Shown here: positions 1 through 64,000 of the stretch, piece after piece
Numbering within the stretch: position 1 is the stretch's first letter
How the letters are laid out: every line of letters starts with the position of its first letter
From: Intrasporangiaceae bacterium
GTDB taxonomy: Bacteria; Actinomycetota; Actinomycetes; Actinomycetales; Dermatophilaceae
NCBI GenBank assembly: GCA_021324575.1
Contig: JAJPIW010000099.1
Span: 1-64,000 of the forward strand
Direction of reading: 5' to 3'
Length of the DNA stretch: 64,000 nucleotides
The notes under the pieces: model-generated
Database searches by the model: none
Told to the model about the DNA's origin: nothing
The model's input: the letters and a program-made list of their open reading frames with translations, nothing else
Translations under genes and position numbers: made by a program

Positions 1-824
1 ATCCGTTGGATCGCCAGATCGGCCATCACCTGTCCCCGAGTCCGGCCGGCGACCGGCTGACACCCGTGCCCACCCACGACTGCGTCGGCGTCCCGCCCCA
101 GGGCGGCAAAAGCCCCGACCGTCTCCGCCAACGGGGCCAGGATGCTCAGGTAGGCCATCCCGTCCGGCGCCGGCCGGATGGTGACCCGCCGGGACCGGGC
201 CGCGGCCGCCATCCGCTTGACCACCGAGGCCGCGTCCAGCTGCGCCGCGACCCGCCGCGCCGCGGCCCCGGCACTCTTGGGGCCGAGCTTGGGCAGCACC
301 GGCGCCAACCGGGTATCCGCCATACCGCGGTCTTCCCGAGTCAGCGCGGCCGTGCCCTGCACGACCTTCGTGGCCACCCACTCACTGACCAGCCCCTGGG
401 TGAGCAGCCCGTGCAGCAACGGCATCTCGTTCACGAGGGCCTTGGCCAACCCCAGGTGCTGGTCTCCCCGGGTCGGGGACTCCCGCCGCGCCAAGGCGAC
501 CATCTCGGCCACCCCACGACCCTCCCTGCGCCGCGACGGCGACTGCTCAAGCTCCGGCCCCACCTCGTCCGGGCCGACCTGAACAGGTTCGGGGTCGTCG
601 GCGTGCCCGGCCCGGTGCGAGGCGTCGAACGCCACCGTCACCCGAGCCTGCGCCGCCCCCGAGGCTGCCTTCAGCTCCTCCAACGCACCGATCGCCGCCA
701 ACCGGTCCGCGTCCGAACACCCCGCTCCGTCCATCCCCGCCAGCTCGGTCACCAGGGCACGCACCCGCTCCGCCGGCGTCTGCACAACTGACGGCGGCGG
801 CGCGATCGACGTGATCCCCTCCAT
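1..824 (-). CDS. DUF222/13E12-type HNH endonuclease family protein, cut by window edge
   Basis: The reverse strand is open from an ATG at 824 to the left window edge, giving about 274 codons with no stop, so the C-terminal part is missing. The translation has the hallmarks of the DUF222 (13E12 repeat) family: the stretch ALARRESPTRGDQHLGLAKA near residues 115-133, then EMPLLHGLL, SEWVATKVV, and IRPAPDGMAYLSILAPLAE further on. Family members normally carry a C-terminal HNH nuclease motif, which would lie outside this window. The short gap GAGG-T-ATG leaves the ribosome binding site poor. The gene stands alone, facing away from the next gene cluster. These genes are multicopy in actinobacteria and of uncertain function; the nuclease activity is inferred only from the family. 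Confidence 0.85.
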   Translation of the reverse strand, partial: MEGITSIAPPPSVVQTPAERVRALVTELAGMDGAGCSDADRLAAIGALEELKAASGAAQARVTVAFDASHRAGHADDPEPVQVGPDEVGPELEQSPSRRREGRGVAEMVALARRESPTRGDQHLGLAKALVNEMPLLHGLLTQGLVSEWVATKVVQGTAALTREDRGMADTRLAPVLPKLGPKSAGAAARRVAAQLDAASVVKRMAAAARSRRVTIRPAPDGMAYLSILAPLAETVGAFAALGRDADAVVGGHGCQPVAGRTRGQVMADLAIQR

Positions 825-964
825 ACCTCAATTAGAACACCTGTCTGAACCCAGCACAACCCCCAAGGGCAACCAATTCCGTTTGGTGCCAATGCAGGTC
901 GTGTTCTTGTAACTTGCGACGAGGCGCAGATGCCGAGGTCTATGCGGCCTGCCGGAGCCGTCGC

Positions 965-1324
965 CTAGCCGACGCGGACTCCCTCGCGGCCGCGGTCCTG
1001 GCTCAGCTCGGCGATGACCATGACGACCGCCCCGACGAACAGGGCGATGCCCCACCAGTGCGGGCCGCGAGCCAGCAGCACCACGCCTACGACAACACAT
1101 CCCAGCCCGGCCACCAGGGCCCGCGGCACCGGCGGGATCCGGTGTGCGGCACGCGGAGCCATCCACACCGACCAGGCGACGACGACGAGCACGGCCACCA
1201 CGACACCCACGACCCAGCCCGGCCAGCCTCCGACGGCCGGATGGATCGCCACGGCCACGCCCGCCCAGAGCAGTAGCTCGGTGGCGAAGGCGAGCGCCCC
1301 CAGCAGCCCGACCGCGAGCGGCAT
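965..1324 (-). CDS. YrdB-like (DUF2568) small membrane protein
   Basis: This 119-residue product has about four hydrophobic segments. It carries the DUF2568 pattern: an early FATELLLWAG segment, then a central WSVWMAPRAAHRI motif of tryptophan, APRA and arginines, and a late membrane helix. The reading frame extends upstream to 1432, but that would overlap the upstream nuoB-like gene by about 98 bp, so the ATG at 1324, ten bases after that gene's stop, is preferred. It is the last gene of a minus-strand run that starts with glycerate 2-kinase. The function of the family is not known to me. No catalytic residues are visible. Confidence 0.6.
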   Translation of the reverse strand: MPLAVGLLGALAFATELLLWAGVAVAIHPAVGGWPGWVVGVVVAVLVVVAWSVWMAPRAAHRIPPVPRALVAGLGCVVVGVVLLARGPHWWGIALFVGAVVMVIAELSQDRGREGVRVG

Positions 1325-1334
1325 CAGCGCGGCA

Positions 1335-1931
1335 TCAGCGCGCCGAGGGCGTCGGTCGCTCGACCAGACCCCGGGAGACCTCAGCCGAGGTGGCCGCTCG
1401 GTGACCGGCATACGACCGTCGTTGCTTGGCACCGATCGCCTTGCCGGACAAGGTCTCCGAGGCGATCTTCTCCTGGAGCTTCAGGATGCCTTGGAGCAGC
1501 GCCTCGGGTCGGGGTGGGCAGCCGGGGACGTAGACGTCGACCGGGATGATCGTGTCGACGCCCTTGGTGACGCAGTAGGAGTCCCAGTACGGGCCGCCGG
1601 AGTTGGAGCAGGCGCCGAAGGAGATGACGTACTTCGGCTCGGGCATCTGGTCGTAGAGCCGGCGGATCGCGGGCGCCATCTTGTCGGTCACCGTCCCGGA
1701 GACGACCATCAGGTCGGCCTGCCGCGGACCGGGCGCGAACGGGATGACTCCGAGCCGGATGAAGTCGTGCCGGGCCATGGAGGCGGCGATGAACTCGATG
1801 GCGCAGCAGGCCAACCCGAAGTTGAACACCCACAGGCTGTATCGGCGGCCCCAGTTGAGGACGACCTTGATCGGCGTCGGGGCGTGCTCCCCCAACAGCC
1901 CAACGCGGGGCATCGGCAGGTCGACGCTCAT
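1335..1931 (-). CDS. NuoB-like complex I subunit, second (orphan) copy
   Basis: This 198-residue protein belongs to the NuoB/PSST family, which carries the N2 [4Fe-4S] cluster next to the quinone site. All four expected ligands are present: Cys42-Cys43 in ACCAIE, Cys108 in GACSNSGG and Cys138 in PGCPPRPEA. The ATG at 1931 follows the nuoA-like gene by nine bases. It is clearly a different gene from the operon copy at 41090-41698, with an altered N-terminus ([13 protein letters not shown]) and a basic C-terminal tail. Only a nuoA-like partner accompanies it, with no NuoC, D, H or I. It may replace NuoB in an alternative complex I assembly or serve a related ferredoxin- or F420-linked enzyme; both ideas are inference. 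Confidence 0.88.
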
Positions 1932-1940
1932 AGCCCCACC

Positions 1941-2366
1941 CTAGAGCCAGCGGAGCAGGCCCCGACGGGCCGCGTGGACCAGGCCGACGAGGAGGATCCC
2001 GACGAAGATCGCGATCTCGACGAGGCTCGCCGCCCCGAGGTGGGCATCGCGCACGACGAGCGCCCAGGGGAAGAGGTAGACCGCGTCGACCGCGAAGATG
2101 ACGTAGAGGAACGCGAAGACGAAGTAGCGGACCTGGGTCTGCGCCCACCCGCCACCGACCGGGTCGACTCCCGACTCATAGGTCGTCAGGGTCGCGGCCG
2201 TCGCAGCCCGCGGGGCGAGGAGCCGGCGCGCCCCCATCGCGGCGACGAAGAGCAGCAGCCCGGCAAGGACCACGGCTGCCACGACGACGTACCCGTTCAC
2301 GGTGGCCAGCGTAGCCAGCGTCACCGGGGCCGTCGACCGGCGGACAACACCGTCGATGGCGCTCAT
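1941..2366 (-). CDS. NuoA-like complex I membrane subunit, second (orphan) copy
   Basis: This 141-residue protein has three hydrophobic helices and the NuoA signature: YESGVDPVGGG near residues 63-73, then VRYFVFAFLYVIFAVDAVY and LFPWA. It is longer at the N-terminus than the operon NuoA (41715-42077) and has YESG where that one has YECG, so it is diverged rather than a recent copy. The ATG at 2366 lies 22 bases behind the glycerate 2-kinase stop, and the nuoB-like gene follows after nine bases, so the three are probably cotranscribed. It is expected to sit at the junction of the membrane and peripheral arms, beside NuoB and NuoH. Confidence 0.87.
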   Translation of the reverse strand: MSAIDGVVRRSTAPVTLATLATVNGYVVVAAVVLAGLLLFVAAMGARRLLAPRAATAATLTTYESGVDPVGGGWAQTQVRYFVFAFLYVIFAVDAVYLFPWALVVRDAHLGAASLVEIAIFVGILLVGLVHAARRGLLRWL

Positions 2367-2388
2367 GCTCAGCCGACGAGAAGAAGAC

Positions 2389-3651
2389 CTAGGTGACCAG
2401 GATCGCCCGGAAGTCGTTGACGTTGGTCAGGGTCGGCCCGGTAACGATGAGATCGCCGAGCGCATCGAAGTACGAGTAGCCGTCGTTGTCGGCGAGGTAC
2501 GCGGCGGCCACCACCCCCGCGGCCCGGCCCCGGTCCAGGGTGTCCGGTGACATCACGGCACCGGCGTTGTCCTCGGTGCCGTCGATGCCGTCGGTGTCGC
2601 AGGCGACCGCGTGGATCCCGGGATGGCCGTCGAGGGCGATCGTGAGTGCGAGGAGGAACTCGACGTTGCGTCCGCCGCGCCCTTGGCCGCGCACCGTCAC
2701 GGTCGACTCGCCACCCGACAGCAGCACACACGGCTTGGCTCCCGGCTGGTCGTGCAGGGCCACCTGCTTGGCGATGCCGGCCATGACGATGGCCATCTCG
2801 CGGGCCTCGCCCTCGATCGCGTCGCCCAGGATCACCGGCGTCACGCCGGCGGCGCGCGCGACCTCGGCGGCCGCCTCGAGCGACATCTGCGGCGTCGCGA
2901 TCATCACCTGGCTGGCCCGCGCCAGGCGCGGGTCGCCCGGCTTGGGGGTCTCGTCCGCGCCGAGCATCAGGTGCTCGATCGCCGAGCTCGGCTCGGTGAT
3001 GCCGTACTTCCCGATGATCGCGAGCGCGTCGGCATACGTCGTCGCGTCGGCCACCGTCGGGCCCGACGCGATCACTGACGGGTCGTCCCCCGGGACGTCG
3101 GAGATCGTCATGGTGACCACCCGCGCCGGTGCACAGGCAGCCGCCAGTCGGCCGCCCTTGATCGCCGACAGGTGCTTGCGTACGCAGTTCATCTCGGTGA
3201 TGGTCGCGCCGGACCTCAGCATCGCCCGGTTCATCTCCTGCTTGTCCGCCAGCGTGAGGCCGGCTCCCGGCAAGGTGAGCAGCGCCGAGCCGCCGCCGGA
3301 GATCAGGCAGACGACGAGGTCGTCCTCGGTCAGCCCCCGCACGAGCTCGAGCATCCGCTCGGCAGCATCACGGCCGGCCGCGTCGGGCACCGGGTGCGAG
3401 GCCTCGACGACCTCGATCCGCTCGGTCGGCACAGCATGGCCGTACCGGGTGACGACCAGGCCCGACACCTCACCCGCCCAGCGCCGCTCGAACGCCCGCG
3501 CCATCGCCGCGCTCGCCTTGCCGGCGCCGATCACGATGGTGCGTCCCCGGGGTGGTGCCGGCAGGTGTGGCGCGATGCAGATGTCCGGCTGCGCAGCGGC
3601 GACCGCAGCGTCGAACATCTTTCGCAGCAGGCGGCGGGCGTCGGTCGTCAT
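2389..3651 (-). CDS. Glycerate 2-kinase (type II, MOFRL family)
   Basis: This 420-residue protein phosphorylates D-glycerate to 2-phosphoglycerate with ATP. The N-terminal DUF4147-type domain shows VIGAGKASAAMA at about residues 40-51, LISGGGSALL at 117-124 and a KGGRLA segment near 165. The C-terminal MOFRL domain shows LLSGGESTVTVRGQGRGGRNVEF at about 309-331 and CDTDGIDG. Such proteins are often mislabelled hydroxypyruvate reductase TtuD. It is transcribed divergently from sgaA and hprA, whose combined product is glycerate, so the three genes form one pathway. A TACGAT box lies six bases before the ATG, compatible with a leaderless or very short leader. Confidence 0.9.
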   Translation of the reverse strand: MTTDARRLLRKMFDAAVAAAQPDICIAPHLPAPPRGRTIVIGAGKASAAMARAFERRWAGEVSGLVVTRYGHAVPTERIEVVEASHPVPDAAGRDAAERMLELVRGLTEDDLVVCLISGGGSALLTLPGAGLTLADKQEMNRAMLRSGATITEMNCVRKHLSAIKGGRLAAACAPARVVTMTISDVPGDDPSVIASGPTVADATTYADALAIIGKYGITEPSSAIEHLMLGADETPKPGDPRLARASQVMIATPQMSLEAAAEVARAAGVTPVILGDAIEGEAREMAIVMAGIAKQVALHDQPGAKPCVLLSGGESTVTVRGQGRGGRNVEFLLALTIALDGHPGIHAVACDTDGIDGTEDNAGAVMSPDTLDRGRAAGVVAAAYLADNDGYSYFDALGDLIVTGPTLTNVNDFRAILVT

Positions 3652-3787
3652 CCTTGGATCGTATGCAGCGGACTACGCCGAGGATTCACCCCCAGTGATG
3701 AGGCTCAGGGCTGAAAAGGCACCCAGACTGGGCCGGACCGACTGAGCGCACGCCCACCCGATCGACTCCGGTAGGAGGCCCTGACCC

Positions 3788-4975
3788 ATGGCAGGCCGCA
3801 ACTTTCTGTTCGTCCCCGGTCCGACCAACGTCCCCGAGCGGGTGCAGCAAGCGATGGTCGTCTCGATGGAGGACCACCGCTCGCCCAAGGTCCCCGAGCT
3901 GACGCACGCCGTGATCGAGGGCCTGAAGCCGGTCTTCAAGACCACGACGGCCACACCGATCATCTTCCCGTCCACCGGCACCGGCGGCTGGGAGTCGGCG
4001 CTCACCAACACCCTGTCGCCCGGCGACAAGGTGCTCGCGTCGCGTTTCGGCCAGTTCAGCCTGCTGTGGATCGACATGTGCGAGCGCCTCGGCCTCGAGG
4101 TCGAGGTCGTCGACGCGGAGTGGGGGGAGGGCGTCCCGGTCGAGAAGTACCAGGAGATCCTGGAAGCCGACACGGACCACACGATCAAGGCAGTGCTCGC
4201 CACGCACAACGAGACCGCCACCGGCGTCACCAGCGACATCGGCGGCGTGCGCGCGGCAATGGACGCCGCGGACCACCCTGCGCTGCTGTTCGTCGACGCG
4301 GTCAGCTCGATCGGCAGCATCGACTTCCGGCAGGACGAGTGGGGCGTGGACATCGCCGTCACCGGCTCGCAGAAGGGCCTGATGCTCCCGGCCGGTCTCG
4401 GCATCGTCTCGGTCAGCGAGAAGGCGCTCGCCGCGCGCGAGGGCTCCAAGTTCCCGCGCTGCTTCTTCGACTACGGCGACATGATCAAGGCCAACGGCAC
4501 CGGGTACTTCCCGTACACGCCGTCGCTTCCGATGCTCTACGGCTTGCGCGAGGCGCTGGCCATCATGGAGGAGGAGGGGCTGGAGAACGTCTTCCGGCGC
4601 CACCACTACCTCGCGTCCGGCGTGCGGGCAGCGGTCATGGAGGGCTGGGGGCTGCAGATCTGCGCCAAGGCGCCGAAGTGGTACTCCGACACGGTGACCG
4701 CGATCATGGTGCCTGAGGGCATCGACGGCGCGAAGGTCATCGACCGCGCGTTCCGGCGCTACAACCTCGCGCTCGGTGCGGGGCTCAACAAGGTGGCCGG
4801 CAAGCTGTTCCGCATCGGCCACCTCGGCGACCTCAACGAGTGCATGCTCCTCGGTGCGCTCGGTGGCGCCGAGATGGCGATGCAGGACGTGGGCATCCAG
4901 ATCACGCCCGGATCCGGCGTCGCCGCCGCCGAGAGCTACTGGCGGGCGAACGAGGCGGAAGGGGCTCCGGCGTGA
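3788..4975 (+). CDS. sgaA: Serine-glyoxylate aminotransferase
   Basis: This 395-residue class V aminotransferase starts with FVPGPTNVPERV, typical of the SgaA/AGXT group. Lys196 in TGSQKGLMLPAG is the PLP lysine, and Asp170 in LLFVDAVSSIGS is the residue that contacts the pyridine nitrogen. It should transfer the amino group of serine to glyoxylate, giving hydroxypyruvate and glycine. A good ribosome site, AGGAGG, lies nine bases before the ATG. The stop overlaps the GTG of hprA (GTGA), so the two are translationally coupled. The divergent glycerate kinase completes the route to 2-phosphoglycerate. Confidence 0.9.
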   Translation: MAGRNFLFVPGPTNVPERVQQAMVVSMEDHRSPKVPELTHAVIEGLKPVFKTTTATPIIFPSTGTGGWESALTNTLSPGDKVLASRFGQFSLLWIDMCERLGLEVEVVDAEWGEGVPVEKYQEILEADTDHTIKAVLATHNETATGVTSDIGGVRAAMDAADHPALLFVDAVSSIGSIDFRQDEWGVDIAVTGSQKGLMLPAGLGIVSVSEKALAAREGSKFPRCFFDYGDMIKANGTGYFPYTPSLPMLYGLREALAIMEEEGLENVFRRHHYLASGVRAAVMEGWGLQICAKAPKWYSDTVTAIMVPEGIDGAKVIDRAFRRYNLALGAGLNKVAGKLFRIGHLGDLNECMLLGALGGAEMAMQDVGIQITPGSGVAAAESYWRANEAEGAPA

Positions 4976-5916
4976 AGGTCGTCTTCCTCGACCGTGACTC
5001 GCTGAAGGCGACCGTCCGTGAGCCGGCGAAGACCACCGAGTACGTCGAGCACGCGGCGACCTCGCCGGACCAGGTCGTCGAGCGGCTCAAGGGCGCGACG
5101 GTCGCGATCGTCAACAAGGTGCCGCTGCGTGCGGAGACGCTGGAGCAGCTGCCGGACCTGAAGATGGTCGCGGTCGCCGCGACCGGCTACGACGTGATCG
5201 ACGTGGCGTACTGCAAGGAGCACGGCATCGCGGTCGCAAACATCCGCGGCTACGCGGTCCACACCGTGCCCGAGCACGCGTTCGCCCTGATCCTGGCATT
5301 GCGTCGCAACCTGATCGCCTACCGCGACGACGTCGAGGCCGGCGTGTGGAACAGGTCGGAGCAGTTCTGCTTCTTCACCCACGACATCGGCGACCTGCAC
5401 GGCGCGACGCTGGGCATCATCGGGGAGGGCGCGATCGGCCAGGCCACCGCCAAGATCGCGGCCGGGTTCGGCATGAAGGTGCTCTTCGCCGACCACGCGC
5501 CGCCGAAGGCCGAGGGCGTGGAGTTCACGCCGTTGGACCAGGTGCTGGCGGAGAGCGACGTGATCTCGATCCACGCACCGCTCACCGAGTCCACGCGCAA
5601 CGTCATCGGCTACGAGCAGCTGCAGCTGATGAAGCCCAACGCGCTGCTGATCAACACCTCCCGAGGCGGGCTGGTCGACGAGGAGGCACTGGTCCGGGCC
5701 CTGGACGAGGGGCTGATCGCGGGTGCCGGCTTCGACGTGCTGACCAATGAGCCGCCAAAGGACGGCAACCCGCTGCTCGACGTGCGCCGCAGCAACTTCA
5801 TCCTGACCCCGCACGTCGCTTGGGCCTCGGACGGCGCCATGCAGTATCTCGCCGACCAGCTCATCGACAACATCGACGCGTGGGCCGAGGGCAAGCCGCA
5901 GCACCTCATCACCTGA
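4972..5916 (+). CDS. hprA: Hydroxypyruvate reductase / D-2-hydroxyacid dehydrogenase
   Basis: This 314-residue NAD(P)H-dependent D-2-hydroxyacid dehydrogenase has the Rossmann motif GIIGEGAIG at residues 148-156. The catalytic trio appears as Arg231 in NTSRGGLVDE, Glu260 in LTNEPP and His281 in TPHVAW. It starts at a GTG that overlaps the sgaA stop. The frame is open further upstream, but that part only reads sgaA out of frame. From its coupling to SgaA and its family it should reduce hydroxypyruvate to D-glycerate. Glyoxylate reductase activity is a plausible side reaction. Confidence 0.9.
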   Translation: MKVVFLDRDSLKATVREPAKTTEYVEHAATSPDQVVERLKGATVAIVNKVPLRAETLEQLPDLKMVAVAATGYDVIDVAYCKEHGIAVANIRGYAVHTVPEHAFALILALRRNLIAYRDDVEAGVWNRSEQFCFFTHDIGDLHGATLGIIGEGAIGQATAKIAAGFGMKVLFADHAPPKAEGVEFTPLDQVLAESDVISIHAPLTESTRNVIGYEQLQLMKPNALLINTSRGGLVDEEALVRALDEGLIAGAGFDVLTNEPPKDGNPLLDVRRSNFILTPHVAWASDGAMQYLADQLIDNIDAWAEGKPQHLIT

Positions 5917-5952
5917 GCCAGATCAGCGACCCCGCCTCGTAGGCTCGACCGT

Positions 5953-6729
5953 ATGCCGTCCTCCCTCACCTTCGACGCCTACGGCGACGCGATCGGCTCT
6001 GCCGCAACGGTTCTGCGCGCCAGTGCCGGTGCTGTGTCCCTCGCTGCACCCGTGCCGACCTGCCCCGAGTGGTCGGTCCGCGACCTCGTGGTCCACCAGG
6101 GCATGGTCCACCGCTGGGCAGCACAGGTCGTCGACTCGGGCACGATGACCAGCGGCGAGGAGCTCACGACCGAGGGCGAGCAGGCGCCTGACCTGCTCGG
6201 CTGGTTCGACGAGGGCGCGACCGGCCTGCTCCAGGTCCTGTCGAGCGCACCCGCCGATCTCGTCGTCCCGTTCTTCCTCCACGACGCCGGCCCGGCACGT
6301 GCCGCGTGGGCGCGCCGGCAGGCGCACGAGACGACGATCCACGCGGTCGACGCGATGGCCGCACGGCTGGGCCGTGCCCCGTATGCCGCGGAGACCTGGT
6401 TCTCCCCCGACGTCGCCCTCGACGGGATCGACGAGCTGCTTCTCGGCTTCCTGCCCCGCGGCAAGACCCCGCTGCGGTCGGCGGACCCCCGGACCCTGCG
6501 CATCGCGCCCGCCGATAGCGACCACGTCTACGACGTCACCATCTCGACCGAGCCACCGCGGGTGGTGCGGGTCGAGGGAGACGTGAGCGGGCGGCATACC
6601 GATGCGGTCGTCAGCGGACCGGCCAAGGACCTCTACCTCGCGCTGTGGAACCGCGGCGGCGACGTCACGGTGACCGGGGCCGAGGACCAGCTCGACCTGT
6701 GGCACCGGGACATGCACGTCTCCTGGTGA
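5953..6729 (+). CDS. Maleylpyruvate isomerase family, mycothiol-dependent-type protein
   Basis: This 258-residue protein has the N-terminal four-helix (DinB-like) domain of the TIGR03083 family, with the typical VPTCPEWSVRDLVVHQGMVH segment near residues 35-54, whose histidines belong to the metal site. A later HETTIHAVDA segment adds another. A C-terminal domain of about 90 residues follows. The exact substrate cannot be read from the sequence; most members are unassigned mycothiol-S-transferase relatives. A TAGGCT box ends seven bases before the ATG, suggesting a leaderless mRNA. The ATG itself lies inside a copy of the dispersed GTATGCCG octamer. Confidence 0.8.
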   Translation: MPSSLTFDAYGDAIGSAATVLRASAGAVSLAAPVPTCPEWSVRDLVVHQGMVHRWAAQVVDSGTMTSGEELTTEGEQAPDLLGWFDEGATGLLQVLSSAPADLVVPFFLHDAGPARAAWARRQAHETTIHAVDAMAARLGRAPYAAETWFSPDVALDGIDELLLGFLPRGKTPLRSADPRTLRIAPADSDHVYDVTISTEPPRVVRVEGDVSGRHTDAVVSGPAKDLYLALWNRGGDVTVTGAEDQLDLWHRDMHVSW

Positions 6730-6829
6730 TCGCGCTGGCGGACGGCCGACGCGCTCCATCTCACACCGCAGACCTCCGACCGCCTCGTGAGCACCCGGCA
6801 TACGATTGAGAGTGCAACGAGAGGGAGCG

Positions 6830-8701
6830 ATGAGCAGCAAGACGGTGCAACAACTGGACAGGGTCGTCATTCGATTCGCCGGTGACTCCGGTGACGGGAT
6901 GCAGCTCACCGGTGATCGGTTCACCTCCGAGACGGCGGCCCTGGGCAACGACCTGTCGACACTGCCGAACTTCCCCGCCGAGATTCGCGCGCCCCAGGGG
7001 ACGCTGCCGGGTGTCTCGAGCTTCCAGCTGCACTTCGCCGACCACGACGTGATGACCCCCGGCGACGCCCCGGACGTCCTCGTCGCGATGAACCCGGCAG
7101 CCCTCAAGGCCAACCTCGCCGACGTCCCGCGCGGCGCGGTGATCATCGCCAACACCGACGAGTTCTCCAGCCGCAACCTGGCCAAGGTCGGGTATGCCGC
7201 GAACCCCCTCGACGACGGCAGCCTGGACTCCTGGCACGTCCACCCGGTGGCGCTCACGTCGATCACGGTCGAGGCGCTGGCCGAGTTCGACGGGCTGACC
7301 CGCAAGGAGAAGGAGCGCGCGAAGAACATGTTCGCGCTCGGGCTCCTGTCCTGGCTCTACCACCGGCCGACGACCGGGACCGAGGCGTTCCTCACCAAGA
7401 AGTTCGGCGCCCAGCCCGAGATCCTCGCGGCGAACCTGGCTGCCCTCAAAGCGGGTTGGAACTACGGAGAGACGACCGAGGACTTCGCGGTCTCCTACAA
7501 GATCGCGCCCGCGCCGATGCCGCGCGGCACCTACCGCAACATCACCGGCAACGTCGCGCTCGCCTACGGCATGGTCGCGGCGGCCCACAAGGCGCAGCTG
7601 CCGCTCGTCCTCGGCTCCTACCCGATCACCCCGGCCAGCGACATCCTGCACACCCTCTCGGCGCTCAAGCGCTACAACGTGACGACGATGCAGGCCGAGG
7701 ACGAGATCGCCGGTGTCGGCATCGCCCTCGGTGCTGCTTTCGGTGGTGCGATCGGGCTGACGACGACGTCCGGCCCCGGGCTGGCGCTCAAGGCCGAGAC
7801 GATCGGCCTCGCCGTCTCCCTCGAGCTCCCGCTCGTCGTCGTCGACGTCCAGCGCGGCGGCCCGTCGACCGGGCTGCCGACCAAGACCGAGCAGTCCGAC
7901 CTGCTCCAGGCGATGTTCGGCCGCAACGGGGAGTCGCCGGTCGCCGTCATCGCCCCGCGCTCGCCCGTCGACTGCTTCGACGCGGCGTTCGAGGCGGTCC
8001 GGATCGCGACGACCTACCGCACGCCGGTCATCATCCTGTCCGACGGCTACCTCGCCAACGGCTCCGAGCCCTGGGCCGTGCCCTCGACCGAGGGACTCCC
8101 CGACCTGCGTGTCTCGTATGCCAGCGAGCCCAATGCCGTTGACGACAAGGGCAAGCCGGTCTTCCGGCCGTTCCTGCGCGACCCCGAGACCCTGGCCCGG
8201 CCATGGGCCGTCCCGGGCACGCCGGGGCTGGAGCACCGGATCGGTGGCATCGAGAAGGCCGACGTCACCGGCGACATCTCCTACGACCCCGACAACCACG
8301 AGAAGATGACCCGGCTGCGGGCCGGCAAGATCGCGGGTATCGCCAAGAGCATCGCGCCCCTCGAGGTCGACGACCCAAGTGGTGAGGCGGAGGTGCTGGT
8401 CCTGGGCTGGGGGTCGACCTACGGTCCGATCGCCGCCGCCGTCCGCGCGGTCCGCAACACCGGAACCAAGGTCGCCACGGCGCACCTTCGCCACCTCAAC
8501 CCGTTCCCCGCCAACACCGGCGAGGTGCTGCGCGCCTACAAGCGGGTCATCGTCCCGGAGATGAACACCGGCCAGCTCGCGCTCCTGTTGCGGGCGGCAT
8601 ACCTCGTCGACATCCAGTCCCACACGTCCGTGCGCGGACTGCCCTTCACCACCGTCGAGCTCGCCGACGTCGTCGTCCGCGCGCTGGAGGACCTGTCATG
8701 A
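6830..8701 (+). CDS. korA: 2-oxoglutarate:ferredoxin oxidoreductase-type subunit alpha (gamma-alpha fusion)
   Basis: This 623-residue subunit joins a gamma domain (FAGDSGDGMQLTGD near residues 15-28) to the pyrimidine-binding alpha domain (GNVALAYGMVAAA, then LGSYPITPASDILH). This fused layout is typical of actinobacterial KorA. The ATG at 6830 has GAGGGAG just ahead; an in-frame start at 6806 would lie inside the leader and is less likely. It ends in an ATGA overlap with korB. With KorB it should oxidatively decarboxylate 2-oxoglutarate to succinyl-CoA, passing electrons to ferredoxin, as a bypass of the 2-oxoglutarate dehydrogenase complex. Confidence 0.92.
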   Translation: MSSKTVQQLDRVVIRFAGDSGDGMQLTGDRFTSETAALGNDLSTLPNFPAEIRAPQGTLPGVSSFQLHFADHDVMTPGDAPDVLVAMNPAALKANLADVPRGAVIIANTDEFSSRNLAKVGYAANPLDDGSLDSWHVHPVALTSITVEALAEFDGLTRKEKERAKNMFALGLLSWLYHRPTTGTEAFLTKKFGAQPEILAANLAALKAGWNYGETTEDFAVSYKIAPAPMPRGTYRNITGNVALAYGMVAAAHKAQLPLVLGSYPITPASDILHTLSALKRYNVTTMQAEDEIAGVGIALGAAFGGAIGLTTTSGPGLALKAETIGLAVSLELPLVVVDVQRGGPSTGLPTKTEQSDLLQAMFGRNGESPVAVIAPRSPVDCFDAAFEAVRIATTYRTPVIILSDGYLANGSEPWAVPSTEGLPDLRVSYASEPNAVDDKGKPVFRPFLRDPETLARPWAVPGTPGLEHRIGGIEKADVTGDISYDPDNHEKMTRLRAGKIAGIAKSIAPLEVDDPSGEAEVLVLGWGSTYGPIAAAVRAVRNTGTKVATAHLRHLNPFPANTGEVLRAYKRVIVPEMNTGQLALLLRAAYLVDIQSHTSVRGLPFTTVELADVVVRALEDLS

Positions 8702-9804
8702 CCGCCCTGGAGACCGTCGAGCTCGGCCTGCCGACCACCATCGGCACCGGCCTCGCCCACATCCCGCACCTGGCGTCCGACGCCCCGGCGCAGACCAAGA
8801 AGGACTTCACCTCCGACCAGGAGGTCCGCTGGTGCCCCGGCTGCGGCGACTACATCATCCTGGCCGCGGTCCAGGGCTTCCTGCCCGAGCTCGGCCTGCG
8901 CAAGGAGAACATCGTCTTCGTGTCCGGGATCGGCTGCTCCTCGCGCTTCCCGTACTACCTGGACACCTACGGCCTGCACTCGATCCACGGCCGCGCCCCG
9001 GCGATCGCGACCGGCCTGGCGACCAGCCGCGAGGACCTGTCGGTCTGGGTCGTCACCGGCGACGGCGACGCCCTGTCGATCGGCGGCAACCACCTCATCC
9101 ACGCGTTACGCCGCAACGTGAACATGACGATCCTGTTGTTCAACAACAAGATCTACGGGCTGACCAAGGGCCAGTACTCCCCCACGTCGGAGGAGGGCAA
9201 GATCACCAAGTCCACCCCGATGGGCTCGGTGGACCACCCCTTCAACCCGGTCTCTCTCGCGCTCGGCGCCGAGGCCACCTTCGTCGCCCGGACCATGGAC
9301 AACGACCGCAAGCACCTCGTCGAGGTGCTCAAGGCGGCCGCCTCGCACCGCGGCACGGCGCTCGTCGAGATCTACCAGAACTGCCCGATCTTCAACGACG
9401 GTGCCTTCGACCTGATCAAGGACCGCACCCAGCAGGAGGCCCGGCTGGTCCACCTCGAGGCCGGCGAACCGGTCCAGGTCGGCTCCGTCGAGGAGCGTCG
9501 CACCCTCGTGCGCGGCGACAACGGCGAGCTGTTCTTCGTGCCGGCCGCCGAGGCGACCCCGGACCGGGTGATCCGTCACGACCCGTATGCCGCGGACCCG
9601 AGCCAGGCGTTCGCCATCAGCCGGCTCGACGGCCCGGACATGACACACGTGCCGATGGGGATCTTCCGCTCGGTCGACCGCCCGACCTATGACGACCGGG
9701 TCCGCGCCCAGGTGCAGGCCGCCACGGACACCGCCGGCGGACCCGCCACCGACGACGACCTCGACGCGCTGCTCCGTGGTCGCGACACGTGGAACGTGGG
9801 GTGA
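8698..9804 (+). CDS. korB: 2-oxoglutarate:ferredoxin oxidoreductase-type subunit beta
   Basis: This 368-residue subunit binds thiamine diphosphate and one FeS cluster. The N-terminal Cys46-x2-Cys49 in WCPGCGD and Cys80 in GIGCSSRFP are cluster ligands. The ThDP motif is GDGDALSIGGNH at residues 121-132, continuing to FNNKIYGLTKGQ around 148-159. The start overlaps korA (ATGA) and the stop overlaps the GTG of the next gene (GTGA), so expression is tightly linked. Substrate choice (2-oxoglutarate rather than pyruvate) is inferred from similarity to the KorAB group. Confidence 0.92.
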   Translation: MTALETVELGLPTTIGTGLAHIPHLASDAPAQTKKDFTSDQEVRWCPGCGDYIILAAVQGFLPELGLRKENIVFVSGIGCSSRFPYYLDTYGLHSIHGRAPAIATGLATSREDLSVWVVTGDGDALSIGGNHLIHALRRNVNMTILLFNNKIYGLTKGQYSPTSEEGKITKSTPMGSVDHPFNPVSLALGAEATFVARTMDNDRKHLVEVLKAAASHRGTALVEIYQNCPIFNDGAFDLIKDRTQQEARLVHLEAGEPVQVGSVEERRTLVRGDNGELFFVPAAEATPDRVIRHDPYAADPSQAFAISRLDGPDMTHVPMGIFRSVDRPTYDDRVRAQVQAATDTAGGPATDDDLDALLRGRDTWNVG

Positions 9805-10763
9805 CGTCGCCCGACGACGTCGCACGACCTGGTCCCGCGGAGGGTGATGGCGGGGAGACCCGCCGCGGCACGGCATACGGGTTCCTCGCCTATGGCATCT
9901 GGGGGGTCTTCCCTCTCTACTTCCACGCGCTGAAGCCGTCGGGTGCGTTCGAGATCCTGGCCCACCGGATCATCTGGACCCTCGTCTTCTGCGCCGGCGT
10001 CCTGCTGGCGCGGCGCGACCTGGCGTGGGTCGGCCCGTTCCTGCGCCAGCGACGGCTGACCCTCGGCATCACCGCGGCGGCGTTCCTCATCGCGACGAAC
10101 TGGGTCATCTACGTCTTCGCCGTCCTCACCGGCCACACCTACGAGGCGGCCCTCGGCTACTTCCTCAACCCGATCGTCACGGTCGGCCTGGGCGTCGTCG
10201 TCCTCGGTGAGCGGCTGCGCCCGCTGCAGTGGGCGGCCGTGGTGGTCGGCCTCGTGGCCGCGCTCTATCTGGCGATCGCCGGCGGCACTTTTCCCTGGGT
10301 GTCGCTCAGCCTGGCGTTCTCCTTCGGGCTCTACGGGCTGGTCAAGAAGAAGGTCGGCGCCTCGCTGGAGGCGATGCAGTCGCTGGCCGCCGAGACCGTC
10401 GTCCTGGCGCCGGTCGCCCTCGTCATCCTCGCGGTGCTGGCCGCTCGACACGACGCGACCTTCCTCGGCCACGGGACCGGGCACCCGGTCCTGCTCGTGC
10501 TCGCCGGGCCCGTCACCGCGGTGCCGCTGCTCCTCTTCGCTGCCGCCGCCCGCCGGATCCCGCTGGTCACGGTGGGGCTCATCCAGTTCGTCACGCCCGT
10601 CCTGCAGCTGCTCTGTGGCGTCTTCCTGCTCGGCGAGGACGTGTCGACCGGCCTCTGGATCGGCTTCGGGATCGTCTGGGTCGCCTTGATGCTGCTCACT
10701 CTCGACTCGATCCGGGCCCGTCCGGGACGACCGATCGACGCCTGCGAGCCCGGCACCGCCTGA
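9801..10763 (+). CDS. rarD: RarD-type EamA/DMT family permease
   Basis: This 320-residue membrane protein has about ten hydrophobic helices. The early AYGFLAYGIWGVFPLYFHAL segment and ILAHRIIW are characteristic of the RarD branch of drug/metabolite transporters, and ATNWVIYVFAVLTG and LGYFLNPIV follow. The GTG at 9801 overlaps the korB stop; an upstream in-frame GTG at 9789 would read deeper into korB and is less likely. The substrate is unknown; the name chloramphenicol resistance permease is historical. Confidence 0.85.
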   Translation: MTSPDDVARPGPAEGDGGETRRGTAYGFLAYGIWGVFPLYFHALKPSGAFEILAHRIIWTLVFCAGVLLARRDLAWVGPFLRQRRLTLGITAAAFLIATNWVIYVFAVLTGHTYEAALGYFLNPIVTVGLGVVVLGERLRPLQWAAVVVGLVAALYLAIAGGTFPWVSLSLAFSFGLYGLVKKKVGASLEAMQSLAAETVVLAPVALVILAVLAARHDATFLGHGTGHPVLLVLAGPVTAVPLLLFAAAARRIPLVTVGLIQFVTPVLQLLCGVFLLGEDVSTGLWIGFGIVWVALMLLTLDSIRARPGRPIDACEPGTA

Positions 10764-10778
10764 ACCCCCAGGAGCGCA

Positions 10779-10796
10779 CAGGCTTCACAGCCTGGG
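10779..10796. terminator. Weak hairpin between rarD and the export operon
   Basis: CAGGCT (10779-10784) pairs with AGCCTG (10789-10794) across the loop TCAC. No T-run follows. It lies in the 84-bp gap between rarD and the adaptor gene and may attenuate readthrough. Confidence 0.3.
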
Positions 10797-10833
10797 CATA
10801 GGCGGGGATCAGCCAAGCCCCAGAGACCGGCCA

Positions 10834-10839
10834 TAGCGT
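10834..10839 (+). promoter_or_regulatory. Leaderless -10 box of the export operon
   Basis: TAGCGT ends eight bases before the GTG at 10848, with no purine-rich ribosome site between. This spacing places the transcription start at or beside the GTG. The same arrangement recurs before six other plus-strand genes in the window. Confidence 0.5.
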
Positions 10840-10847
10840 CGCCCAAC

Positions 10848-12140
10848 GTGACGACCACCGAGTCCGCGCCGGCTCAGACCGCAGCGCCCGCGAGCCCCAG
10901 ACGTCGGCGACCCTGGCGACGTTGGCGCGGCTGGCTGCTTCGCGTCGGTCTGGCAGTGGTGCTCGTGGCCGCCGGCGTGGGAGGCGGGATCTGGTGGGAG
11001 CACCGGGCCAACGCCTCGAAGGCCACCACCACGACGACTCGCACGACGCTCGTCCAGGCGACCCTCGGGACCGTCAAGCAGACCGTCGCAGCCACCGGCA
11101 CGATCGAGCCGGCGCGTCAGTCGACCCAGTCGTTCAGCTCCTCCGGCACCGTGACCGCGGTCGACGTCGCGGTCGGCGACAAGGTCACCAAGGGCCAGAC
11201 GCTGGCCACCATCGACCCGACGAGCCTCCAGTCCGCGGTCGACCTCGCCCAGGCCTCGGTCACCGCTGCCCAGTCCCAGGTCGACAGCACCTCCGGGACG
11301 AGCGGCGCGGCGTCGGCGCAGGCCCAGCTCGCCTCCGCCCAGCAGCAGCTCGCCTCGGCCCAGGAGGCCCTGGCCGGCGCCACCCTCACCGCACCGATGT
11401 CCGGGGTCGTCGCCAGCGTCTCGTATGCCGTGGGCGACACCGTGGGCAGCGGGTCTTCCGGCTCCGGGTCAGGCGGATCCGGCGGGTCCGGCGCCGGGAG
11501 CGGCACCGGTTCCTCCAGCGCGTCGTCAAGCACGAGCGGGATCAACGTCGTCAACACCTCCTCGTGGCAAGTCGACGCCACCGTCACGAGCAGCCAGCTC
11601 GGCGAGCTCAAGAAGGGCCTGCAGGCCACGATCACCCCGTCCGGCGCGGCCGAGCCGATCTTCGGGACGGTGGCGAGCGTCGGCATCGTGGCCTCCTCCT
11701 CCGCGAGCGGAGCGGCCGAGTTCCCCGTCGTCATCGACGTCACCGGCAGCCCCACCGGGGTGCACGCCGGCACGACGGCAGACGTCGCGATCACCGTCAA
11801 GCAGCTGAGCAACGTCCTCACCGTCCCCACGTTGGCCGTCGGCACGACGAACGGTCAGACGACGGTCACGGTGAGCAAGAACGGCAAGACCTCGACCGTG
11901 CCGGTGACCATCGGCGGGGTCTACGGCGCGACGACCCAGGTCACCAAGGGCCTGGCCGAGGGTGACCAGGTCGTCGTCACGACCCGAACCTTTGCCGGGG
12001 TGGGAACTGGGACGACCGGTCGCACCGGGACCGGGACTCGGGGTGGGTTCGGCGGCGGCGGCTTCGGTGGTGGCGGGTTCGGCGGCGGTGGCTTCGGCGG
12101 CGGCGGAGCCGGAGCGGGCGGAGGGGCGGGCAAGGGATGA
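10848..12140 (+). CDS. Membrane-fusion adaptor of MacAB-like ABC exporter, Gly-rich C-terminus
   Basis: This 430-residue HlyD/MacA-type protein has an arginine-rich cytoplasmic start (residues 18-28), one transmembrane helix (about 29-50), and a lipoyl-like half motif ([20 protein letters not shown]). A short alanine/glutamine coiled coil (about 120-175) and the second lipoyl half follow, then a Gly/Ser linker and a beta-barrel part. The last 45 residues hold four GFGGG repeats, which is unusual for this family. It overlaps the ATPase gene by ATGA. In Gram-positives such adaptors extend an ABC permease across the wall. The substrate is unknown. Confidence 0.85.
12043..12130 (+). repeat. Short imperfect tandem repeat encoding GFGGG units
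   Basis: About four copies of a 15-bp unit of the type GGYTTCGGYGGYGGY encode the repeated Gly-Phe-Gly-Gly-Gly at the end of the adaptor. The third positions vary, so the repeat is kept at the protein level and is not only a recent slippage product. Confidence 0.75.
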
Positions 12141-12918
12141 GCCCGGACCCGGCATACGCACTCTTTCCCGATCCCGAGCCGGCCACCCGACCGGTGCCGG
12201 GACCGGACCTGCCGACCGAGCCCATCCTGCGGCTCACCGACGTCGGCAAGACCTACCGCTCCGGCGCCCTCGCTGTGGAGGCACTCCGCGGCGTCACGCT
12301 CAGCGTCGACGAGGGTGACTTCGTCGCGATCATGGGGCCGTCGGGATCGGGCAAGTCGACGCTCATGCACATCCTGGGCTGCCTCGACGTGCCGTCCACC
12401 GGCACCTACCGGCTCGGCGGTGAGGACGTGTCGACGATGAAGGAGAGCCAGCTCGCCGACGTCCGCAACCGCCGGATCGGCTTCGTCTTCCAGCAGTTCA
12501 ACCTGCTGCCGACGATGTCGGCCTGGCGCAACGTCGAGCTGCCCCTCGTGTATGCCGGTCTCTCCCGTCCCGCGCGCAAGGCCCGTGCCGTCGAGGCGCT
12601 GGCCCGGGTGGGCCTGGCGGACCGGATCGACCATCGCCCCGGCGAGCTGAGCGGCGGTCAGCAGCAACGGGTCTCGGTTGCCCGAGCCCTGGTCACCGAC
12701 CCCCAGCTCATCCTGGCCGACGAGCCGACCGGCAACCTCGACTCGGTCTCGACCGAGGACGTGCTGGCCCTCTTCGACGAGCTGCACGAGCAGGGCCGGA
12801 CGATCGTGCTCATCACCCACGAGCAGGACGTCGCCGACCGGGCCCGGCGCTCGGTGCAGATCCGGGACGGCCAGTTCATCGATGCCGCCGCGACCCACAC
12901 GCGGGTGGGGGCGGCCAC

Positions 12919-12922
<4 letters not shown>
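12137..12922 (+). CDS. ABC transporter ATP-binding protein, MacB/LolD type
   Basis: This 261-residue ATPase shows Walker [10 protein letters not shown] at residues 67-75, the Q-loop Gln120 in VFQQFNLLP, the signature LSGGQQQR at 171-178, Walker B LILADE with Glu196, and the switch His in LITHEQ. It has a proline-rich N-terminal extension of about 30 residues. The FNLLP and EPTGNLDS segments are typical of the MacB/LolD/FtsE-like family that drives mechanotransmission rather than channel transport. Both ends overlap neighbours (ATGA and GTGA), so adaptor, ATPase and permease should be made together. Confidence 0.93.
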
Positions 12923-14145
<1,223 letters not shown>

Positions 14146-14150
14146 GACCC

Positions 14151-15074
14151 ATGATCCGCACCCCCCGCACGTATGCCGTGTGCGCACTGGCCGCAGCCGC
14201 CGCCCTCTCCCTCGCCGCCTGTGGCGGATCCGGGACCGGAACGGCGTCCTCGACGGCCGCGGCTACGACGCCCAGCGGCGCGGGGACCGGTGGCGGCGGT
14301 GGTCAGGGGCAGGGCGGCTTCGGTGGTCGGGTCCCCGGTGCGAACGGACTGATCGCCGCGGTCCAGGGTTCGACGATGCAGGTGCAGACGCGGACCGACC
14401 AGACCGCCGTCACCTGGTCGGCGACCACCAAGATCACCGCCGAGACGGCCGTCGCCGCATCCACCCTCAAGGTCGGCGACTGCGTCTCGGCCCGGCCGGC
14501 CGTGACGGCCGGCACCCGCCCGACCGGGGGCTCCGGGGCGACCCCCGACGCGGGGGCCGCCGCGGCCCCGACGAGGGTGGCCGCCGCCACTGTCCAGATC
14601 ATCTCCGTCGGCGGGGCGGGGTGCTCCTTCGGCGGCAACCGGCCGGGCGTGGGAGCGGGCGCCGGCGCGCCGCCGACCGACCGGCCGACGGGCGCTCCGA
14701 CGGGCAACGGGACCCGCAGTGGCGGCTTCGGCGGCCGCGGGGGCGGCCTCGGAGGGTTCGGCGCGATCGGGACCGTCGCATCGATCGGCTCCGGCACGTT
14801 CACCGTCACCGAGGCCGGCTTCGGCGCCCGGGGCGCCGGGGCGTCCGCGACCGCGACCGCGTCGCCCGCGGCGACCTCGCGCACCGTGACCGTCACCTTC
14901 ACCGGCAGCACCCGGTTCACCACCGCCAAGGCGGCGGCCAGCAGCGCAATCAAGGTCGGCGAATGCGTTGCGGCACAAGGCAAGACCGACGACACCGGCA
15001 GCGTTGCGGCGACCACGCTGTCGCTCAGCCCGGCAACCAACGGCGAGTGCACGGGTGGCTTCGGTCGTGCCTGA
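14151..15074 (+). CDS. Lipoprotein with two DUF5666-like modules
   Basis: This 307-residue product has a signal peptide ending in LSLAAC, so Cys24 is the likely lipidation site. Low-complexity Gly/Ser/Ala linkers separate two related modules: one ends in TLKVGDCVSARPAV, the other in AIKVGECVAAQGK. This G-x-V ... KVGxCV pattern resembles the DUF5666 fold, but that assignment is by eye. It starts five bases after the permease stop and overlaps the next adaptor by eight bases, so it is part of the exporter operon. It may be a surface cargo-handling or sealing partner; the role is inference. Confidence 0.75.
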   Translation: MIRTPRTYAVCALAAAAALSLAACGGSGTGTASSTAAATTPSGAGTGGGGGQGQGGFGGRVPGANGLIAAVQGSTMQVQTRTDQTAVTWSATTKITAETAVAASTLKVGDCVSARPAVTAGTRPTGGSGATPDAGAAAAPTRVAAATVQIISVGGAGCSFGGNRPGVGAGAGAPPTDRPTGAPTGNGTRSGGFGGRGGGLGGFGAIGTVASIGSGTFTVTEAGFGARGAGASATATASPAATSRTVTVTFTGSTRFTTAKAAASSAIKVGECVAAQGKTDDTGSVAATTLSLSPATNGECTGGFGRA

Positions 15075-16971
15075 GCTGTCACCGAGAGCAGCCGAGCGAG
15101 CCCGCTCACCGTGGCTGAGGCGCACGGCGGCAGTCTGTGTCGTCGCGGGCGTCGGCGCCGCGGCATACCTGTTCCTCGGGGCCGGGACCGGATCGGCCGC
15201 CACCGACGGGCTGCGGACCGCGACGGTGGCCCGCGGCAACGTCGACCAGACGACGACGTTGACCGGCACGGTCCAGCGAGTCGGCCAGGTGAGCGCAGCA
15301 TTCCCGGCCGGCGGGCGGGTGACCGCCGTCAAGGTCGCCGTGGGCGACACCGTGCGGACCGGGCAGGTGCTCGCCATGATGGACACCACCGACCTCGCCC
15401 GGGCCGTGACCGTCGCCGAGGCCAACCTCGTCGCCGCCCAGGCCGCCCTCAATGACGAGACCAGCGCGACCACCACCACAACCTCCGCGACCTCGGCGAC
15501 GAGCACTCCGACGGCTTCACCCAGCACGACGGCGAGAACCTCCACCCCTGCGACCCGATCCACCTCGACCGGGTCCGGGGGCAGCGGGCGGAGGACCGGC
15601 GGGGGCGCCGGCACCTCGGGGTCGAAGTCCGGGACCACGGGCATGGTGCACGGCCTGACGACGCAGACGAGCCTTGCGCAGGACCTTGTCGCCGCCGTGA
15701 CCTCGGCCTGCCAGCCCCTCACCGGCTCGCCCAAACCTCCGACGTCCGGCACGCCGCACCCGACGCGGACCCCCTCGCCGACCACGACCACCTCGCCAGC
15801 CCCCTCGACGTCGACCACCGCCCCGGCCACCTCCTCCACGAGCCAGTCCTCGAGCCCGACCAGCACGACGAGCACCAGTTCCACGAGCAGCGGGCCGACG
15901 AGCGCGAGCAGCACCACCAGCCCGACCTCCACGAGCACCACCACGCCCCCAGCCACCGGTTCCACGGGTCCGACCGCGGCACAGATCCAGGCCTGTGTGT
16001 CCGCGCTCGGAGCGGCATTGGCCGCTGAGCAGGACACCAGCCGGCTCGCCGGTCAGCTGGCCACCGCACTGGACAAGGCAGCGACTGCGCTGCAGACCCA
16101 GACCGCGACGACGAGCACCACGGGCAGCAGCACCGGACGCACCGGCGGTAGTGGCGTCAGCGGGGCGGGCGCGAGCGCCGCCGCGGGCAGCGGTTCGGCC
16201 GGCCGCAACACTCCGGCCGCCGGGTCCGAGGCCGCGCTCGAGGTGAACCTGCTCAAGGCTCAACAGTCCCTCGCGACCGCCCAGCAGGCACTCTCCGGAG
16301 CCACCCTGACCAGCCCGACGAACGGCACCGTCGGCGCGATCGGGCTGGTCGTGGGCCGGGACGCGTCCACCTCCGACACCGTCACGATCGTCGCGCCCGG
16401 CACGGCCGTGCTGACGGCCCCGGTCCCGCTCGCCCAGCTGGGTCGGCTGCGGATCGGGCAGGCCGCCGAGGTCCGGCCCGCCGGGACGACGTCCGCGCTC
16501 GACGCGACCATCGAGACGATCGGCGTCCTGCCGGCGTCGTCCACCTCGACGACGCCGACCTACCCGGTGCAGGTGGCTGTCGCCGATGCGCCCACGGCAC
16601 TGGCCACGGGATCGCAGGCCAGCGCGACGGTCACCTTGGCGTCGGTCACCGGGGTTCTCACCGTCCCGGTCTCGGCCCTCACCGGGGTCGACCAGGGCAC
16701 CGGCCGGGTCACCGTCCTCAAGGGCGCCACCTCGACCTTGACCCGGGTTGCCGTCGGCGCGATCGGTCAGGGACTGGCCCAGATCACCAGCGGCGTGAGC
16801 GCCGGCCAGCTCGTCGTCCTGGCCGACCCGAGCCAACCGCTGCCCACCGCCAACGCGCTCACCGCCCGGCTCGGCGGCGGCGGCTTCGGTGGCGGCGGCG
16901 ACGTCGTGCGCCCCGGATCCGGAGGCGGGACCGGTGGCGGCGCCGGTGGCGGCGCAGCACCCAGGGGATGA
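15067..16971 (+). CDS. Second membrane-fusion adaptor with long Thr/Ser-rich insert
   Basis: This 634-residue HlyD-like adaptor begins at a GTG inside the lipoprotein gene's end. An N-terminal helix (about residues 17-38) is followed by GTVQRVGQVSAAFPAGGRV and the lipoyl half VAVGDTVRTGQVL. Where a short helical hairpin is expected, there is an insert of about 200 residues. It consists of two Thr/Ser/Pro tracts (about 132-195 and 219-300) around a helical piece with Cys215, then Cys310. The second lipoyl half, barrel domain and a GGFGGGGD tail follow. The two lone cysteines could form a disulfide. Two adaptors in one operon are unusual. Confidence 0.8.
   Translation: MPELSPRAAERARSPWLRRTAAVCVVAGVGAAAYLFLGAGTGSAATDGLRTATVARGNVDQTTTLTGTVQRVGQVSAAFPAGGRVTAVKVAVGDTVRTGQVLAMMDTTDLARAVTVAEANLVAAQAALNDETSATTTTTSATSATSTPTASPSTTARTSTPATRSTSTGSGGSGRRTGGGAGTSGSKSGTTGMVHGLTTQTSLAQDLVAAVTSACQPLTGSPKPPTSGTPHPTRTPSPTTTTSPAPSTSTTAPATSSTSQSSSPTSTTSTSSTSSGPTSASSTTSPTSTSTTTPPATGSTGPTAAQIQACVSALGAALAAEQDTSRLAGQLATALDKAATALQTQTATTSTTGSSTGRTGGSGVSGAGASAAAGSGSAGRNTPAAGSEAALEVNLLKAQQSLATAQQALSGATLTSPTNGTVGAIGLVVGRDASTSDTVTIVAPGTAVLTAPVPLAQLGRLRIGQAAEVRPAGTTSALDATIETIGVLPASSTSTTPTYPVQVAVADAPTALATGSQASATVTLASVTGVLTVPVSALTGVDQGTGRVTVLKGATSTLTRVAVGAIGQGLAQITSGVSAGQLVVLADPSQPLPTANALTARLGGGGFGGGGDVVRPGSGGGTGGGAGGGAAPRG
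15460..15965 (+). repeat. Low-complexity Thr/Ser/Pro-coding tract inside the second adaptor
   Basis: Two stretches rich in ACC, ACG, AGC and TCG codons encode Thr/Ser/Pro-rich tracts, split by a normal-complexity segment near 15640-15720. The protein reads as a flexible, possibly glycosylated, cell-wall-spanning linker placed in the adaptor's hairpin region. Confidence 0.7.
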
Positions 16972-16979
16972 GCCAGGCG

Positions 16980-16985
16980 TAGGGT
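16980..16985 (+). promoter_or_regulatory. Leaderless -10 box of the S4-domain gene
   Basis: TAGGGT lies seven bases before the GTG at 16993, and the seven bases between are pyrimidine-rich with no ribosome site. The arrangement indicates transcription starting at the start codon. Confidence 0.5.
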
Positions 16986-16992
16986 CTCCCCC

Positions 16993-17217
16993 GTGCCCGA
17001 GCCCGTCGACCTGCCCATCCGCGACGACATGATCCGTCTGGGCCAGCTGCTCAAGCTGGCTTCCCTCGTCGACGACGGCAGTGAGGCGCGGGCCGTCATC
17101 GAGGCCGGTGAGGTGACCGTCGACGGCGTCGTCGAGACCCGCCGTGGTCGCCAGGTCGTCCCGGGAATGACCGTCGCGTATGCCGGTCAGCAGGTCCGGG
17201 TGACTGCATCCAGGTGA
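16993..17217 (+). CDS. Small S4-domain RNA-binding protein (YbcJ/YaaA type)
   Basis: This 74-residue protein is almost entirely one S4 domain: IRLGQLLKLASLVDDGSEARAVI, then the strand EAGEVTVDGVVETRRGRQV and a short end. It should bind structured RNA. The GTG start has no ribosome site but has a TAGGGT box seven bases upstream. The next gene has its own box, so it may be monocistronic. Its precise RNA target is unknown. Confidence 0.85.
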   Translation: MPEPVDLPIRDDMIRLGQLLKLASLVDDGSEARAVIEAGEVTVDGVVETRRGRQVVPGMTVAYAGQQVRVTASR

Positions 17218-17243
17218 CGGGTCCGGCGGCTGACCGCGACTCG

Positions 17244-17249
17244 TAGGGT
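17244..17249 (+). promoter_or_regulatory. Leaderless -10 box of the M3 peptidase gene
   Basis: TAGGGT ends seven bases before the ATG at 17257. This spacing supports that ATG over the in-frame codon at 17248, which would lie within the box. Confidence 0.5.
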
Positions 17250-17256
17250 GGGCCGC

Positions 17257-19281
17257 ATGACCAACCCGCTCCTCACGCCCAGCACCCTGCCCTTCGGGCT
17301 TCCCACGTATGCCGCGATCCGCGACGAGCACTACATCGAGGCATTCGACGCGGGCATGGCAGAGCAACGGGCAGAGGTCGCGGAGATCACGGCCAACCCC
17401 GAGCCGCCGACGTTCGACAACACGGTCGTCGCGCTCGAGCGCAGCGGCCAGCTCCTGGCGCGCGTCTCGCGGATCTTCTTCGGGATCGCTGCGGCCCACG
17501 GCACGCCTGGCATCCAGCAGATCGAGTCCGACTACTCCCCCAGGCTGTCTGCCCACGCCGACGCGATCCAGCTCGACCCGGCCCTCTTCGCCCGGATCCG
17601 CGCCGTCCACGACGACGCCGAGGCGATGGCGACCCTCGACGCCGAGTCACGGCGGCTCGTCGAGCGCTACCTCACCGAGCTGACGGCTGCCGGCGCCGGG
17701 CTGGCCGAGGAGGCGACGGCCACACTGCGCGACCTCAACGAGCAGCTCGCGACGCTCACCACCCGCTTCCAGAACGACGTCCTCGCCGAGACCGCCGACG
17801 GCGCCGTCGTCGTCGACGACCCAGCCGACCTTGACGGTCTCACGCCGGGCGAGGTGTCGGCGGCGGCCGCCGCGGCCGCCGACCGGGGCGTCGACGGTCA
17901 CGTCCTCACCCTGCGCAACACGAGCGGCCACCCCTATCTTGCCTCGCTCACCAGTCGCGCTGTGCGGCAACGGCTTCAGGAGGCTCAAGTCACTCGAGGG
18001 TCGCACGGCGGTGAGCACGACACCCGGTCGACGGTCATCGACATCACCGCCCTGCGCGCCCGGCGCGCCGCCGTCCTCGGCTACCCCAACCACGCCGCCG
18101 CGACCCTCGCCGACTCGACGGCGGGCTCGCCCGAAGCCGTCCGGGACCTGCTCGCCCGCCTGGCCCCGGCTGCCGCCCGCAACGCCCGGGCCGAGCAGGC
18201 CGAGCTGGAGGAGACGGCGGGCCAGCCGGTCGCGGCATACGACTGGGCCTTCCACTCGGCACAGGTGCGCCGGGAGAAGTACGCCGTCGACGTCGCCGCT
18301 CTCCGTCCATGGTTCGAGGCCGAGCGAGTCCTGCGGGACGGGGTGTTCTACGCCGCCGGGCGGCTGTTCGGGCTGACCTTCCACGACCGGCCGGACCTGC
18401 ACGGCTGGCACCCCGACGTGCGCACCTTCGAGGTCCGCGAGGAGGACGGGACCCCGATCGGGCTGTTCCTCCTCGACCTCTACAGCCGCGACACCAAGAA
18501 GGGCGGGGCCTGGATGAACAGCCTCGTCCTGCAGAACACCCTGCTCGACGAGCCGTATGCCGTCGTCACCAACAACCTCAACGTCCCCCGCCCGGCCGAC
18601 GGCGAGCCGACCCTGCTCACCCTGGATGAGGTCAACACCTTCTTCCACGAGTTCGGGCACGCACTGCACGGGCTGCTCGCGCGAGTCACCTACCCGCACT
18701 TCGCCGGGACCCGGGTCTTCCGCGACTTCGTCGAGTACCCGAGCCAGGTCAACGAGATGTGGATGCTCTGGCCGGAGGTCCTCGCCAACTACGCCGTCCA
18801 CCATGAGACGGGCGAGCCACTCCCCCAGGACGTCGTCGACCGGCTCATCCAATCCCGTTCCTACGGTGAGGGATTCGCGACGACCGAGTACCTCGGGGCC
18901 GCCCTGCTCGACCAGGCGTGGCACGCACTTGCACCGGGCGAACGGGTTGCGGACGCGGACGCGTTCGAGGCCAAGGCGCTCACGGCGGTCGGGCTGGACA
19001 ACCCGGCCGTGCCACCCCGATACCGGACGAGCTACTTCTCGCACGCCTTCTCCTACGGCTACGACGCGCAGTACTACGCCTACATCTGGAGTGAGGTCCT
19101 CGACGCCGACACGGTGGCGTGGTTCGGGGAGAACGGCGGCCTGACCCGCGCCAACGGAGACCGCTACCGCCAGTTCATCATCGGCATCGGCGGCAGCGTC
19201 GACCCGCTGGCGTCCTACCGCGAGTTCCGCGGCGCCGACCCCGACATCGCCCACCTCCTCCAGCGCCGCGGGCTCGCCTAG
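17257..19281 (+). CDS. M3 family zinc metallopeptidase (peptidyl-dipeptidase Dcp-like)
   Basis: This 674-residue protein carries the zinc motif HEFGH at about residues 464-468 inside NTFFHEFGHALHG, with a downstream Glu in FVEYPSQVNEMW as the third zinc ligand. The region SHAFSYGYDAQYYAYIWSEV near the C-terminus is typical of the M3A substrate pocket. Length and motifs fit the Dcp/oligopeptidase A group of cytosolic enzymes that degrade short peptides. No signal peptide is seen. The start at 17257 is set by the TAGGGT box seven bases upstream. Confidence 0.92.
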   Translation: MTNPLLTPSTLPFGLPTYAAIRDEHYIEAFDAGMAEQRAEVAEITANPEPPTFDNTVVALERSGQLLARVSRIFFGIAAAHGTPGIQQIESDYSPRLSAHADAIQLDPALFARIRAVHDDAEAMATLDAESRRLVERYLTELTAAGAGLAEEATATLRDLNEQLATLTTRFQNDVLAETADGAVVVDDPADLDGLTPGEVSAAAAAAADRGVDGHVLTLRNTSGHPYLASLTSRAVRQRLQEAQVTRGSHGGEHDTRSTVIDITALRARRAAVLGYPNHAAATLADSTAGSPEAVRDLLARLAPAAARNARAEQAELEETAGQPVAAYDWAFHSAQVRREKYAVDVAALRPWFEAERVLRDGVFYAAGRLFGLTFHDRPDLHGWHPDVRTFEVREEDGTPIGLFLLDLYSRDTKKGGAWMNSLVLQNTLLDEPYAVVTNNLNVPRPADGEPTLLTLDEVNTFFHEFGHALHGLLARVTYPHFAGTRVFRDFVEYPSQVNEMWMLWPEVLANYAVHHETGEPLPQDVVDRLIQSRSYGEGFATTEYLGAALLDQAWHALAPGERVADADAFEAKALTAVGLDNPAVPPRYRTSYFSHAFSYGYDAQYYAYIWSEVLDADTVAWFGENGGLTRANGDRYRQFIIGIGGSVDPLASYREFRGADPDIAHLLQRRGLA

Positions 19282-19298
19282 CCCGCCCGCCCCCGACC

Positions 19299-20600
19299 TC
19301 AGGCGCCGAGGACGCGGTCCAGGTAGGGGTTGCTGAACGTGCGGTTCGGGTCGAGCCGGTCGCGCACCGCGACGAAGTCGTCGAACCGGGGATAGAGCTC
19401 GCGGAGCCGGTCCGCGCCCAGGGTGTGCACCTTGCCCCAGTGCGGCCTTCCCCCGTGCTCGGCGACGATCGCCTCGAACGCCGCGAAGTACCTCGAGCCG
19501 TCCATCCGGTGGTACTGGTGCACGGCGACGTAGGCGTTGTCCCGCGCGTATGCCGTGGAGAGCCAGAGGTCGTCGGCCGCGGCGAAGCGCACCTCGACCG
19601 GGAACGGGAGGTTCTCGCCACTGCTGTCGACCCACGCCCGCAACGCCTCGAGGACCGGGACGACCGAAGCCCGCGGAACGGCATACTCGCTCTCGGTGAA
19701 GCGGACCGTGCGCTGGGTGCAGAAGACCCGGTACGACGCGTCGGTGAACTCCCGGGCCGAGAGCGCGCGGGACGAGACCTGGTTGACCCGGGGCGCGAGC
19801 GACGGGCGCCAGGTGACGACCCGGTTGATGCCCTCGAAGAGGACGTTGGAGAGGAGGTGGTCGTCGAGCTCCTCTCGCCAGCGCGGCAGGGGCCGGCCGG
19901 GGTGCAAGGCGTCGACGACGTTGTTGCGCTTGGTGAGCGTCCGGTCGGTGTGCGGGAACCAGTAGAGCTCGAAATGCCGGTTCTCGTCAGCGAGCTCGTG
20001 CACCCGTTCCAGGACGGCAGCGAGGGGCTCGGGTCGCTCGACGGCGTGCAGCCGGAACGCGGGGACGAGCTGGAGCGTCACGTCGGTGACGATGCCGAGG
20101 GCGCCGAGCCCGAGCCGGGCGGCGGGGAGGAGGTCGGCGTTCTCCCTCTCGTCGATCCGCATCGTCGATCCGTCACCGGTGACCAGGGTGAGCCCGACGA
20201 TCGACGCCGCCAGGCCCTGGAGGCCGGCGCCCGTTCCGTGGGTTCCGGTCGAGGTCGCGCCCACGATGGTCTGCCGGTCGATATCGCCGAGGTTGGGCAT
20301 GGCCAGGCCGAGCCGGTCGAGGGTCGGGTTCAGCTCGTACAGCGGGGTCCCGGCGAGGACGCGCACCCGGCCGCGGTCCTGGTCGACGTCGATGACGCCA
20401 GTGAGGCGATCGAGCCGGACCTGGTCCTGGACCGGCGCGGCGATCGCCGTGAACGAGTGGCTCGAGCCGACCGCCTTGAGCCTCCGCCCATCGGCCGCCG
20501 CCTGCGTGACGAGGCCGACGACCTCCTCCAGGCTGCCCGGCGACAGGGTGCGGTCCACCTCGGCCGTCTGGTTGCCGCCCCAGTTGCGCCACGTCGTCAT
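19299..20600 (-). CDS. FAD-binding sugar-lactone oxidase (D-arabinono-1,4-lactone oxidase family)
   Basis: This 433-residue VAO-type flavoprotein has the FAD-binding segment KAVGSSHSFTAIA near residues 43-55. TSTGTHGTGAGLQGLA follows at about 117-132, and the C-terminal ALO domain ends with PHWGKVHTL and DPNRTFSNPYL. No histidine suited to covalent FAD attachment can be assigned with certainty. It overlaps the upstream PLP enzyme gene by ATGA, so the two are coupled. Relatives oxidise aldonolactones or alditols. The true substrate is unknown. Confidence 0.87.
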   Translation of the reverse strand: MTTWRNWGGNQTAEVDRTLSPGSLEEVVGLVTQAAADGRRLKAVGSSHSFTAIAAPVQDQVRLDRLTGVIDVDQDRGRVRVLAGTPLYELNPTLDRLGLAMPNLGDIDRQTIVGATSTGTHGTGAGLQGLAASIVGLTLVTGDGSTMRIDERENADLLPAARLGLGALGIVTDVTLQLVPAFRLHAVERPEPLAAVLERVHELADENRHFELYWFPHTDRTLTKRNNVVDALHPGRPLPRWREELDDHLLSNVLFEGINRVVTWRPSLAPRVNQVSSRALSAREFTDASYRVFCTQRTVRFTESEYAVPRASVVPVLEALRAWVDSSGENLPFPVEVRFAAADDLWLSTAYARDNAYVAVHQYHRMDGSRYFAAFEAIVAEHGGRPHWGKVHTLGADRLRELYPRFDDFVAVRDRLDPNRTFSNPYLDRVLGA

Positions 20601-21754
20601 CCGAAGTTCTTGCCTTCCCCGCGGTAGCTCGGCACCGACTCGACGACCCGCTCGCCGTCGATGAGGTGGAAGGCATCGACCCGTTCGCCCAGCTCGCCGG
20701 CCTTGGCGTGCCGCAGCCAGATCCGGTCGCCCAGCCTGAGCCGGCGGGCCGCGCGACCGCGCACCGGCGTCTGAACCTCACCCACTCCCTCCGTCCCGAT
20801 GAGCGAAAGCCCCTGTGCCACAAGGGAAGGCAGCCGCTTCCGATCCCCAGGCCCACTGGCGTGGTAGCCACCGGAGAACCCGGTGACAATCCGTCGTGCC
20901 GGACGCCGGACCACCGGGATCGCGTATGCCGCGGCGTGTCTGGGCGTGAACGCCCGGTAGCCGTCGAAGAGACCCGGGCCGTACAGCCCGGACCCGGCGG
21001 CGAGCTCGGTCAGCGCCGGGTCGGAGCAGACCAGCTCAAGGCTGCCCGTCCCGCCACCGTTGACGAAGACGACATCCGTGCCCGGGACCGCCCGGATCGC
21101 GTCGACGACCGGGCCGCGTCGCTCGGCGAGGTCGCCGAGCGAGCGCTTCTTGACGACGTCGAGGACCCGGCTGTCCGGCATACCGGCGACCTGGGCGTCG
21201 TAGAACATGACTCCCACGACCCGCAGCCCGCGCGCCACCGCGGCCCGGGCCACCTCCGCCGCCTGAGCAGGAGTGCGCAGCGGTGAGCGCCGCACCCCGA
21301 GGTGCGCGGGACCGACTCGCAGCGACGCGTCGATGTCGAGGGCCACCCGGAAGGGATGCTCGCCCTCCACACCGGCCAGGAAGTCCACGTGCTCGACCGA
21401 GTCGATGGTCAGCGCGATCTGCGCCGCGAGCCGCTCATCATTCCGGATCCGTTGCAGCGCAACGGTATCCACGCTCGGGTACGCGACGTAGACGTCGTCG
21501 TGGCCGGTCTCGGCCAGCCAGATCGCCTCGGCTGCGGCATACGCCATGACCCCGGCGAAACCGGGCCGCGCGAGCGCCCGGTCGAGCAGCGCGCGGCACC
21601 GCACCGACTTGGACGCGACCCGGATCGGCATGCCACCGGCGCGCCGCACGAGGTCGTCGGCGTTGGCGTCGAAGGCCTCGAGGTCGACGATCGCGAGCGG
21701 CGCGGGCAGCCCCGCCGTCGCCCGGTCCCAGCGCTGGGTCTGGTCGTCGCTCAT
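20597..21754 (-). CDS. PLP enzyme of alanine racemase/D-threonine aldolase fold (amino acid deaminase/aldolase)
   Basis: This 385-residue protein begins TPLAIVDL-like (APLAIVDLEAFDANADDL) and has the PLP lysine Lys49 in IRVASKSVRC. It continues as an alanine-racemase N-terminal barrel, and a C-terminal domain with a D-serine dehydratase-like metal site is expected. VNGGGTGSLEL near the middle is typical of the phosphate-binding loop. The frame is open upstream to 22159, but only the ATG at 21754 avoids reading through the regulator gene. It overlaps the regulator stop and the oxidase start by ATGA on both sides. The true reaction (D-threonine or D-serine cleavage) is inference. Confidence 0.82.
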   Translation of the reverse strand: MSDDQTQRWDRATAGLPAPLAIVDLEAFDANADDLVRRAGGMPIRVASKSVRCRALLDRALARPGFAGVMAYAAAEAIWLAETGHDDVYVAYPSVDTVALQRIRNDERLAAQIALTIDSVEHVDFLAGVEGEHPFRVALDIDASLRVGPAHLGVRRSPLRTPAQAAEVARAAVARGLRVVGVMFYDAQVAGMPDSRVLDVVKKRSLGDLAERRGPVVDAIRAVPGTDVVFVNGGGTGSLELVCSDPALTELAAGSGLYGPGLFDGYRAFTPRHAAAYAIPVVRRPARRIVTGFSGGYHASGPGDRKRLPSLVAQGLSLIGTEGVGEVQTPVRGRAARRLRLGDRIWLRHAKAGELGERVDAFHLIDGERVVESVPSYRGEGKNFG

Positions 21755-22743
21755 CCTGCGGAGCGTAGCGGTCGCTCCCGCGCGGATCCCCGGAACGTCT
21801 TGCGGTAGGCCAGCGGCGAGACGCCGAGCGAGGCGCGCAGGTGCCCGCGCAAGGAGGCCGCCGACCCGAGACCGGCGCGAGCCGCGACCTGGTCGACGCT
21901 GAGATCCGTGGTCTCCAGCAGCCGCCGCGCCGCATGCACCCGCTGGTCGATGAGCCATCCTCCGGGCGCCTGCCCGGTCTCCTCGACGAACCGCCGGGTG
22001 AAGGTACGCACGCTCATCGACGCCCGCGCCGCGAGGGTCGGCACGTCGATCGGCTCCGCCAGGTGCTCCAGGGCCCAGTCGCGCGCCCGCCCGGTGTGGG
22101 AGTCGGTATGCCGCGGCACCGGTCGGTCGATGAACTGCGCCTGGCCACCGTCCCGCCACGGGGGAACGACACAGTGCCGGGCCACCGCATTGGCCACCTC
22201 GGCGCCGTGGTCCTCACGGATGACGTGCAGCGTGAGGTCGGCGCCGGCGGCCAGCCCGGCCGAGGTGAGCAGGTCACCGTCGTCGACGTAGAGGACGTCG
22301 GGGTTGAGGGCGACCGACGGGTAGAGCCGGGCGAAGTCGCCCAGGTAGGCCCAGTGCGTCGTCGCGGGCCGGCCGTCGAGCAGGCCGGCCGCCGCGAGGA
22401 CGAAGGAGCCGGTGCAGATCGACATGATCCGTGCGCCGGCCGGGATCAGGCCGAGGGCTGCGCGGATCTCGTCGGGCAGCTCACCGGTTCGTCGTGGGCC
22501 GAGCACCTTGGTCCCCGGGATGACGACCGTGTCGGCGCTGGCCAGGACGGACTCGTCGGAACCCGGCAGCACGGCATACCCCGCGGTGGTCGGGACCGGA
22601 GCTCCCCCGAGGCCGGCGACGACCACCTCGTAGAGCGGACGGCCGTCGCGGTCCTTGGCCTCGCCGAAGAGGAGCGGTGGGATGGCCATGTCGTAGCCGA
22701 CCACCGGCGCGAGGGCGAGGACGACGACGCGGTGAAGGCTCAT
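21751..22743 (-). CDS. GlxA family transcriptional regulator (DJ-1 domain plus AraC HTH)
   Basis: This 330-residue protein has an N-terminal DJ-1/PfpI-like domain, with MSICTGSFVLAAAGLLDG carrying the nucleophile-elbow cysteine and TTHW just after. A C-terminal AraC-type double helix-turn-helix includes PTLAARASMSVRTFTRRF and VDQVAARAGLGSAASLRGHLR. It is the first gene of a coupled operon with the PLP enzyme and lactone oxidase, and it is divergent from the MFS gene with 72 bases between starts. It probably controls both units from that shared region. The effector is unknown. Confidence 0.88.
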   Translation of the reverse strand: MSLHRVVVLALAPVVGYDMAIPPLLFGEAKDRDGRPLYEVVVAGLGGAPVPTTAGYAVLPGSDESVLASADTVVIPGTKVLGPRRTGELPDEIRAALGLIPAGARIMSICTGSFVLAAAGLLDGRPATTHWAYLGDFARLYPSVALNPDVLYVDDGDLLTSAGLAAGADLTLHVIREDHGAEVANAVARHCVVPPWRDGGQAQFIDRPVPRHTDSHTGRARDWALEHLAEPIDVPTLAARASMSVRTFTRRFVEETGQAPGGWLIDQRVHAARRLLETTDLSVDQVAARAGLGSAASLRGHLRASLGVSPLAYRKTFRGSARERPLRSAG

Positions 22744-22815
22744 GGCCGGATCCTTGCACAGATTGGCAGTTCGGTCACTCGTGTCGTCCGCCGACCGTTT
22801 GGCACGCTGGAGCAC
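22744..22815. promoter_or_regulatory. Divergent regulatory region between GlxA-type regulator and MFS gene
   Basis: These 72 bases must hold both promoters and the likely regulator operator. I see no perfect palindrome here. GGAG lies five bases before the MFS ATG. Confidence 0.4.
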
Positions 22816-24174
22816 ATGTCCTTCCTGCCGGCGTCCGGCCGCACCCCGACGTTCGCACCCGATGCATCCGACTTCGGCCGGTCGACCGACCGCAAGCACG
22901 CCCGGTGGGCACTCACGATCGCGGTGGTCAGCTTCGTCACGCTCATCGGAGCCGCCGGCTTCCGGTCGGTACCCGGGGTGCTCATGGACCCGCTGCACAT
23001 GGAGTTCGGCTGGAGCCACGGGACGATCAGCGCGGCGGTGTCGGTCAACCTCGTGCTCTTCGGGCTCACCTCCCCCTTCGCGGCTGCCCTCATGGACCGG
23101 TTCGGCATCCGCCGGGTCGTGGCCGCGGCGCTCACCCTCGTCGCGCTCGGCAGCGGCCTGACCGTCTTCATGACGGCGTCCTGGCAGCTCATCCTGCTCT
23201 GGGGTGTCGTCGTCGGCCTCGGCACCGGCTCGATGTCGATGGCGTTCGTCGCCACCATCACCTCGCGTTGGTACGTCGCCCGCCGCGGCCTGGTCAGCGG
23301 CGTGCTCACCGCGGCCAACGCGACCGGTCAGCTCATCTTCCTGCCGCTCATCGCCCGGCTCACCGCCGACCACGGCTGGCGCCTCGCCGCCCTCGTCGTC
23401 GCTGGCGCGGCCGTGCTCACCGTTCCGCTCGTTATCCTGCTCCTGCGCGACCACCCGCACGACGTGGGCGTCGTCGCCTACGGAGCCAGCCCGGCCGACC
23501 CGGGCCTGCCCCGCCTGAACGCCCCGACCGGCGTGGCCCGTCGAGCCCTCAGCACGCTGCGCGACGGCGCACGCACCGGCACCTTCTGGCTGCTCGCCGG
23601 GTCCTTCGCCATCTGCGGCGCGACGACCGTCGGCCTGGTCGGCACCCACTTCGTCCCGGCCGCGCACGACCACGGGATGCCGTCGACGACCGCTGCCGGT
23701 CTGCTGGCCGTCGTGGGGATCTTCGACATCGTCGGCACCATCTGCTCGGGCTGGCTCACCGACCGCTACGACCCCCGGCTGCTGCTCCTCGGCTACTACG
23801 GCCTGCGCGGGCTGGGCCTGCTCACCCTTCCCGCGCTGCTCGGTCCGGACGTGCAGCCGAGCATGTGGGTGTTCATCCTGTTCTACGGCCTGGACTGGGT
23901 TGCCACGGTTCCGCCGACCGTCGCCATCACCCGGGAGCGGTTCGGCGACCGAGGACCGATCGTCTTCGGCTGGGTCTTCGCGTCGCACCAGGTGGGTGCG
24001 GCCATCGCAGCCTTCGGGGCCGGTGCGATCCGGGACGCGACGGGCAGCTACACGATCGCCTGGTATGCCGCGGGGGGCCTGAGCATTCTCGGCGCCGCCC
24101 TCGCCGTCTCGATCCGCCGCCCTCGCCCGGCACACCTGCTGACCCCAGGTCAAGCGGTCCCGTCACCGAACTGA
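22816..24174 (+). CDS. MFS transporter (OFA/monocarboxylate-like)
   Basis: This 452-residue protein has about twelve hydrophobic helices. The loop between helices 2 and 3 reads MDRFGIRRV, and AFVATITSRWYVARRGLVSGVLTAANATGQ is the typical helix 4-5 segment of the oxalate/formate-like and monocarboxylate-type MFS group. Its central loop starts near PADPGLPRLNAP. The frame is open far upstream, but only the ATG at 22816 follows a ribosome site. Its last codons run into the repeat cluster at 24139-24265. The substrate is unknown and may be linked to the divergent operon. Confidence 0.87.
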   Translation: MSFLPASGRTPTFAPDASDFGRSTDRKHARWALTIAVVSFVTLIGAAGFRSVPGVLMDPLHMEFGWSHGTISAAVSVNLVLFGLTSPFAAALMDRFGIRRVVAAALTLVALGSGLTVFMTASWQLILLWGVVVGLGTGSMSMAFVATITSRWYVARRGLVSGVLTAANATGQLIFLPLIARLTADHGWRLAALVVAGAAVLTVPLVILLLRDHPHDVGVVAYGASPADPGLPRLNAPTGVARRALSTLRDGARTGTFWLLAGSFAICGATTVGLVGTHFVPAAHDHGMPSTTAAGLLAVVGIFDIVGTICSGWLTDRYDPRLLLLGYYGLRGLGLLTLPALLGPDVQPSMWVFILFYGLDWVATVPPTVAITRERFGDRGPIVFGWVFASHQVGAAIAAFGAGAIRDATGSYTIAWYAAGGLSILGAALAVSIRRPRPAHLLTPGQAVPSPN

Positions 24175-24265
24175 CCCCAAGTTTGTGTCCAGTCCCGTCA
24201 CGCACTGACCCAATTGTTCCGGTAGTCACTGGGGGGCGTGACTACCGGAACAATTGGGTCGATCA
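24139..24265. repeat. Direct and inverted repeat cluster with a perfect 23-bp stem
   Basis: Three related units, each starting CTGACCC and ending GTCAC, lie at 24139-24166, 24171-24201 and 24205-24229. A fourth, inverted unit follows. Unit 3 and the inverted copy form a perfect 23-bp stem: 24207-24229 pairs with 24238-24260 across an eight-base loop with a run of six G. The stem contains CAATTG, which is AT-rich for this chromosome. The cluster sits between convergent genes and overlaps the end of the MFS gene. It could act as a two-way terminator or be the remnant of a small mobile repeat. No transposase is nearby. Confidence 0.85.
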
Positions 24266-24286
24266 GTCACGGCGTGGATGACAGGT

Positions 24287-25285
24287 CTAGCGGGCGCGCG
24301 CGACGACACTCGTCGCGAGGGCGAGCAGCGCGGTCTTGGCCTCGCTGTCCGGCAGTGGAGCGAGCACGTCCTGCGCGCCGCGCCCGACGGCATACGTCCG
24401 CTCGGCCGCCTGTTCCATGGCGGGGTGCGCGCGGAGCAGCCGGATCGCCTCGTCCAGACCGGCCTCATCGTGGCGCAGGTCGGACCGGAGCAGCTCCCGT
24501 AGGCGGGCGTCGGCCGGGTCGGTCGAGGCGAGCGCGTACAGGACCGGCAGGGTCCGCTTGCCCTCACGAAGGTCCGTACCCGGGGTCTTTCCGCTCGCGT
24601 CAGAGGCGATGTCGAGCAGGTCGTCGGCGAGCTGGAAGGCCATGCCGAGCCGCTCGCCGTACTCCCGCATCACCTCCACCACGTCCGGACCGCTGCCGCC
24701 GAACATCGCGCCGTACCGGGCGGCCGTCGCGATGAGGACACCCGTCTTGTCGGCGAGCACCCCGAGGTAGTAGTCGACCTGGTCCGCGTCCGCGGGTGCC
24801 GGCCGGTCGTCGCGGATCTGCCCGGCGCACAGCCGGACGAACGTCTGCGCCTGGATCCGCACCGCCTCCGGTCCGGGGTCGGCCATGATCTCCGACGCGG
24901 TCCCGAAGAGCAGGTCACCGACGAGGATCGCCGTGGAGTTGTCGTATGCCGCGTGCACGGTCGGCTGCCCATGGCGCACGTCGGCCTCGTCCATGACGTC
25001 GTCGTGGTAGAGGGAGGCGAGGTGGGTCAGCTCGACCCCGGCCCCGGCGGCAACGACGTCGTCGTTGATCCCGCGGGGACCGAGCTCGGCGGCCAGCAGC
25101 GCCAGCAGCGGCCGCAGCCGCTTGCCGCCGGCCAGGAGATGGCGGTTGGCCCCGGCGATGAACGGGTCGTCGTGGTCGACCCGGTCGGCGATGAAGGCGT
25201 TGACCCGGTCCAGGCCGTCGGCAAGACGCTCGGACAGCTCGAGGCTCACCCCGGGCAAGGCAAAGGCGGTTGCGTCTGGGCTCAT
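24287..25285 (-). CDS. Polyprenyl diphosphate synthase (menaquinone side chain)
   Basis: This 332-residue trans-isoprenyl diphosphate synthase has the first Asp-rich motif DDVMD (Asp95, Asp96, Asp99) in SLYHDDVMDEADVRHG and the second, DDLLD, in FQLADDLLDIASD. GGKRLRPLL near residues 53-61 binds the allylic or homoallylic diphosphate. The residues just before the first motif are small or medium sized, which suits long-chain products. It starts 20 bases after nuoN, at the end of the nuo operon, and menaquinone genes lie on the other side of nuo. It therefore most likely makes the octa- or nonaprenyl tail used by MenA. Confidence 0.9.
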   Translation of the reverse strand: MSPDATAFALPGVSLELSERLADGLDRVNAFIADRVDHDDPFIAGANRHLLAGGKRLRPLLALLAAELGPRGINDDVVAAGAGVELTHLASLYHDDVMDEADVRHGQPTVHAAYDNSTAILVGDLLFGTASEIMADPGPEAVRIQAQTFVRLCAGQIRDDRPAPADADQVDYYLGVLADKTGVLIATAARYGAMFGGSGPDVVEVMREYGERLGMAFQLADDLLDIASDASGKTPGTDLREGKRTLPVLYALASTDPADARLRELLRSDLRHDEAGLDEAIRLLRAHPAMEQAAERTYAVGRGAQDVLAPLPDSEAKTALLALATSVVARAR

Positions 25286-25305
25286 CGGTGCACGGGTGGG
25301 GGAGG

Positions 25306-26898
25306 TCAGCGGATGAACTGCGACGCCGAGTCGGCCAGCGAGAGAACCAGACCCGGGGCGATGCCGAGCAGCACCGTCGCTGCGGTGCCCACGGTTACGG
25401 CCACGGTGGTCAGCGCGGACGGCACCAGCACCTCGACCTCGTCCGAGCCGGCCTCGGTGAAGAACATCAGGACGATGAGGCGGACATAGACGAAGCCGGT
25501 GATCGCACTGCACAGGACACCGACGATCGCCATCGTCACCCCGGCCCGGCCGCCGTCGGCCACGGCGGGAGCGAAGACCGCGAACTTGGCGGTGAAGCCA
25601 GAGGTGAGCGGGATACCGGCGAAGGCGAGCAGGAGGAAGGCGAAGACGCCGGCGACAACCGGGTGCTCCTTGCCGAGCCCGGCCCACTGGGACAGGTGCG
25701 AGGCCTCCGAACCGACCGACCCGTCCGGGCCGCCGGCCCGGACCATCGAGACGATGGCGAACGCCGCGATCGTCGTGAACCCGTAGGCGACGAGGTAGAA
25801 GAGCACGCCCTGGACCCCCTGGCGGGAGAACGCGAGGACGCCGACGAGGATGAACCCGGCGTGCGCGACCGAGGAGTAGGCGAGCAGCCGCTTGACATCG
25901 GTCTGGGTCACCGAGAGCACCGACCCGACGACCATAGTGAGGATGGCGACGGCGATGACCTCGACCCGCCAGTCCCAGCGCGACCCGTCGAAGGCGACAT
26001 AGGCGACCCGGAGGATGGCGCCGAAGGCGGCGAGCTTGGTGCAGGCCGCCATGAACCCGGTGACGGGGGTGGGCGCACCCTGGTAGGCATCCGGCGTCCA
26101 GGAGTGGAACGGCACCGCGCCCACCTTGAAGAGCAGGCCGATGAGCACGAGCAGCACGCCGGGCACGAGCAGGCCCTCCAGGGCCGGGTCGGCGGCCGCG
26201 GTGACCGAGGCGATCTTGTCGAAGTCGAGCGACCCGGCATACGCGAAGAGCAGCGCGGCGCCGAAGAGGAAGAACGCACTGGAGAACGCGCCGAGGAGGA
26301 AGTACTTCAGCGACGCCTCCTGGGAGAGCAGCCGCCGCCGCCGGGCCAGCCCGGTCATGATGTAGAGCGGCAGGGAGAGCACCTCGAGAGCGATGAACGC
26401 CGTGATGAGGTCGCCGGCTGCCGGGAAGAGCAGCATCCCGCCGACCGCGATGAGGGTCAGCGGGAAGACCTCGGAGGTCGTGAAGCCGGCCCGCGCGGCG
26501 GCGGCCTCCTGCGGCGAGCCCGGCGTTGCCGCACCCATCGGGGTGAAGGCGTCGGCGTCCTGGCCGCCCCACTTCTCGGCCATAGTGAGCACGCCGAGGA
26601 TCGACAGGACGAGCAGCGTGCCCTGGAGGAAGACCGCGGGGCCGTCGATGACGATCGAGCCGCCAAGGGTCTTCGCGTGGTTGTCACGCGACCAGAGCAG
26701 GAGGGCCCCGAGCGCGGCGGCGAGGGTCACCAGGGTCAGGGCGACCTGGGTCGTATGCCGCGAACGTCGCGGTGCGAAGGCCTCCACGAGCACACCGACC
26801 ATGGACCCGCCGAACACGATGAGGATCGGCGCGATGGCGGTGTAGTCGACCTTGACCGCCTCGAAGGCGGGCACGAGGGTGGTCACGGCGGGCGTCAC
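25306..26898 (-). CDS. nuoN: NADH-quinone oxidoreductase subunit N
   Basis: This 530-residue antiporter-like membrane subunit has about fourteen helices. The conserved lysine-bearing segments LLFKVGAVPFHSWTPDAYQGAPTPVTGFMA and TQTDVKRLLAYSSVAHAGF identify the Mrp/NuoN family and include the proton-pathway lysines. The GTG at 26898 overlaps the nuoM stop (GTGA). The frame extends further upstream only as an out-of-frame reading of nuoM. It is the last nuo gene, followed directly by the polyprenyl synthase. Confidence 0.95.
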   Translation of the reverse strand: MTPAVTTLVPAFEAVKVDYTAIAPILIVFGGSMVGVLVEAFAPRRSRHTTQVALTLVTLAAALGALLLWSRDNHAKTLGGSIVIDGPAVFLQGTLLVLSILGVLTMAEKWGGQDADAFTPMGAATPGSPQEAAAARAGFTTSEVFPLTLIAVGGMLLFPAAGDLITAFIALEVLSLPLYIMTGLARRRRLLSQEASLKYFLLGAFSSAFFLFGAALLFAYAGSLDFDKIASVTAAADPALEGLLVPGVLLVLIGLLFKVGAVPFHSWTPDAYQGAPTPVTGFMAACTKLAAFGAILRVAYVAFDGSRWDWRVEVIAVAILTMVVGSVLSVTQTDVKRLLAYSSVAHAGFILVGVLAFSRQGVQGVLFYLVAYGFTTIAAFAIVSMVRAGGPDGSVGSEASHLSQWAGLGKEHPVVAGVFAFLLLAFAGIPLTSGFTAKFAVFAPAVADGGRAGVTMAIVGVLCSAITGFVYVRLIVLMFFTEAGSDEVEVLVPSALTTVAVTVGTAATVLLGIAPGLVLSLADSASQFIR

Positions 26899-28424
26899 TT
26901 GGTGCTCCCGGAGGCGATGGTCGGCGCGGGATCCGTGACGCCGACGTGCTGGAGCGTCGCCTTCACCGCGGGGTTGATGAGGTCGAGGACCGGCTTGGGA
27001 TAGAACCCGAGCACGAGGAACGACGCGATGAGCGGGATGACGACGACCTTCTCGCGCCAGTCCAGGTCGGCGACCGGTGAGGACAGCTCCGGCTTCGGAC
27101 CCGTCATGACCTTCTTGTACATGAGCAGGATGTAGAGGGCCGCGAGGACGATGCCGAGGGTGCCGATCACGGCGGCGAGCTTGTAGCGCTGGAAGGTGCC
27201 GGCGAGGACGAGGAACTCGGAGATGAACGACGACAGGCCGGGCAGCGACAGGCTGGACAGGCCGGCCACGAGGAACACCCCGGCAAGGACCGGCGTCACC
27301 CGCTGCCAGCCGCCGTAGTCGGGGATCCGCTTGCTGCCGCGGCGCGCGACGAGCATCGCCGCGATGAGGAAGAGGGCCGCGGTCGAGAAGCCGTGGTTGA
27401 CCATGTAGAGGGCCGAGCCCGCCCCACCGGTCGTCGTCATGGCGAAGATTCCGAGGACGATGAACCCGAAGTGGCTGATCGAGGTGAACGCGATCAGGCG
27501 CATCATGTCGGTCTGGCCGATGGCCAGCAGGGCGCCGTACAGGACCGAGATGACGGCGAGACCGAGGACCACCGGGGTGGCCCACTTGCTGGCCTCGGGG
27601 AACAGCTGGAGGCAGAACCGGATCATCCCGTAGGTGCCGACCTTGTCCAGCACGCCGACGAGCAGCACGGCGGTCGCCGGCCGGGCCTCGGTCGCCGCGT
27701 CGGGCAGCCAGGTGTGGACCGGCCACATCGGGGCCTTGACGGCGAAGGCGATGAAGAAGCCGACGAACATGAGCCGTTGCGCGGTGGTGCCGGCGTGCAG
27801 TGCACCGGTGAGCTTCTGGACGAGGAAGCCGTCGCTGCCGCCGGGGCCGTAGTGGTAGACGGCGATGACGGCCACGAGCATGACCAGGCCGCCCGCGAGG
27901 GAGAACAGGAGGAACTTGACCGCGGCATACTGCCGGCGCGCGCCGCCGTAGGACCCGATGAGGAAGTAGACCGGGATGAGCATGGCCTCGAAGAAGACGT
28001 AGAAGAGGAACACGTCGGTTGCCGCGAACACCCCGACCATGAAGGTCTCCAGGACGAGCAACAGCGCGAAGTAGTTCTTCTCCCGGGTCCCGCCCTCGGG
28101 CACGTCGTTCCACGCTGCCAGGATGCAGACCGGGGCGAGGACGACCGCCATCAGGATGAGGGCCAGGGCGATCCCGTCGACACCCACGGCATACGAGACC
28201 CCGAACTGCGGGATCCACGAGTGCTGCTCGGTGAGCTGGAACTGGTCGGTGGACCCGGTCTTGAACTGCAGGGCGGCGCCGATGGCGAGCACGAGCGTGA
28301 CGACCGAGAAGCCGAGCGCGACCTGCTTGGCGCGCGCGGCCGGGCCGGGCAGCAGCGCCACGAGGAGCGCACCGATGAGCGGCACCACGCCGATCGCCGT
28401 CAGCCAGGGGAACGAGCCGCTCAT
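26895..28424 (-). CDS. nuoM: NADH-quinone oxidoreductase subunit M
   Basis: This 509-residue membrane subunit shows the NuoM pattern: LFYVFFEAMLIPVYFLIG with the conserved glutamate, AVKAPMWPVHTWLPDAATEARPATAVLL with the conserved lysine, and QTDMMRLIAFTSISHFGF. It is one of the three antiporter-like proton pumps. A 61-bp gap separates it from nuoL and holds a leader element also found before nuoD. A GGGGACC-like sequence stands directly before the ATG. Confidence 0.95.
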   Translation of the reverse strand: MSGSFPWLTAIGVVPLIGALLVALLPGPAARAKQVALGFSVVTLVLAIGAALQFKTGSTDQFQLTEQHSWIPQFGVSYAVGVDGIALALILMAVVLAPVCILAAWNDVPEGGTREKNYFALLLVLETFMVGVFAATDVFLFYVFFEAMLIPVYFLIGSYGGARRQYAAVKFLLFSLAGGLVMLVAVIAVYHYGPGGSDGFLVQKLTGALHAGTTAQRLMFVGFFIAFAVKAPMWPVHTWLPDAATEARPATAVLLVGVLDKVGTYGMIRFCLQLFPEASKWATPVVLGLAVISVLYGALLAIGQTDMMRLIAFTSISHFGFIVLGIFAMTTTGGAGSALYMVNHGFSTAALFLIAAMLVARRGSKRIPDYGGWQRVTPVLAGVFLVAGLSSLSLPGLSSFISEFLVLAGTFQRYKLAAVIGTLGIVLAALYILLMYKKVMTGPKPELSSPVADLDWREKVVVIPLIASFLVLGFYPKPVLDLINPAVKATLQHVGVTDPAPTIASGSTK

Positions 28425-28485
28425 TTGGGGTCCTCGCGAAGTATCTGGCGGAGCGTAGCGGGGGAAGAACTTCGGGGGGTTCTCA
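28425..28485 (-). repeat. Intergenic leader element, copy before nuoM
   Basis: Read on the minus strand, this gap contains GAAGTTCTTC, then a GCTCCG-like core, and ends with GATACTTCGCGAGGACCCC just before the nuoM start. The same blocks in the same order precede nuoD at 40274-40352. This copy lacks the extra hairpin that the nuoD copy has. Confidence 0.75.
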
Positions 28486-30411
28486 TTAGCTCATCACCCA
28501 CACGAGTCCGAGGATGGCGACGACGCCGGTGAGCATCGTCAGGGCATAGGAGCGGGCGTAGCCGTTCTGGATGCGACGCAGCCGCGAGGACGTGCCGCCG
28601 ATGAGGGCTGCCAGCCCGCTGACCCCGCCGTCGACGACCTTGCTGTCGCCGTAGACGAGGGAGCGGGTGAGGTGGATGCCGGGCCGCATGAAGAGCCCTT
28701 CGTTGAGGGCGTCCTGGTAGAGGTCGCGCCGGGCGGCCTGGGTGAGCAGCGACCCCTTGGGCGCCACCACCGGCACCTCGTCGCGCCAGTAGCGCATCCA
28801 GGCGAGCGCAGCCCCGGCGGCGACGAGGACGAGGGTGAGCAGGCTGATCACGAGCGAGGGCAGGACAGGGCCGGCCGCCTCCTCGTGGGTGCCCACCACC
28901 GGTTCGAGCCAGGCGGGGAACCCGGCATACCAGAGGATCGCGCCCAGGAACGCCGAGCCGACGGCCAGCACCATCATCGGCACGGTCATGGTCAGTGGCG
29001 ACTCGTGGGGGTGGGCATCGTCGTTCCAGCGCTTCTTGCCGTGGAAGGTGAGGAAGAACAGGCGCGACATGTAGAACGCGGTGATGCCGGCGCAGATCAT
29101 CGTCGCGCCGCCGAACACCCAGGGTCGCCAGCCCTCGCCCTCGAACGCGGCCTCGATGATGTGGTCCTTGGAGTAGAACCCGGACAGGAAGGGGAAGCCG
29201 ATGATGGCCAGCCAACCGAGGCCGAAGGTGACCCAGGTGATCTTCATGGCACCGGAGAGGTTGCCGAAGCGGCGCATGTCGACGTTGTCGTTCATCCCGT
29301 GCATCACCGAGCCGGCCCCGAGGAACATCCCGGCCTTGAAGAAGCCGTGGGTCAACAGGTGCAGGATCGCGAAGGCGTAGCCGACCGGTCCGAGCCCTGC
29401 GGCGAGCATCATGTAGCCGATCTGGCTCATGGTCGAGGCGGCGAGTGCCTTCTTGATGTCGTCCTTGGCACAGCCGACGACCGCCCCGTACATCAAGGTG
29501 ATCGCCCCGACGATGGCCACGGCGAGCTGGGCGTTCGGCGCCAGGTTGAAGATGACGTGGCTGCGGACGATGAGGTAGACGCCGGCGGTCACCATGGTTG
29601 CCGCGTGGATGAGCGCGGAGACCGGGGTGGGGCCGGCCATGGCGTCGCCGAGCCAGCTCTGCAGCGGGAACTGGGCCGACTTGCCGCAGGCGCCGAGCAG
29701 GAGGAGCAGGCCGATCGCCGTGAGCGCACCGGTGCTCGCCTTGGGGGCGCCTGCCTCGACCGAGGCGAAGTCGACGCCGCCGAAGGTGACGAACATCAGC
29801 ATGATGGCGATGCTCAGCCCGAGGTCACCGACCCGGTTGACGACGAACGCCTTGTTGGCTGCGGTGGCGTATGCCGGGTTGTGGTTCCAGAAGCCGATGA
29901 GCAGGTAGGACGCGAGACCGACACCCTCCCAGCCGACGAAGAGGAGCAGGTAGGAGTCGGCGAGGACGAGCAGGAGCATCGCCGCGACGAAGAGGTTGAG
30001 GTAGGCGAAGAACCGGCGCTTGTCAGGGTCGTGCGCCATGTAGCCCAGGGAGTAGACGTGGATGAGCGACCCGACGAACGTCACGAGCAGGACGAAGGAC
30101 ACCGACAGCTGGTCGACGAGGATGCCCGCGTCCAGGTTGAACCCGCCGGCGGGGATCCAGTGAAAGAGCAGCTTGTGCAGCTCGCGGTGCTCGGGGTCGT
30201 TGCCGAGGAGCTGGAAGAACACGACGGCACCGACGCCGAAGGCCGCCCAGGACAGGCCGGTGGCCAGCGCCGGTCCGAACTTGTCGGTCCGCTTGCCCCC
30301 GAGGAGCAGGATCGCGGCGCCGAGCAGCGGCAGCGCGACGAGCAGCCACGCGACGCCGGCGGCGCCGGTAGCGGGCAGCGCGCCCTCGGTGTGGGTCATC
30401 AGGGTGTGCAA
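28486..30411 (-). CDS. nuoL: NADH-quinone oxidoreductase subunit L
   Basis: This 641-residue subunit is the largest antiporter-like pump and carries the C-terminal lateral helix region. Motifs include [51 protein letters not shown] and [21 protein letters not shown]. The start is a TTG at 30411: AAGGAG lies seven bases ahead of it, while the next in-frame ATG at 30399 is about 19 bases away from any ribosome site. nuoK ends 12 bases upstream. Confidence 0.95.
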
Positions 30412-30423
30412 CTCTGGCTCCTT

Positions 30424-30726
30424 CTAGAGCTTCAGCAGGTTGGCATCGTCGACGGAGGCCGACCGGCGGGCACGGAAGATGGCCATGATGATCGCCAGCC
30501 CGACGACGACCTCGGCGGCCGCGACGACCATGACGAACAGGGCGATGGCCTGGCCGTCGAGGGCGCCGCGCATCCGGGCGACGGTGACGAAGACCAGGTT
30601 GGACGCGTTGAGCATGAGCTCGACACCCATGAAGACGACGATCGCGTTGCGGCGGACGAGGACGGTCGCCCCGCCGATCGCGAACAGGATGATCGCCAGG
30701 TAGATGTAGTTGGCCAGGTTGCTCAT
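30424..30726 (-). CDS. nuoK: NADH-quinone oxidoreductase subunit K
   Basis: This 100-residue protein has three helices and the conserved glutamates of NuoK: Glu36 in [11 protein letters not shown] and Glu72 in [11 protein letters not shown]. These are part of the proton path at the head of the membrane arm. The ATG overlaps the nuoJ stop (ATGA). Confidence 0.95.
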
Positions 30727-31490
30727 CGGTCGCGGCCCTCCTCGATCTCGGACTCGACGGTGTGCTCGGCGTCGACGAACCGGGTCGGCACGGCGACCTG
30801 GTCGCGGGAGGCGAGGACACGCGAGGTGGACAGCTCGGCCGGAGTGCCGTCGGGCAGCAGGGCCGGGGTGTCGACGGCGTTGTGCCGGGCGTAGACACCG
30901 GGGGCCGGCAGGCCGGCGACGTTGACGTTGTCGCGGATCCGCCGGACCGACCAGTCGCGCTGGCTCGGCGCGGCGCCGAGCCGCTCGCGGTGGGCGAGGA
31001 CCATGGCTCCGAGCGCGGCGGTGATGAGCAGCGCGCTCGTCACCTCGAACGCCCACACGTAGCGGCCGAAGATCAGGTTGGCGAGCCCGTTGACGTTGCC
31101 GACCGAGTCGTTGGTCGACACCACGCCGTCGGAGGTGCCGAAGTGGACCTTGCCGACGACCCCGATGAGCAGCGCGAGCAGCCCGAGGGTGAGCACGACC
31201 GCCGCCCACTTCTGGCCCTTGATCGTCTCCACCAGGCTGTCGGAGGAGTCGACGCCGACGAGCATGAGGACGAAGAGGAACAGCATCATGACGGCGCCGG
31301 TGTAGACGAAGATCTGGATGACGCCGAGGAACGGCGCGCCCTCGCCGAGGTAGAACATGCCGAGGGCGATCATCACGACCGCCATGCCGAGGGCCGCGTG
31401 CACGGCCTTCTTGGCGAACAAGAGGCCAAGAGCCGACAGGACCGCCAGCGGCCCCATGACCCAAAAGAGAATCTGCTCTCCGCCACCCAT
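30723..31490 (-). CDS. nuoJ: NADH-quinone oxidoreductase subunit J
   Basis: This 255-residue membrane protein has five N-terminal helices, including the conserved [17 protein letters not shown] segment of helix 3, where the pi-bulge region lies. A hydrophilic C-terminal tail of about 90 residues carries charged residues and is longer than in enterobacterial NuoJ; such tails are common in actinobacteria. The start overlaps the nuoI stop by one base and the end overlaps nuoK. Confidence 0.94.
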
Positions 31491-32131
31491 CAGGCGTCGC
31501 CCTCCTCTGCTCGGGCCACATCGGCCGCGACGTCGGCCACTACCTCGGCCGCGACATACTCGCGCTGGGCCTCGGTGCCCGAGACCACCTTGCCCAGGTA
31601 GTAGTCCCGCTCCTCCAGGCCCGCGACCATCGGGTGCGGTGGCTGGACCATGCCCTCCTGGAGGGGGGCGAGCAGCTGGTCCTTGGTGAAGATCAGGTCA
31701 GCCCGGTTGTCGTCGGCCAGCTCGTAGAAGTTGGTCATCGTGAGAGCCCGGGTCGGGCAGGCCTCGATGCACAGGCCGCAGAAGATGCAGCGCAGGTAGT
31801 TGATCTGGTAGATCTTCCCGAACCGCTCGCCCGGGCTGAACCGCCCGGTGCCGCCGTCCTCGAACGGGGTGTCGTCGTTGCTGGCGCCCTCGACGAAGAT
31901 CGCGTCGGCCGGGCAGGCCCAGGCGCACAGCTCGCAGCCGACGCACTTCTCCAGGCCGTCGGGGTGCCGGTTGAGCTGGTGCCGGCCGTGGAAGCGCTTC
32001 TGGGTGGGGCGCTTCTCCTCGGGGTACTCCTCGGTGTAGACCTTCCGGAACATCGTCGCGAAGGTGACGCCGAAGCCGCCGACCGGGGCGAACAGGTCGG
32101 AGAAGAAGCCGGACTTGTTGTCCTCAGCCAT
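31490..32131 (-). CDS. nuoI: NADH-quinone oxidoreductase subunit I
   Basis: This 213-residue ferredoxin-like subunit binds two [4Fe-4S] clusters (N6a and N6b) through [12 protein letters not shown] and [16 protein letters not shown]. The ATG at 32131 lies eight bases inside the end of nuoH, with AGGAGG within nuoH as ribosome site. The C-terminus is alanine/valine rich and acidic. It relays electrons from NuoG towards NuoB. Confidence 0.95.
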
Positions 32132-33509
32132 GCTGGTCCTCCTTGCTCGTCAGGGTGGGGGTCGCGGCGGTGGCCGCTGGCTCACGCAGCCGCTGGCCGG
32201 GCAGCGGAGGGACGGGGAACCCTCCGGCATACGGGTCGACCTCATCGGGTCGTATGCCGGACTCGGCTGCCTTGGCCTCCTGCTTGCCCTCCCAGATCCA
32301 GGTCGCGAGCAGCGCGGTGGCGGCGACGACGACGATGAGGGCGAGGGTCGAGTAGGGAATCTCGCGGCCCAGGATGTGCAGCTTCGCGTCGCCGAGCCAG
32401 CCGTTGTTGGCCCCGCGGATGAAGGCGACGAGGACGACCCAGCCGAGGGTGACCGGGATGAGGAACTTCCAGCCGAAGCGCATGAACTGGTCGTAGCGGG
32501 TGCGGGGCAGCGAGCCGCGCAGCCAGACGAAGAAGAACATGAAGATCCAGAGCTTGATGGTGAACCAGAGGATGCCCCACCAGCCGTGGTTGAACATGCC
32601 GTCGTTGATCGCCGAGATGCCGGGAGGTGCCTGCCAGCCGCCGAGGAACATCGTGGTGGCCAGGGCCGCGACGGTGAACATGTTGACGTACTCGCCGAGG
32701 AAGAACATCGCGAACTTCAGCGAGGAGTACTCGGTGTGGAAGCCACCGGTCAGCTCGCCCTCGCCCTCGGCGAGGTCGAACGGGAGCCGGTTGGTCTCGC
32801 CGACCATGGTGATGACGTAGATGAAGAAGGAGAGGAACGCCGGGACGATGTGCCACAGCGACTTCTGCGCCGCGACGATGCCCGAGGTCGACATCGAGCC
32901 GGAGTAGAGGAAGACGGCGACGAGCGACAGGCCCATGGCGATCTCGTAGGAGATGACCTGAGCGGTCGAGCGGAGCCCACCGAGCAGGGGGTAGGTCGAG
33001 CCGGACGACCAGCCGGCCAGGACGATGCCGTAGACGCCGACGCCGGCGACGGCGAGGACGAGGAGCACCGCGACGGGCAGATCGGTGAGCTGTAGCGGGG
33101 TGAGGTGCCCGAACATCCACACCGACGGGCCGAGCGGCATGATCGCGAAGGACACAAAGGCCGCGGCCCCTGCGATGGCCGGGGCCGCCATGAACACGAT
33201 CTTGTCGGCGTTCTTGGGCGTCAGGTCTTCCTTGAGCGCCAGCTTCACGCCGTCGGCGAGGGTCTGGAGCAGGCCGAACGGGCCGGTCCGGTTCGGGCCG
33301 GGCCGCTGCTGCATCCGGCCGATGACGCGGCGCTCGAACCAGATGACGAGGAGCGTCGACACCAGCAGGTAGACGAAGATGAGCAGCGCCTTGGCGAGCG
33401 AGAGCCACCACGGGGTGTCGCTGAAGTCGGCCGTCGGGTTGCCGGTGCCACTGCCGCCGATCATCGGCACGTATGCCGGGAGCGCGGCGAGGGCGTGCAG
33501 GGCGCTCAT
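32124..33509 (-). CDS. nuoH: NADH-quinone oxidoreductase subunit H
   Basis: This 461-residue membrane subunit forms much of the quinone tunnel. Motifs include [66 protein letters not shown] and the late [17 protein letters not shown]. The C-terminal tail of about 60 residues is cytoplasmic and proline-rich, and its DNA contains a facing pair of the dispersed octamer. The ATG overlaps the nuoG stop (ATGA). Confidence 0.95.
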
Positions 33510-35998
33510 GCGGTGGTCCCCTTCGAGACGGTGACGACGCTGCCGGAGTCGGCGCCGAGTGTGGCCCGGACGGCCGAGCCGGCCGAGTTGGTCGGGAGCC
33601 AGACGACGTGGTCGACCATGTCGCTCACGGCGACCGGCGCGGTGATCGTGCCGTGGTCGGTGGCGATGGTGACCTCCTCGCCCTCGACGACGCCCAGGCC
33701 GACGGCGGTGGCGACGGACACCTTGGCCACGGTCCGGTGCGCGGTGCCGGCGAGGAACTTCTCGCCGTCCTGCATCCGGCCCTGGTCCAGGAGGTAGGCC
33801 CAGGTGGCGAGGACGAGCTGATGGTCGCCCGGGCTCGGCACGGCATCGGAGGACACCGTCGGCGCAGCCGCACGGGCCCCGGTCCACGGACCGAGCTCGG
33901 CCAGCTCGGCCCGGATCTCACGCTCGGTGCGGGTGCCCAGGAACTCACCGAGCTCGGCGCTCACCATGTCCAGGACCCGGTGGTCGCTGAGGAAGCCGGT
34001 CTGCAGTGCCGCGTCGAAGGACCGGACCCTCCCCTCCCAGTCGACGAACTGGCCGGCCTTCTCGGCGTGCGCCGCGACGGGCAGGACGACGTCGGCGACC
34101 TCGGTGACCGCGGAGGAGCGCAGCTCCAGGGAGACGACGAAGGCCTTGGCGAGGGCCGCGGTGGCGTCGGGCGAGCCGATGTCGGCCGGGTCGACGCCTC
34201 CGACGACGAGGGCACCGAGCTCACCGGATGCTGCCGCGGCAAGGATGCCGGCCGTGTCGCGACCCACCGCGGTGGGCAGGTCGTCGACACCCCAGACACC
34301 GGCCACCTGCGAGCGGGCCTCGGCACTGTCGGCCGGACGCCCACCGGGCAGGAGCGAGCCGATGGCGCCGGTCTCGAGCGCACCGCGCTCGCCGGCCCGC
34401 CGGGGCACCCAGGCCAGCCTGGCTCCGGTGGACGCGGCCAGAGCAGCGGCGGAGGAGAGCCCGCCGGGGACGGTGGCGAGCCGCTCGCCGACGAGGACGA
34501 TCGCGCCGTCGCCCTTGAGCGCCTGGCTCGCAGCCTTCATTGCGTCGGAGTCGCCCGAGCCGTCGGCCAGGGCGTCGAGCACCTCGGCCTCGGTGCCGGG
34601 GGCGGCCGGGATGAAGGTGGCGCCCAGCTTGGCCGAGCCGCGGGTGAGGACCGGCGACACGGCATACACCGCGGTCTTGCTCTTGCGGGACGCCTTGCGC
34701 AGGCGCAGGAAGACGATCGGGCTCTCGTCCTCGGGCTCGAAGCCGACGAGGACGACGGCCTTGGCGCGCTCGAGGTCGGTGTAGGTGACCGCTCCCCCGT
34801 CGGGCCCGGTGGCGACGACGTTGCTCGCCAGGAAGGCGGCCTCCTCGGCCGAGTGCGGGCGCGCCCGGAAGTCGATGTCGTTGGTGCCCAGGGCGACCCG
34901 CGCGAACTTGCCGTAGGCGTAGGCGTCCTCGGCGCTGACCCGTCCACCGACGAGCACGCCCGCCTTGGTGCCCTTGAGGCCATCGGCGGCGGCCGCGAGT
35001 GCCTCGGGCCAGGACGCAATGCGCAGCTGGCCGTCCTCGCCACGGACCATCGGGAACTCGACCCGGTCACCGACCGAGGTGTAGGTGAACGCCCAGCGAC
35101 CCTTGTCGCAGTTCCAGAAGTCGTTGACGGCCTCGTCGAGGATGGCCATCCGGCGCAGCACGGTGCCGCGGCGGTGGTCGGTGCGGATCGCGCACCCGGA
35201 GGCGCAGTGCTCGCAGACGCTCTTGGTCGACACCAGGTCGAACGGCCGGGACCGGAAGCGGTAGGCCGAGCCGGTCAGCGCACCGACCGGGCAGATCTGG
35301 ACCGTGTTGCCCGAGAAGTAGGACTCGAACGGCTGCTCCTCGTAGATGCCGACCTGCTGGAGCGCGCCGCGCTCGACGAGGGCGATGAACGGGTCCCCGG
35401 CGACCTGGTCGGAGAAGCGGGTGCAGCGCGCGCAGAGCACGCAGCGCTCGCGGTCGAGGAGAACCTCGGAGGAGATGTTGATCGGCTTGGGGTAGGTCCG
35501 CTTGACGTCCTCGAAGCGGGAGACCGCGCGGCCGTTGCTCATGGCCTGGTTCTGCAGGGGGCACTCGCCGCCCTTGTCACACACCGGGCAGTCGAGCGGG
35601 TGGTTGACGAGGAGCAGCTCCATGACGCCCTGCTGGGCCTTGTCGGCGCCGGGCGAGGTGTACTGGGTGTTGACGACCATGCCCTCGGCGACGGTCATCG
35701 TGCAGGACGCCTGCGGCTTCATCCGGCCGGGAGGGCCCTGCATCTGGCGGGGCTCACCGGGCTTGCCGTCGGGGCCGGGCGGGCCGGGCATGGCGACCTC
35801 GACGAGGCACTGCCGGCAGGCTCCCATCGGCTCCAGGGCCGGGTGGTCGCAGAAGCGCGGGATCTCGATCCCGGCCTCCTCGGCGGCCCGGATGATGAGC
35901 GTGCCCTTGGGCACGCTCACCGGGATGCCGTCGATGGTGAGGCTGACGCCGTCCGGCTTGGGCGCCACCGCGGCGTCGGGGCTGGTGGTGACGGTCAT
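33506..35998 (-). CDS. nuoG: NADH-quinone oxidoreductase subunit G
   Basis: This 830-residue subunit has an N-terminal [2Fe-2S] ferredoxin domain ([18 protein letters not shown]), the His/Cys-ligated N5 region ([17 protein letters not shown]), and two [4Fe-4S] motifs (CVLCARC, ICPVGAL). The extra CEHCASGC ... WNCDKGRW set would hold cluster N7, found in only some bacteria. The rest is the molybdopterin-oxidoreductase-like domain without cofactor. It sits in the peripheral arm and accepts electrons from NuoE/NuoF. ATGA overlaps link it to nuoF and nuoH. Confidence 0.95.
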
Positions 35999-37308
35999 GC
36001 GGACACGTGCTCCTTGGCGAACAGGGTCGAGGCGTCGCGGTCGAAGGGGCAGCCGCCGGTGGCGAGGTGGGCGAGGTACTCGTCACGGAAGTACTGGATG
36101 CTGCTCGTGATCGGGCTGGTCGCGCCGTCACCGAGGGCGCAGAACGACCGGCCGAGGATGTTGTCGCAGATGTCGAGCAGCTTGTCGAGGTCCTCCTCGC
36201 TGCCCTCCCCGTGCTCGAGGCGCCCGAGGATCTGCTTCATCCACCAGGTGCCCTCGCGGCACGGGGTGCACTTGCCACAGGACTCGTGCTTGTAGAAGTC
36301 GGTCCACCGGTCGACGGCCCGCACGACGCACGTCGTGTCGTCGAAGATCTGCAGGGCGCGGGTGCCGAGCATCGAGCCGGCCGCACCGACCGACTCGAAG
36401 TCGAGCGGCACGTCGACGTGCTCGGCCGTGAAGAGCGGTGTCGAGGAGCCACCCGGGGTCCAGAACTTGATCGGGTGGTTGGGGTCGCGCATGCCGCCGG
36501 CCATGTCGATCAGCTCGCGCAGGGTGATACCGAGCGGGGCTTCGTACTGGCCGGGCTTGGTGACGTGCCCGGAGAGGCTGAAGATGCCGAAGCCCTTGGA
36601 CTTCTCGGTACCCATCGCGGCGAACCACTCGTCGCCGTGCAGCACGATCGGCGGGATCGAGGCGATCGACTCGACGTTGTTGATGACGGTCGGTCGCGCG
36701 TAGAGACCGGAGACGGCCGGGAACGGGGGCTTCAGGCGCGGTTGGCCGCGGCGACCCTCGAGGCTGTCGAGCAGCGCGGTCTCCTCGCCACAGATGTAGG
36801 CGCCGGCGCCTGCGTGGACGGTGATGTCCAGGTCGAAGCCGGAGCCGTGGATGTTCTTGCCCAGGTGGCCCGCGGCATACGCCTCCTCGACCGCGCGCAG
36901 CAGCCGCCGGTAGACGTGGACGACCTCACCACGCAGGTAGATGAAGGCGTGGTTGCAGCCGATCGCGTAGGAGGTGATGACGCAGCCCTCGATGAGGAAC
37001 TGCGGGGCGGCCATCATGAGCGGGATGTCCTTGCAGGTGCCCGGCTCGGACTCGTCGGCGTTGACGACGAGGTAGCGGGGGCCGCCGTCCGGCGGGGGCA
37101 GGAAGGACCACTTCATGCCGGTGGGGAACCCGGCTCCCCCGCGGCCACGGAGCCCGGAGTTCTTCGTCATGTCGATGAGCGTCTTGGGATCCAGGGCGAG
37201 CGCCTTGTCCAGGGCCTGGTAGCCCTCGTTGCGCACGTAGGTCTCCAGGGTCCAGGACTGCGGGTCGTCCCAGAACTTCGTGAGGATCGGCGTCAGCGTC
37301 GTGCTCAT
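35995..37308 (-). CDS. nuoF: NADH-quinone oxidoreductase subunit F
   Basis: This 437-residue subunit oxidises NADH. It has the NADH/FMN loop [16 protein letters not shown] near residues 52-67, [19 protein letters not shown], and the N3 cluster motif [12 protein letters not shown] with a later cysteine in [10 protein letters not shown]. The ATG at 37308 overlaps the nuoE stop; the open frame upstream is only an alternate reading of nuoE. Confidence 0.95.
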
Positions 37309-38878
37309 GACTGGTCCTTCCCATCGGCGGGGTCGGTCTGGTCCTGGGTGCGGTTGCGGTCGAGCGCGTCGGTGAAGCCGGCGGCGACCGCCGCGGCGGC
37401 GTCCTTGAACCAGACCTCGGGCCGGGTCCGTCGGTACCAGGGTGAGCTGGGGGCGTGGAAGAGCATCGAGCTGGCGTTGCCCTTGACGTCCCACCCCGCC
37501 GGGCCGCTGCCGTCGGCGGCCGGCTTGGCCGATCCCTCCCCGTGGCCGCCGTCCTCGTGGCTGCCCCGGTCGGTCGCCTTCTCCTGGCTCGCGGCGGCGG
37601 CGAGGAGGTCGCTGCGGGAGACCGTGGCCCCGGCGTCGTCATCGTCGTCGTATGCCGGTCCGCCGGCTCCACCGCGCGCGACGAGGTTGATCCGGGCGAC
37701 GGTGGCCTCGTCGACGTCGCTGGTGGCCTCGGCCTCGGGCTCGGGCTCGGGCTCCGGCGCGGGTACGGGCTCGGGCTCCTGCTGCGCCTCGGCGAAGAGG
37801 GTCGGCTGCTCGGTCTCGGCCTCGATGGCTCGGTCCTCGGCGTTGTCGGCGAGGACTCCCTCCGGCGTCGCCTCACCGACGGCCTCCTCGGCGGCGGTCG
37901 CCGCGTCGTCGGCAGCCGTCCGGGACTCCTCCTCGTGCGCCGCCTCGGCGAGCACCTCCGGGGCGATGCCGACGCCGGCGCCGGTGACCTCGGCCCGCTC
38001 GACGGCAGCGGTCGGGTGCAGCGTCTCGGGCTCGACCGCCTGCTCCTCAGCGGCCTCCTCAGCCTTGGACTCGATCTCGCCGGTGGCCTTGGCCTCGGCG
38101 GTGTCGACGGCCGCCTCCTGGGCCGGCGTCTCCTCGTCGGCGACGACCTGCTCGGCGCTCGGCTCCCCCGGCGCGGTCCAGCCGTTGGCGTGGGCCAGCT
38201 CCAGGCCCACGAGCGAGGCCGGCCCGGCTCCGACGCCCTGGTCGGCGAGGCCGTCGCTGAACCCGGCGAGGGTCCGCGACACCTGCTTGAAGGTGCACAC
38301 CTTGTCGGGCCCACGGCTGGGCCGGACGTCCTTGCCCGCGCGCAGGTCGTCGACGAGCTGCTTGGTCGACTCAGGCGTCTGGTTGTCGAAGAACTCCCAG
38401 TTGGCCATGACGACCGGCGCGAAGTCGCAGGCCGCGTTGCACTCGACCCGCTCGAGGGTGATCTTGCCGTCGGCGGTCGTCTCGTCGTGACCGATGCCGA
38501 GGTGGTCGGAGACCTCGTCCCAGATCCGGTCGCCGCCCATGATCGCGCAGAGGGTGTTGGTGCAGACGCCGACGGTGTATTCACCGTTGGGGTGGCGCTT
38601 GTACTGGGTGTAGAACGTCGCGACGCCGGAGACCTCGGCCGTCGACAGGTCGAGGACCTCGGCGCAGAAGTCGATGCCGCGACCGGTCACGTAGCCGTCG
38701 ACGGACTGGACGAGGTGGAGCAGGGGCAGCAGCGCCGAGCGCTTCTGCGGGTAGCGCGCGATGACCTGCTCGGCATCCGCCTGCAGCGACGCGAGGACGT
38801 CACCGGCATACGGCTCCTTGGACTCCGCGGAGACGGTGAGGTGACCGGCAGCGGTCTGCAATCCGTAGTGCTCGGCCA

Positions 38879-38879
<1 letters not shown>
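37305..38879 (-). CDS. nuoE: NADH-quinone oxidoreductase subunit E with long acidic C-terminal extension
   Basis: The first 235 residues are an ordinary NuoE: a helical part, then a thioredoxin-like domain with the [2Fe-2S] ligands Cys106, Cys111, Cys147 and Cys151 (VCTNTLCAIMGG and ECNAACDF). Residues of about 236-524 are extra. This part is rich in Ala and Glu, holds an alternating Pro-Glu stretch and an Asp-rich run (YDDDDDAG), and ends in a more ordered segment, SMLFHAPSSPWYRRTRPEVWFKD, and a short helix. NuoE is normally 160-280 residues. The frame is unbroken and ends in ATGA overlap with nuoF, so the extension is real coding sequence. Its role is unknown. Confidence 0.93.
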
Positions 38880-40273
<1,394 letters not shown>

Positions 40274-40352
40274 CGGGGTCCCCGCGAAGTATCGGAGCAG
40301 GGTCCCACGCTCTGCGTGGGCCGAAGGAGCGAAGAACTTTGTGGGGTGATCA
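40274..40352 (-). repeat. Intergenic leader element, copy before nuoD, with hairpin
   Basis: On the minus strand this gap reads GAAGTTCTTC, a GCTCC core, GATACTTCGCGGGGACCCC and then the nuoD ATG. It matches the nuoL-nuoM gap. It also contains a perfect 7-bp hairpin (40304-40310 CCCACGC with 40314-40320 GCGTGGG, loop TCT). No T-run follows, so it is more likely an mRNA processing or stability element than a terminator. Confidence 0.75.
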
Positions 40353-41093
40353 TCAGCTGTACGACCTCCGCTGGTCCGGCGGCGGAACGGTGCCGCCCTT
40401 GTACTCCACGGGAATCCCGCCGAGCGGGTAGTCCTTGCGTTGCGGGTGGCCCGGCCAGTCGTCGGGCATGAGGATCCGGGTGAGGGCCGGGTGGCCGTCG
40501 AAGATGATCCCGAACATGTCCCACGCCTCGCGCTCGTGCCAGTCGTTGGCGGGGTAGATCGCGACGATCGAGGGGATGTGGCGGTCGGAGTCCGGGGCGG
40601 TCACCTCGACGCGCACCCGCCGGCCGCCGTGGGTGATCGACATGAAGTTGTATGCCGCGTGCAGCTCGGCGCCCGCGTCGTCCGGGTAGTTGACGCCGCC
40701 CACACCCAGGCACAGCTCGAACCGGAGGGCCGGGTCGTCACGCAGCGCACGGCATACGGCCAGCAGGTGCTCGCGACGCACGAAGAGGGTGAGCTCGCCA
40801 CGGTCGACGACCACTCGCTCGACGGCCTCCCCGAAGGAGGCGTCGCCACCCACCAGCGCGGTCTCTAGCCGGTCGGCGATCTCGTCGAAGTAGGAGCCGT
40901 AGGGGCGAACTGCCGCAGCGGGGAACAGGATCGGCACGACGAGCCCGCCGTAGCCGGAGGTGTCCTGGCCGTCGTTGGCGCCGAACATCCCGTGCCGGAC
41001 GCCGATCTGGACCGGGTCCGGGACGGTGCCGGGAGCCGCGGGGAGGTTGTCCGGCTCCTGGTCCTCCGCCGGCTGCGGGGTCGTGTCACTCAT
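40353..41093 (-). CDS. nuoC: NADH-quinone oxidoreductase subunit C
   Basis: This 246-residue NuoC/30-kDa subunit has the family end motif [30 protein letters not shown] followed by [12 protein letters not shown]. The N-terminal 60 residues are a proline- and acid-rich extension common in actinobacterial NuoC. The ATG overlaps the nuoB stop (ATGA). Confidence 0.95.
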
Positions 41094-41698
41094 GCGAGGA
41101 GGTTCTTTCCGGCGGGGGCGACCAGCGCACCGACGTGGGCCAGGTGGTCATGGGTCGGCGCCATCAGGCTGGTCGGGGTCGCGGCAAGGGCGGCGGCCTC
41201 GGCGGCACGGGCCGCCTTGACCCGGTTGACGCCGAGCTTGGAGTGCTGGATCTGGTCGTGCAGGACCAGGATCGCGTTGAGCAGCATCTCCGGGCGGGGC
41301 GGACAGCCCGGGAGGTAGACGTCGACCGGGATGATGTGGTCGACGCCCTGGACGATCGCGTAGTTGTTGAACATGCCGCCGGAGCTGGCGCAGACACCCA
41401 TCGAGATGACCCACTTGGGCTCGGGCATCTGGTCGTAGACCTGCCGGACGACCGGCGCCATCTTCTGGGAGACCCGGCCCGCGACGATCATCAGGTCGGC
41501 CTGGCGCGGCGTCGCCGAGAACCGCTCCATGCCGAACCGGGCGATGTCGTAGTCGGGCGTGCCGACGGCCATCATCTCGATGGCGCAGCAGGCCAGGCCG
41601 AAGGTGGCCGGCCACACCGAGCTCTTGCGCATGTAGCCGGCGACCGCCTCGACGGTCGTCAGCAGGAAGCCTGCGGGAAGCTTCTCCTCGATACCCAT
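41090..41698 (-). CDS. nuoB: NADH-quinone oxidoreductase subunit B (operon copy)
   Basis: This 202-residue subunit holds cluster N2 through Cys37-Cys38, Cys103 and Cys132 ([22 protein letters not shown]). The ATG at 41698 is chosen because the preceding nuoA ends at 41715 and the MGIEEKLP start matches actinobacterial NuoB; the longer open frame only reads nuoA in another phase. The alanine-rich C-terminus is ordinary. A second, diverged NuoB is encoded at 1335-1931. Confidence 0.95.
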
Positions 41699-41714
41699 GT
41701 CTGTCGTGAGCCTC

Positions 41715-42077
41715 TCAGTCCCAGTCGAGCCCGCCGCGGCGCCACACGTAGGAGTAGGCGACGAAGACGGTGAGGATGAACAGCACCATCTCGACGAGCG
41801 CGAAGAGTCCGAGCTTGTCGAAGGCTGTGGCGAACGGGTAGAGGAAGACACTCTCCACGTCGAAGATGATGAACAGCATCGCGGTCAGGTAGTACTTGAT
41901 CGGCACCTTGCCTCCGCCGGAGGCCTGCGGGGTGGGCTCGATGCCGCACTCGTAGGCGTCGACCTTGGCCCGGTTGTAGCGCTTCGGACCGGTCAGCCCG
42001 GCGATGAGTACGGAGAAGACCGCGAAGCCGCCGCCGAGGGCGACGAGGAACAACAGCGGGATGTAGGGGCTGGTCAT
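41715..42077 (-). CDS. nuoA: NADH-quinone oxidoreductase subunit A (operon copy)
   Basis: This 120-residue protein has three helices, the loop [10 protein letters not shown] at about residues 42-51 with the conserved Cys, and [23 protein letters not shown] with the conserved Asp/Glu pair. It is the first gene of the 14-subunit operon. GGGGAG lies about 11 bases upstream of the ATG. Confidence 0.95.
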
Positions 42078-42200
42078 CGGCGAACAACTCCCCTTCCTGG
42101 ACGTGACGTGGCTCTCACTCTATTGCCCTCCGTATGCCGCGCGCAGAAGGGCCACGCGGGCCGGCCGGGGGCGCGACCGGACCACCCGGCATACGACGGA
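42078..42200. promoter_or_regulatory. nuo operon upstream region and menJ 3' region
   Basis: This 123-bp gap must hold the nuo promoter, read to the left. A possible -10 box is TAGAGT on the minus strand at 42117-42122, about 40 bases before the nuoA ATG; no clear -35 box is visible. Two facing copies of the octamer (42132-42139 and 42187-42194) can pair over nine bases and lie just downstream of the menJ stop. Confidence 0.35.
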
Positions 42201-43481
42201 TCAGGCATTGGGCGCCAGCCTGGACATCGCGTTGACGAGCCGGTCGTCGGCGTGGCCGCCGCGGGGTTCGGCGAGGTTGGCCATGATCTTCAGGAGCAGC
42301 CGCATGAGGGCGGTGCGGGGCAGGCCGTACTTCGTCGCGAGCCGCATGACCTCGGGGTGGCCGATGGCGTGGGCGAACCAGCGGCCGAGGGTGAAGTAGC
42401 CGCCGAGCTCGTCCTTCATCACCGTGGTGTAGCCGTGCAGCACGCGGTCCCGCTCGGCGATGGTCGGGCGGGCGAGCGCCTGGACGATGACCTCGGCGCC
42501 GACCCGGGCGGCCTCGAGTGCGTAGTCGATGCCCTCGCCGTTGAACGGGTTGACCATGCCGCCGGCGTCGCCGACGAGGAGGAGGCCATCGGCATACAGA
42601 GGCGTGCGGTTGAAGCCCATCGGGAGGGCGGCGCCGCGGATCGGGCCGGCGCTCTCGTCGTGGGTGAAGGACCAGGAGTCGCCGAGGTCCTCGACCCAGC
42701 GACGCATGACGTCCTTGTAGTCGGTGTTGCCGTAGGCCGCGCTGGTGTCCAGGATGCCGAGACCGACGTTGGCCCGGCCGTCCTCGAGCGGGAAGATCCA
42801 GCCGTAGCCGGGCATGAGCATCCGGCGGCCGTTGTCGTCGGTCGTCCAGAGCTCGAGGTGGGACTCGAGGTAGTCGTCGCGTCGCGGGGTGTCGTAGTAG
42901 GCCCGGACCGCAGTGGCCATCACCCGGTCGGCGCGCTTGGGCCGTCCGGCGGCGACGGCGAGCCTTGAGGAGACCCCGTCCGAGGCGATGACGACCGGGG
43001 CGTGGAAGGTGCGGGTCTCGCCGGTCGCGCGGCCGCGGTCGTCGAGGACCTTGGCGGTGACGCCGTTGACCCGGCCGCTGTCGTCGCGGATCGGGGCGGT
43101 GACGCTGGTGCGCTCGTGCAGCTTGGCGCCGCGGGTCTGCGCGTGGCGGGCGATCGCCTCGTCGAGCTGGGCCCTCGTGCGGACCATCCCGTATGCCGGG
43201 AAGTGGTCGGTCGTCGGCCAGTCGAGCGTGAGCGTGTGGCCGCCGCCGAGAATCCGCAGGCCCTTGGTGCGCTGCCACCCGGTCGTGTCGACGCCGAGGT
43301 GGATGAGCTCGCGCACGGCGCGCGGCGTGAGGCCGTCACCGCAGATCTTGTCGCGAGGGAAGGCGGCCTTGTCGAGGAGGAGGACGTGGCGACCGGCGGC
43401 GGCGAGGTTTGCCGCGGTCGCGCTGCCGCCGGGGCCGGCACCGACAACGATGACATCTGCGGACTCGGTCGCATCGGTCAT
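42201..43481 (-). CDS. menJ: Geranylgeranyl reductase family flavoprotein, probable menaquinone reductase
   Basis: This 426-residue FAD enzyme has the dinucleotide motif VVGAGPGGSATA at the N-terminus, KICGDGLTPRAV near residue 45, and LLVGDAGGMVNPFNGEGIDYALEAA, the second FAD contact. These are the marks of the geranylgeranyl reductase family. In mycobacteria the homologue MenJ saturates one isoprene unit of menaquinone, and the surrounding men genes favour that role over archaeal-type lipid reduction. The ATG at 43481 has GGGAGG eleven bases ahead; the in-frame GTG at 43493 directly abuts that site and is less likely. Confidence 0.85.
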   Translation of the reverse strand: MTDATESADVIVVGAGPGGSATAANLAAAGRHVLLLDKAAFPRDKICGDGLTPRAVRELIHLGVDTTGWQRTKGLRILGGGHTLTLDWPTTDHFPAYGMVRTRAQLDEAIARHAQTRGAKLHERTSVTAPIRDDSGRVNGVTAKVLDDRGRATGETRTFHAPVVIASDGVSSRLAVAAGRPKRADRVMATAVRAYYDTPRRDDYLESHLELWTTDDNGRRMLMPGYGWIFPLEDGRANVGLGILDTSAAYGNTDYKDVMRRWVEDLGDSWSFTHDESAGPIRGAALPMGFNRTPLYADGLLLVGDAGGMVNPFNGEGIDYALEAARVGAEVIVQALARPTIAERDRVLHGYTTVMKDELGGYFTLGRWFAHAIGHPEVMRLATKYGLPRTALMRLLLKIMANLAEPRGGHADDRLVNAMSRLAPNA

Positions 43482-43508
43482 GTCGTGGGGCACCTCCCGT
43501 CGTCGTCG

Positions 43509-43530
43509 AGCCGGCTTGTGAATGTCTTCA
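43509..43530. promoter_or_regulatory. Possible operator upstream of menJ
   Basis: GTGAA and TTCAC form a short perfect inverted repeat with four bases between, a few tens of bases before menJ. It could be a regulator site; it is too short to be certain. Confidence 0.25.
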
Positions 43531-43637
43531 CGAATCAGTCGGCGAGTCTATTCCCGGCCGGGCGCGCCCGCTCCACTTAGGTGCCCCTTACCTCACCCCC
43601 CGTCTCACCCCTGCGGGCGCCCCCGCCCCGGACGGAC

Positions 43638-43779
43638 TTTCCCGCCCCATCCGGGAAAGTCATCTTCGCAAGGGATATCAACCCTTGCCTACCTGGGGTT
43701 TCCCGCCCCATCCGGGAAAGTCATCTTCGCAAGGGATATCAACCCTTGCTTAGATCACTTTCCCGCCCCCGGCGGGAAA
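43638..43779. repeat. Tandem hairpin array (two perfect 51-bp repeats plus a third half)
   Basis: Copies at 43638-43688 and 43699-43749 are identical over 51 bp. Each holds two hairpins: TTTCCCG/CGGGAAA with a seven-base loop, and GCAAGGG/CCCTTGC with loop ATATCAA. A third, shorter unit at 43759-43779 keeps only the first hairpin, with a longer nine-bp stem (TTTCCCGCC/GGCGGGAAA). The units start about 60 bp apart. They lie in the 318-bp gap between the menG stop and the menJ start, both on the minus strand. No open frame of quality covers the gap. The array could stop or process menG transcripts, bind a protein, or be a REP-like mobile repeat. Confidence 0.9.
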
Positions 43780-43799
43780 GTTGAGACGGGTGGGACGGG

Positions 43800-44525
43800 T
43801 CAGGGGGTGGGGGTGGGGGTGGCGGTGGGGTTGGTCGGGTTGGTGGCGCGGTGGAGGGCGACGATCCCGCCGGACAGGTTGCGCCACGAGACGTCGGCCC
43901 AGCCCACCTCCTGGATCTTGGCGGCCATGGCTCGCTGGTCCGGCCAGGCCTGGATCGACTCGGCGAGGTAGACGTAGGACTCGGGGTTGGAGCTGACCCG
44001 GCGGGCGATCGGGGGAAGCGAGCGCATGAGGTACTCGCTGTAGACCTTGCGGAATGCGGCGTTGACCGGCTGGCTAAACTCGCAGATCACCAGCCGACCG
44101 CCCGGCTTGGTGACCCTCCGGAACTCGGCGAGCGCGGCGGTGGGATCGGCGACGTTGCGCAGCCCGAAGCTCATCGTCACCGCGTCGAACGCCGCGTCGG
44201 CGAAAGGCAGCCGCATCGCGTCGGCGGCTGTGAACCCCAGGTCGGGGCGGCGGTGGTGCCCGACCCGGAGCATGCCGAGCGAGAAGTCGGCCGGGACCAC
44301 GTCGACCCCGTGGTCGGCGAACGGCTCGCTCGAGGTGCCGGTGCCGGCCGCGATGTCGAGGACGACGTCACCACGATGGGCCTCGACGGCGGCGATGACG
44401 GCACGTCGCCAGAGCCGGTCCTGCCCCAGCGAGAGCACGTCGTTGGTGACGTCGTACCTCCCCGCGACGTCGTCGAACATCGCGGCGACGTCCTTGGGAT
44501 CCTTGTCGAGGCTGGCGCGGGTCAT
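43800..44525 (-). CDS. menG: Demethylmenaquinone methyltransferase
   Basis: This 241-residue SAM-dependent methyltransferase of the UbiE/MenG family shows the SAM motif [17 protein letters not shown] near residues 51-67. [11 protein letters not shown] and [36 protein letters not shown] follow, all typical. It adds the final methyl group to demethylmenaquinone. The frame is open upstream to 44612, but the ATG at 44525 fits the family start. A repetitive Asn/Pro/Thr tail ([11 protein letters not shown]) ends the protein, coded by a GGTGGGGGT-type repeat. A CACAAT box six bases before the ATG suggests a leaderless mRNA. Confidence 0.93.
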
Positions 44526-44558
44526 GGCGACATTGTGGCCGACGTAGGCTGTCCGGCG
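44526..44558. promoter_or_regulatory. Very short divergent menG/menF promoter region
   Basis: Only 33 bases separate the two divergent start codons. A TAGGCT box (44545-44550) ends eight bases before the menF ATG, and a CACAAT box on the other strand (44532-44537) ends six bases before the menG ATG. Both transcripts would be leaderless and their promoters must overlap, so transcription of the two genes should compete. Confidence 0.55.
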
Positions 44559-45866
44559 ATGACCACGGTCCCGTCCCCCGGCGAGCCGGCACCCGCCGCG
44601 CTGCCCGATCACGCCCCGCTCGTCGTCCGCACGGTCCGGCTGCCACCGGCCACCGCGGCGGCGCTGCTCACCCTGCTGCCTGCCCTTCCTCCGACCCAGC
44701 TGTCGTCGTGGGTACGCCGCGGCGAAGGAGTCGTCGGCTGGGGCCGCGCCGCCGAGTTCGCCTCGTCCGGCCCCGAGCGGTTCGCCGACGCCGAACGCTG
44801 GTGGCGGGCCACCGCCTCGGCCGCGGTGGTTCGCAACGAGGTCGGCGGCAGCGGGACCGGCCCGGTCGCCTTCGGGTCGTTCTCGTATGCCGCGGACTCA
44901 CCAGCCGGGGCTGTCCTCGTCGTGCCTGAGGTCGTCGTCGGCCTGCGCGGCAACACGGCCTGGCTGACGACCGTGGCACGCGGAGCCGGCCTCCCGGGAA
45001 CGGTGAGCGTCCAGCCGACCGAGGCGCCGACGGCTCCACGGGACGTCGCCTTCGCCGACGGCTCCCGCTCCGCCGCCGAGTGGGAGGTCGTCGTCGCCGA
45101 GGCCGTCGAGCGGATCAACGGCGGCAGCCTGGACAAGGTCGTCCTGGCCCGTGACCTCGAGGCCGACGCGGCCGAGCCGATCGATGCCCGTTGGCTGCTC
45201 CAACGCCTCGGTGAGCGCTACGACAACACGTGGGTCTTCGCCGTCGACGGTCTCGTGGGCGCGACACCGGAGCTCCTCGTCCGCCTCGAACGCGGCCTGG
45301 TCACCTCCCGCGTCCTCGCCGGCACGATCCGCCGGACCGGGGACGACGACCACGACCTGGCCCTGGCCGGCTCGCTCGCCCGCTCCTCCAAGGACCTCGA
45401 GGAGCACGAGTACGCCGTCCGCTCGGTCGCCGAGGCGCTCCGCCCGCACTGCTCGTCCATGAACGTGCCGGAGTCGCCGTTCGTGCTCCACCTCACCAAC
45501 GTCATGCACCTGGCAACCGACGTCGCGGGGGTGCTGTCCGACGACACGACCTCGCTCGGGCTCGCGGCCTCGCTCCACCCGTCCGCCGCGGTGTGCGGAA
45601 CCCCCACAGCTGTCGCGGATGCGCTCATCACCGAGCTCGAAGGCATGGACCGCGGCCGGTATGCCGGTCCGGTCGGCTGGCTCGACGCCAGTGGCGACGG
45701 CGAGTGGGGCATCGCCCTGCGCTGCGCGGCATACGACACCGGCGACTCCCGCCGTCTCCGTCTCTTTGCCGGATGCGGCATCGTCGCGGGGTCCGACCCG
45801 GAGGCCGAGGTCGCCGAGTCCGACGCCAAGCTGGTCCCGATGCGGGACGCCCTCAGCGCGTCCTGA
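44559..45866 (+). CDS. menF: Isochorismate synthase
   Basis: This 435-residue chorismate-binding enzyme converts chorismate to isochorismate, the first menaquinone step. The C-terminal catalytic domain includes [56 protein letters not shown], and the late [10 protein letters not shown] and [24 protein letters not shown] with Mg2+-binding glutamates. It could instead be an EntC/DhbC-type enzyme for siderophores, but the men context decides. Its 3' end overlaps the convergent menD gene by 14 bp. Confidence 0.9.
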
Positions 45867-47781
45867 GCTCGGCAGCGTCGGCGCGACGGCTGCTCCGGTC
45901 CGCGTCGATCTCCACGACGCTGATCCCGCTCGGCTGTGCCGCAACGGTTTTCGCGAATGCCTCGGCAGTGTGGACCTGCGAGTGACGTATGCCGTGGGCC
46001 GCGCACAGCGCTGCCAGATCGGTGCCGGTGGGCGTCCCGAAGAGGCGCTCGAAGTCTGCAGCCCGCTCGGGTGATCCGGGCTCCAGCACGTGGAAGATTC
46101 CGCCGCCGTCGTCGTTGACCACGACCACGGTGAGGTTCGGACGCGGCTCTGTGGGGCCGATGAGCAGACCGTTGGCGTCGTGGAGAAAGGTGAGGTCGCC
46201 CATGAGCGCGTATGCCGGTCGCTCGGGTTCGGCGAGGGCCAGGCCGACGGCGGTCGAGACGCAGCCGTCGATGCCGGCCAGGCCGCGGCTGGCGACGATG
46301 TCGAGGGTTTGCGCCCGCGGACCCAGGGCGATGTCGAGGTCACGCGGGGCGTTCGACGAGCCGACGAAGAGCAGCGCGCCGGCGGGCAGGGCCGCCCCGA
46401 GGGTTCGTGCGATGGCAGCGCCGGACGGCCACTGCGGTGGCTCAACGACGAGCGATGCCTCGATCTCGGCACCCCGCTCGAACCAGGCGCCCGCCCAGTC
46501 ACGGTCCACCGGTCGGGTTGCCCGCGAGTCACCACGCGCCGACAGATCCGTGAGCACCGACGAGGGCACGCGCTCGGATTCCCGCTCCGGAACGCTCCAG
46601 TCCAGGCCCGACTCGATGATGACGCGCCGCATCCTCGGCCGCCGGACGAGCGCCGACACCGGCCGAGAGAGGGTCGGCCGACCGACGATGACGACGCAGT
46701 CTGGCTCGTGGGCGTCGACGAACTCTTGGTCACCGAGGGCAAGCACCCCGTGCTGGACGACGCCTCCGCGGGGATGCGGCCCAAAGGGCTCGGCAACGAC
46801 CGGCAGCCTGTGCCGTGCGGCCCAGCCCAAGGCGACCTCTGCCTGCCCGACACGCGGTAGGTCCCCCATGATGACGAGCGTGCGCTCCGGGAGCACCAGC
46901 GCGGGGACGGCGTCCCGACCGCCCTGACCGTCGTCGAAGCCGTCGCTGGCGGAGCCGAACCACCCGTACGCCGACGTGGCTCCGGACTGCGCGCTGAGCC
47001 ACGTCTCCACGTAGGTGGAGTGGCTCGACTCCCTGGGCGGGGTCGGAACCGTCGGAAGGGCATTCGGCGTCATCGCATCGTCGACTCCGACGACAGCGAG
47101 AGCAGAGTCCTCCACGTCCGGCACGAGCGGCTCGCGGAACTGGATGTTGAGGTGCACGGGGCCCGCACCAACGCCCGGGAACGACAGGGCCGTGCCGCCC
47201 GCCGCGTTGACGAGCGCGGCGACCGACGACCGGAGCCGTGCTGCTCCCTGATCGCGAGCCCACTCGTCGTCGGTGTCGACGACGGGCTCCATGTCCTGTC
47301 GGACGAGCCGTCCCTCGACCGTCGTGGCGATGGGCATCGTGTCGGGGGCCGAATCCGGCCACGACAGCGGCGCGAGGTCTGCTTCGGCGCGCAGTGCACC
47401 GGCGAAGATCCCGGGCTGGGTCGTCGTCTGGTTGGCACCGCTCCCCCGCAGCTCGGCCGGCCGGTCCGCCGACAGGACGATGAGTGGGACGCGGGCATGG
47501 TGCGCCTCGAGCACGGCGGGGTGCAGGTTCGCCACCGCTGTGCCCGATGTCGTGACCACCACGGCTGGCACCCCGGTTCGCTTGCCCAGCCCCAGGGCGA
47601 GGAAGCCCGCCGACCGTTCGTCGACCCGCACGTGCAGGCGGAGGCGACCGGCTCGCTCGGCGGAGCGGACGGCATACGCGATCGGCGCCGACCGCGAGCC
47701 CGGGCAGAGGACGATCTCGCGAACCCCAGCGTCGACGAGAGCGTCGACGATGGCCACCGCCGCGGCGGTCGAGGGGTTCAC
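45853..47781 (-). CDS. menD: SEPHCHC synthase (2-succinyl-5-enolpyruvyl-6-hydroxy-3-cyclohexene-1-carboxylate synthase)
   Basis: This 642-residue ThDP enzyme joins isochorismate and 2-oxoglutarate with loss of CO2. It begins with VLCPGSRSAPIAYA (residues 25-38), then the conserved glutamate in RVDERSAGFLALGLG, and TTSGTAVANLHPAVLEAHHARVPL. The C-terminal ThDP/Mg2+ site is LMGDLTFLHDANGLL and VVNDDGGGIF. The GTG start has a CACAAT box eight bases upstream, like menG. A nearby source of 2-oxoglutarate chemistry (KorAB) is coincidental as far as the sequence shows. Confidence 0.95.
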   Translation of the reverse strand: MNPSTAAAVAIVDALVDAGVREIVLCPGSRSAPIAYAVRSAERAGRLRLHVRVDERSAGFLALGLGKRTGVPAVVVTTSGTAVANLHPAVLEAHHARVPLIVLSADRPAELRGSGANQTTTQPGIFAGALRAEADLAPLSWPDSAPDTMPIATTVEGRLVRQDMEPVVDTDDEWARDQGAARLRSSVAALVNAAGGTALSFPGVGAGPVHLNIQFREPLVPDVEDSALAVVGVDDAMTPNALPTVPTPPRESSHSTYVETWLSAQSGATSAYGWFGSASDGFDDGQGGRDAVPALVLPERTLVIMGDLPRVGQAEVALGWAARHRLPVVAEPFGPHPRGGVVQHGVLALGDQEFVDAHEPDCVVIVGRPTLSRPVSALVRRPRMRRVIIESGLDWSVPERESERVPSSVLTDLSARGDSRATRPVDRDWAGAWFERGAEIEASLVVEPPQWPSGAAIARTLGAALPAGALLFVGSSNAPRDLDIALGPRAQTLDIVASRGLAGIDGCVSTAVGLALAEPERPAYALMGDLTFLHDANGLLIGPTEPRPNLTVVVVNDDGGGIFHVLEPGSPERAADFERLFGTPTGTDLAALCAAHGIRHSQVHTAEAFAKTVAAQPSGISVVEIDADRSSRRADAAELRTR

Positions 47782-47789
47782 GCTGGCCG

Positions 47790-47795
47790 ATTGTG
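47790..47795 (-). promoter_or_regulatory. Possible leaderless -10 box of menD
   Basis: CACAAT on the minus strand ends eight bases before the menD GTG. The same hexamer, six bases from the start, precedes menG, so the two may share a sigma factor preference. Confidence 0.4.
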
Positions 47796-47811
47796 CCAGC
47801 CGCCCTGATGG

Positions 47812-49350
47812 TCACCGCCGCGCCTCGACTGATGACAGCGGCTCGGTCGGCAGGCGGGTGATGCGGAAGTCGGTGACCTGTGCCGGTCGGTCACCGCCGA
47901 AGAAGGGTGCGGCTCCGCGCGCCCAGGCGTCGAGCGACGCCGACTCGTGCGTCGCGATGGCGCCGTCGACCTCCTCGGCCGTCGTGAGGTAGATGCTCGA
48001 GCCGTGACTGGCGCCGGCACTGACCGGCGCGCCGCGCTCGCGCAGGTCGGCGCGCACGGTGGTCCACGTCGGGCGGTCGGGGTTGGCGGAGCCGTCGAGA
48101 CGCGGCACCGGGTCCTGCACGTGCTCGAGCGACAGCACAGGGACCGACGGTGGGATCGGGAAGCCGGCGATGGGTGACCCGGCGGTCACAATCTGGAGCC
48201 GAGGGTGCGAGGCGCGGAAGGCCGGGTCACTGGCCAGCGAGGCCGAGATGATGCCACCCTGGCTGTGGCCGGACAACAGGACCGGATCGTCGCGGCCGGT
48301 CGCTCCAGCCCGGCCCGCCGCCGCCATCGCCTGCTCGAGGGCACGCCTCGTCCCCACCGCGGCCAGGGTCGCCGCACCGGTCATCGCTGAGACATCGGTG
48401 GACAGGTCGAAGGGGTTGCCACCGGGCCGCGGATCCCAGTCCTGGGTACCGGGGACCTGCACGACCCACGCCGACGAGCCGTCGGGCTGCGGAATCCGGG
48501 TGACCCTGACCCGCCCCGGCTCGCTCGGGTCCCCGAGATCGACGGCGTCGGTCAGCAGGCCGGCGAGTCCGGTGGGGGCATGACCGGCCAGGTCGGCGGC
48601 GCGCGGAAGAGCCGTGACGGACACCCCGGCATACGCCACGCTCTCATCAAGGGCGCCGGCCATCGCGCCGACCTGCTCGAGGACGGCAGTGGCCTCCCGC
48701 TCGTCCCCCGGGGGCCAGACCACCCCAGCCTGGTACGAGGCCGCGACGAGCACGATCGCGCACATCGGGTCGGCCGCCAGGCCGCGGAGCAGCGCGTCGG
48801 ACCCACCGGCGAGCAGGTCGACCGCCCAGGGCACCCGGTAGGCGGCCTCGTCGAGCAGGCTGGCGACCTGGGCCGGACCGACGACCCGCCCCGCTGGCGA
48901 CGCGAAGGCAGTGAGACCGATCGCCCCCAGCCCGAGGAGCAGGGCCGGCGCGGCCATCCCGACCTCGGACATGACGAGGTCCTCGGCGTCACGGACCAGC
49001 ATCACGGCCGCTCGGTCGGCAGCCCGGTAGGCGCCCACGACCTCGCGGACGGTTGAGGCCAGCAGGGCCAGAGCGGCCGCTTCACCGCCCGCCCCCGTGG
49101 CACCGACCAGCCCCAGGGCATGCCGCTCCACCTGGGCCACAGCCGCTCCCGCGGCCGCCGCCAGGTGTGGCGCCCGGACGGCGATCCTCACAGCTGCCTC
49201 GGCCAGGGCCGGGCTGGCTCCGGTGGCCAGCGCCCGCCCCGCGCAGCCGAGCAGGTGCTGCCCGATGGCGTCCAGTGTCCACGCCGCCGCGTCGAGGTCG
49301 TCGAGCTCGGCCGCGGTCCCACCGGCCCCGCCGCTGACGTCGATGCTCAC
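47812..49350 (-). CDS. Alpha/beta hydrolase with helical N-terminal domain
   Basis: This 512-residue protein has an alanine-rich helical N-terminal half (about residues 1-230) with hydrophobic stretches such as MAAPALLLGLGAIGLTAFA. A C-terminal hydrolase domain follows, with the nucleophile elbow LLSGHSQGG (Ser363), preceded by VVQVPGTQDW and followed by ITAGSP-like strands; the Asp/His pair cannot be fixed with certainty. The GTG start overlaps the stop of a WXG100-like gene. The helical N-terminus plus that partner resembles secreted hydrolases linked to type VII secretion, but no secretion machinery lies in the window. Substrate unknown. Confidence 0.65.
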   Translation of the reverse strand: MSIDVSGGAGGTAAELDDLDAAAWTLDAIGQHLLGCAGRALATGASPALAEAAVRIAVRAPHLAAAAGAAVAQVERHALGLVGATGAGGEAAALALLASTVREVVGAYRAADRAAVMLVRDAEDLVMSEVGMAAPALLLGLGAIGLTAFASPAGRVVGPAQVASLLDEAAYRVPWAVDLLAGGSDALLRGLAADPMCAIVLVAASYQAGVVWPPGDEREATAVLEQVGAMAGALDESVAYAGVSVTALPRAADLAGHAPTGLAGLLTDAVDLGDPSEPGRVRVTRIPQPDGSSAWVVQVPGTQDWDPRPGGNPFDLSTDVSAMTGAATLAAVGTRRALEQAMAAAGRAGATGRDDPVLLSGHSQGGIISASLASDPAFRASHPRLQIVTAGSPIAGFPIPPSVPVLSLEHVQDPVPRLDGSANPDRPTWTTVRADLRERGAPVSAGASHGSSIYLTTAEEVDGAIATHESASLDAWARGAAPFFGGDRPAQVTDFRITRLPTEPLSSVEARR

Positions 49351-49598
49351 GTCGGCTCCTCGGACCGTTGCAGGACGCTCAACAGGTGCTCGAGCCAGAA
49401 CGCGAGAACCTCGAACCGACCGGCGAGGAGCCGCAGCTGGTGGGCGCGCCGCGCCGTCTGCTCCCGGAAGCGCTGGGACGCGAACGAACGCCATCGGATG
49501 TCGTCCAGGGCAAGCACCTGCGTGGCGGCCAGCCGGCAGCGCTCGGCGTCGAACCGGGCGCGGGCCACCAGGTGCGCGAGGTCGCCGTCGATGTCCAT
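49347..49598 (-). CDS. WXG100-like small helical protein
   Basis: This 83-residue protein is predicted all-helical, with a central WRSFASQRFREQ turn of WxG/WxS type, then heptad-like leucines to the end. That pattern resembles the WXG100/Esx superfamily, with Ser replacing the usual Gly. The ATG at 49598, with GTGGAG just ahead, is preferred over a GTG 36 bases upstream. It overlaps the alpha/beta hydrolase gene by GTGA, so the two are made together and probably interact, perhaps as chaperone and cargo. The assignment is tentative. Confidence 0.5.
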   Translation of the reverse strand: MDIDGDLAHLVARARFDAERCRLAATQVLALDDIRWRSFASQRFREQTARRAHQLRLLAGRFEVLAFWLEHLLSVLQRSEEPT

Positions 49599-49714
49599 GG
49601 CTCCACCCAACGCCGGTCCGACCGGCCGAACCAAGTAGGTCCGGTGAGGCTGTGGAGAACCCCGGTCCTGTCATGGGCCTGTGGAAGAGCCCCTCCGCCG
49701 ATGGGCCCCCGGCC

Positions 49715-50455
49715 TCAGCCGGTGGCCACCCAGGCGCTGCTCGGAGTCCGGTCGGTGAGGCAGTAGGCGAAGCCGGCCGGGTCGCGCAGCACGCTCCAGA
49801 AGTCGCGCTCGCTCTCGAGCGCCGCTCCCAACCGGAGGTGGCGCGACTGGGTCGCGGCCCGGTCGACGCACGCGAGGTCGACGTGCCCGCGGACCGGACC
49901 GGCCGCATCGCCCAGGCGTTGGAAGAGCAGACGCAGCGGCATCCGTCGGGGGCGTCGCAGGTAGCCGAACTCTGCGAGCGCGGAGGCGACGAACTCCCAA
50001 CCGGTGAGCGCGGCCCAGAACGCCACCTCGGCGTCGTGCGCGGCCAGGGGCAGGTCCAGACAGACCTGGTCGAGCAGGTCTGCCTGACCCTCACGGACCT
50101 GCTCGCTCTCGCCGTGGGCGCGGGTGAGGCAGAAGGTGAAGCCGCCGGGGGACCGCATGACGACATAGCCGAGGTCGGCGACGACCGTCGCGCCGAGGTC
50201 GGCGGCGGCCCGTGCCGCGACCCGGGGATCGTCCACATCGAGGTCGAGGTGCACTCCCCCGCCGTGTCGGACCCGCTGGAGCTTGACCCACGGATCGCCG
50301 TATGCCGGTGTGAGAGTGGCGAACTCGCCGTCGTCTCCCCGTCGCGGAGACAGGCGCGAGCGGGTCGCCGCCGCCCAGAACTCCCACGTCGCGTCAGCGG
50401 CGGGGCCGGGCACGTCGAGGAAGACCCACATCCAGCGGACGGTGACGGCAGGCAT
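49715..50455 (-). CDS. VOC superfamily protein with two glyoxalase-like domains
   Basis: This 246-residue protein holds two repeated glyoxalase/bleomycin-resistance-like halves. The first half has WMWVFLDVPGP and GGGVHLDLDVDD, then VMRSPGGFTFCL. The second has QVCLDLPLAAHDAEVAFWAALTGWEF, RGHVDLACVDR and VLRDPAGFAYCLT. The putative metal ligands (His in VHLDLD and in GHVDLA, with Glu/Gln positions) are only partly present, so catalysis is uncertain. It lies in a minus-strand string between menC and menD with a second VOC gene. Function unknown. Confidence 0.75.
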   Translation of the reverse strand: MPAVTVRWMWVFLDVPGPAADATWEFWAAATRSRLSPRRGDDGEFATLTPAYGDPWVKLQRVRHGGGVHLDLDVDDPRVAARAAADLGATVVADLGYVVMRSPGGFTFCLTRAHGESEQVREGQADLLDQVCLDLPLAAHDAEVAFWAALTGWEFVASALAEFGYLRRPRRMPLRLLFQRLGDAAGPVRGHVDLACVDRAATQSRHLRLGAALESERDFWSVLRDPAGFAYCLTDRTPSSAWVATG

Positions 50456-50465
50456 GCCGACCCGG

Positions 50466-50876
50466 TCAGCTGTCGCGGGTCGAGAGCACGCAGAACTCGT
50501 TGCCCTCAGGATCGGCGAGGACGGTCCACGACACGCCCTCCTGCTCGCTCTGCCCGATCTCGACGGGCGTCGCGCCGCGGGCGATGAGGGCGGCGACCTC
50601 GGCGTCGCGGTCCTGACTCGTGTGCGGGGCGAGGTCGATGTGCAACCGGTTCTTGAGGGTCTTGCCCTCGGGCACCGGGACGAAGGTGAGACCCAGCCCG
50701 GCCGCCGCCCACTTCGCCGGGTCGGTGATCGGGTCCTCGCTCATGCCCGGCGGGATGATCACCACCTCGTGGTCGTCTTCGTAGACGATCCGGTAGTCAA
50801 GGGTCTCGGCCCACCAACGGGCCAGGGCAGCGACGTCGTGGCTGTCGACGACGACGGAGTACCAGCGAAGGCTCAT
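50466..50876 (-). CDS. VOC superfamily (glyoxalase-like) protein
   Basis: This 136-residue single VOC unit starts MSLRWYSVVVDSHDVAALARWWAETLDY. It has RLHIDLAPHTSQDRDAEVAALIARGAT and ends VLADPEGNEFCVLS, a standard pattern. The ATG at 50876 lies four bases after the menC stop, so it is probably cotranscribed with menC; the longer open frame upstream only reads menC in another phase. Substrate unknown. Confidence 0.78.
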   Translation of the reverse strand: MSLRWYSVVVDSHDVAALARWWAETLDYRIVYEDDHEVVIIPPGMSEDPITDPAKWAAAGLGLTFVPVPEGKTLKNRLHIDLAPHTSQDRDAEVAALIARGATPVEIGQSEQEGVSWTVLADPEGNEFCVLSTRDS

Positions 50877-50880
50877 GGGT

Positions 50881-51903
50881 TCACCGTATGCCGGGACCCG
50901 ACAGTTCGGCGTGGGCAGCGGCGAGCCGATTGCGCCACCACACGACCCGGTCCGGCGCGGCCGCGAAGCGGGCCAACGCGTCCTCGTCCACCTCCAGGCG
51001 GTCGGCGTCGACACGGTGGAGCACCCCGCCGAGCGGGACGAGCGGCTGCCGAGCAACATCGCCGTCGAGCAGCGCGACCGTGCCGAGGCCGCAGGCGAAC
51101 GGCAGGGCAGGCAGCGCCGACGCGAGCGCCACCCCGGCAGCCATCCCGACACTGGTGTCCAGGGCCGACGACACGACGGCCGGCAGCCCACAGTCCTCGA
51201 CAACGGCGAGCGCGGCGCGGACCCCACCCAACGGCGCGACCTTGACGACGACGAGGTCCGCTGCCTCACGGCGGGCCACCTCCAGGGGGTCGCTCGCTCT
51301 GCGGATCGACTCGTCGGCCGCGACCGGCACGTCGACTCCGCCCCGCGCCAACCCGACCCGCAGCTCGCGCAGCTCCTCGACCGTCGCGCAGGGCTGCTCG
51401 GCGTACTCGAGTCCGTACGCCGCGAGTGCGCCGATGGCGTGCAGCGCGTCGTCGACCGACCAGCCGCCGTTGGCGTCGATCCGGATGCGCGCGGAAGGCC
51501 CCATCACGTCGCGGACGGCGGCCACCCGGTCCAGGTCGTCAGCCAGCACCTGGCCGCGCTCGGCGACCTTGACCTTGGCGGTCGTGCAGCCGTCGAACCG
51601 GGCGACGACCCCTGCCACCGCATCAGCCCCCACCGCGGGGACGGTCGCGTTGACCGGCACGTCGTCGCGGACGCCCGTCGGCCACCCGGCATACGCGCTC
51701 TCGATCGCCGAGGCGAGCCATTGCGAGGCCTCGGCCGGCTGGTACTCGAGGAACGGGCCGAACTCACCCCAGCCCACGGGGCCACGCACGAGTCCCACCT
51801 CGCGCATGGTGATCCCCCGGAAGGGCACCCGCAGCGGGATCGACACCACCCGCAGCGAGGTCAGCAGCTCACCGAGCGGCGGCAGGTCAGGGTGGGTGGT
51901 CAC
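50881..51903 (-). CDS. menC: o-Succinylbenzoate synthase
   Basis: This 340-residue enolase-superfamily enzyme dehydrates SHCHC to o-succinylbenzoate. The catalytic KxK pair is Lys110/Lys112 in TAKVKVAE. The Mg2+ ligands are Asp143 in RIDANGGW, Glu169 in EYAEQPC and Asp197 in VAADES, and the second catalytic lysine is Lys221 in VVVKVAPLGG. The protein uses the short actinobacterial form, with a small capping domain. A hypothetical gene ends 21 bases upstream and a VOC gene starts four bases downstream. Confidence 0.93.
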   Translation of the reverse strand: MTTHPDLPPLGELLTSLRVVSIPLRVPFRGITMREVGLVRGPVGWGEFGPFLEYQPAEASQWLASAIESAYAGWPTGVRDDVPVNATVPAVGADAVAGVVARFDGCTTAKVKVAERGQVLADDLDRVAAVRDVMGPSARIRIDANGGWSVDDALHAIGALAAYGLEYAEQPCATVEELRELRVGLARGGVDVPVAADESIRRASDPLEVARREAADLVVVKVAPLGGVRAALAVVEDCGLPAVVSSALDTSVGMAAGVALASALPALPFACGLGTVALLDGDVARQPLVPLGGVLHRVDADRLEVDEDALARFAAAPDRVVWWRNRLAAAHAELSGPGIR

Positions 51904-51924
51904 CGTCGCAGGCTACCCAGCGCA

Positions 51925-52857
51925 TCAGAACCACTCCTCTGGCGGCAGATCCGCCGCCGGAGCCCTGCCCACGGCCAGCTCGGTGGCCAGGTCGGCGGCC
52001 AGCTCGGCGGCCTCGGCCAGGGCCAGGTCGCGGGCCGTGACGAGCTCGCGCCGGAACGTCGAGACGAGGAGGTCGGCGTGACCGAGCACGGGGACATCCG
52101 GCGCCCCTCGCGGCCGCGTGTCGTACCACCAGGCGTGGCCGCCGACGACGGACACGATGCTGCTGGACCGGGACGACGGTGGGGACTTCAGTTCGAACGC
52201 CTCGGTGACGGATCGGCTGAGCAGTGGTCGGTCCGCGCCGATCAGGTTGCTGGCCCGCCCCACGGCATGGAACAGCCCGCCGGCGATGAGATCGTCGCGC
52301 TCGCTGCGGGCCAGGTACTGGCGGTCGGCCGCGAGGAGGTACCGCATCAGTCGCCGGGTGGCGGTCCGCAGCTCAACCATGGGCTGCCCCTCGACCAGGC
52401 GCCCGAGCGCCCGCGCGACGAGGGCGTCAATGGCCAGCAGTCTCGGGACGTCGACGTCGCGAAAGGCTGAGCAGTCCAGCTCCTCGGCCGGCAGGGGAAG
52501 GTCGTCGAGCGCCAGCAGCGCCTCACGTCCACCGACGACCCGGTCCAGCCAGCGCAGCATCGGCTCGTGGTGGGGCGGCGGCGCCGTCTGGACGTATTCG
52601 ACCCGAGGTGGCCGACGTGCGGCGCCGAGGTCCTGCGCGACGCGCTCGTAGCCGCTGCCCCGGACCGGCCGCCGTCGGCTGTCCACCAGCTCGCCTTCGA
52701 CGAACACGACCTCGGTCAGCATCCCGAGGTCGTCACCCGACGGGCCCTCGTCGTACCAGCGGTCGGCGTCGTCGTCTGCGTAGCCCTCGACCAGGCTGTC
52801 GGCGCGCCAGCGCGCGGACGGCTCCGGGACGGCATACGGCCGGAATCGCTCGGACAT
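51925..52857 (-). CDS. Hypothetical protein of unknown family
   Basis: I do not recognise this 310-residue soluble protein. The first 100 residues are acidic and probably flexible (SLVEGYADDDADRWYDEGPSGDD). The middle and end are helical, with RLMRYLLAADRQYLARSERDDLIAGGLFHAVGRASNLIG and a final alanine/leucine coiled-coil-like stretch (ALAEAAELAADLATELAVG). There is no signal peptide and no membrane segment. The ATG at 52857 has GGAG seven bases ahead; two in-frame upstream starts have poorer sites. It lies 21 bases before menC and is probably cotranscribed with it. Confidence 0.65.
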   Translation of the reverse strand: MSERFRPYAVPEPSARWRADSLVEGYADDDADRWYDEGPSGDDLGMLTEVVFVEGELVDSRRRPVRGSGYERVAQDLGAARRPPRVEYVQTAPPPHHEPMLRWLDRVVGGREALLALDDLPLPAEELDCSAFRDVDVPRLLAIDALVARALGRLVEGQPMVELRTATRRLMRYLLAADRQYLARSERDDLIAGGLFHAVGRASNLIGADRPLLSRSVTEAFELKSPPSSRSSSIVSVVGGHAWWYDTRPRGAPDVPVLGHADLLVSTFRRELVTARDLALAEAAELAADLATELAVGRAPAADLPPEEWF

Positions 52858-53041
52858 CGTTGGCTCCATCTCCCGGCCCGCCCTGGGCCGCTGCACACAG
52901 CCTGACTCCGAGCCCCGACAGGGCACATCACCGAACCTTCAGGCTGTGGACGACGCGACCGATGTCATGGGTCTGTGGACAACCCGCACGGACAACCCGC
53001 ACCGGGACGGACCTGTCGGAGGCCGGTGCGAGACTCGCGCC

Positions 53042-53590
53042 ATGACCACCGCCGACGCCGTGCTCGCTGTCGGCCGCGCCCTGCCGCGAACCCGTGAGCA
53101 GGTGGTCCGCAGCCGGCTCAAGCTGAAGATCGGGTCGATCGTCTATGTCGCCTTCTCGGCCGACGAGCGCGACATCGGGTTCGGCTTCCCCAAGGTGGAG
53201 CGCGACGACCTCGTCGCGGGCCGACCCGACACCTTCTTCCTCCCACCCACGGGCGACCTGCGGTACCAGTGGGTCTGCGCGCACCTCGCCCGTCTCGACG
53301 ACCAGGAGATGCGCGAGCTGGTCACCGACGCCTGGCGGATGTGCGTGCCCCGGATGCTCCACGACCTGCCCGACCTCCCTACACCGGCCGCCGAAGCCTG
53401 GGACGCGATCGACGCCGGCGACTGGGCCGCGGCGAGACCGCTGCTCCACCCGTATCTGCGCTTCGACGACGGCGGCACCTCGATCCGTGGCCGAACCCAC
53501 CTGGCCCGGCACCTCGCGGAGCACCCGCGACCGCGTCCACCACGTGTGGTCGAGATCCGCGACGGCCGGATCTACCGCTGGGTCCGCTGA
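53042..53590 (+). CDS. MmcQ/YjbR-like protein with SnoaL-like C-terminal part
   Basis: This 182-residue protein has an N-terminal YjbR/MmcQ-like fold of about 110 residues (VVRSRLKLKIGSIVYVAFSADERDIGFGFPK, then WVCAHLARLDDQEMRELVTDAWRM). The last 60 residues (DWAAARPLLHPYLRFDDGG, IRGRTHLARHLAEHP, VEIRDGRIYRW) look like the core of a SnoaL/NTF2-type domain. The two parts are in one uninterrupted frame. YjbR proteins resemble DNA-binding folds but no activity is established. The start was chosen at the ATG nearest the family N-terminus. Confidence 0.65.
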   Translation: MTTADAVLAVGRALPRTREQVVRSRLKLKIGSIVYVAFSADERDIGFGFPKVERDDLVAGRPDTFFLPPTGDLRYQWVCAHLARLDDQEMRELVTDAWRMCVPRMLHDLPDLPTPAAEAWDAIDAGDWAAARPLLHPYLRFDDGGTSIRGRTHLARHLAEHPRPRPPRVVEIRDGRIYRWVR

Positions 53591-53600
53591 ACATCACGTG

Positions 53601-53640
53601 GTGCATCACTACTTGCATCTTGATGCACCATGTGATGCAC
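53601..53640. promoter_or_regulatory. Nested palindromes, probable VapBC autoregulatory operator
   Basis: GTGCATCAC (53601-53609) pairs with GTGATGCAC (53632-53640), and a second palindrome sits in the middle: TGCATC-TT-GATGCA (53614-53627). All share the core TGCATC/GATGCA. The last repeat ends seven bases before the vapB ATG, so bound antitoxin would block the promoter. The stretch is AT-richer than its surroundings. Confidence 0.75.
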
Positions 53641-53647
53641 TGATGAC

Positions 53648-53902
53648 ATGCGAACGACGGTCACCATCCCCGACGACCTTCTGCGCGAGGCCAAGGTGCT
53701 GGCAGCCCGGGAGGACCGCACCGTCAGCAGCGTGCTCGAGCAGGCACTTCGAGCCCTTCTCACCGAGGCGGCGGAGGCCGACGAGCGCAGGCGGGCCGAG
53801 TTCACGCTGCCAGTCATCCACGGTGGCGGATGGCTGGTCGACCTCGACGACAAGGAGGCCCTCGCTGAGGCTTTGGGCGACAACGAGCCGCCATGGCGGT
53901 GA
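53648..53902 (+). CDS. vapB: Antitoxin of VapBC pair (ribbon-helix-helix)
   Basis: This 84-residue protein starts with a ribbon-helix-helix domain: the strand MRTTVTIPDD, then helix LLREAKVLAAREDRTVSSVLEQALRALLTEA. It is followed by a charged region and a C-terminal toxin-binding tail rich in Trp, Asp and Glu. It should bind VapC and, as a complex, the palindromes just upstream. It overlaps vapC by ten bases. Confidence 0.88.
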   Translation: MRTTVTIPDDLLREAKVLAAREDRTVSSVLEQALRALLTEAAEADERRRAEFTLPVIHGGGWLVDLDDKEALAEALGDNEPPWR

Positions 53903-54327
53903 TTCTTGATGTCAACGTGTTCGTGTACGCCCTGGACGCCGACAGCCCGCATCACAGGCAAGCGCGGGCCTCTCTCTCCGGCGCGCTCACCGGGGACGAT
54001 CCCGCCCTCCTGCTCGAAGAGACGCTGGTAGCGACCGCCCGGGTCATCACCCACCCACGCGTGCTGCGTTCACCGGCCACGCCGGCCACCGCGATGGCGA
54101 TGATGGAGATCATCCGTGACGCCCCGAACGCGACCCTCCTTGTGCCACACCCTGGGACGTGGCACCGGTTTGCCCAGACCGTGCAGGACTTGGGTCTGGC
54201 CGGCACCGATGTCCCTGATGCCTGGCTGGCAGCGGTGGCCGTCGAGCACGACGCCACGTTTGTCACGTTCGACCGCGGCTTCCGCCGGTTCCCCGGACTG
54301 CGCCTCGAGCTGCTCGGTTCGGGCTGA
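53893..54327 (+). CDS. vapC: PIN-domain ribonuclease toxin VapC
   Basis: This 144-residue PIN protein has the acidic residues expected for the Mg2+ site: Asp6 in ILDVNVFVYALD, Glu43-44 in LLLEETLVA, Asp in TDVPDAWLAAVA and Asp in TFDRGFRRF. The family cleaves tRNA or rRNA. It follows its antitoxin gene with overlap. A hairpin made of two facing octamers lies ten bases after the stop. Confidence 0.9.
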   Translation: MAVILDVNVFVYALDADSPHHRQARASLSGALTGDDPALLLEETLVATARVITHPRVLRSPATPATAMAMMEIIRDAPNATLLVPHPGTWHRFAQTVQDLGLAGTDVPDAWLAAVAVEHDATFVTFDRGFRRFPGLRLELLGSG

Positions 54328-54337
54328 GGCGCGCGAC

Positions 54338-54362
54338 CGGCATACGACCTGCTCGTATGCCG
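54338..54362. terminator. Hairpin built from two facing GTATGCCG octamers
   Basis: CGGCATACGA (54338-54347) and TCGTATGCCG (54353-54362) form a perfect ten-bp stem with loop CCTGC, ten bases after the vapC stop and upstream of the menB promoter. No T-run follows, as is common in GC-rich actinobacteria. Confidence 0.65.
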
Positions 54363-54387
54363 CGCGGCCGGCTGCACACGACCGCGT

Positions 54388-54393
54388 TAGTCT
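54388..54393 (+). promoter_or_regulatory. Leaderless -10 box of menB
   Basis: TAGTCT ends seven bases before the menB GTG. The intervening bases are pyrimidine-rich with no ribosome site. Confidence 0.5.
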
Positions 54394-54400
54394 CCCCAGC

Positions 54401-55348
54401 GTGAGTGCACTGCCTGGCGTGAGCGAGACCTTCGACCCCGACGCGTGGGACGAGGTGCCCGGCTTCGAGGACCTCACCGACCTCACCTACCACCGCGCGC
54501 GCGGCCTCGGCGCGGTGCGGATCGCCTTCGACCGGCCCGAGGTGCTCAACGCGTTCCGGCCGCATACGGTCGACGAGCTGTACCGGACCCTCGACCACGC
54601 CCGTCGCACCCCCGACGTCGGCGCCGTCCTGCTCACCGGCAACGGCCCTACCCCTCGCGAGGGGCAGTCCGCGACGACGAACGGATGGGCGTTCTGCACC
54701 GGAGGCGACCAGCGGATCCGCGGCCGCAGCGGCTACCAGTACGCCGACGGCACCACCGCCGACACCGTCGACGAGCGCCGGGTCAAGGCCGAGGGCGGCC
54801 GACTGCACATCCTGGAGGTCCAGCGCCTGATCCGGACCATGCCCAAGGTCGTCATCGCAGTCGTGGGCGGGTGGGCGGCCGGCGGCGGCCACTCCCTGCA
54901 CGTCGTCTGCGACCTCACGATCGCCAGCCGGGAGAACGCCCGGTTCAAGCAGACCGACGCCGACGTGGGCTCCTTCGACGCCGGCTACGGGAGCGCCTAC
55001 CTGGCCAAGATGGTCGGCCAGAAGTTCGCCCGCGAGATCTTCTTCCTCGGCCGCGCCTACACCGCCGAGGACATGCATCGGATGGGCGCGGTCAACCTGG
55101 TCGCGGACCACGCCGACCTGGAGGCCACCGCGCTGGAGGTCGCCCGCGAGATCATGGGCAAGTCGCCGCAGGCCCAGCGGATGCTCAAGTTCGCGTTCAA
55201 CCTGCTCGACGACGGGCTCATGGGCCAGCAGGTCTTCGCCGGCGAGGCCACCCGCCTGGCCTACATGACCGACGAGGCCGTCGAGGGCCGCGACCAGTTC
55301 CTCGAGAAGCGAGACCCCGACTGGTCACCTTTTCCCTGGTACTTCTGA
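54401..55348 (+). CDS. menB: 1,4-Dihydroxy-2-naphthoyl-CoA synthase
   Basis: This 315-residue crotonase-fold enzyme cyclises o-succinylbenzoyl-CoA. It has VRIAFDRPEVLNAFRP, the GGDQRIRGRSGYQY oxyanion and active-site segment, VGGWAAGGGHSLHVVCDLTIAS, and ADVGSFDAGYGSAYLAKMVGQKFAREIFFLG with the catalytic Asp/Tyr region. It ends with DPDWSPFPWYF, a near-universal MenB ending. The open frame begins far upstream in vapC, but the GTG at 54401 has a TAGTCT box seven bases ahead. Confidence 0.95.
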   Translation: MSALPGVSETFDPDAWDEVPGFEDLTDLTYHRARGLGAVRIAFDRPEVLNAFRPHTVDELYRTLDHARRTPDVGAVLLTGNGPTPREGQSATTNGWAFCTGGDQRIRGRSGYQYADGTTADTVDERRVKAEGGRLHILEVQRLIRTMPKVVIAVVGGWAAGGGHSLHVVCDLTIASRENARFKQTDADVGSFDAGYGSAYLAKMVGQKFAREIFFLGRAYTAEDMHRMGAVNLVADHADLEATALEVAREIMGKSPQAQRMLKFAFNLLDDGLMGQQVFAGEATRLAYMTDEAVEGRDQFLEKRDPDWSPFPWYF

Positions 55349-55375
55349 AGGCCCGGGCCCCCGCCCACGACGAGC

Positions 55376-55423
55376 GATCACGACATGCGGAGTCCGGCTC
55401 GGGGACCCCCGCGTGTCGTGATC
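55376..55423. terminator. Two-way terminator between menB and the hemerythrin-like gene
   Basis: GATCACGACA (55376-55385) pairs with TGTCGTGATC (55414-55423), and a GCGG/CCGC extension continues the stem after one G-T pair. It sits between convergent genes. Confidence 0.65.
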
Positions 55424-55476
55424 ACTCGATCGCGCCGCCGGCCGGCGCCGGCTAGAACCCCGCCCGAGCTCGCTCC

Positions 55477-55953
55477 TCAGCCGGAGCCACCGATGTCCCA
55501 GTCGTATGCCGCGTAGACCAGGTCCGACCCGAGCTGTCGGTGCCTGACGAGGCGTCCCATGAGTGCCGTGACGTCCTCCCGGAACGCCACCGGGTCGGGA
55601 ATCGGCCCCTCGGCCTCGAGGATCCCGAGGAACGTGGCCACGCACGCCGACACCTCGATGTGCTCGGCGGTCATTCGCTCGACGGAGCCGGCCAGGTGCG
55701 GAGCGGAGGCGAGAATGCCGGCATACCAACCGTTCTCGCCTTCGGTCAGGGCGCGGTGATGACGGAAGTCGTGGGCCAGCTCGGCCATCGCCGCAAGGAC
55801 CCTCTGGCGCCAGTGCGGCACCTGCAGCGGGTGGCCCAGGGCGTCGTCGACGGCGAAGACGGCATCGGCCATCTGCGCCCGGTGCGCCCGGACCTGCTCG
55901 ACGTGGGCTCGCATCTCGGGTGCCACCGCCAGGGAACTTCGATTCGCCTCCAT
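55477..55953 (-). CDS. Hemerythrin-like domain protein
   Basis: This 158-residue protein is four-helical with histidines at hemerythrin-like spacing: HDFRHHRALTEGENGWY, APHLAGSVERMTAEHIEV and LVRHRQLGSDLVYAAYDWDIGGSG. The ending DIGGSG is common in actinobacterial members. The set of diiron ligands is not complete by eye, so metal binding is uncertain. The ATG at 55953 follows the family length. It is convergent with menB. Confidence 0.6.
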   Translation of the reverse strand: MEANRSSLAVAPEMRAHVEQVRAHRAQMADAVFAVDDALGHPLQVPHWRQRVLAAMAELAHDFRHHRALTEGENGWYAGILASAPHLAGSVERMTAEHIEVSACVATFLGILEAEGPIPDPVAFREDVTALMGRLVRHRQLGSDLVYAAYDWDIGGSG

Positions 55954-56095
55954 GCCGAGCCGCCTCTCACTCGCCGTGCCACGCCGCCACCTCCCATGGT
56001 GCGCCAGCGAACCGGATCCGTCCACCGGGCGAACGGGCGAACGGGCGAACGGGCGCGATGTCCCGCGCAGCCATCCGGTGCGCGAAGATGGCACG

Positions 56096-56515
56096 GTGAG
56101 CGACGACACCCTCCGCGACCTGCTCGGCACGCACGGCAACGGCGGTCTCGTGGCGCTCAAGCGCGACGGCCGGCCCCAGATCTCCACCGTCTCCTACGCC
56201 TACGACCGTGACCGCGACCTGATCCGCGTCTCGGTCACCGCCGACCGGGCCAAGACGGCCAACCTGCGCCGTGACCCACGGGCCAGCCTCTACGTCACCG
56301 GCAACCGCGGCTGGGCGTATGCCGTGGCCGAGGCCCGGGCAGAGCTGATGCCGACCGCGGCGAGCACCGACGACGCGAGTGTCGAGGAGCTCGTCGACAT
56401 CTACCGCGCCATCGGCGGAGAGCACCCGGACTGGGACGAGTACCGCCGCGCGATGGTCCAGGACGGGCGTGTCCCCCTGCTGCTCCACGTCGAGCGGGTC
56501 TACGGGCTGGCCTGA
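56096..56515 (+). CDS. PPOX-class F420-dependent oxidoreductase family protein
   Basis: This 139-residue split-barrel protein has GNGGLVALKRDGRPQISTVSYAYD, LIRVSVTADRAKTANLRRDPRASLYVTG and VELVDIYRAIGGEHPDWDEYRRAMV-like segments typical of the PPOX class F420-dependent group (TIGR03618-like). The GTG start follows a short gap with no clear ribosome site. It should bind F420 or flavin at the dimer interface; the substrate is unknown. Confidence 0.82.
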   Translation: MSDDTLRDLLGTHGNGGLVALKRDGRPQISTVSYAYDRDRDLIRVSVTADRAKTANLRRDPRASLYVTGNRGWAYAVAEARAELMPTAASTDDASVEELVDIYRAIGGEHPDWDEYRRAMVQDGRVPLLLHVERVYGLA

Positions 56516-56969
56516 GGGCCGTCGTCGTACCACCCGCGGGCTTCGACCCGGACGCGTTGCAGCACCTGGGAGTCGACGGCCTCGGAGCCGCGCACGCCCC
56601 TCACGTCATCACGGCTCTCGCCGGGCCGGGGGGGTCGACTGCCTCGACGCGATCCTCGTCAAGACGGCGGCGCACGCCGACCCGTCCACCGAACGCCTCG
56701 TCGACCGCCCAGACCTCTCCGCCGACCGGAGCCGGGCACTGGTCACCGCTGGACGGGGTATCGGCGGCCTGACCGAGGTGGGCATCGAGACCGACGGGTC
56801 CGTCGACCCGCTCGACCTCCTGCGTGCGGCCGAGGCCGAGGTCCGGCCCGGTGAGCCGGTCCTCGCCGCCGTCGCCCCGGGCAATGCCCGGGCCCTGCGC
56901 ACCTTCCTCGCGGCCGGCTACACCCCCCTCGGCAGCGTCCAGCTCGTCGTGCCACGATCGCTCCCGTGA
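56516..56969 (+). pseudogene. GNAT-type acetyltransferase gene split by a frameshift at a G run
   Basis: Frame A gives VVVPPAGFDPDALQHLGVD and LGAAHAPHVITALAGPG, and then becomes nonsense. Frame B continues from the same place as GVDCLDAILVKTAAHADPS and ends APGNARALRTFLAAGYTPLGSVQLVV, a typical acetyl-CoA-binding end of GNAT enzymes. The switch falls at a run of seven G (56628-56634); one extra G would restore one frame across about 150 codons. The end overlaps the menE GTG by GTGA, as real genes do here. No ATG or GTG is seen for frame A directly after the PPOX stop. It may be a pseudogene, a sequencing error or a slippage site. Confidence 0.6.
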
Positions 56970-58129
56970 CCCTGCGCCCGCTCCCCGTCGGCCCGGGGGC
57001 TGCAGCCCTGGACGTCCTCCCGGCGTTGCGCGCGGCGTTGGACGGCGGTCCGGCCCTCGTCCCGTATGCCGCGGGCTCACCCCTCCCTGACCTCCCCGAC
57101 CCGCTCGGCCCCCTCCCCGCCGGGCTGGCCCTGGTGGTGTCCACCTCCGGCTCGACCGGGAGCCCGAAGCGCGCCATGCTGACGGCCGGCGCCCTGCTCG
57201 CGAGCGCCACGGCGACCCATGAGGTTCTCGGCGGCCCCGGGTCCTGGCTGCTCTCCATGCCCGCCCAGCACATCGCCGGCCTGCAGGTCCTCATCCGGTC
57301 ACTCGTCGCCGACACTGACCCGGGCGTCATGGACCTCGCCGACGGCTTCACACCGGCGCGTTTCGCCGCCGCCGCCGGGCAGCACGCCCGGACGAACCCC
57401 GGCGGCCGCCGCTACACCGCGCTCGTCCCCACCCAGGTCGCCCGGCTGCTCGACGACCCCGCGGCCACCGCCGCGCTCGCGGCCTACGAGGCGGTCCTCG
57501 TCGGCGGCGCCGGCACCCCTGCACCCGTTCGCGAGCGCGCCGAGCGCGCCGGCGTCCGGCTCGTCCCCACCTACGGCATGAGCGAGACGGCCGGTGGCTG
57601 CGTGTATGCCGGGCGCCCCCTTCCCGGAGCGAGCGTCCGGGTCGAGGACGGCCGGGTCCTCCTCGGCGGTGCCACCCTGGCCAGCGGCTACCTCGGCCGG
57701 CCCGACCTCACGGCCGCAGCCTTCTCCCAGGACGACAGCGGCGCCCGCTGGTTCCGCACCGACGACGCCGGCCACCTGGACGCCGACGGCGAGCTGCACG
57801 TCGACGGCCGGCTCGACGACCTCATCAACACCGGCGGCTACAAGGTCTCCCCCCGCGTCGTGGAGGAGGCGATCCTCAGCCGACTGACCGGCATACGGGA
57901 GGTGGTGGTCGTCGGTGCACCCGACCCAAAGTGGGGCCAGACGGTCTGCGCAGCGATGGTGACCGAGCGCGCGGATCTGGCACGCGACACCCTCCGCGAG
58001 GCGCTGCGCGACGTCCTGCCCGCCCATGCCCTCCCGCAGCGGACCCGGGTCGTCGACGCCATCCCCCAGCGCGGGCCGGGCAAGCCCGACCGACGTGCCG
58101 TCACCGCGTGGTTCACCGTGGGACAATGA
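56966..58129 (+). CDS. menE: o-Succinylbenzoate-CoA ligase
   Basis: This 387-residue adenylating enzyme, short as in actinobacteria, has the AMP/phosphate motif STSGSTGSPKRAML near residues 59-72. It then has LVPTYGMSETAGGCVYAG, the hinge WFRTDDAGHLDADGELHVDGRLDDLINTGGYKVSP, and the terminal lysine region GPGKPDRRAV. It activates o-succinylbenzoate for MenB. One glycine-isoleucine step near residue 309 is coded GGC-ATA within an octamer copy, although ATA is otherwise rare. Confidence 0.92.
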   Translation: MTLRPLPVGPGAAALDVLPALRAALDGGPALVPYAAGSPLPDLPDPLGPLPAGLALVVSTSGSTGSPKRAMLTAGALLASATATHEVLGGPGSWLLSMPAQHIAGLQVLIRSLVADTDPGVMDLADGFTPARFAAAAGQHARTNPGGRRYTALVPTQVARLLDDPAATAALAAYEAVLVGGAGTPAPVRERAERAGVRLVPTYGMSETAGGCVYAGRPLPGASVRVEDGRVLLGGATLASGYLGRPDLTAAAFSQDDSGARWFRTDDAGHLDADGELHVDGRLDDLINTGGYKVSPRVVEEAILSRLTGIREVVVVGAPDPKWGQTVCAAMVTERADLARDTLREALRDVLPAHALPQRTRVVDAIPQRGPGKPDRRAVTAWFTVGQ

Positions 58130-58133
58130 CCTC

Positions 58134-58406
58134 GTGTTGCGGTACCTGCCCGTCCTCGTCGTCCTCGGCGTGACGATCTATGCCCTCATCGAGTGCATCC
58201 AGACCCCCGACGACGAGGTCCGCAACCTGCCCAAGATCGTCTGGGTCATCCTGATCCTGTTGTTCGACATCGTCGGCTCGATCGCCTGGTTCGTCGCCGG
58301 CCGCTCGCAGACCCGGCCCGGCTCGATCCAGCGTGGCCGGACCGGCCCCCCGCCCCGCCCACCCCGGGGCCCGGACGACGACCCGGACTTCCTCCGCAAG
58401 CTCTGA
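58134..58406 (+). CDS. Small PLDc_N-type membrane protein
   Basis: This 90-residue protein has two hydrophobic segments, LPVLVVLGVTIYALIECIQTP and LPKIVWVILILLFDIVGSIAWFVAG, the exact pattern of the phospholipase D N-terminal (PLDc_N) membrane family. A proline- and arginine-rich cytoplasmic tail follows. It starts at a GTG five bases after the menE stop and stands between menE and menA. Function unknown. Confidence 0.8.
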   Translation: MLRYLPVLVVLGVTIYALIECIQTPDDEVRNLPKIVWVILILLFDIVGSIAWFVAGRSQTRPGSIQRGRTGPPPRPPRGPDDDPDFLRKL

Positions 58407-58466
58407 CCTGCCCGACCACTCACCCCACCTCCTGTCCCACCTCACCCCGAGCGAGCTCCCCGAACC

Positions 58467-59345
58467 ATGGCCACCCCCGCACAGTGGATCGCCGGCGCCC
58501 GGCCCCGCACCCTGCCCGCCGCCGTCGCACCCGTCATCCTCGGTACCGCCGCCGCCGCGGCCGTCGACAAGGCCAACCTCGGCCTGGCGATGCTGGCGCT
58601 GCTCGTGTCGGTCGGCCTGCAGGTCGGCGTCAACTACGCCAACGACTACTCCGACGGGATCCGCGGCACCGACGCCGAGCGGGTCGGACCGGTCCGCCTC
58701 GTCGGCCAGAAGATCGCCAACCCGGGCAACGTCAAGATCGCGGCGTTCGGGTCGTTCGGCTTCGCGGCCCTCATGGGCCTGGCGCTGGCCGGCCTGTCCG
58801 GCGCGTGGCCCCTCATCCCGGTCGGCGTCCTGTGTGTCGTCGCTGCTTGGCGCTACACCGGCGGTGACCACCCCTACGGCTACCGCGGGCTCGGCGAGGT
58901 GTTCGTCTTCGTCTTCTTCGGCCTCGTCGCGACGCTCGGCACCCTCTACGCCCAGGCCGACCGGCTCACCCTCGTCGGACTGCTCGCCTCGGTCGGGGTC
59001 GGCGCCGTCGCCTCGGCGATCCTCGTCGCCAACAACCTGCGCGACATCCCGACCGACGCCGTCAGCGGCAAGAAGACCCTCGCGGTGCGGCTCGGCGACA
59101 CGCGCACCCGCACCTTCTACCTGGCCCTGCTCGCCGTGTCGCTCGGCTGCCTCGGCGGCATCGCGGTCACGCACGTGTGGGCGCTGCTCGGGCTCGCGGC
59201 ATACGGGCTGATGGTCAAGCCGGTCCGCGTCCTGGTGCGCGGGGCGACCGGGCGCGAGCTGGTTCCGGTTCTTGCCACGACGGGGATCTTCGAGCTCGCG
59301 TATGCCGTGCTGTTGGGCCTCGGGATCGTCCTCTCCCAGGCCTGA
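58467..59345 (+). CDS. menA: 1,4-Dihydroxy-2-naphthoate polyprenyltransferase
   Basis: This 292-residue UbiA-family membrane enzyme has nine or so helices, the first Asp motif NYANDYSDGIRGTD and the second NNLRDIPTDAVSGKKTLAVRLG, both needed for Mg2+-diphosphate binding. It joins the naphthoate ring to the prenyl chain made by the synthase at 24287-25285. It is the last of the plus-strand menB-menA group and is convergent with the cytochrome c maturation operon. Confidence 0.94.
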   Translation: MATPAQWIAGARPRTLPAAVAPVILGTAAAAAVDKANLGLAMLALLVSVGLQVGVNYANDYSDGIRGTDAERVGPVRLVGQKIANPGNVKIAAFGSFGFAALMGLALAGLSGAWPLIPVGVLCVVAAWRYTGGDHPYGYRGLGEVFVFVFFGLVATLGTLYAQADRLTLVGLLASVGVGAVASAILVANNLRDIPTDAVSGKKTLAVRLGDTRTRTFYLALLAVSLGCLGGIAVTHVWALLGLAAYGLMVKPVRVLVRGATGRELVPVLATTGIFELAYAVLLGLGIVLSQA

Positions 59346-59348
59346 CGT

Positions 59349-59648
59349 TCAGCGGAAGTCGTCGGTGCCGGCGGCGTCGATCTCGGCGTCCTCGCTCGAC
59401 TCGTCCCGCCCGGCCGCAGACCCGGCCCCGGCCTGTGCCTTGGCCCGACGGGCGTCCACGCGCGCCGCGAGCGACGCCGACGCCTGCTCGCGGAACGGGC
59501 GGAGCACGAAGTAGGAGATGGCGAGCGAGAGCAGGGCGGCGCCGACGACGAGCGGCACCTGCTCCTCCTTGCTCCGCAGGCCGACCAGCCAGAGCAGGGT
59601 GAGGCAGCCGAAGAAGACCAGGACGCGCAGCAGCGTGTAGCGGACCAT
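59349..59648 (-). CDS. DUF4229 small membrane protein
   Basis: This 99-residue protein has two helices (LLRVLVFFGCLTLLWLVGL and VPLVVGAALLSLAISYFVL) and then the conserved RPFREQASASLAARVDARR that marks DUF4229, followed by an acidic tail. It is last in the cytochrome c maturation operon, seven bases after ccsB. It stops four bases from the end of menA, so the two convergent genes almost touch. Function unknown. Confidence 0.8.
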   Translation of the reverse strand: MVRYTLLRVLVFFGCLTLLWLVGLRSKEEQVPLVVGAALLSLAISYFVLRPFREQASASLAARVDARRAKAQAGAGSAAGRDESSEDAEIDAAGTDDFR

Positions 59649-59655
59649 CGCCCGG

Positions 59656-60633
59656 TCAGAGCCCCGAGTAGGAGTGCTGGCTGACGAAGTACACGTTGAC
59701 GACGCCGAAGTTGATGACGATGCAGGCGAACCCGGCAAGGGCCACCCAGGTCGCCCGGGACCGGCTCCAGCCACTCGTCGCGCGGGCGTGGAGGTAGGCC
59801 GCGTAGACGACCCAGATGACGAAGCTCCACACCTCCTTGGGGTCCCAGTTCCAGTACGAGCCCCAGGCCTGGCGGGCCCAGATCGCACCGGCGATCACGG
59901 CGAACGTCCACAGCGGGAACGCTGCGATGTGGATCGAGTAGCTGAACCGTTCGAGCGTTCGGCTGGCCGGCAGCCGGTTGAGGAAGGAGGGCCGCCCCTC
60001 GGCCTCCACCCGGACCTGCCACAGGTACAGACCCGCGGTCGCCGCCCCGAGCCCGAAGAGCGACGCGGCGATCGTCGCGACGGTCACGTGGATGACCAGC
60101 CAGTAGCTCTGCAGGGACGGCATCACCCCGGACGCCTGGGTGTACCAGACCGTCGAGGCCAACCCCAGGACGAGCAGCACGGGCAGCGTGATGAACAGGC
60201 CGAGCCAGCGCAGGTCGCGCCGGGTCGACAGCCCGAAGTAGAAGAGGAGCACGAGCATCGAGGCGAACGTCCCGAACTCGAACATGTTGCCCAGCGGCCA
60301 CCGCTCGACGGCGACTCCGCGCGTCGCGACGGCGGCGACGAGCAGCGCGGTCGCGAGCCAGCCGAGGGTGCGGGCCATCCCGGCGGCCTTGCGGGCCCGG
60401 ACCGGCTCCCCCTGCTCGATCTCGTATGCCGGGTGCTCACCCGACGCGACGACCTCGCCTCCGCCGTCGCCCACGAGCACCGCCTCGCGCGCGGCCACCC
60501 GGGCGTCCTTGGCGTCGGCGCGGGATGGGGCCAGACCGGCGAGGTACGCGGCATACGCGAGCATCGACAGGGTGAGGACGGCCATCGAGGAGTACAGCGC
60601 GATGTTCGCGTAGTCGGCCAGGTTCTGGTTCAT
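59656..60633 (-). CDS. ccsB: Cytochrome c biogenesis protein CcsB (ResC)
   Basis: This 325-residue membrane protein carries the haem-handling WWD-type motif WGSYWNWDPKEVWSFVIW and conserved histidines in VIHVTVATIA and YSIHIAAFP. Together with ResB it moves haem across the membrane and attaches it to apocytochrome c (system II). It has a hydrophilic loop of about 60 residues after the first helix. Its ATG overlaps the resB stop (ATGA). Confidence 0.93.
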   Translation of the reverse strand: MNQNLADYANIALYSSMAVLTLSMLAYAAYLAGLAPSRADAKDARVAAREAVLVGDGGGEVVASGEHPAYEIEQGEPVRARKAAGMARTLGWLATALLVAAVATRGVAVERWPLGNMFEFGTFASMLVLLFYFGLSTRRDLRWLGLFITLPVLLVLGLASTVWYTQASGVMPSLQSYWLVIHVTVATIAASLFGLGAATAGLYLWQVRVEAEGRPSFLNRLPASRTLERFSYSIHIAAFPLWTFAVIAGAIWARQAWGSYWNWDPKEVWSFVIWVVYAAYLHARATSGWSRSRATWVALAGFACIVINFGVVNVYFVSQHSYSGL

Positions 60634-62225
60634 CGCTTGTCTCCGATTGCGTCGTGCAGGGCGGCCACCACGTCGTCGAGCAGCTCGGGCAGGCCGTCGT
60701 CGTCGTCCTTGGCGAGGCCGCCGACCGATACGAGGGTACGGCTCCCGTCGGCCGAGGGCGACACCCGCACGAAGACCCGCCGGCGCCGGATGAGCAGCGA
60801 GCCGATCAGGCCGGCGAGCGCGAGGATCGCCGAGGCGAGGGTGAGCCACTTGCCGGGGTCGTGCCGGATCGACAGGCCGGCGAAGCGGGTGACGCCGTCG
60901 AAGGTGATCGAGCCGCGGCCGCCGGGCAGCTGGTAGGTCTGACCGGGCTCGAGCCAGATCCTCAGCGGCTGCTTCTTGGCGTCCTTGAGCTGGGTGAGCG
61001 AAGCCGTGTCGAGGGTGTAGACCGACTGCGGCCGGCCGCCGGGGTTGAGGTCGCCCTCGTAGACGGTGAGGGCCAGGGCCGGCTTGAGCGCCTGCGGGAA
61101 CACCGAGGTCGGACCGGCGTGCGGGTCGATCGTCGCGGTGGGCAGGAAGAGCCCGCTGAAGCCGAGCTCCTTGGGCTCGGCGGCGGGCACCTTGACCGCG
61201 CCGACCGACGTGTAGTTGTTGTCGCGAGCCAGGAACGGCGTCGCCTCGCTGTAGAGGACGTCGCCCTTGGCGTCGCGGACCGTGATCTTGGGGGCGTAGC
61301 CGTTGCCGAGCAGGAAGACGGTCGCTCCGGGCACCGACAGCGGGTGGTTGACCTTGATCGTCGTGTCCTTGGCCGGGCCGCCGGGCTTGTCCGCCTCGGT
61401 GACGTATGCCGTGAAGTCACGAGGGGTGCCGAACTGGCCCTTGCCCTTGGTGGACTCCTCGAACGTGGCGTCCAGCTTGTGCAGGGTGAGGGTGAACGGG
61501 GCGAGGGTCGAGTCGTCGACCCAGGGGCCCGGGGCGAAGGTGGCGTAGCGGCCGACGCTGTTGGCGAAGGACTGTCCCTCGGGGACGATGACGTCACCCT
61601 TCCAGCCCCAGATGTGGCCCACCGCGACGCCGATGATGACGCCGATGAGGGCGAGGTGGAAGAGCAGGTTGCCGGTCTCCTTGAGGTGGCCGGCCTCGGA
61701 GCTCACCGAGGAGCCGTCGTGGCTGTGGACGCGGAACCGCTTGCCGCGCAACACCTTCCGGGCGGCCTCGATGACGGACTCCGGCGGTGCGGCGATCTCG
61801 GTCGTCGTGTGCGCTACCAGTCGCTCGAGCCGCTTGGGGGCACGCGGCGGCCTGGCTCGCATGGCCCGCCAGTGGAGGAGCGACCGGGGCAGGACGCAGC
61901 CGACGAGGGAGACGAAGAGCAGCAGGTAGATGGCGGCGAACCAGGGCGCCGCGAACACCTCGAAGAAGCTCAGCTTGTCCAGGATCGGCCCGACCGTCTT
62001 GTGCTGGGCCAGCCAGTCGGCGGTGCGTCCGGCGTCGATGCTCCGCTGCGGCAGGACCGAACCGGGGAGGGAAGCGACGGCCAGGGCCAGCAGCAGCATC
62101 AGCGCGGTGCGCATGCTCGTGAGCTGGCGCCAGACGAACCGCAGCCAGCCGCGGGCATTCAACGTCGGCTGGGTGATCGTGTCGTCGCGGTCGCTCGGCT
62201 GGCTGGAGAGCGCGTCGTCCGTCAT
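60630..62225 (-). CDS. resB: Cytochrome c biogenesis protein ResB
   Basis: This 531-residue protein has three N-terminal helices (including LLLALAVASLPGSVLPQRS and PWFAAIYLLLFVSLVGCVLPRSL), a large extracytoplasmic domain of about 250 residues, and a final helix (LTLASAILALAGLIGSLLIRRRR). HLKETGNLLFHLALIGVIIGVAVGH carries the conserved histidines. It partners CcsB in system II. The ATG overlaps the ccdA stop by one base. Confidence 0.92.
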   Translation of the reverse strand: MTDDALSSQPSDRDDTITQPTLNARGWLRFVWRQLTSMRTALMLLLALAVASLPGSVLPQRSIDAGRTADWLAQHKTVGPILDKLSFFEVFAAPWFAAIYLLLFVSLVGCVLPRSLLHWRAMRARPPRAPKRLERLVAHTTTEIAAPPESVIEAARKVLRGKRFRVHSHDGSSVSSEAGHLKETGNLLFHLALIGVIIGVAVGHIWGWKGDVIVPEGQSFANSVGRYATFAPGPWVDDSTLAPFTLTLHKLDATFEESTKGKGQFGTPRDFTAYVTEADKPGGPAKDTTIKVNHPLSVPGATVFLLGNGYAPKITVRDAKGDVLYSEATPFLARDNNYTSVGAVKVPAAEPKELGFSGLFLPTATIDPHAGPTSVFPQALKPALALTVYEGDLNPGGRPQSVYTLDTASLTQLKDAKKQPLRIWLEPGQTYQLPGGRGSITFDGVTRFAGLSIRHDPGKWLTLASAILALAGLIGSLLIRRRRVFVRVSPSADGSRTLVSVGGLAKDDDDGLPELLDDVVAALHDAIGDKR

Positions 62226-62983
62226 CAGATCGCCACCTGGAAGCCGCTGACCAGCTCGCTCTGCACCCACCGGTTGAGGTCTTCCCACAGCCCGGTGACC
62301 AGCAGGATGCCGACGACGAGCAGGGTCACGGCACCGATCCGCTGGATGAGCCGCTGGTGGCGCCGGAGAAGGGCACTGACCACGGCGAACCGCTCCACCC
62401 CGGCGGCGATGACGATGAGCGGCAGGCCGAGCCCGAGGCAGTAGGCCGCCGTGAGCACGACGGCTCGCGGGACGCTCGGGTCGGTCGAGGACGACGCCAT
62501 GAGCAGGACCGCCGCAAGGGCCGGGCCGATGCAGGGGGTCCAGCCGAGACCGAAGACGGCGCCGAGGAGCGGCGCCCCGAGCAGACCCGCACGCGGCCGC
62601 CAGGACAGCTTGGCCTCGCGCGTCCCGCCGCCGAAGAACAGGGCCACGGCCAGCACGACGACCGCGGCCCCGCCGACCCGCATGAGGGTCTCCCGATGGA
62701 GGACGAGGCCACGCCCGAGCGTCGTGATGAAGATCGAGGAGAGGATGAAGACGACCGAGAACCCGGCTACGAAGAGCAGGGCCCCGAGCACCAGCCGCCC
62801 GCGGGACCGGCGCTCGAGGGACACGTCGGACAGGCCGGTGACGTAGCCGAGGAAGCCTGGCACGAGCGGCAGCACGCACGGCGACGCGAACGACACGAGC
62901 CCGGCGAGCAGGGCGACGCCGAAGGCGAGCGGGAGTGCGCCGGCGGTGATCGTCGAGCCGGCGTCGAGAGGCATCGAGCTCAC
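62225..62983 (-). CDS. ccdA: Thiol:disulfide interchange membrane protein CcdA
   Basis: This 252-residue, six-helix protein has the paired cysteines of CcdA: Cys36 in [14 protein letters not shown] and Cys151 in [16 protein letters not shown]. It passes reductant from cytosolic thioredoxin to ResA. The GTG at 62983, overlapping the resA stop (GTGA), is preferred over an in-frame ATG nine bases later. Confidence 0.92.
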
Positions 62984-63576
62984 CCGGTGGCTCCCGAGAG
63001 CACGTCGTCGACGAGGTCGGTGAGGGTCGTGGCGGTGACCTCCCCGTTGACCCGGCCGGCGATCCGGCCCTGCGGGTCCAGGACGAGGGTGGTCGGTGTC
63101 GAGACGGCCTTGCCCTGCAGGGACAGGACGAGCACGCCCGGCTGGTCGGTGAGCGACGGGTAGGTGACCCCCCGGCTGCGGAGGAACGCCGCCCCGGTCG
63201 CCGCACTCTCCTGGACGTCGATCCCGATGAACTGGACCGGCTTCCTGGCCGTCGACAGGTCGCTCCACGCCTTCTGCAGTGCGGGCGCCTCGGCGACGCA
63301 CGGGGAACACCAGGACCCCCACACGTTGACGACGAGGGCCTTGCCGCGGGCGCCGGCGCTGGACCACTTCTTGCCGTCGACCGTCGTCCCTGACAGGTCG
63401 ACCGCCGGCCCGCGCCTGGCGACGGCGATCCGCTCGATCGACCCGTCGCCGCTGACATAGCCCTTGCGGTCGCCGTCCTTGGCCTGGTTCGCCACCGAGT
63501 TGGGGTCGGACGTGCAGGCGCCGAGCATGAGGACCGCCGCCACCAACGCCACGACCGTCGTGACCGCACGCTTCAC
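62980..63576 (-). CDS. resA: ResA/TlpA-type thioredoxin lipoprotein
   Basis: This 198-residue protein has a signal sequence ending in LMLGAC, so Cys21 is the likely lipid anchor. The redox pair is Cys90-x2-Cys93 in [12 protein letters not shown]. The cis-Pro loop is [14 protein letters not shown]. It should keep apocytochrome c cysteines reduced, receiving electrons from CcdA encoded just downstream. It overlaps the phosphatase gene upstream by ATGA. Confidence 0.92.
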
Positions 63577-64000
63577 GCGCCGGCTCCCGGCGCGGCCATC
63601 GGCAGCAGCTCGGCCGCGGGCTCGCTGTAGTCGACCGACTCCAGGACGTCACCGGCATACGTGAGGGTGGTGATGGAGGCGAGCGAGCACTCGCGCTTGC
63701 GGGGGTGGTGGACGAGGCGTCGTCCCTCCAGAGCCGAGCGGAGCATCCAGATCGGCGCCTGGTGCGACACGATCACGCCCTCGTGGCCGGCGACCCGCCC
63801 GCGCAGGTCGGCGACCGCGGCCGTCATCCGCGCGACGAGGTCGACGTACGGCTCACCCCAGGACGGGCGCAGCGGGTTGAGGAAGTACTTGAACATCCGG
63901 GGGTCCCGGAGCAGGCCCTTGCCGCCCGCGACCTGCCGCCCCTCGAAGACGTTGTCGGCCTCGATGAGCCGGTCGTCGATGTCGATGGGCAGGCCGTGCT
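63573..64000 (-). CDS. Histidine phosphatase family protein, cut by window edge
   Basis: The frame is open from the right edge to the stop at 63573, so about 142 C-terminal residues are visible and the N-terminal RHG motif is missing. Visible parts include [48 protein letters not shown] with the second catalytic histidine, and a C-terminal [15 protein letters not shown]. This fits the phosphoglycerate-mutase-like acid phosphatases often found next to resA in actinobacteria. An internal ATG at 63896 is not a real start, since homologous sequence continues ahead of it. Confidence 0.85.

Follow-up and report, generated by a model that had tools for sequence, protein, structure and literature searches.

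The hairpin described here lies at a gene end on the forward strand of a 64,000-nucleotide stretch of actinobacterial DNA, referred to below as the window. It follows an antitoxin-like gene and the toxin gene vapC, and precedes menB. Its arms are built from two facing copies of GTATGCCG, a recurrent 8-mer (hereafter the word) that occurs 73 times in the window and has an extended 9-mer form, CGTATGCCG, in its own genome. The features concerned, including three further inverted pairs of the word, are the following:

53648-53902, forward strand: vapB-like gene for an RHH antitoxin-like protein, upstream of vapC (Pfam RHH_1, E 7.9e-6, 26.1 bits, cut-off 20.5)
53893-54327, forward strand: vapC, PIN-domain toxin gene (TIGR00028 VapC family, 120.9 bits, cut-off 73.6)
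54338-54362, forward strand: vapC pair, order CGGCATAC..GTATGCCG, 10-bp perfect stem, 5-base loop
54419-55348, forward strand: menB, following vapC on its strand in the predicted gene order (NF006186 1,4-dihydroxy-2-naphthoyl-CoA synthase, 547.7 bits, cut-off 378)
42132-42194, reverse strand: menJ pair, GTATGCCG at 42132-42139 and CGGCATAC at 42187-42194, 47-base gap
32225-32259, reverse strand: nuoH pair, CGGCATAC at 32225-32232 and GTATGCCG at 32252-32259, 11-bp arms
45659-45734, no strand assigned: fourth close inverted pair, order GTATGCCG..CGGCATAC, gap exactly 60

The vapC hairpin begins at the eleventh base past the vapC stop codon (54325-54327), and 56 bases separate it from menB. It consists of CGGCATACGA at 54338-54347, the loop CCTGC, and TCGTATGCCG at 54353-54362, and flanking GC pairs lengthen the 10-bp stem. 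The predicted fold of positions 54325-54375 has an energy of -28.1 kcal/mol (z -2.58), and none of 200 shuffled sequences was as stable. A terminator scan of positions 53800-54900 returned nothing at this hairpin, and a canonical U-tailed terminator was rejected on that basis. The pair probably forms a hairpin at the 3′ end of the vapC transcript.

The original prediction had placed facing pairs after vapC, after menJ and within the tail of nuoH, and had regarded all three as terminator-like hairpins. The pairs themselves are present at each of the three places, with the five-base loop and ten-bp perfect stem at vapC, the 11-bp arms at nuoH, and only 6 bases between the menJ stop and its pair, which precedes nuoA. 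The hairpin role is convincing at vapC, weak at menJ and unsupported at nuoH. The nuoH pair falls within the coding sequence of its gene (minus strand, 32124-33509), about 100 bases ahead of the stop, and is not a terminator candidate for that reason, its stable fold notwithstanding (z -2.95, 1 of 200 shuffles as stable). The menJ pair, which has the opposite word order to those of vapC and nuoH, is a weak hairpin candidate: its fold is unremarkable (z -0.33, 66 of 200 shuffles as stable), and in none of 26 family loci compared (out of 80) do the 170 bases past the MenJ match contain a word pair, the one single word found there being in Intrasporangium calvum. A terminator conserved between menJ and nuoA was rejected on the same count. 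Thus, among the three pairs, that of vapC alone is a convincing gene-end hairpin. Together with the fourth, the window contains four pairs with a gap of at most 60 bases, all of them inverted, an outcome expected by orientation alone in 1 of 16 cases.

The name menJ comes from a top-scoring match that stays under its cut-off (242.9 of 700 bits), while a geranylgeranyl reductase family scores over its cut-off. By MenJ, the closest relatives, Terrabacter, Humibacillus and Lapillicoccus among them, are 76-79% identical over the best segment, and on this basis the organism falls within the Dermatophilaceae/Intrasporangiaceae. The gap between menJ and nuoA in the 26 family loci (among L123-L163) contains CCTAGGAT in 17 of 26 cases and TAGGAT in 21 of 26, and the former is perhaps a nuo promoter. 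The corresponding part of the window (42078-42200) has the word pair and no CCTAGGAT-type element.

The own genome is assembled in 103 contigs totalling 4.24 Mb. An initial 727-kb sample contains 727 copies of GTATGCCG where a trinucleotide model predicts about 18 (an enrichment of about 40-fold), and 498 copies of CGTATGCCG where it predicts 7. Genome-wide, CGTATGCCG occurs 1602 times on the forward and 1616 times on the reverse strand, or once per ~1.3 kb, and counts of the word on the two strands are also near-equal on 11 long contigs. Hundreds to thousands of copies at about one per kb, equally divided between strands, is the pattern of an uptake sequence. Among 1634 copies, no base exceeds about half beyond some two positions on each side of the 8-mer. 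Literature searches found no earlier report of this word, which does not prove its absence from print.

The word is limited to part of one family. Ninety-seven genomes were searched, 59 from the same family and 38 from the order outside it. At least 50 9-mers per Mb are found in 31 of the 59 family genomes and at most 25 in the other 28, three of which (G016, G019 and G048) are intermediate at 20-25; the threshold of 50 was chosen after the gap between 25 and 57 was visible. In the 38 genomes outside the family, 9-mer counts are about those of a reversed control word. Among named loci of 4-21 kb, the word is frequent in Terrabacter, Knoellia, Phycicoccus, Intrasporangium, Serinicoccus, Tetrasphaera and others, and is absent from each of the seven Janibacter loci and from Austwickia, Agilicoccus and Ornithinicoccus; a 13-kb Humibacillus contig likewise has none. 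The base preceding the core is C in 67% of the 1634 copies of the own genome and 52% of 27 in Terrabacter, and G in 60% of 356 copies in genome G043 and 77% of 43 in Serinicoccus. Restriction to a clade, with variants and losses, is again as in uptake sequences. In all 31 word-rich family genomes, close inverted pairs outnumber same-strand ones (1751 against 350 in sum).

Genes were called with a simple codon-score finder made for this analysis, on own-genome stretches totalling 1.52 of the 4.24 Mb, some of whose contigs were chosen after pair lists had been seen. Three other genomes were also selected, G043 for having the most pairs in one order and G021 and G017 for many words and pairs. Predicted genes make up 87% of the 1.52-Mb sample and contain 83% of the word copies, mostly in frames that read Tyr-Ala or Ala-Tyr, so that density is 1.45 words per kb in intergenic sequence and 1.02 in genes. 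Density is highest just past stop codons, where three consecutive 25-base bins starting at the stop hold 3.20, 2.51 and 1.90 words per kb compared to 1.11 overall, i.e., 1.7-2.9 times denser over the first 75 bases. The same 75 bases hold 2.36 words per kb in G021 (vs 0.69), 1.63 in G017 (vs 0.72) and 1.09 in the named word-positive loci (vs 0.54). Within genes, frame preference is strong: of 1311 copies lying within a single gene, 603 read xxG TAT GCC Gxx and 452 read xCG GCA TAC.

Inverted pairs can take two orders, termed A (GTATGCCG..CGGCATAC, as at menJ) and B (CGGCATAC..GTATGCCG, as at vapC and nuoH). Genome-wide, 7-mer cores 2-32 bases apart form 90 B, 80 A and 36 same-strand pairs, where density alone predicts about 40, 40 and 81. 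Placement was then modelled over 1.24 Mb by redistributing words at random within coding or intergenic sequence in 200 runs. This simulation used 31 of 40 segments; seven segments picked for their pairs, a plasmid-like contig and an all-N contig were dropped, and whole long contigs that had appeared in pair lists were retained. At gaps of at most 40 bases, intergenic sequence contains 16 A pairs (4.6 expected) and 11 B pairs (4.3 expected), neither number being reached in any of the 200 runs, and 10 same-strand pairs (8.5 expected). Intergenic inverted pairs are therefore about three-fold over random placement and same-strand pairs are not. In coding sequence, the corresponding numbers are 15 A pairs (12.3 expected), 22 B pairs (12.7 expected, 3 of 200 runs as high) and 4 same-strand pairs (26.2 expected), so order B, the order of the vapC pair, is in excess there too.

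The intergenic inverted pairs lie after genes. For this and the analyses of post-stop density, flank pairing and hairpin share, all segments were used. A stop codon is found within 150 bases upstream of 40 of the 45 pairs, and 41 pairs lie in gaps that contain a stop, compared to 3 in head-to-head, promoter-only gaps (one segment-edge case dropped). For single words the numbers are 195 and 70 (20 edge cases dropped), which means that inverted pairs avoid head-to-head gaps relative to single words (Fisher P 0.0035). Both orders peak 25-50 bases past stops, at about 8 and 12 times mean density, in agreement with the original prediction that facing pairs would be commoner there than elsewhere. 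Same-strand pairs also rise about 12-fold after stops, because single words are denser there.

The strongest single result comes from the bases next to the word. Stems of at least 12 bp occur in 13 of 24 intergenic A pairs compared to 3 of 35 coding ones, and in 5 of 21 intergenic B pairs compared to 2 of 34 coding ones. In a swap test, the four bases flanking the word were scored for pairing with their true partner and with partners taken from other loci. The inner flanks of intergenic A pairs are paired at 0.71, against 0.47 when swapped (19 pairs, 0 of 2000 shuffles as high), and those of intergenic B pairs at 0.60 against 0.44 (15 pairs, 2 of 2000). Coding pairs give no such difference (A 0.34 vs 0.35, 32 pairs; B 0.35 vs 0.38, 26 pairs). 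The outer four bases pair beyond the swapped level in intergenic A pairs (0.57 vs 0.41, 6 of 2000) and no better than swapped in intergenic B pairs (0.32 vs 0.38). In G043, whose close pairs number 210 A, 44 B and 19 same-strand genome-wide, order A gives 0.86 against 0.51 (28 pairs, 0 of 2000), and coding B pairs give 0.45 against 0.28 (209 of 2000), these being 5 pairs and too few to judge. Intergenic A pairs in G021, only six in number, give 0.83 against 0.58 (39 of 2000).

Part of the strong hairpins at gene ends contain the word. Where 40 or more free bases follow a gene, a perfect stem of at least 9 bp occurs at 90 of 661 gene ends in the own genome (5 in shuffles), and 17 of these 90 contain the word, 16 of them in both arms, a share that includes stretches picked for holding pairs. 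In G043, 57 of 196 gene ends qualify (1 in shuffles), and 28 of the 57 hairpins contain the word, 27 in both arms. The fraction is 6 of 22 in G021 and 2 of 9 in G017, and the word is in none of four strong hairpins in the pooled named word-positive loci or of four in word-negative family loci. Inverted pairs within gene-end hairpins are a further trait of uptake sequences. The word hairpins of G043 (loci L204-L223) mostly share a single order, have some 13-21 bases between the two words, and are often followed by a pyrimidine-rich stretch.

These elements have the GC-rich stem-loop shortly past a stop that marks intrinsic terminators, and in the own genome they have no U-rich tail: the T fraction over the 12 bases after 36 hairpins is 0.174, compared to an intergenic mean of 0.161. 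In G043 there is a mild enrichment (0.219 vs 0.149, 27 hairpins). Gene-end hairpins without a U-tail are described as the rule in Mycobacterium tuberculosis and also occur in Streptomyces (PMC8355165). The data are compatible with termination, with pausing that aids Rho, or with protection of the 3′ end; we favour termination or 3′-end definition as the probable role. A hairpin of this kind may stop RNA polymerase itself or may protect the 3′ end after Rho-dependent release.

A second signal extends well beyond the reach of a hairpin. Around a given copy of GTATGCCG, the own-genome sample (1.24-1.34 Mb) shows a shortage of further copies on the same strand up to a distance of about 800 bp, and no shortage of copies on the opposite strand. 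The same-strand share is 10/52 at gaps of 61-99 bases, 94/277 at 100-299, 86/267 at 300-499 and 158/408 at 500-799, all four being lower than in any of the 300 strand permutations; it is 309/648 at 800-1199 (43 of 300 permutations as low) and normal at 1200-1999 (700/1405). Pooled over 74 control 8-mers that share no 5-mer with the 9-mer, the same-strand fraction is 0.51-0.58 at all gaps, and at gaps of 60-799 the lowest single control reaches 0.449 compared to 0.348 for the word. The other sets are similar at gaps of 60-499 (G043 19/88, G021 5/19, G017 8/31, named loci 11/43), and at 500-999 the shares are 11/38 in G021, 8/31 in G017 and 29/58 in the named loci. For words in the same gene, the same-strand share goes from 0/19 to 64/164 and 38/111. 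Tyr-Ala/Ala-Tyr dipeptides show no comparable trend (same-order fractions 0.38-0.54 over eight gap bins), and an explanation of the genic inverted bias at the level of protein sequence was rejected on this evidence. Within genes, the inverted bias is mainly a shortage of same-strand neighbours, beyond hairpin scale. Hairpins thus do not account for the whole of the inverted bias, which persists in genes and to about 800 bp.

It might be argued from this depletion that hairpins are irrelevant: same-strand copies would repel one another over ~800 bp, as might happen if uptake ran in one direction from each word and made another copy on that strand superfluous, and close neighbours would be inverted by default. 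The permutation and control results, the dipeptide comparison, the like pattern in G043 and the shortage of close coding same-strand pairs (4 where 26 are expected) all fit such repulsion. It leaves unexplained the intergenic excess of inverted pairs over random placement, the pairing of their flanks, and the undepleted state of close intergenic same-strand pairs. We therefore regard repulsion as a second signal that overlaps with the hairpin explanation and does not supplant it, and consider it distinctly unlikely as the sole explanation. The depletion would fit an uptake signal that works in one direction and gains nothing from another same-strand copy within about 1 kb. In Neisseria, the distance between words has been described as close to recombination-tract length (PMC2397512), and the +- preference in Pasteurellaceae, which concerns the two inverted orders and not same-strand copies, is reported to vanish past about 30 bases (PMC1852404).

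The nature of the word itself allows other readings. It might be the binding site of a protein that organises, repairs or modifies the chromosome, with the gene-end pairs as incidental palindromes. In favour of such a site, competence genes do not track the word across the 97 genomes: ComEC is found in 91 of them, with or without the word, and PilT scores over its cut-off in 17, of which 16 are outside the family and one is in it, so that no link to a PilT-type pilus was found. Moreover, literature searches turned up no uptake assay for this clade. A protein site is harder to reconcile with near-equal strand counts, one 9-mer per ~1.3 kb, a flank preference that varies between genera, and flank pairing in intergenic but not coding pairs. 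The word is also nearly absent from C16, a 100-kb own-genome contig with plasmid-type genes, which has 6 copies compared to about 108 expected from the sample mean, although this contig could be a contaminant. On balance we judge a protein site fairly unlikely. Chi and FtsK-orienting words are not known for near-equal strand counts, and a polar word of either type was rejected on the counts from the 11 long contigs. REP and MITE-type elements typically show inverted repeats after genes, as seen here, and the pairs might be remnants of such a larger repeat. No conserved unit longer than the stem word was found, as the flanks past ~2 bases are unconserved; in addition, most copies are coding and in preferred reading frames, and stems and loops vary between loci. 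This origin was rejected as extremely improbable. The density and symmetry of the word, its clade limits with dialects, its enrichment in spacers at gene ends and its near absence from C16 lead us to lean towards a DNA-uptake signal.

Contig C16 (loci L019 and L025-L028) has a lower GC content, a TrwC relaxase and a weak match to a ParB-type domain, below its cut-off. It is perhaps a conjugative plasmid, an island or a contaminant.

The uptake reading has precedents. In Neisseria and Pasteurellaceae, paired uptake sequences (GCCGTCTGAA and AAGTGCGGT, respectively) are reported within Rho-independent terminators, with the uptake word in 54-57% and 16-29% of terminators under a definition based on T-tails (Kingsford et al. 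2007, PMC1852404). As described there, these systems resemble the present one in that a short word is highly abundant, forms close inverted pairs past gene ends and seldom lies in close same-strand pairs. The parallel drawn in the original prediction is even roughly quantitative, with 16-57% of hairpins containing the word in those groups and 16/90 and 27/57 here, a loose comparison given that hairpin definitions differ. The differences are the other phylum, the unrelated word, the absence of a U-tail in the own genome, and same-strand depletion extending to ~800 bp. Intragenic pairs are also more prominent, with 69 close inverted coding pairs (gap at most 60) in the own sample compared to 3 intragenic hairpins reported for N. 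meningitidis Z2491. A paper published later still calls the terminator role of uptake words contentious, because many are intragenic (PMC2346458).

The Neisseriaceae DUS dialects are likewise described as a family-wide word with lineage variants, absent in some members and found in inverted pairs; transformation effects and the binding protein ComP have been linked to them experimentally, whereas the present word is known from sequence alone (Frye et al. 2013, PMC3630211). Hairpins in M. tuberculosis and Streptomyces similarly lie close past stops without poly-U, the difference being that part of the stems here are made of one recurring word (PMC8355165). The nearest known machinery is the Flp-pilus-dependent transformation of Micrococcus luteus, also an actinobacterium, in a paper whose main text has no occurrence of "uptake sequence" or "uptake signal" (PMC4322843).

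The following route is likely, the vapC hairpin included. The word would be a genome-wide signal, most likely for DNA uptake, and uptake would have been its first job. Two inverted copies within a few tens of bases after a gene would provide ready complementary arms, and selection would extend the stem by matching flanks and keep it as a transcript 3′ end. Flank pairing was presumably made by selection rather than by mutation; template-switch mutation could be an alternative source of paired arms. The vapC hairpin would be one such element, probably separating vapBC from menB. The original interpretation is thus partly supported: sequence statistics support the hairpin mechanism well as a probable account of pairs after genes, not of all pairs.

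These elements are probably the actinobacterial counterpart, arrived at by convergence, of uptake-word terminators. To our knowledge, Neisseriaceae and Pasteurellaceae are the only groups for which uptake words that double in terminators have been described. Were a Gram-positive phylum to provide a third case, independent of those two, this would suggest a general route linking both roles, in which an abundant word supplies hairpin arms ready-made, and sequence-specific transformation could then be studied in actinobacteria. If it arises from uptake, the ~800-bp same-strand repulsion would provide a genome-only readout of polarity and reach. More tentatively, and as a proposal we hold with some doubt, Dermatophilaceae may have independently evolved a polar self-recognition word for uptake, spaced separately on each strand at ~1 kb, whose pairs after genes were co-opted as terminators free of a U-tail and reach a Neisseria-like share in some genera. 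In one further genome, G033, GTATGCC is also found in short tandem arrays with a period of 7 on two contigs.
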